From: an uncultured cyanobacterium
GTDB lineage: Bacteria > Cyanobacteriota > Cyanobacteriia > Phormidesmidales > Phormidesmidaceae
Direction: 5' to 3'
NCBI GenBank assembly: GCA_938029995.1
Contig: CALHGI010000618.1
Location: forward strand, 1-22,884
DNA: 22,884 nt
Below, in pieces: positions 1-22,884 of this stretch; the stretch's first letter is position 1, and each line of letters starts with the position of its first letter. Under the pieces are notes generated by a model. It was not told the origin of the DNA. It did not search any database and saw only the letters and a list, made by a program, of their open reading frames with translations. Both the position numbers and the translations under genes were made by a program.

Positions 1-1
1 T

Positions 2-70
2 TCCAGCGAAGACGACGCCAACCCAGTCATCTGGGCCAGAAAACGCATCAAACGAATGTTTGACCTATAG
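2..70 (+). CDS. C-terminal end of an unidentified protein (5' truncated)
   Basis: The window opens inside a frame that runs without a stop to a TAG at 68-70. It reads 22 residues ending in a basic, hydrophobic tail (NPVIWARKRIKRMFDL). The residue mix, acidic then tryptophan and basic residues, looks like a genuine protein C-terminus rather than random translation, but it is too short to identify. It is followed by 116 bases without a gene, in which I see nothing clear. A chance open frame of this length is quite possible. Confidence 0.35.
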   Translation, partial: SSEDDANPVIWARKRIKRMFDL

Positions 71-186
71 CCGATTGAGGCGTTCAACCGCCCTAGGCCT
101 GTTGCATACAACGTCGCAGATTAAACCCTCTCAAGGCTCCGCAGCACCAAGCTCTTTGAGAACGGCGCGTAATCCGCCACTAAGTA

Positions 187-723
187 TTAGCTGCCACCCA
201 CCCAACTATCACCAGCCCAGCGACTGAACCTAATCTTGGTCGTCACATACCAAGGCCACTGGTAATGCTCAGCGATCAGCCACAGCACGATGCCAGCGTG
301 GGCCAACAACGTAGCCATTGTCCAAATGAGAGAAAACTGATTGATCCCACCACCATCAATGGGAGGAAACATATAGTTAGACAGCAGCACTAATACAGCG
401 GGCAAACAGGCAATGGCTAGGGCAAACATCCAAACAACTACCACAGCATGACCCTCGATACGGCCATTCTTTCTCCAACGCTGCCCCGTCCAAAACCAAA
501 CCATGGGCTGGACACTATCTAACATTTGCAGCGACTGAGACTCTAGATTAGCTGTAAAAATATGTCGACAGAAGCTGCAGGCAAATGCATCGGTCAGGGT
601 CAGCACTGACAGTTCGCCATGACAACAGACAGGGCAAGTGTAGGTGTCTTGATAAGTCAGGGCACGTAGCGAAGAACCGCCAGAGGACATCTGAGCTGAA
701 AAAGAACGGGGCTGAGAGCTCAT
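187..723 (-). CDS. Small membrane protein with N-terminal zinc ribbon
   Basis: I do not recognise a named family. With the ATG at 723 the product has 178 residues; the frame stays open to a TTG at 777, but the ATG is the more natural start. An N-terminal four-cysteine cluster (CPVC, then CSFC about 19 residues later) looks like a zinc ribbon of the rubredoxin-knuckle type. Two hydrophobic segments follow, one around HAVVVVWMFALAIACLPAVL and one around WTMATLLAHAGIVLWLIAEH, so the protein should sit in a membrane with the ribbon on one face. The C-terminus is aromatic and basic. The gene is alone on its strand and no neighbour suggests a role. Conserved hypothetical zinc-ribbon membrane proteins are common in cyanobacteria; any function here is unknown. 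Confidence 0.75.
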   Translation of the reverse strand: MSSQPRSFSAQMSSGGSSLRALTYQDTYTCPVCCHGELSVLTLTDAFACSFCRHIFTANLESQSLQMLDSVQPMVWFWTGQRWRKNGRIEGHAVVVVWMFALAIACLPAVLVLLSNYMFPPIDGGGINQFSLIWTMATLLAHAGIVLWLIAEHYQWPWYVTTKIRFSRWAGDSWVGGS

Positions 724-841
724 GAAACAGATAAGAAGGGATTGCTCTCTACCAAATATGCCAACTGACGAAGACAAAAATCGAATCCGCTGCTTTTCTT
801 AATACGACCTAGGGGCTCAGGCCACCCGCTTAATAGACAGC

Positions 842-873
842 AAAAAACCACCGCCTTTAAACTAAAGACGGCG
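842..873 (-). terminator. Rho-independent terminator after the 72-residue gene
   Basis: In the minus-strand RNA, 873-863 pairs with 859-849 in an 11-bp stem with a 3-base loop. Two of the pairs are G-U, which would be mismatches on the plus strand. A run of six U (842-847) follows. This is a classic intrinsic terminator for the transcript of the small gene at 984-1202. Confidence 0.7.
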
Positions 874-983
874 TTTCCTACCTAAGACTAATAGACATAA
901 TAAACTCAGCGTTTCTTATCGCAGACCAACGAACGCCGAGCTGACTTAAGGAAATGTCAGGAAACCCCAACAACTATTCAAAG

Positions 984-1202
984 CTATTCACACCCCCTAG
1001 CCTTGAGTTGGAGTAATAGGGCATCAGCTTCAGCCTGTAGATGCAAAACTTCAACCTGAATATTGGGTTGATATGGGTAGCTTTTCATCTCAGCTAAATA
1101 GATTTTTTTATCATCAGAGGCTGGTCGAGTCTCACGGATGGAATCGTTTGTACTCGCAACAGACTCAGTAATTGTTTTATTCACAGAAGAAATAGGTGTC
1201 AT
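984..1202 (-). CDS. Conserved small hypothetical protein (72 aa)
   Basis: This 72-residue frame has an ATG start and is followed 110 bases downstream by an intrinsic terminator in the same direction, which supports it being expressed. The first 35 residues are polar and low in structure. The second half (from about YLAEMKSYPYQPNIQVEVLH on) looks like a folded amphipathic helix rich in Leu and Ala. No transmembrane segment, signal peptide or catalytic motif is visible. I recall similar short C-terminal sequences in cyanobacterial hypothetical proteins but cannot name a family. No strong ribosome binding site precedes the ATG. Confidence 0.6.
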   Translation of the reverse strand: MTPISSVNKTITESVASTNDSIRETRPASDDKKIYLAEMKSYPYQPNIQVEVLHLQAEADALLLQLKARGCE

Positions 1203-1613
1203 ATTATTTGTCGCTAGTAGTAATTACTCAGCGCAGTGTGACTAGGATTGTATCCCAAAAGTTCCACTCATAACTTCATCAAAAGATACCAATATTTAAT
1301 CTGTCACACTGGCTTTACTGGCAAACCGTGAGTTTTTTCAGTGTAAATACCTAGGACTGAAATACGTAAACCCTTTAAGGAGAAGGCTTATGGGGTATTG
1401 AGCAACACCTTTTTTAGCATGACGTCCCTGGCCTATTTAACATCCTGATGGGTACCCAATGAACCGGCTGATGGAACTGGTCTACTATGGCTGCTTGCCC
1501 ATGAAGCCACGGGCGCTCGACGACTATAGCCATCACGTTTGTCCAAGGCAGGCAATGACAGCCGCTATGCCCCAAGCTCCAATAGCTGGTGGCAAGGGTA
1601 GCAGCCAGGGGTT
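1203..1613. other. Intergenic stretch without a supported gene
   Basis: This is a 411-base gap between two minus-strand genes. On the plus strand there is a good Shine-Dalgarno-like AAGGAGAAGG just before an ATG at 1390, but that frame stops after two codons. A 52-codon plus-strand frame (1459-1617) overlaps the end of the next gene and lacks a ribosome binding site. I see no RNA gene or repeat. The part nearest 1202 should hold the promoter of the 72-residue gene, but no clear -10/-35 pair is visible. Confidence 0.5.
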
Positions 1614-2066
1614 TTAGTCAGCAGGTTTAGCAGTTTGGTCTTTGGCTAGCAGGTCAATGGTATCTCCCAGGGCTGTCGTTAAGCTTTGGCGAGTCTCTTC
1701 GTGGGCCGATTGTTCAATCTTAAGAGCGTTGGAGAGCTGATCGCAGAGGGTCAGGGCATCCGTTAATTGAGATCGCAGCTCGTCGACTGAGTCTACCTGG
1801 TTCACTCCAGCTAACGCCTGGTCCAGCTGAGGGGATGATTCACCATTTACAGGTGCCTGCTGAAACATACTCAACTGATTAGCCAATGCGCGAATCCGCG
1901 TTTGACTTCTCTCCGAATCATTCCGCCGCTGTTCGGACTCAGATTCATATAGCCTGCGCCAATTGGCAGCACTGGCGTAGGCTTGATCCCGTTCTTGACC
2001 AAGGGCCTGTAGCTGCTGCTGTAAAGTTTGAATCTCTGCTAACCACTGAGATACTTCGTTAACCAT
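1614..2066 (-). CDS. Coiled-coil protein of unknown function (150 aa)
   Basis: I do not recognise a named family. The 150 residues are almost all helical and charged. Two heptad-like stretches, residues about 5-70 (starting EVSQWLAEIQTLQQQLQALG) and about 90-140 (DELRSQLTDALTLCDQLSNA), are separated by a short Pro/Gly/Ser hinge, suggesting a coiled coil with a break. There is no signal peptide or membrane segment. The ATG at 2066 fits the start of the first heptads. The gene lies downstream of the atp operon on the same strand, but a strong terminator at 2360-2387 lies between, so it is probably transcribed separately. It resembles cyanobacterial conserved hypothetical coiled-coil proteins; a role in ATP synthase assembly would be speculation. 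Confidence 0.7.
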   Translation of the reverse strand: MVNEVSQWLAEIQTLQQQLQALGQERDQAYASAANWRRLYESESEQRRNDSERSQTRIRALANQLSMFQQAPVNGESSPQLDQALAGVNQVDSVDELRSQLTDALTLCDQLSNALKIEQSAHEETRQSLTTALGDTIDLLAKDQTAKPAD

Positions 2067-2359
2067 GGGCGCTGTCCACGACAGTTGACTATGACATTAA
2101 GTGACTATGACCTTGAACACATTAGCTTAGAAAAATTGTATCCTTCCCCCCTAGAGATGGGCCGCCAATATGAACGAGCAACAAACCTAGGCATCAAAAC
2201 TTTTGCCATAGAGTTCAGGATATAGCCTTTTTTAAAAAAGGGAAAACCGATAGCCAATCGCTGCATGGATATAGCGCGTAACTGCACCCATAGCCATCAT
2301 AATTTTCAGCTGCTAGCCATCGAACGATGGGTGCCAAGCAATGGGCGATCTCCCTAGGC
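2067..2359. other. Spacer between the atp terminator and the coiled-coil gene
   Basis: About 290 bases without a convincing gene. A 60-codon minus-strand frame here has poor composition and no ribosome binding site, so I do not call it. The spacer should hold the promoter of the coiled-coil gene at 1614-2066. I see no clear repeat or RNA gene. Confidence 0.4.
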
Positions 2360-2387
2360 AAAAAAAAGGCAGTGCCTCAGCACTGCC
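2360..2387 (-). terminator. Rho-independent terminator of the atp operon
   Basis: In the minus-strand RNA a perfect 7-bp stem GGCAGTG/CACTGCC (2387-2381 with 2374-2368) with a 6-base loop is followed by eight U (2367-2360). It lies 43 bases after the stop of the gamma-subunit gene and ends the atp operon. Confidence 0.85.
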
Positions 2388-2430
2388 AACACATATGGGG
2401 TTAAAACTTAGAGCAACTCGCCAAGGAACC

Positions 2431-3375
2431 TTAGCCGAGGGCGGCTGCACCACCCACTACTTCCAGAATCTCCTGGGTAATAGCGGCCTGACGTGCCTTG
2501 TTGTAGTCAAGGGTTAAGGTTTTGACCAATTCACTAGCGTTTTCACTAGCATTGTTCATCGCCGTCATCCGAGCCGCTAGCTCACTGGCAGCAGATTCTT
2601 GCAATGCTCGCAAAATCTGATTGTTCAGATAGAGGGGCAACAGTGCATCCAGAATTTGAACAGGGTCCTGTTCAAAAATCATATCCTGGGGCAACTGCTT
2701 CTCCTGGGTTTCTACCGCTGAGCGCTCAACCTTAAACTGACCACCGCGACTGGTAAGACGGAAGATCTCATCTTCCTTGTCTAGACCGGCAGGATCTAAG
2801 GGCAGCAACGTTTGAGTAACCGGACGAGAGCTAACCAGAGAGACAAACTTGGTGAAAATCAGCTCTACACGATCAACTTCTTCCGACAAAAACAAAGACA
2901 GGGCTTGGTCGGCAATTTTAGAGGCTTCTTCCGCAGTTGGAATCTGCTCTAGACCTTCAAAGGTAGAGTCGATGGGATAATTACGGTTCTTGAAATACTG
3001 AACCGCTTTACGCCCAATCAGAATCATCTGATAGCCAATACCCGCTGCTTCTAGTTCCTTGGCACGATTCTCAGCTCGGCGAATAATATTGCCGTTGTAG
3101 CCACCGCATAGACCACGGTCGGCTGAGACCACCACCAAACCAACATTTTTGACGTCGCGCGTCTGCAATAGAGGCAGGTTCGCATCTTCAAACTTTAGTC
3201 GGGTTTGAAGACCGTAAAACACCTGGGCTAAGCGATCGGCAAAGGGACGAGTCGCCTCCACCTGTTCCTGGGCTCGGCGAACTTTTGCCGCCGCAACCAG
3301 GCGCATTGCTTCAGTGATTTTTCGAGTATTTTTGACCGACTTAATGCGGTCACGAATAAACTTGAGATTAGCCAT
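2431..3375 (-). CDS. atpG: ATP synthase F1 gamma subunit
   Basis: The gamma subunit is the central rotating shaft of F1. It couples proton flow through Fo to ATP synthesis on the thylakoid membrane. The 314 residues show the family's N-terminal coiled-coil helix ([20 protein letters not shown]), the central [11 protein letters not shown] motif and the C-terminal helix ending [14 protein letters not shown]. Residues about 198-235 form the extra segment found in cyanobacteria and chloroplasts but not in most bacteria. The disulfide-forming Cys pair of plant gamma is absent; Cys90 is the only cysteine. The enzyme should therefore lack thiol (thioredoxin) control, as is usual in cyanobacteria. 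The gene is last in the operon, 69 bases after atpA, and is followed by an intrinsic terminator. Cyanobacterial literature often calls it atpC. Confidence 0.98.
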
Positions 3376-3444
3376 ACGCGTTATTTACAGCCTGACTCCC
3401 CTCACTCCTACAAAAGGACGCAAGGGGAGCTAGACCAATGCCTC

Positions 3445-4959
3445 CTATGCCGCCATAAAGGACTGCTTACACTCAGCAATCGACTCTTTGATTAGGTCTT
3501 GGACCTTGTCGGTCAGCTTTTTGCCTTCATTGACTTCTTTCACCAATTCAGGCTTGCTGGTGTTGATGTAGTTACACAGCTCGGCAACTAGGGGAGCAAC
3601 TTTCTCAACGGGGACATCATCAAACAGACCGTTAATACCGCCGTATACAACCGCGACCTGCTCATGCAAAGAGCGGGGGGAGTACTGGGACTGCTTCAGC
3701 AGTTCCCGTAGACGCACACCTCGTGCCAGCTGGTTTTGGGTAGCTGCGTCTAGGTCAGAGGCGAACTGGGCAAAGGCCTGGAGCTCGTCGAACTGAGCCA
3801 GCTCAAGCTTCAGCTTACCGGCCACTTTCTTCATGACCTTAGTCTGGGCTGCACCCCCTACACGGGATACGGAGATACCTGCGTTAATGGCAGGACGTAG
3901 ACCCGAGTTAAACAAGTCAGACGACAAGAAGATCTGACCGTCGGTAATGGAAATTACGTTGGTGGGAATATAAGCGGAAACGTCACCTGCCTGGGTTTCA
4001 ATAATGGGCAGGGCGGTCATGCTACCTTCACCCAACTCAGGGCTTAGCTTAGCCGCACGCTCTAGTAGGCGAGAGTGAATGAAGAATACGTCTCCAGGAT
4101 AGGCTTCACGACCGGGTGGACGACGTAGCAGCAAGGACATTTGACGATATGCCTGGGCTTGCTTGGATAGGTCATCGTAGATAACCAAAGTGGCTTTACC
4201 TTGGTACATAAAGTACTCGGCTAAAGCGGCACCGGTGTAGGGAGCCAAGAACTGTAGAGGTGCAGGTTCGTTGGCACTGGCAGCAACCACAATGGTGTAG
4301 TCCATGGCACCGCGCTCTTCTAGAACGCCCACCACCTGAGCAACGGAAGCTGCTTTTTGACCCACGGCAACGTAGACGCAAACGACGTCTTGGTCGGCCT
4401 GGTTGAGAATGGTGTCGATTGCGATCGCAGTCTTACCAGTCTGACGGTCACCAATAATTAGCTCACGCTGGCCACGGCCAACGGGAATCATGGCATCAAT
4501 GGCTGTAATTCCAGTTTGAAGAGGCTCATAAACCGACTTACGCGCAATAATGCCAGGGGCGGCTGCTTCTAGCAGACGAGTTTCGCTGCTAGCAATATCG
4601 CCTTTACCATCAATGGGACGGGCCAAGGCATCTACCACACGACCCAGCATGGCATCTCCCACGGGGACCTCAGCCACCTTACCGGTGGACTTAACCGAAC
4701 TGCCTTCCTTAAGGTCGCGGCCAGTACCCATCAGTACCGCACCCACATTATCCTCTTCCAGGTTTAGGGCAATACCGATAGTACCGTCTTCAAATTCAAG
4801 CAGTTCACTGGACATAGCCTGATCAAGGCCATAGATGCGGGCAATACCGTCACCTACCTGGAGAACAGTACCTACATTGGATACCTTGACATCCTGGTCA
4901 TACTGCTCAATCTGTTGCTGAATAATGCTACTGATTTCATCAGGTTTGATGCTTACCAT
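3445..4959 (-). CDS. atpA: ATP synthase F1 alpha subunit
   Basis: Alpha alternates with beta in the F1 hexamer and carries the non-catalytic nucleotide sites. The 504 residues match the normal length. The Walker A loop is GDRQTGKT (170-177), a Walker B-like strand ends in YDD (about 261-263), and the catalytic-site arginine finger is Arg366 in SVSRVGG. The ATG at 4959 gives the usual N-terminus with a polar helix ([17 protein letters not shown]). The gene sits between delta and gamma in the operon, 157 bases after delta. That long gap contains a tandem repeat and could hold a secondary promoter or processing site. The beta and epsilon genes are not in the window; in cyanobacteria they normally lie elsewhere as a separate pair. 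Confidence 0.99.
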
Positions 4960-5016
4960 GGGAGTTGCTCTACTAACTCAGATATCAACAAAAAATCAAC
5001 TAAAACAATGCTCGAC

Positions 5017-5046
5017 TAAGATTGGCGCTTATAAGATTAACGCTTA
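5017..5046. repeat. Tandem 15-bp repeat in the atpH-atpA gap
   Basis: TAAGATTGGCGCTTA (5017-5031) is followed at once by TAAGATTAACGCTTA (5032-5046); 13 of 15 bases are identical. It lies 58 bases upstream of the atpA start in an AT-rich spacer. It could be a regulator site, part of an internal promoter or an RNA processing feature; nothing decides between these. Confidence 0.7.
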
Positions 5047-5116
5047 AAATATCCAGTCTTAACCACATCGCATTCCAAACACAGAACAAGGACATAACGT
5101 CCCTACCCTGACCACC

Positions 5117-5680
5117 CTAGCGAGAAGAAGCGCTACCCAACTGAATGCTGATACGCCGCAACTGACCTCGCAAACTGGCATCTATCACCTGGGAACCCAC
5201 CTTGATGATGACGCCACCTAACAAATCAGAATCCAAAGATGTTTCCAACTCGACAGAGTTAGCCCCTGTCATAGCGACCACCTTCTGACGAATCGAATCC
5301 TTCTGGGAATCGGACAGGGGCACCGCAGAGGTGACATCAGCTAAAACAATTTGGTTCAGCTCACGGAACAGATCCTGATAACGCTTGCACATAACTCCCA
5401 AGAAGGGAATCCGGCCTCGGTCCACCAGCAGCATGACAAAGTTAAGCATTGTCGGATGCAGGTCTTCCCCCAGCACCTGTTGCAAAACACCCTTCTTAAC
5501 GTCGGGCTTAGCAATCGGATTATCCAGTAGCTGAGTTAGCTGATCAGATGAGGCCAACACACTACGAATTGAGAGACAATCCTGGGCAAAACGGTCAGTT
5601 AAGTTACCGCTTTGAGCAATGGACAATAGAGCCTGAGCATAAGGGGCTACTAAGCCCTCAATCACCACGCTATCCTTCAC
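5117..5680 (-). CDS. atpH: ATP synthase F1 delta subunit (peripheral stalk)
   Basis: Delta (OSCP-type) sits on top of F1 and ties the alpha/beta hexamer to the b/b' peripheral stalk. The 187 residues match family length. The N-terminal helical domain starts at APYAQALLSIAQ, and the C-terminal part contains the conserved LLGGVIIKVGSQVIDASLRG block. The start is a GTG at 5680 with a strong ribosome binding site GGGAGG six bases upstream. Its first bases overlap the atpF stop by 4 (GTGA), which suggests coupled translation and equal output with subunit b. Cyanobacterial and chloroplast nomenclature calls this gene atpD. Confidence 0.97.
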   Translation of the reverse strand: MKDSVVIEGLVAPYAQALLSIAQSGNLTDRFAQDCLSIRSVLASSDQLTQLLDNPIAKPDVKKGVLQQVLGEDLHPTMLNFVMLLVDRGRIPFLGVMCKRYQDLFRELNQIVLADVTSAVPLSDSQKDSIRQKVVAMTGANSVELETSLDSDLLGGVIIKVGSQVIDASLRGQLRRISIQLGSASSR

Positions 5681-6204
5681 AAGCTACCTCCCAATAGACC
5701 AATACTCTGATCAATCAGCTTTTGTTGAACCCCTTCATCCACATGGGACCGTAGCTGCGACTCAACCTTCTCAACCGCAAGAGAAGAGATCTGCTGGCGC
5801 AACTCAGCTACCACACGATCTCTTTGAGAAGTCATGTCTTGGGCAGCTTCATCCTTCATCCGCTGGATATCCTTGGTCGCCTGAGCCAGGATATTGTCTT
5901 TGGCTACCTTAGCGGCCGCCTCGCCATCAGACTTGATCTTAGCGGCGGCAGCCTGAGCCTGCGCTAAGTTCTTCTGCCCCTCAACCAGGGCCTTTGAAGC
6001 CTCTTTCTGGCGTTTTTCAACATCCTGAATAGCCGTCTCAATAGACAAACGGCGTTCGGACATGATGCCGCCTAAAAAGCTTCGTCCAAAGTAGACAATT
6101 AGGGCGACCAAAATAGAAAGGTTGATCAGGTTGGTTTCTAAAATATTGAAATTTAAACCGAACCCGCCTTCTTCGGTCGCCAGTAGCCAAAAGTTTTCAA
6201 CCAT
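5677..6204 (-). CDS. atpF: ATP synthase Fo subunit b
   Basis: Subunit b forms the peripheral stalk as a heterodimer with b' in photosynthetic bacteria. After a short N-terminus and GGFGLNFNILETNLINLS comes one membrane helix (ILVALIVYFGRSFLGGIM). About 130 residues of charged alternating Glu/Lys/Arg/Ala/Gln helix follow, ending in the conserved VESQLRSHVDEGVQQKLIDQ segment that binds delta. The first ATG at 6204 gives 175 residues. A GTG three codons upstream (6213) lies nearer to an AAGGA motif and could be the true start, giving 178. The stop overlaps the start of atpH by 4 bases. The promoter-distal position 71 bases after b' is the normal cyanobacterial order. Confidence 0.96.
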   Translation of the reverse strand: MVENFWLLATEEGGFGLNFNILETNLINLSILVALIVYFGRSFLGGIMSERRLSIETAIQDVEKRQKEASKALVEGQKNLAQAQAAAAKIKSDGEAAAKVAKDNILAQATKDIQRMKDEAAQDMTSQRDRVVAELRQQISSLAVEKVESQLRSHVDEGVQQKLIDQSIGLLGGSL

Positions 6205-6284
6205 AGCAATCACTGCGCGCCAATAATCCTTTAAAAATGTGGCTTCCTAAACTCAAGCGAGTCAAAAGGCCAAAAATGATGAGC

Positions 6285-6713
6285 TTAAGCAGCTCGAGCA
6301 CCTAGCAGTTTGTCTAAAATCTGTTGACTCAAAACATCCACTTTCGACTCAAGAGCTTGAAAGGCCTCGCTTTTTTGTTGATCAAGCTCTCTTTGAACCT
6401 GCTCACGTTGTTGCTGGGCTTCAGACTGAGCCTGAGCGACCTGCTTATCAACAACTTCTTTAGCTTCAGCCTGAGCCTGAGCGATTAACTGCTGAGCCTG
6501 CTTACGACTGTCAGCGAGCTCCTGCTCATATTGTTTAGCCAGCTTTTCAGCCGACTCTAAATACTCTGCAGCGGAAGCTTTGTTATCGCGGATGTAGCCG
6601 TCGCGCTCATCAATCGTCTTCGAAATCGGCTTAAAGAAAACCGCATTCAGAAGAAACGTCAATAGTACAAATTGCAACGCCATTACAGGCAGTGTTGCGT
6701 CAAAATCAAACAT
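6285..6713 (-). CDS. atpF': ATP synthase Fo subunit b'
   Basis: This is the second, shorter stalk subunit that pairs with b in cyanobacteria and chloroplasts (called atpG or atpF2 in some genomes). It has 142 residues with one N-terminal membrane helix (PVMALQFVLLTFLLNAVFF). The typical KPISKTIDERDGYIRDN turn follows, then a long coiled coil rich in Gln, Ala and Glu (EAKEVVDKQVAQAQSEAQQQ). The ATG at 6713 is the only sensible start. It follows atpE after 179 bases that carry a strong RNA hairpin, so its expression relative to subunit c may be set there. Confidence 0.96.
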   Translation of the reverse strand: MFDFDATLPVMALQFVLLTFLLNAVFFKPISKTIDERDGYIRDNKASAAEYLESAEKLAKQYEQELADSRKQAQQLIAQAQAEAKEVVDKQVAQAQSEAQQQREQVQRELDQQKSEAFQALESKVDVLSQQILDKLLGARAA

Positions 6714-6820
6714 TCTTAGATTTCCCTAAACCTGAGAACCCACCAAAACGCAAGAAAGTTGAAGAAAAAGAGTGTTTATCTACTCAAACCACGTGTCATA
6801 AAACACAATGTAGTTAGAGA

Positions 6821-6876
6821 GGGCACTACCTGAATAACAGTTGCGTTCCCAGTGGAAACACATTCAGATAGCACCC
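6821..6876 (-). promoter_or_regulatory. Long RNA stem-loop directly after atpE
   Basis: In the minus-strand RNA, 6876-6862 pairs with 6835-6821 in an uninterrupted 15-bp stem. A second 8-bp stem (6861-6854 with 6850-6843) with a 3-base loop stacks directly on it, leaving a 7-base bulge (6842-6836) on one side. Five of the 23 pairs are G-U, and all five would be mismatches in plus-strand RNA, so the structure fits the atp transcript specifically. It starts 16 bases after the atpE stop. No U-tract follows, so it is more likely an mRNA 3'-end stabiliser or processing site than a full terminator. This fits the need for many more copies of subunit c than of the other subunits. Confidence 0.65.
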
Positions 6877-6892
6877 TTAACCCCAATTTTTC

Positions 6893-7183
<291 letters not shown>

Positions 7184-7239
7184 TCAGTAAAAACAGGTAT
7201 ATAAATGACCTGCGAATAGAGGCGCTCTAGCAATAAACG

Positions 7240-7995
7240 CTAAGCATGTTCCTCGTGACCTTCGTCACCATGCCCTTCCAAAGCTTCGTGGATGTAAGCT
7301 GCCGCCAAGGTAGCAAACACCAATGCTTGGATAGCACTGGTAAACAGCCCCAACATCATAACGGGCAAGGGGACAAACAAAGGGACCAACAATACCAGAA
7401 CCGCAACTACGAGTTCATCGGCCAAGATATTTCCAAAGAGACGGAAGCTCAAGGAAAGTGGCTTGGTGAAGTCTTCAAGAATTGCAATTGGCAACAAAAT
7501 TGGTGTTGGCTCAATGTACTTCGCGAAATATCCTAAACCTCGCTTTTTAAACCCTGCATAAAAATATGCCAAGGATGTTAGCAAAGCTAGGGCAACCGTT
7601 GTGTTGATATCACCGGTTGGAGCAGCAAGCTCTCCTTCAGGAATTTCAATGACGTGCCAAGGGAGAAGGGCTCCCGACCAATTGGACACAAAGATAAACA
7701 GAAACAATGTGCCGACAAATGGCAACCAAGGACGGTACTCCTTTTCGCCAATCTGATTTCTAGCAATGTCTCTGACAAACTCAAAGACATACTCCATCAG
7801 GTTCTGCAAACCTTGGGGCACCCTCTGCATATTTCGGGTTGCCAATACTGAAGCAATCAGAAGCAGTCCAATCACAAACCACGAAGTCAAAAAGACCTGG
7901 CCATGGAGTTGAAGTCCTCCTAGATGCCAATAGAAGTGATTACCTACCTCCAGCTTCGCTAACGGCAACACATCAAAGTGCAGCAAACTTAGCAT
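7240..7995 (-). CDS. atpB: ATP synthase Fo subunit a
   Basis: Subunit a provides the two proton half-channels beside the c-ring. The 251 residues hold about five to six membrane helices. The key arginine is in the conserved [16 protein letters not shown] block near the C-terminal third, followed by the long hydrophobic helix pair ([20 protein letters not shown]) and the [20 protein letters not shown] helix. The protein ends in a His/Glu-rich tail ([16 protein letters not shown]) typical of cyanobacterial and chloroplast forms. The ATG at 7995 is right for the family. Cyanobacterial papers often use atpI for this gene; I use the general bacterial symbol. Confidence 0.98.
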
Positions 7996-8075
7996 CTTAA
8001 TTCAGGTTAGGTTGACCAAAAAAACACCAGATCAAATGATTAGCGACTAATACAGTCATCACATGCCCCAACCTA

Positions 8076-8501
8076 TTAAGTCGTTGACAATGCCTTGAAC
8101 ATGTATGCGATGAGGGCGGCTTTATAGGTCAAGAAACCTAAAAAAATAGGGACGATTTGTAATTGCTCCACTTGGGTAGCGATTACTATTAACCCAATAA
8201 AAAGAGCAAGCTGATTCTTGCCCACTTTAGATTTTTGCCTGCCAAGCTGCGCAACACTCCTAGCCAACAATTTTAAGTAAACTACACCCGAACATGCCCC
8301 AATTAAATAATTGAGGGATGTGTTTAGGGAGTAGGCCATCCAAACCGAAATGAAAGTTACCACCATCAGTAGGAGCGTTAATAAAAGCAACTCGTTCTGA
8401 AGTTGGTAATACTCTTCCATTGAAGAGTGGGGCTCTGGGGAAATAAACCCAGTAGCCGACGCATCGGTACTAGCGACCTGCGCGTCATCTTTTTCATCCA
8501 T
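8076..8501 (-). CDS. atpI: ATP synthase assembly protein I (Atp1)
   Basis: This is the small membrane protein encoded first in bacterial atp operons. It is thought to help assemble the c-ring and is not part of the finished enzyme. From the ATG at 8501 it has 141 residues. A GTG at 8546 would add 15 residues with no better ribosome binding site, so the start is uncertain. A polar acidic N-terminus is followed by about four hydrophobic helices (NELLLLTLLLMVVTFISVWM, TSLNYLIGACSGVVYLKLLA, QLALFIGLIVIATQVEQ, IVPIFLGFLTYKAALIAYMF). These match the Atp1 family pattern. The sequence diverges fast in this family, so the call leans partly on position 80 bases before subunit a. Confidence 0.88.
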   Translation of the reverse strand: MDEKDDAQVASTDASATGFISPEPHSSMEEYYQLQNELLLLTLLLMVVTFISVWMAYSLNTSLNYLIGACSGVVYLKLLARSVAQLGRQKSKVGKNQLALFIGLIVIATQVEQLQIVPIFLGFLTYKAALIAYMFKALSTT

Positions 8502-8546
8502 AGATGAGTCTCTAAGAGGTTCGTCTGGCGAGTTCACAGAAATCAC

Positions 8547-8674
8547 TTAAACCGGCCCGAGTAACTTACATTAGGGGTCGAAGCCCCTCCTGCAAGCCGA
8601 GAACAATCATATCATTTAAAGCTAACAATACTTAATACCGATCCCTCGGGCTTACCACAAATAAGTAGTTTTTT
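8547..8674 (-). promoter_or_regulatory. Probable promoter and leader of the atp operon
   Basis: This 128-base region upstream of atpI must carry the operon promoter unless transcription reads through from the methyltransferase. A TATGAT -10-like box lies at 8606-8611 (minus strand) without a clear -35. A short GC-rich hairpin with 5-bp arms (8573-8577 and 8584-8588) sits just after it in the leader. The assignment rests on sequence resemblance only. Confidence 0.35.
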
Positions 8675-8746
8675 GCTACCCGTAGGATAAGCGTCCCTAT
8701 CCAAATCCAATGCGATGGATAGATGGGTGCTCATCCTATGGGTAGC
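8675..8746. repeat. 72-bp two-part inverted repeat between methyltransferase and atp operon
   Basis: Outer arms 8675-8688 and 8733-8746 pair over 14 bp with a single G-T. Inner arms CTATCCA (8697-8703) and TGGATAG (8716-8722) pair perfectly around a 12-base loop. It starts 7 bases after the methyltransferase stop. On that transcript the hairpin is followed by A, not U, so it is not a textbook terminator. It could be a 3'-end stabiliser, a barrier before the atp promoter, or a small palindromic mobile repeat. Confidence 0.7.
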
Positions 8747-8753
8747 CCCGGGG

Positions 8754-9956
8754 TCATTTCTCTGGGGCAATCAACAGGACTAATTGCTTGGCTTGCAGGG
8801 AACGTACGTCGGCCAAGTCCAATGGTGCATCCTGCAGCACATCAGCCACTGTTTTGTTGCCCTCATTCGTTTCGCAGGCTTGTAGAAAGGCATATTCACC
8901 GTCGTTAACCGTGACCAACTGATAGTCAGGGTTAAAGAAGGAGCGGCTGGGCCAACCTGACAGACAAGGCGTCAGTGTGGGACAAGCCGACAGCAGCAAC
9001 TGATCGTCCGACCAATCTATGTGAGGCAATGGGGGGCGCGCCAAGAAAAACTCATAGTGGGTCAGCTCAGGATCGAGCAGTTCAATCAGGCGATACTGGG
9101 CGCGCGGGGCCAAGGACTTGGCCCGTTCCATAACGTCAGGGGCCTTGGCGATCAATCGCTCTAGGTTCCAGTATTGAGGGTTGGAAAACCCGACGAAGTC
9201 TAACCCAGAAGCGTCGATCAGCTCAAAAAGGGTATCGACGGTATAGTCCACTTCTCGGGGATGGACGTACATATCGGCAAAGCATTCATCTTGATGATTT
9301 TCTAAGGCCCACCGCTCCTTGTCTCGTTTGACAATGCGATTATTTTCAGGCAGCGCATCAAACAATTGGCGGCCGACGGAAACACCGTCCCGATAGTCCC
9401 CACGCCGCTCCCCTTGCAGCATGGCTATGGCTTGTTGCATGAGGGAAATTTCCCAGCGACCTAAGGCGGCATAGACAAATATATGGAGTAGCCCACCGGG
9501 GGCAACCTTATGGGCTAAGGCTTGAATACCCCGGATCGGATCGGGCATATGGTGGAGCACCCCCACACAGTTGATCAGATCAAACTGTCCTTCGAGCTGG
9601 TCCACGTCATAAATGCTCAAGTTGTGAAAGTTCACTCGATCAGCCCCCGAGCGTTGGCAGCGTTCACGGGCCACATCTAAGGTGCCAGCGCTGAGGTCAA
9701 TACCGGTCACCTGGGCCTGGGGATTTAAGTGCACCAAGTATTCGGTCCCTACGCCTGAGCCACAGCCTGCATCGAGAATTCTGACTTGCTCTGTGGCGGG
9801 CAGCTTACCGGTGCAAAAGTTATAGGCTGTCGGCCAATACCACCGCCAGTTATAGCCGGGGGGAGGTTCATCGAGGAAAGGTTCTGGGGGAAAGGGATAG
9901 GTGTCGTAAAGCTTAGCTACTGCTGCACTGACGGCAGCCTCATTTTCGGAAGTCAT
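8754..9956 (-). CDS. Class I SAM-dependent methyltransferase, possibly a phycobiliprotein methylase
   Basis: The enzyme transfers a methyl group from S-adenosylmethionine; the substrate is not shown by the sequence. The 400 residues begin with a distinctive aromatic segment (YDTYPFPPEPFLDEPPPGYN). The Rossmann-fold SAM motifs follow: ILDAGCGSGVGTEYL (motif I), VTGIDLS (motif II acidic end), FDLINCVGVLHHMPDP (motif IV region) and KVAPGGLLHIFVY. The last 130 residues form an extra domain of unknown role. The gene is divergent from apcE with 481 bases between. This position, and the need for an enzyme that methylates Asn71 of ApcB, make a CpcM-type asparagine methylase a reasonable guess. CpcM is known as a methyltransferase of about this size, but I cannot verify identity. 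A plain metabolic methyltransferase remains possible. Confidence 0.9.
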   Translation of the reverse strand: MTSENEAAVSAAVAKLYDTYPFPPEPFLDEPPPGYNWRWYWPTAYNFCTGKLPATEQVRILDAGCGSGVGTEYLVHLNPQAQVTGIDLSAGTLDVARERCQRSGADRVNFHNLSIYDVDQLEGQFDLINCVGVLHHMPDPIRGIQALAHKVAPGGLLHIFVYAALGRWEISLMQQAIAMLQGERRGDYRDGVSVGRQLFDALPENNRIVKRDKERWALENHQDECFADMYVHPREVDYTVDTLFELIDASGLDFVGFSNPQYWNLERLIAKAPDVMERAKSLAPRAQYRLIELLDPELTHYEFFLARPPLPHIDWSDDQLLLSACPTLTPCLSGWPSRSFFNPDYQLVTVNDGEYAFLQACETNEGNKTVADVLQDAPLDLADVRSLQAKQLVLLIAPEK

Positions 9957-13131
<3,175 letters not shown>

Positions 13132-13161
13132 GGCCTTGTGTCTCCTAAGTTCGGTGTAAAG

Positions 13162-13192
13162 TGTTGCGCTATCTTCAATGGATAGCGCAACA
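13162..13192 (+). terminator. First hairpin after apcE
   Basis: A perfect 12-bp stem, TGTTGCGCTATC (13162-13173) with GATAGCGCAACA (13181-13192), has a 7-base loop and lies 30 bases after the apcE stop. There is no U-tract, so termination may be weak or it may mark an RNA 3' end. Confidence 0.6.
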
Positions 13193-13201
13193 TTGCCCTA
13201 A

Positions 13202-13242
13202 CAGAAATGGGCCATGCAATCTTGATGCATGGCCCATTTCTG
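13202..13242 (+). terminator. Second hairpin after apcE (17-bp perfect stem)
   Basis: CAGAAATGGGCCATGCA (13202-13218) pairs perfectly with 13226-13242 around a 7-base loop, only 9 bases after the first hairpin. The AAAT/ATTT ends give a partial U-tract. Together the two stems should separate apcE expression from the far more abundant apcAB message. Confidence 0.65.
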
Positions 13243-13244
13243 CA

Positions 13245-13578
13245 TGGTTCGACAGGACACAGGGGGGATTCCGCCTCGATTCTGAGGATTAGTGTTACAA
13301 AATATTGCGCATCGCCTTAGAAGGTTAACTGAATGCCGGAAAATACTATCGGAAGGCAGCTGAGCTGACATTAGGATTCATAGAATCTGGCCAATAACTA
13401 ATCTGCTTCAATTACCGAATTAAGTGTTGCGCCAGCGCATAGGATTCGTGCTTGATTCGGAGTTAAAGTAAGTGAGGGCTACTTTACTCGCCTCTTGACT
13501 GAAGTGGGTAATGTTCAGCTCCTTGAAGGTGAAAGCCAGATCATTTGTCTGGTTATATTCTTTCGGAGGAATCCATAA
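13245..13578 (+). promoter_or_regulatory. apcA promoter and leader region
   Basis: This 334-base gap without a gene must hold the strong apcAB promoter. Visible items: short dyads built on GGATTC/GAATC (13269-13290 and 13373-13386), an AAAGTA/TACTTT inverted pair near 13466-13486, and a small hairpin CCAGA/TCTGG near 13537-13553. Just before the ATG is an excellent ribosome binding site GGAGGA, about 8 bases upstream. I cannot fix a -10/-35 pair with confidence. Confidence 0.45.
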
Positions 13579-14064
13579 ATGAGTATTGTCACGAAATCTA
13601 TCGTGAACGCAGATGCTGAGGCTCGCTACTTGAGCCCCGGCGAACTAGATCGCATCAAGGGTTTTGTTAGTTCTGGTGAGCGTCGTCTTCGCATCGCCCA
13701 GGTACTGACTGAGTCCCGTGAGCGCATTATCAAGCAGGCTGGCGATCAGCTTTTCCAGAAGCGCCCTGACGTTGTTTCCCCCGGTGGTAATGCCTACGGT
13801 GAGGAAATGACAGCCACTTGCCTACGTGATATGGACTACTACCTGCGCCTCATCACTTACGGTATTGTTGCCGGTGATGTTACTCCCATTGAGGAGATTG
13901 GTCTAGTGGGTGCTAAGGAGATGTACAACTCTCTGGGCACTTCCATTCCCGCAGTAGCTGATGCAATTCGCTTTATGAAGGGCGTTGCAGCTTCTTTGTT
14001 GTCTGGTGACGATGCCGCTGAGGCAGCTTCCTACTTCGATTACGTTGTTGGCGCCATGTTGTAA
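13579..14064 (+). CDS. apcA: Allophycocyanin alpha subunit
   Basis: The alpha subunit pairs with ApcB to make the (alpha-beta)3 discs of the phycobilisome core. Its 161 residues are the exact family length. Cys81 in the [14 protein letters not shown] motif binds phycocyanobilin; the family pattern ITYGIVAGD follows. The start ATG has GGAGGA well placed upstream. Codon use is visibly biased to preferred codons, as expected for one of the most abundant proteins in the cell. It is co-transcribed with apcB 77 bases downstream; an AU-rich hairpin overlaps its stop codon. Confidence 0.99.
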
Positions 14065-14080
14065 TTCAGTTTTGAATTAC
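14061..14080 (+). promoter_or_regulatory. AU-rich hairpin over the apcA stop codon
   Basis: GTAATTCA (14061-14068) pairs perfectly with TGAATTAC (14073-14080) around a 4-base loop and contains the TAA stop at 14062-14064. It is weak thermodynamically because it is AU-rich. It would be melted by terminating ribosomes, so it could modulate apcA-apcB coupling. Confidence 0.4.
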
Positions 14081-14141
14081 CTGAATCTGCCAATCACAAT
14101 TGTTGAGCCACATCGTCAAATTTCATTAAGGAATACAGATT

Positions 14142-14627
14142 ATGCAAGACGCGATTACTTCTGTAATTAATTCTTCAGACGTTCAGGGAAAGTACCTTGA
14201 TCAGTCTTCCATGGATAAGCTAGCAGCTTACTTCCAAACTGGTGAGCTACGTGTTCGCGCAGCCACTGCTATTGGTGCTAACGCTTCTGAAATTGTTAAG
14301 GATGCCGTAGCTAAAGCGCTACTGTACTCTGACATCACTCGTCCTGGTGGCAACATGTACACCACTCGTCGCTATGCTGCTTGCATCCGCGACTTGGACT
14401 ACTACCTACGCTATTCCACCTACGCTATGTTGGCTGGCGATCCTTCCATTCTTGATGAGCGCGTGCTCAACGGACTGAAGGAAACCTACAACTCCTTGGG
14501 TGTACCCGTAGGCGCTACTGTTCAAGCCATTCAGGCTATGAAAGAAGTAACCGCTAGCCTTGTTGGCGCTGATGCTGGCAAAGAAATGGGTGTTTACTTT
14601 GACTACATCTGCTCTGGCCTTAGCTAG
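14142..14627 (+). CDS. apcB: Allophycocyanin beta subunit
   Basis: Partner of ApcA in the core discs. It has 161 residues, the standard length. Cys81 ([13 protein letters not shown]) binds phycocyanobilin, and Asn71 ([11 protein letters not shown]) is the position carrying the conserved gamma-N-methyl group in beta-type phycobiliproteins. AAGGA lies 9 bases upstream of the ATG. Like apcA it uses strongly biased codons. Downstream, several hairpins separate it from apcC, in line with the large excess of apcAB over apcABC message known in this family. Confidence 0.99.
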
Positions 14628-14644
14628 GTCAAGTTCATGTGGTG

Positions 14645-14770
14645 TAGATCGGCGTTACCGATCTAACTCTGTTTCGGAAGTCTGGAACGAGTGTTGGTTG
14701 TCAAAATCTGTCTAAGCTGCAAAATGCCGAGAGATTAGGACAACTTGTCATTGGTTATCGGACTTCCGAT
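14645..14770 (+). promoter_or_regulatory. Structured apcB-apcC spacer, probable attenuator
   Basis: An 8-bp stem TAGATCGG/CCGATCTA (14645-14652 with 14658-14665) lies just after apcB. A 9-bp inverted repeat TCGGAAGTC (14674-14682) and GACTTCCGA (14761-14769) encloses a GTTGTC/GACAAC pair near 14697-14742. A short hairpin ATCGG/CCGAT (14757-14761 with 14766-14770) with U-rich sequence after it competes with the 9-bp pairing. Mutually exclusive folds of this kind would let a fixed fraction of transcripts reach apcC. Confidence 0.5.
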
Positions 14771-15013
14771 CTTTTAGTTCTGTACTTATTGCCTAGGGCA
14801 GCATGACCATTGCCCCGAAGCCTAAGTCATGGCAGTTTTTATATATGCTTGAGATCTAATCACTGGCTCCTTTAAACTGTGCTAGGTGTATTGGGTTACA
14901 GCTAAGAATTAGTCCTATTGAACCAAGGCCAAGGCAAAGTCGCTGAAGTTAATGGGCTGTTCGCAATCAATTTGCAAAATAGTTTTTGTTTAAGAGTAGG
15001 AGACATCTCTGCT

Positions 15014-15217
15014 ATGCGTATGTTTCGGATTACTGCCTGTGTGCCGAGTCAATCTCGCATTCGCACCCAGCGCGAGCTACAGAATACTTTCTTTACTAAG
15101 CTCGTTCCCTACGACAGCTGGTTTCGTGAGCAGCAGCGAATTCAAAAGATGGGCGGCAAGATTGTCAAAGTAGAATTGGCAACTGGCAGACCTGGAGCCA
15201 ACACTGGACTAGCTTAA
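15014..15217 (+). CDS. apcC: Phycobilisome small core linker (LC)
   Basis: This 67-residue linker caps the end of allophycocyanin cylinders and stabilises core discs. The sequence is a CpcD/ApcC-type linker domain: MRMFRITACVPSQSRIRTQR, then YDSWFREQQRIQKMGGKIVK. The frame stays open to a TTG at 14918, but family length and the start motif MRMF place the start at the ATG at 15014, with AGGAG about 11 bases upstream. It follows apcB after 386 bases and ends at a strong terminator. Confidence 0.97.
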   Translation: MRMFRITACVPSQSRIRTQRELQNTFFTKLVPYDSWFREQQRIQKMGGKIVKVELATGRPGANTGLA

Positions 15218-15263
15218 GTCCTGCCATGGGTTTCCTGCGGGGATGTTGAAACCGGTAGCCTTT

Positions 15264-15293
15264 CCTTGTGCACAACGATTGTGTTGAACAAGG
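15264..15293 (+). promoter_or_regulatory. Hairpin just after apcC
   Basis: CCTTGT/ACAAGG (15264-15269 with 15288-15293) encloses CACAA/TTGTG (15271-15275 with 15279-15283) with a 3-base loop and a small internal loop. It lies 12 bases before the main terminator stem and may protect the message end. Confidence 0.5.
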
Positions 15294-15305
15294 TTAATCA
15301 ATAAA

Positions 15306-15348
15306 CCGACAAAAAAGGGAGCAAATAAGTTGCTCCCTTTTTTGTCGG
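15306..15348 (+). terminator. Strong terminator after apcC (19-bp stem)
   Basis: A perfect 19-bp stem (15306-15324 with 15330-15348) with a 5-base loop contains A6 on the left arm and T6 on the right, so it can act in both directions. It ends the apc transcription unit. Confidence 0.85.
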
Positions 15349-15349
15349 G

Positions 15350-15414
15350 CACCCCAAGGTTTTTCGTAGCGATAGACATCCTAATCGATGCCCTGGAACA
15401 CTCACCTTGGGGTG
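15350..15414. repeat. Spaced 11-bp inverted repeat upstream of the protease gene
   Basis: CACCCCAAGGT (15350-15360) and ACCTTGGGGTG (15404-15414) are perfect inverted copies 43 bases apart. The first abuts the apcC terminator. The second lies about 130 bases before the protease gene. They could be paired operator half-sites or ends of a small palindromic element. Confidence 0.6.
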
Positions 15415-15547
15415 AACAATGGGCAACCAGGCACTGTAATTCTTGGCTGATATAAAGCTTCTTAATGGGGTCAGCCTATTCTATGAAATATTCTCTAGAT
15501 GACCGGAATGATTCCAGGGTTAAAAGTATCTTATAGGGACGTCCACT

Positions 15548-15565
15548 ATGCTGAAAAAGCAATGA
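15548..15565 (+). CDS. Five-codon micro-ORF coupled to the protease gene
   Basis: ATG at 15548 with TAGGGA seven bases upstream encodes MLKKQ and stops with a TGA that overlaps the protease ATG (ATGA at 15562-15565). The best ribosome binding site serves this ORF, not the protease start, so it may be a translational-coupling leader. A longer protease start at 15499 would make it irrelevant. Confidence 0.35.
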   Translation: MLKKQ

Positions 15566-16959
15566 TCTCCATCTTTCTGAAATCCTGTACCGGTTTATTA
15601 GCATGTGCCCTCAGTCTTAGTGTGCTCGGAGCACAGTTTGACGTAAATCATGGAGTGGCCGTAGCTACAGCCCAGGCCCAGGGAGTGAATGAAGATACAA
15701 ATGTGCGCGTCTATCAAGAGGCTAGTCCGGCAGTTGTGGCGATTGATGCAGGCGAAAGTACAGGCAGCGGTAGCATCATTACGGAAGATGGGTTGGTGTT
15801 AACCAATGCCCATGTCGTAGGGGGGGCTAGTCAAGTCACCGTTCGATTGGCGGATGGTCGCGAGTTTTCGGGTCGAGTTGTGGGATACGCCGATGAAAAT
15901 TTAGACCTCGCGGCAGTACAAATCGACGGCAACAATACTTCATTCCCCGTTGTCCCCCTGGCCAATAGTTCGGCCCAGGTGGGACAGCAGGCGTTTGCCA
16001 TTGGGAATCCCTTCGGTCTACAGAACACATTTACCGTCGGCATCGTTAGTCGCATTGATTCAGAACGTGGATTAATCCAAACAGATGCGGCGATTAATCC
16101 TGGCAACTCCGGTGGGCCTTTACTAAATCGGAATGGTGAGCTGATTGGCGTCAATACGTCGATTTTCACTACGGGAGAAAGTGCAGGCAATATTGGGATT
16201 GGATTTGCGATCGCAACCCCCCAAGTTCGCCCCTTTCTTGCCGCCGTGGAAAACGGAACGGCCACTACCACCGCATCCCGTCCCAACACAGCAACCCGAT
16301 CGGCATCCCCAGTCACCATTGACGGTAGCGCCATCCGGTCCCGCCTGGACAGCAGTAGTAATGTATTGCCTGACAATAGTTACTTTAACGCCCACACCTT
16401 TGAAGGTCGTGCCGGTCAGCGCATTAGCATTGCCATGAGTAGTGAACAGGTCGACTCCTACCTACTACTCTATGGACCAGGCCAGGAATATTTAGGAGAA
16501 AACGATGATAACGGCAATAGCCGCAATGCTCGCCTAGAGGTCACCCTGCCCACCAATGGCACCTATTTTATATTTGCCAACTCCTATGGTGCGAACGAAC
16601 AGGGCCAATATGAGCTGAGCGTAAACAACCTCGCCAGCAGTAACGGCTATCTAGTTAACCAAAGTGGCGTTCTTAACGATCAAGATAATCGTTTGACGGA
16701 CAATAGCGTCTACGACGAATACTCCTTCAGCGCCAATGAAGGGAAAGACATCACCATTAACCTGACGAGTCAGGAGTTTGATACCTACTTGCTGGTCATC
16801 GATAATCAAGGTAACAAGCTAGCTGAAAATGATGACATTGCTGAAAACAACAGCAATTCATCCATTCAACTATCCTTGCCCTACACCGGTGAATATCGAG
16901 TCATCGTCAATGCCTATGACCAAACTGGGCGGGGTCGATATCAAATCAGCGTCCAATAG
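15562..16959 (+). CDS. Secreted trypsin-like serine protease with two C-terminal PPC-type domains
   Basis: This is a Deg/HtrA-like protease of the S1 trypsin fold, likely active in the periplasm, thylakoid lumen or outside the cell. From the ATG at 15562 it has 465 residues. A signal peptide (ISIFLKSCTGLLACALSLSV, cut probably near AQA) comes first. The protease domain follows with the complete triad: His84 (TNAHVV), Asp115 (ENLDLAAV) and Ser183 (NPGNSGGPL). No PDZ domain follows. Residues about 255-465 form two similar beta-sandwich units of about 100 residues, each with a central DSYLLLYG or DTYLLVID strand and an acidic ENDDNG or ENDDIAEN turn. This matches the bacterial pre-peptidase C-terminal (PPC) pattern. 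The frame is open 21 residues further upstream (ATG 15499). HhoA, HhoB and HtrA of cyanobacteria have PDZ domains, so this is a different subtype. Confidence 0.9.
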   Translation: MISIFLKSCTGLLACALSLSVLGAQFDVNHGVAVATAQAQGVNEDTNVRVYQEASPAVVAIDAGESTGSGSIITEDGLVLTNAHVVGGASQVTVRLADGREFSGRVVGYADENLDLAAVQIDGNNTSFPVVPLANSSAQVGQQAFAIGNPFGLQNTFTVGIVSRIDSERGLIQTDAAINPGNSGGPLLNRNGELIGVNTSIFTTGESAGNIGIGFAIATPQVRPFLAAVENGTATTTASRPNTATRSASPVTIDGSAIRSRLDSSSNVLPDNSYFNAHTFEGRAGQRISIAMSSEQVDSYLLLYGPGQEYLGENDDNGNSRNARLEVTLPTNGTYFIFANSYGANEQGQYELSVNNLASSNGYLVNQSGVLNDQDNRLTDNSVYDEYSFSANEGKDITINLTSQEFDTYLLVIDNQGNKLAENDDIAENNSNSSIQLSLPYTGEYRVIVNAYDQTGRGRYQISVQ

Positions 16960-17019
16960 CCGCTCGCCCCTAGACTTCACAACGCGAATAAGCGCTGAAA
17001 TCATGCGGCTCTAAACAGC

Positions 17020-17047
17020 GGTCAAAGTCTGCTGCCAGACTTTGACC
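17020..17047 (+). terminator. Hairpin 1 downstream of the protease gene
   Basis: GGTCAAAGTCTG (17020-17031) pairs perfectly with CAGACTTTGACC (17036-17047), 12 bp with a 4-base loop, 60 bases after the protease stop. Only A-rich sequence follows on the plus strand, so this is not a textbook intrinsic terminator. Confidence 0.55.
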
Positions 17048-17076
17048 CAAAAACCTTGGATAGCCTGGCAACAATA

Positions 17077-17101
17077 GTTCAGCGATGGTTCATCGCTGAA
17101 C
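17077..17101. terminator. Hairpin 2 between the protease gene and hli
   Basis: GTTCAGCGATG (17077-17087) pairs perfectly with CATCGCTGAAC (17091-17101), 11 bp with a 3-base loop. It can form in either strand and lies between convergent genes, so it could end both transcripts. Confidence 0.5.
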
Positions 17102-17105
17102 GTCA

Positions 17106-17134
17106 TACCTGGTTAGGGCAACCCTAACCAGGTA
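17106..17134 (-). terminator. Hairpin 3, spanning the end of the hli reading frame
   Basis: A perfect 13-bp stem (17106-17118 with 17122-17134) with a 3-base loop contains the last codons and the TAA stop (17113-17115) of the hli gene. Coding sequence is thus forced to fold. It may stabilise the hli 3' end or affect termination. Confidence 0.55.
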
Positions 17135-17298
17135 AAAAAGTCTTGTCGAGTAAAAAATTCGAGTAGCAATAATGCCAGAAATCCTACCATGGCAAAACGG
17201 CCATTAATACGTTCGGCATAGGTGGTCCAACCAAAGCCAGGTTCATCAGTCAACGAAGATTGTGACGCATCGGGCTGGACAGGTTCAGGCTTAGACAT
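17113..17298 (-). CDS. hli: High-light-inducible one-helix protein (Hli/Scp)
   Basis: Hli proteins are single-helix relatives of plant light-harvesting proteins. They bind chlorophyll and carotenoid, dissipate energy and protect photosystem II assembly under strong light. The 61 residues start at the ATG at 17298; an upstream TTG in frame would add an unlikely hydrophobic 15 residues. The N-terminus is polar and Pro/Ser-rich. The helix carries the family chlorophyll-binding motif ERINGRFAMVGFLALLLLE, and the end is aromatic (FFTWLGLP). The gene is convergent with the protease and divergent from cyAbrB. Which member of the Hli family this is cannot be told from sequence alone. Confidence 0.95.
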   Translation of the reverse strand: MSKPEPVQPDASQSSLTDEPGFGWTTYAERINGRFAMVGFLALLLLEFFTRQDFFTWLGLP

Positions 17299-17964
17299 AT
17301 CACAATCAGAGAAATAAAAAACAAACAGAACCTTACGGATCAATCCATAAAAACTTCTGATCCAAAAGTTTCGCGATCGTATCGAAACTGTGGCTCATTT
17401 TATACTATTCATCCTGCATCATCGACACTTCTTTCAACGAATGCCCTGGGTCAATAGAAATGTAAATGATAGGGATGGCTAACCCATGGGCCACAGGCTT
17501 AAAAGCTACTCCGTTTAGGGTTCAACCACAGTTAAGTAGATACTTAGTAAGTATTAACTGTAGGGTTTCCAAGGGCTGTTCATCCCCTTCAAGAAACGGT
17601 CTTTTCCATTGAGAACAAAAACTTCTTTCACCTACCTAGGGAGGGATTTCTTGCCTCAACCCCAGCAAAATTAATGTATTAAGACTATGCCATGACAATA
17701 ATTTGTTACTATCACTAAAGTTTGTATATTAATATCACCCGTCTCGAAAACTATGTATTAAAAAAGGAAATCGTAGGTTAAACGGGGATAGATTTTAGGG
17801 TTCTGATACACCTAGATAAACAGGTTTTTCGTCTGTTATAATCAGATCTCTCATTAGAAATGTGTTCTACACAAATCAGCAATCAAGAGCGATTTAACTC
17901 TAATTCCGTCAATTTACTTACTTCGCTTCTTTCTAGACCTAATCAATAAAATTCTTCACATCCG
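17299..17964. promoter_or_regulatory. Divergent promoter region of hli and cyAbrB
   Basis: This AT-rich gap of 666 bases has no gene. Near hli an inverted repeat AGTTTCG/CGAAACT (17367-17373 and 17383-17389) sits around a CGATCG core in the hli leader, and a -10-like TATAAA for hli is at 17399-17404 (minus). A bulged 13-bp palindrome lies at 17528-17561. A lone TTTACATT (minus strand, about 17461-17468) resembles one half of the HLR1 high-light element, but the second half is missing. Toward cyAbrB there is a perfect TATAAT at 17837-17842. Confidence 0.5.
17837..17842 (+). promoter_or_regulatory. Candidate -10 box for cyAbrB
   Basis: TATAAT matches the consensus exactly; a clear -35 is missing. 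Transcription from here would give a leader of about 115 bases before the ATG at 17965. Confidence 0.45.
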
Positions 17965-18357
17965 ATGGCTGATACAAAATCTACGCCACTGACAGGAAAA
18001 GCACTACTTCAGAAAATGAAGGAAATAACCCATCTACCGAAGCGAGAAAAAGCTAAGGAATGTGGTTATTTCACCATTACTAAAGACAAACAAGTCAGGG
18101 TAAATCTGACGGATTTTTATGATGCCCTACTAGCTGCTAGAGGCATCCCCCTGGGGCCAGAAAGCACTAAGGATGGTCGCGGACGGGAACCGACCTATCG
18201 CGTTAGCGTTCACAAAAATGGGCAAATTGTTATTGGCTCTACCTACACCCAAGAAATGGGCTTAAAACCAGGTGATGAGTTTGAAATTAAACTCGGCTAC
18301 AAGCATATTCATTTAATTCAATTAGGTGATAATAAGGAGGACGGAGAGGAGGATTAA
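17965..18357 (+). CDS. Cyanobacterial AbrB-type transcription regulator
   Basis: cyAbrB proteins are DNA-binding regulators found in nearly all cyanobacteria; they adjust carbon and nitrogen metabolism and stress genes. The 130 residues match the family. A conserved N-terminal cyanobacterial part (PLTGKALLQKMKEITHLPKR, then CGYFTITKDKQVRVNLTDF) is followed by the C-terminal AbrB swapped-hairpin DNA-binding fold (TYRVSVHKNGQIVIGSTYTQ, MGLKPGDEFEIKLGYKHIHL). The tail is acidic. The start is ATG without a strong ribosome binding site. cyAbrB1 (CalA-like) looks more likely than cyAbrB2, but I am not certain which paralogue this is. It lies back to back with hli and ends at a strong terminator. 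Confidence 0.93.
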   Translation: MADTKSTPLTGKALLQKMKEITHLPKREKAKECGYFTITKDKQVRVNLTDFYDALLAARGIPLGPESTKDGRGREPTYRVSVHKNGQIVIGSTYTQEMGLKPGDEFEIKLGYKHIHLIQLGDNKEDGEED

Positions 18358-18478
18358 GGTCCTGAATAGGGAGCCTATCTTCGTCGTTAATTGAGCCGTT
18401 ATCCCCCCCTTAAAAGGTAGATTACGGATTGGCCACCGGACAACTCACCTAAACGATTTACAACCCCCAATAGCTAAC

Positions 18479-18524
18479 AAACGCGATAGGGGAGTGGAAA
18501 TAGTTCCACTCCCCTATCGCGTTT
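18479..18524. terminator. Bidirectional terminator between cyAbrB and the acidic ATPase gene
   Basis: A perfect 21-bp stem (18479-18499 with 18504-18524) with a 4-base loop. On the plus strand a T follows the stem's TTT end; on the minus strand the A/T ends are symmetric. It lies between convergent genes, 121 bases after cyAbrB and 39 bases from the stop of the large gene. Confidence 0.8.
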
Positions 18525-18563
18525 TGGATTGTAACGATGCCCTTGATTTAGGCACCCTCATTT

Positions 18564-21500
18564 TTAAGCCAATACCTCTAACTGGGCAATCAAGGGCTCT
18601 TCTAAGGTTTGCACCTTATTCAGTAATAATCGGTTGAGATAGGCACGCAGCTGCACTGCTTGAGCTTCGTTAGGAATATACATGTGGCCACCTGACTCGG
18701 TCACGGTCTTGTTGAACAACGGGGTTTGTAACAATGCGCGATAGGTGGACAAATCGGTGGTGCGATCGCAAATCAGACCCCGATCCGCCGCCGTCGGCAC
18801 CAGGCCAGGGGGCAAATGCCCTTCCAACAGGGCCAAGATATGCAAATGACAAGCCTGGGTATTAATCCCCCGCTGCTCCAGGAGATGCAAAATAGCCCCC
18901 ACGGGCAACGGCTGTTGGGGAAATACCCGCAGTAGCTCCATCAGTAAAAAGTAGTCGCTATACTGCTGACGGGTGACATTGAGCACCTGGGGATAGCGAG
19001 CCAAATTCACCAGGCCATAGGCCACTCGGCTGCAGCTCTGGGGCAGCTCACTGGCGTAGGTATCTTGGATAATCGTGGCATTGGGAAATTTCTGCCGTAG
19101 CCAGCGAGCAATGGCGGGCAAGGAGGCTGAACCACCGGTACACAACACCTGCTTAATGGATTGGGCGTCCATCCCATGATGACTCAGGAGCACATTCAGA
19201 TACCGATTAATCCGCTGAATGTAGGGTAAGAAGATCAGGTTTTCCAAGTGGCGTCGCTTAATTAGCCAACACTGCCCCGCCAAGGTAATCTGCACCTGGT
19301 TTTGCTGCTGCAGCGTCAGCTTTAGATGGCGGGCTGCGGCCAACAGGCTTTGTCCCAAGTTAGACCCCAGTAATCGGTGTTGCAGACCGTAGCGCTGGGC
19401 CCAATCCACATGGCCCACATTGGGTAGGGTCAGCCCGTCTAAGTTCAACTGAGACCAATCGGCATCCTCAGCCGCCAAATGGCCCTGCCAATCCCAGCGG
19501 GTGGTGGTGGCATCTCCCGCAGACATAGCCTGACGACGATCCTGAGGCAGCAGCAACTGACAAACAATATCTTGGTCCAGGGCATCCCCAGCATAGGCAA
19601 AGCCTCGCAGGGCAAAGTCACCATAGTTAAGGCTGGCCAAATCCTTAGGCAGATTGATTAACCCCAGCTCAGTCATCACCGCACCGCCGCTAATAATGAC
19701 CGTGCCCTCTTGCCATTGACAGTTATATAAACTGGGCTGACGCGATAGGGATACGGTTTCGGCGGCGGCGCTATCGCGAGGATCGGGAAGACCCGACAAC
19801 ACAGTTGCGATCGCATCCTCCACAAACACCACTTGCCCAGGTTGGTCAATCAACCCCGCCTCCAGCACAGCCTCCCGCAGGTTAAAGCTATAGGTATCGG
19901 GCCAATTGGTGGGATACCCCATAATCACCCCCTGCAAGCGAGCAAATACCTGGGACAGATTATCCCCCTCCAAGCCCACCGCCTGGCTGCCGTTCGCCAC
20001 CTTTTTCAACAGCGCCACCATGGCCTGCAACATCTGTAGCATCGGCAACTCCACCGTATCTGACCAGCGCACCCAAGGGTCAGACGTGGATAGGGTTTGA
20101 CCATGGCCCACCGCCACCTTTAACAGGGGCTTAATACGATTGACCCCCACCAGCTCCGCCGCCGAACAAGTAACATCCACTAAGTCCCCCAGATCCCCTA
20201 GGGCGTCGTAACCCACCGCCACAGTATCTTGGGCTGGAGTCAACACAGCCGTGGCAGGCAAGCGAAACTGCTTAGTCGTATCCGATGCAGTCTTGTGCCA
20301 ATAGAGGGGATAAACCTGCCCCGTGCGACGGTTCATCAGCACGGCGGACAGCCCCGTTGCCCCCACGTCCACCCCCAGGAACCAATCCCCATCCAAATTG
20401 ACAGCGGGGGTTTCCGGCACAGTCACAGGGGGTACGGCCACGGGCATATTCAACCCAGTATCCAGATCGCCGACGGCGCCAGCATCCACAGCCCTAGATT
20501 CTGGATCTGCCAAAGCATCAAAAGTAGGCAGCACCACACCGTCCCCAGACACTGGCGCATCAGGAATTAGAGGCACCAAGACCTCAGGGGGTGTGGCCGT
20601 CCCCAGGTCCAAATCTGCCAAAGAATCTAACGACTGATCGACGTCGGGCTGAAGGAGTTGGTCCTGCTCCAGCGCGGCTAAATCAGACGGAGAGGACTGG
20701 CCAAACAGCTCATCGAGATCCCCCAAATCCAGCGCTTTGCCATCGGCTTCAGCTCTCGAACTCGATACATCATCCGATGGCATCAGTAAGTCATCGAAAT
20801 CATCCGCCAAATCCTCCGAAACAGCCTCCAAAGACATTTCATAGGACAGGTCACCCGAACCGTCGTCCACCTCACCTTCGCCATCGGACAAGCCAAGATC
20901 AGCCGACTCAAAACTAAACGCATCAGGCTCAGGCGTCTCAAGCTCAGGCGTCTCAAATGCAGGCGTCTCAAATGCAGGCGTTTCAGAAGAGGCCGCAGGG
21001 GATTCCAAGGGCGCTACGGCATCGTCCTCTGTCAAGGTCTGCAAAAAAGCAGCCTGTTCCGCCTGCAAAAAATCATCGGACACTGGCGCATCTATTTCCA
21101 GCCCCGCTTCCAAACCGTCGTTCAGACCATCGGGAGGCAAATCTGGCATGGACGCGGAGTCCAAGTCAGGGGCTGTCTCGTCTATGGCAGGAATCGACAA
21201 TGTCTCATCCTCATCCATGACCGGTGCTTCTAAATCAGACACAAACTGATCGATGACGGCTTCCCCAGGCTCCTGGGATAGGGCATTAGATTCCGCACTC
21301 AGCTCACTGAGTTCATCGGCCAAGGAATCTGGGAGACCATCCTCAAACTCATCCTCTAGGGGCTCTGTAATCAGTCCGACCAGATCCAGTTCCTGGGAAC
21401 CGGCATCGGTGACGGAGGGTGATGCGATAGCCGCTAAATCTAGGTCGTTACCCGAAGGATCGTCCACATCAACCGAATCCGTGGCATAGCCCTCAAATAA

Positions 21501-22884
21501 ATCAAAGGCATCGGCATCTTCGTTAGTGGGCAATGCAACCTCAGGGACCGCTGGGGCAACGGCATCCTCACCGGGAAACACCGCTGGAAAACCGATCGAT
21601 TCGGCACCCACCAGATCCAACCCTGGCTCATCAGTCAGGTTCACATCCTCTAAATTTAGATCACTGGCAATATTTTCTAAATTGTCTAAGGTGCTCTGGT
21701 CTAAAGTTTCAAGCGCATCGTCTTCATCCACGCCATAGTCAGCAGAAAACGTATCCCCTGCCAACTTCTGCAAATCCTCATCCAGCTGCTCCACCAGCGG
21801 CCCATCATCAAAATCGATTAACAGCCGCTGATCCGACCTAGTTTCCACTAGGTTGATCAAATCCTCATCAGCTGATGCCGCAATGTAAACATCATCGGGG
21901 ACATTATCAGCAAAATTTTCTTCGTCCCCGTCGGCGCTTTGGCCATCGGGTAGCAGCTCTGACAGCGACTCCACCGTATCCTCACCGTCAGCCCCTCCCA
22001 GGTCGGGTTCCGCTGGGGCAGTGCTGTCTCCAAAGAGGGTTTCTACGGTCTCATCATCAATGACCTGCTCAGACACCGATGACGGGGAGGGTGTCATGAG
22101 TTCGTCTAGGGTGGTGGCATCCTCCCCCGCATGCCCAGACATCCCATCATCAACCGGGCCCAAGTCAAATAACCAGCTATCAGCTACTTGCTCAGCATCT
22201 AATAAATCAGCTTCACTCACCTGCCCATCATCCGCATCGAGGGAAGGCGACGGGGTCTCTATCGCATCAGCGTCGGTCAAACCTAACGCCAACAGATCCC
22301 TCGATGATTCATCAAGGTCATTCACGTCTAGAGAGCCTGAGACCTCAGAGCCTGAGACCTCATCTGGAAAGAGGGCTGCCTCGAAACGATCTACGGAGTC
22401 TTCGACAACCGGTGATGCATCCAGCTCTTGATCAACGTTCGCATCAAAGTTAAATAACTCCCCCTCAGACTCTAGCTGGGGCAACATGTCCTGGGAGTCA
22501 TCGCCGCCGTCCGTCAACCCCAATAGATCGCCACTATCAGCACCGACGGCAAGCAGTCCCAGGCTTTCATCCAGATCCCCCAGGGATAAATCTAGGCCTA
22601 AGGATTCTTCGCCCTCGCCTAAGGGGGCAGTGCCATCGTCTGATGGGTCCCCATCGGATGATGGCTTGACCTCGGCTAAGTCCAGCTCATCCAAGGTCAA
22701 GCCATCATCCACATCGTTGGAGATCGCGGCTTCCAGCTGGGCCAATTCAGACTCCACATCAGGCATATCATCGCCTTGGATGGCGGTAATCTCTTCCTCT
22801 AGGTCAACCACTGAATTCAAACCGTCAGCGGTTTGAATCACCGTAATATCTTCGTCATCACTATCCACATCCGATGCGATCGCA
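18564..22884 (-). CDS. Giant acidic disordered protein with C-terminal Hsp70/actin-like ATPase domain (5' incomplete)
   Basis: I do not recognise a named family. The frame is open to the window edge; a GTG at 22868 is in frame, but sequence further upstream is also open, so the true start is probably outside. At least 1434 residues are visible. Residues 1 to about 825 are dominated by Asp, Glu, Ser, Leu and Ala, with only about ten basic residues and no cysteine. Short hydrophobic-acidic motifs recur (DLDELFG, GELFNFD, SWLFDLG, DLFEGY). From about 826 an ASKHA fold begins: phosphate-1 loop DVGATG (834-839), connect motif VEDAIATVLSG (near 1017), a degenerate phosphate-2 region ISGGAVMTE (near 1061) lacking the normal DLGGGT aspartate, and adenosine motif GGSASLP (1245-1251). 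About 180 further residues follow. It could be a chaperone-like or cytoskeletal ATPase, or a pseudo-ATPase. Confidence 0.85.
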   Translation of the reverse strand, partial: AIASDVDSDDEDITVIQTADGLNSVVDLEEEITAIQGDDMPDVESELAQLEAAISNDVDDGLTLDELDLAEVKPSSDGDPSDDGTAPLGEGEESLGLDLSLGDLDESLGLLAVGADSGDLLGLTDGGDDSQDMLPQLESEGELFNFDANVDQELDASPVVEDSVDRFEAALFPDEVSGSEVSGSLDVNDLDESSRDLLALGLTDADAIETPSPSLDADDGQVSEADLLDAEQVADSWLFDLGPVDDGMSGHAGEDATTLDELMTPSPSSVSEQVIDDETVETLFGDSTAPAEPDLGGADGEDTVESLSELLPDGQSADGDEENFADNVPDDVYIAASADEDLINLVETRSDQRLLIDFDDGPLVEQLDEDLQKLAGDTFSADYGVDEDDALETLDQSTLDNLENIASDLNLEDVNLTDEPGLDLVGAESIGFPAVFPGEDAVAPAVPEVALPTNEDADAFDLFEGYATDSVDVDDPSGNDLDLAAIASPSVTDAGSQELDLVGLITEPLEDEFEDGLPDSLADELSELSAESNALSQEPGEAVIDQFVSDLEAPVMDEDETLSIPAIDETAPDLDSASMPDLPPDGLNDGLEAGLEIDAPVSDDFLQAEQAAFLQTLTEDDAVAPLESPAASSETPAFETPAFETPELETPEPDAFSFESADLGLSDGEGEVDDGSGDLSYEMSLEAVSEDLADDFDDLLMPSDDVSSSRAEADGKALDLGDLDELFGQSSPSDLAALEQDQLLQPDVDQSLDSLADLDLGTATPPEVLVPLIPDAPVSGDGVVLPTFDALADPESRAVDAGAVGDLDTGLNMPVAVPPVTVPETPAVNLDGDWFLGVDVGATGLSAVLMNRRTGQVYPLYWHKTASDTTKQFRLPATAVLTPAQDTVAVGYDALGDLGDLVDVTCSAAELVGVNRIKPLLKVAVGHGQTLSTSDPWVRWSDTVELPMLQMLQAMVALLKKVANGSQAVGLEGDNLSQVFARLQGVIMGYPTNWPDTYSFNLREAVLEAGLIDQPGQVVFVEDAIATVLSGLPDPRDSAAAETVSLSRQPSLYNCQWQEGTVIISGGAVMTELGLINLPKDLASLNYGDFALRGFAYAGDALDQDIVCQLLLPQDRRQAMSAGDATTTRWDWQGHLAAEDADWSQLNLDGLTLPNVGHVDWAQRYGLQHRLLGSNLGQSLLAAARHLKLTLQQQNQVQITLAGQCWLIKRRHLENLIFLPYIQRINRYLNVLLSHHGMDAQSIKQVLCTGGSASLPAIARWLRQKFPNATIIQDTYASELPQSCSRVAYGLVNLARYPQVLNVTRQQYSDYFLLMELLRVFPQQPLPVGAILHLLEQRGINTQACHLHILALLEGHLPPGLVPTAADRGLICDRTTDLSTYRALLQTPLFNKTVTESGGHMYIPNEAQAVQLRAYLNRLLLNKVQTLEEPLIAQLEVLA
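20931..20990 (-). repeat. Four tandem 15-bp units in the acidic protein gene
   Basis: Units at 20931-20945, 20946-20960, 20961-20975 and 20976-20990 (plus-strand AGGCGTCTCAAATGC type) encode ETPAF, ETPAF, ETPEL and ETPEP. The two middle units are identical, so the array is probably recent or still variable. Confidence 0.85.
22333..22362 (-). repeat. Perfect 15-bp duplication in the acidic protein gene
   Basis: GAGCCTGAGACCTCA occurs twice in direct succession (22333-22347 and 22348-22362), encoding two copies of EVSGS in frame. It is another sign of slippage within the disordered region. Confidence 0.85.

Follow-up and report, generated by a model that had tools for sequence, protein, structure and literature searches.

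Hairpins after atpE and other multi-copy subunit genes of cyanobacterial atp operons: a putative 3'-end barrier in the atp message

Introduction

How does one polycistronic message give many copies of subunit c (about 13–15 per ATP synthase), three each of alpha and beta, and a single a, b, b' and delta? The question is raised by a stretch of DNA from an uncultured cyanobacterium (hereafter the window, 22,884 nt in all), the minus strand of which carries the atp operon in the order atp1, a, c (atpE), b', b, delta, alpha and gamma, the names being given from gene order and tblastn. The top named relative of its c protein, among the matches listed, comes from a Leptolyngbyaceae metagenome assembly. 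Between atpE and atpF', a gap of 179 nt holds a hairpin for which an earlier examination of the letters alone (the sequence-only reading) had proposed selection on the structure of the sense-strand RNA, which might stabilise an RNA 3' end containing atpE or slow readthrough into atpF'. According to a 2024 review, nothing relevant has been reported in cyanobacteria on how subunit stoichiometry is set (PMC11124002). Hairpins at the multi-copy genes would be an inexpensive answer that can be tested directly, and they bear on how RNA 3' ends are formed and protected in cyanobacteria, which lack Rho.

A stable hairpin between atpE and atpF'

The hairpin (Table 1) is made of 15 basal and 8 apical pairs, and the count of 23 pairs in the sequence-only reading, with all five imperfect ones being G-U in the minus-strand RNA and none A-C, is upheld pair by pair. 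Its coordinates (6821-6876) and its distance of 16 bases from the atpE TAA (6895-6893) were also given correctly, and an additional A-U pair, 6877/6820, is able to close the base. Both of the stems described there are present; as a correction, they are separated by a 7-nt bulge on the 3' side.

Table 1. Features of the window around the hairpin and at the end of the atp operon
Feature	Position in window	Strand	Basis or remark
Whole hairpin, atpE-atpF' gap	6820..6877	-	z -5.0 to -6.5, varying with the stretch folded
Basal stem, 5' arm	6862..6877	-	pair-by-pair count
Apical stem, 5' arm	6854..6861; loop 6853-6851	-	pair-by-pair count
Apical stem, 3' arm	6843..6850	-	pair-by-pair count
7-nt bulge separating apical from basal 3' arm	6836..6842	-	fold and pair count
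Basal stem, 3' arm	6820..6835	-	pair-by-pair count
atpE, ATP synthase subunit c, upstream of hairpin	6893..7138	-	open reading frame and relatives
atpF', subunit b', downstream of hairpin	6285..6713	-	open reading frame and relatives
atpA (alpha) 3' flank, structured	3365..3444	-	folding of flank, z -3.4
Terminator-like stem, then eight T, after atpC (gamma), operon end	2368..2387	-	

Folding of positions 6800-6900 against shuffled sequences, a check proposed with the sequence-only reading, came out in its favour: the minus strand has a minimum free energy of -35.4 kcal/mol (z -5.02), equalled by none of 200 shuffles, and the plus strand one of -16.4 kcal/mol (z -0.72), equalled by 44 of 200. 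For the 63-nt core, z is -5.9 on the minus strand and -2.9 on the plus strand, which indicates that a partial palindrome remains on the latter. Of the window's gene 3' flanks, 14 were tested, and that of atpE is the most strongly structured (z -6.5), followed by those of apcE (-4.7) and atpA (-3.4). A search of the window's own genome (about 70% complete) gave one match to the hairpin, not the several copies expected of REP-like elements. No Rfam covariance model matched it at the gathering threshold, and the two matches at a relaxed threshold were both implausible.

Retention of the stem within the genus

Six genomes of the genus, with five distinct gap sequences, were compared. For the 16 pairs of the basal stem, 90% of cells show pairing; shifting the partner by one to three columns lowers this to 38-55%. 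One-sided changes, mostly via G-U, affect eight pairs and two-sided changes two, and of the 80 cells 8 are unpaired, four of these at the top pair. In the apical stem, compensatory pairs are reported by RNAalifold. The loss of structure in close relatives, which the sequence-only reading had named as the observation that would count against it, is not what was found, the stem being retained in the genus. Column shuffling, a weak control with five sequences, reached the observed paired percentage in 27 of 500 cases and the covariation score in 115 of 500, and covariation in the genus was for this reason dropped as a formal proof. In a second genus (17 genomes), a different hairpin can be aligned, with pair types totalling 42 G-U and 4 A-C cells, a count that is only illustrative because the structure was predicted under RNA rules and many cells are inherited.

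Other features of the same gap may be recorded here. In the five genus members other than the window, a helix that pairs alignment columns 6-13 with 110-117 is able to enclose the hairpin from outside, and in the gap after atpE of these loci (L003-L007) this outer helix and a second small hairpin form a possible three-way element round the main one; a larger conserved multibranch element is not claimed, three pairs of the outer helix being broken in the window. The alignment also shows a stretch just 5' of atpF' (window ~6714-6775, minus strand) that is better conserved within the genus than the hairpin.

Structure after atpE throughout much of the phylum

Loci for a wider survey came from among the matches listed and from 120 regions hand-picked for spread over genera; the genome searches matched 62 of 63, 124 of 146 and 142 of 145 genomes, a part of which was taken. 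Usable c-gene loci numbered 299 of 307, those excluded (L299-L306) lying outside Cyanobacteriia and having weak c matches, and they were grouped through shared 6-mers into 221 non-redundant clusters. Twelve clusters fall outside Cyanobacteriia (z < -2 in 6, z < -3 in 5 and U-rich tails in 5 of the 12) and were omitted from the position profile, the repeat and mismatch count, the stem-foot distances and the paired and lineage tests.

For the 80 nt 3' of the c stop, the median z is -2.84, and z < -3 is seen in 106 of 221 non-redundant flanks (48%); at other junctions of these operons this value is reached in 10/215 (a), 8/212 (b'), 2/210 (b) and 6/144 (delta) flanks. Scanning of the 209 Cyanobacteriia flanks in 50-nt sliding windows limits the structure to roughly the first 60 nt past the c stop, and no further peak was found in the scanned range round the a, c and b' stops. 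When flanks are paired within a genome, c is the more structured in 165/207 comparisons with a, 175/209 with b', 182/206 with b and 121/138 with delta. Restricting the count to gaps of at least 80 nt leaves z < -3 in 100/201 c flanks, 10/193 of a, 4/70 of b', 4/46 of delta and 1/1 of b; gap length alone is not the cause, since the a-c and c-b' gaps are about equally long (medians by homology of 150 and 164 nt). A hairpin recurs, then, at this position through much of the phylum.

Grouped on the identity of b', 207 of the 209 flanks fall into 20 lineages, and a median z below -2 is found in 13/20 of these for c, as compared with 2/19 for a, 2/20 for b', 1/20 for b and 0/17 for delta. There is no atpE signal (median z above -2) in five of the ten lineages with at least four members, those headed by L186, L230, L244, L263 and L286, and in some filamentous forms repeat-rich flanks may inflate z. 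The c paralogues of N-ATPase type were tried as a control (z < -3 in 0/14, z < -2 in 2/14) and set aside as a poor one because, judged by eye, the next gene often begins immediately.

Sense-strand bias and turnover of the sequence

The raw difference between sense and antisense folding energies was rejected as proof of strand bias: b' flanks give nearly equal values (-3.9 against -4.1) without a hairpin. A strand-neutral count of inverted repeats was used instead, the score of which weights G-T and A-C mismatches equally. Repeats scoring at least 10 occur in 81/209 c flanks, 14/207 of a, 15/209 of b', 2/205 of b and 7/134 of delta, and in 2.7% of 627 shuffled c flanks. The mismatches inside the c repeats comprise 63 G-T and 16 A-C, a G-T fraction of 0.80 against the 0.56 expected from base composition (p 1.1e-5, with mismatches treated as independent), and G-T is in the majority in 37 repeats and A-C in 8. 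The strand argument that the sequence-only reading had drawn from one hairpin is thereby extended to the phylum, and the selection on sense-strand RNA structure for which it argued is well supported.

The atpE hairpins of different genera are dissimilar in sequence. In genome G012, the hairpin (L009; G012:C610:1805-1832) is one of 12 matches to GTAGAGACG...CGTCTCTAC, a dispersed palindrome with the several copies per genome characteristic of REP-like elements, and this pattern is present in 8 of the 12 genomes searched. The position and fold of the atpE 3' hairpin appear to be retained while its sequence is replaced, which makes it a case where selection seems to hold the former two and not the last.

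Distribution over the subunit genes

A survey of alpha and beta was undertaken since the atpA flank of the window is structured. Beta alone had been predicted beforehand, alpha being followed up after its sighting in the window. From genomes already in the set, 40 longer operon stretches were taken (41 with the window), with gamma located after alpha in 34 of the 40. Flanks with z < -2 number 31/41 for c, 29/40 for alpha and 23/34 for gamma, as against 6/41 for b', 0/40 for b and 6/41 for delta, the b-delta gaps being too short to weigh much. Beta lies with epsilon apart from the main operon; one of 30 beta loci yielded no beta, and the remaining flanks, a sample weighted to close relatives, reach z < -2 in 19/29 and z < -3 in 9/29. 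Three members of the window's genus, one of them the window's own genome, have no structure in the flank close to beta. As a separate observation, the beta-epsilon gaps of the window genome and of G003 (L391 and L389) contain a long-range stem spanning the gap, not a hairpin near the beta stop.

Once similar flanks are taken out, strand-neutral repeats are found in 19/41 flanks of c, 16/40 of alpha, 11/25 of beta and 17/34 of gamma, and, among the single-copy genes, in 0/41 of b', 0/39 of b and 3/41 of delta. Their tails hold at least five T in eight positions in 1/19 cases for c, 0/16 for alpha, 3/11 for beta and 12/17 for gamma. Judged from these counts, and for a from those of the phylum-wide survey, the hairpins appear to mark the genes of multi-copy subunits and the operon end, and seldom those of single-copy subunits, and the c and alpha hairpins are not U-tract terminators, unlike most operon-end repeats. 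At the c/b', alpha/gamma and beta/epsilon junctions it is the upstream product that is needed in more copies.

Outside the cyanobacterial atp genes, two further loci were noted. In E. coli, the flank of alpha (atpA, z -3.65) is structured and that of c (atpE, z -1.07) is not (L308), while that of beta (atpD in L393) is unstructured (z -0.73). In the window, the apcE 3' flank (13132-13211, plus strand), upstream of apcA, carries a strong hairpin with no evident U-tract. The apcE product is a low-copy protein, and a reading in terms of stoichiometry leaves this strong structure without explanation.

A putative 3'-end barrier and its rivals

The window hairpin is a stable sense-strand structure between two genes of what gene order indicates to be one co-transcribed operon. 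Its kind is best explained, in our view, as a 3'-end barrier in the atp message that would stabilise the segments encoding multi-copy subunits, an explanation we consider fairly probable; of the roles that may be assigned to the hairpin, the stabilisation of a 3' end that includes atpE fits best. RNA cut or ending downstream would be degraded by 3'-5' exonucleases such as PNPase and RNase II until these halt at the hairpin, the segment ending with atpE would outlive that of b', b and delta, and more subunit c would be made from it; we infer each of these steps, namely cleavage, exonuclease arrest, longer half-life and more protein. Any stable sense-strand hairpin just past the stop would suffice, and so the position could be retained while the sequence is replaced, sometimes by a dispersed palindrome. 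The same device would operate after alpha and beta. Stable structures are reported to stop PNPase, and inactivation of PNPase to have failed in the cyanobacteria in which it was tried (PMC10989914).

In the array data reported for Prochlorococcus MED4, atpE has the highest level, and the half-lives are 13.5 min for atpE, 12.2 for atpA, 4.6 for a and 5.0 for atp1, those by qRT-PCR being 15.6, 6.2, 8.0 and 2.4 min, respectively (PMC2897979). Only atpE stands out in both, and the values are compatible with a barrier. They are not specific to it, because the authors prefer to explain them by promoter distance, by a roadblock and by an additional promoter ahead of atpE (PMC2897979). In S. elongatus, 75 of 163 defined ends without a U-tract are reported to be structured (PMC13289151), so that hairpins are not the sole route to an RNA end.

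Slowed readthrough was the other role offered by the sequence-only reading, and a partial terminator or pause, at which some RNA polymerases would be shed after atpE to leave fewer downstream transcripts, would suit a hairpin that separates a gene of high copy need from one of low copy need; the apical stem of the window gives a weak terminator-like pattern match, and termination in cyanobacteria, which are without Rho, is described as poorly understood (PMC13289151). No U-tract follows the stem directly in the window, however, and at least five T in the 8 nt past the stem are found in just 14 of the 209 Cyanobacteriia flanks; the c repeats carry one in 1/19 cases as against 12/17 at the operon end, and terminator-like matches in the atp region number 8 against 8.1 in shuffles. 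Readthrough slowed by intrinsic termination is accordingly disfavoured, and the partial terminator or pause in general we hold to be unlikely.

A structure that reduces initiation of the next gene would agree with the fact that single-copy subunit genes come after the hairpins, and in E. coli the uncD-uncC structure reportedly lowers next-gene initiation. The stem is tied instead to the upstream stop: in 70 of the 87 gaps that hold a good stem, its near foot and the c stop are no more than 30 nt apart, and an equally short distance between its far foot and the b' start is seen in 3 of the 87 by homology. Because an N-terminal extension of b' makes the homology-based distance too large, the earliest in-frame start was used in a recount, which gave 7/87 with ATG and 17/87 with GTG and TTG included. 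The argument covers c-b' and does not extend to alpha-gamma and beta-epsilon, where the gaps are shorter; a translational device seems to us very unlikely.

That dispersed palindromes or short repeats settle in the gaps by chance or insertion preference, with no function as RNA, is suggested by the 12-match family in G012 and by the repeat-rich look of the flanks in some filamentous forms. Against this stand the single genomic match of the window hairpin, the G-T excess on the sense strand, and the a-c gap, equally long yet structured so much more rarely, and we regard it as quite unlikely. The long stem would suit processing by RNase III or the release of a small RNA from the 3' region of atpE, and one to three genes for RNase III are usual in cyanobacteria according to PMC10989914; numerous stems are short, no Rfam family was matched, and the difference in sequence between genera is incompatible with an antisense RNA, all of which makes this alternative highly improbable.

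The tie to the stop, the lack of a U-tract and the choice of genes together fit a barrier to 3'-5' exonucleases. The wider proposal is that non-homologous and repeatedly replaced sense-strand hairpins stand after c, alpha and beta, and not after a, b', b and delta, and that differences in the stability of the segments contribute to c-ring and alpha3beta3 stoichiometry across much of the phylum; to this we give an even chance. Were it so, hairpins after c, alpha and beta would suggest a simple way of keeping more of the most-needed messages.

Comparison with known systems

In the literature, among the matches listed, neither a hairpin at this place nor the pattern over the subunits was found, an early mention in the classical atp papers being possible. 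With an intrinsic terminator the atpE hairpin shares a stable stem after the gene; it differs in having no U-tract and in being followed by co-directional genes of the operon. E. coli REP elements are reported to stabilise RNA 3' ends (PMC13289151), and of the two hairpins compared with such palindromes, that of G012 belongs to a family of this type, whereas that of the window has one match in the part of its genome available.

In the Arabidopsis chloroplast, a 3' end of atpH, the gene of subunit c, is reported at +151 at a predicted stem-loop (PMC3817242). The gene and the side are the same, and the stem-loop there defines a 3' end of a subunit c message; it lies farther from the stop than the cyanobacterial hairpin, and chloroplasts additionally use RNA-binding proteins.

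Intercistronic stabilising hairpins are nonetheless an already known device. Programmed decay as described in E. coli includes stabilisation of the tatA segment (PMC5927463), and the stabilising structures reported there resemble those considered here in that they stand beside the gene of higher need, have no U-tract and favour the upstream segment; TatA, like subunit c, is a ring-forming subunit. The E. coli structures lie mostly within the next coding sequence, and the cyanobacterial ones, for which stabilisation is proposed from position and fold, directly past the stop (PMC5927463 for E. coli).

The cyanobacterial hairpins would thereby join tatA and the further intercistronic cases puf and malE.
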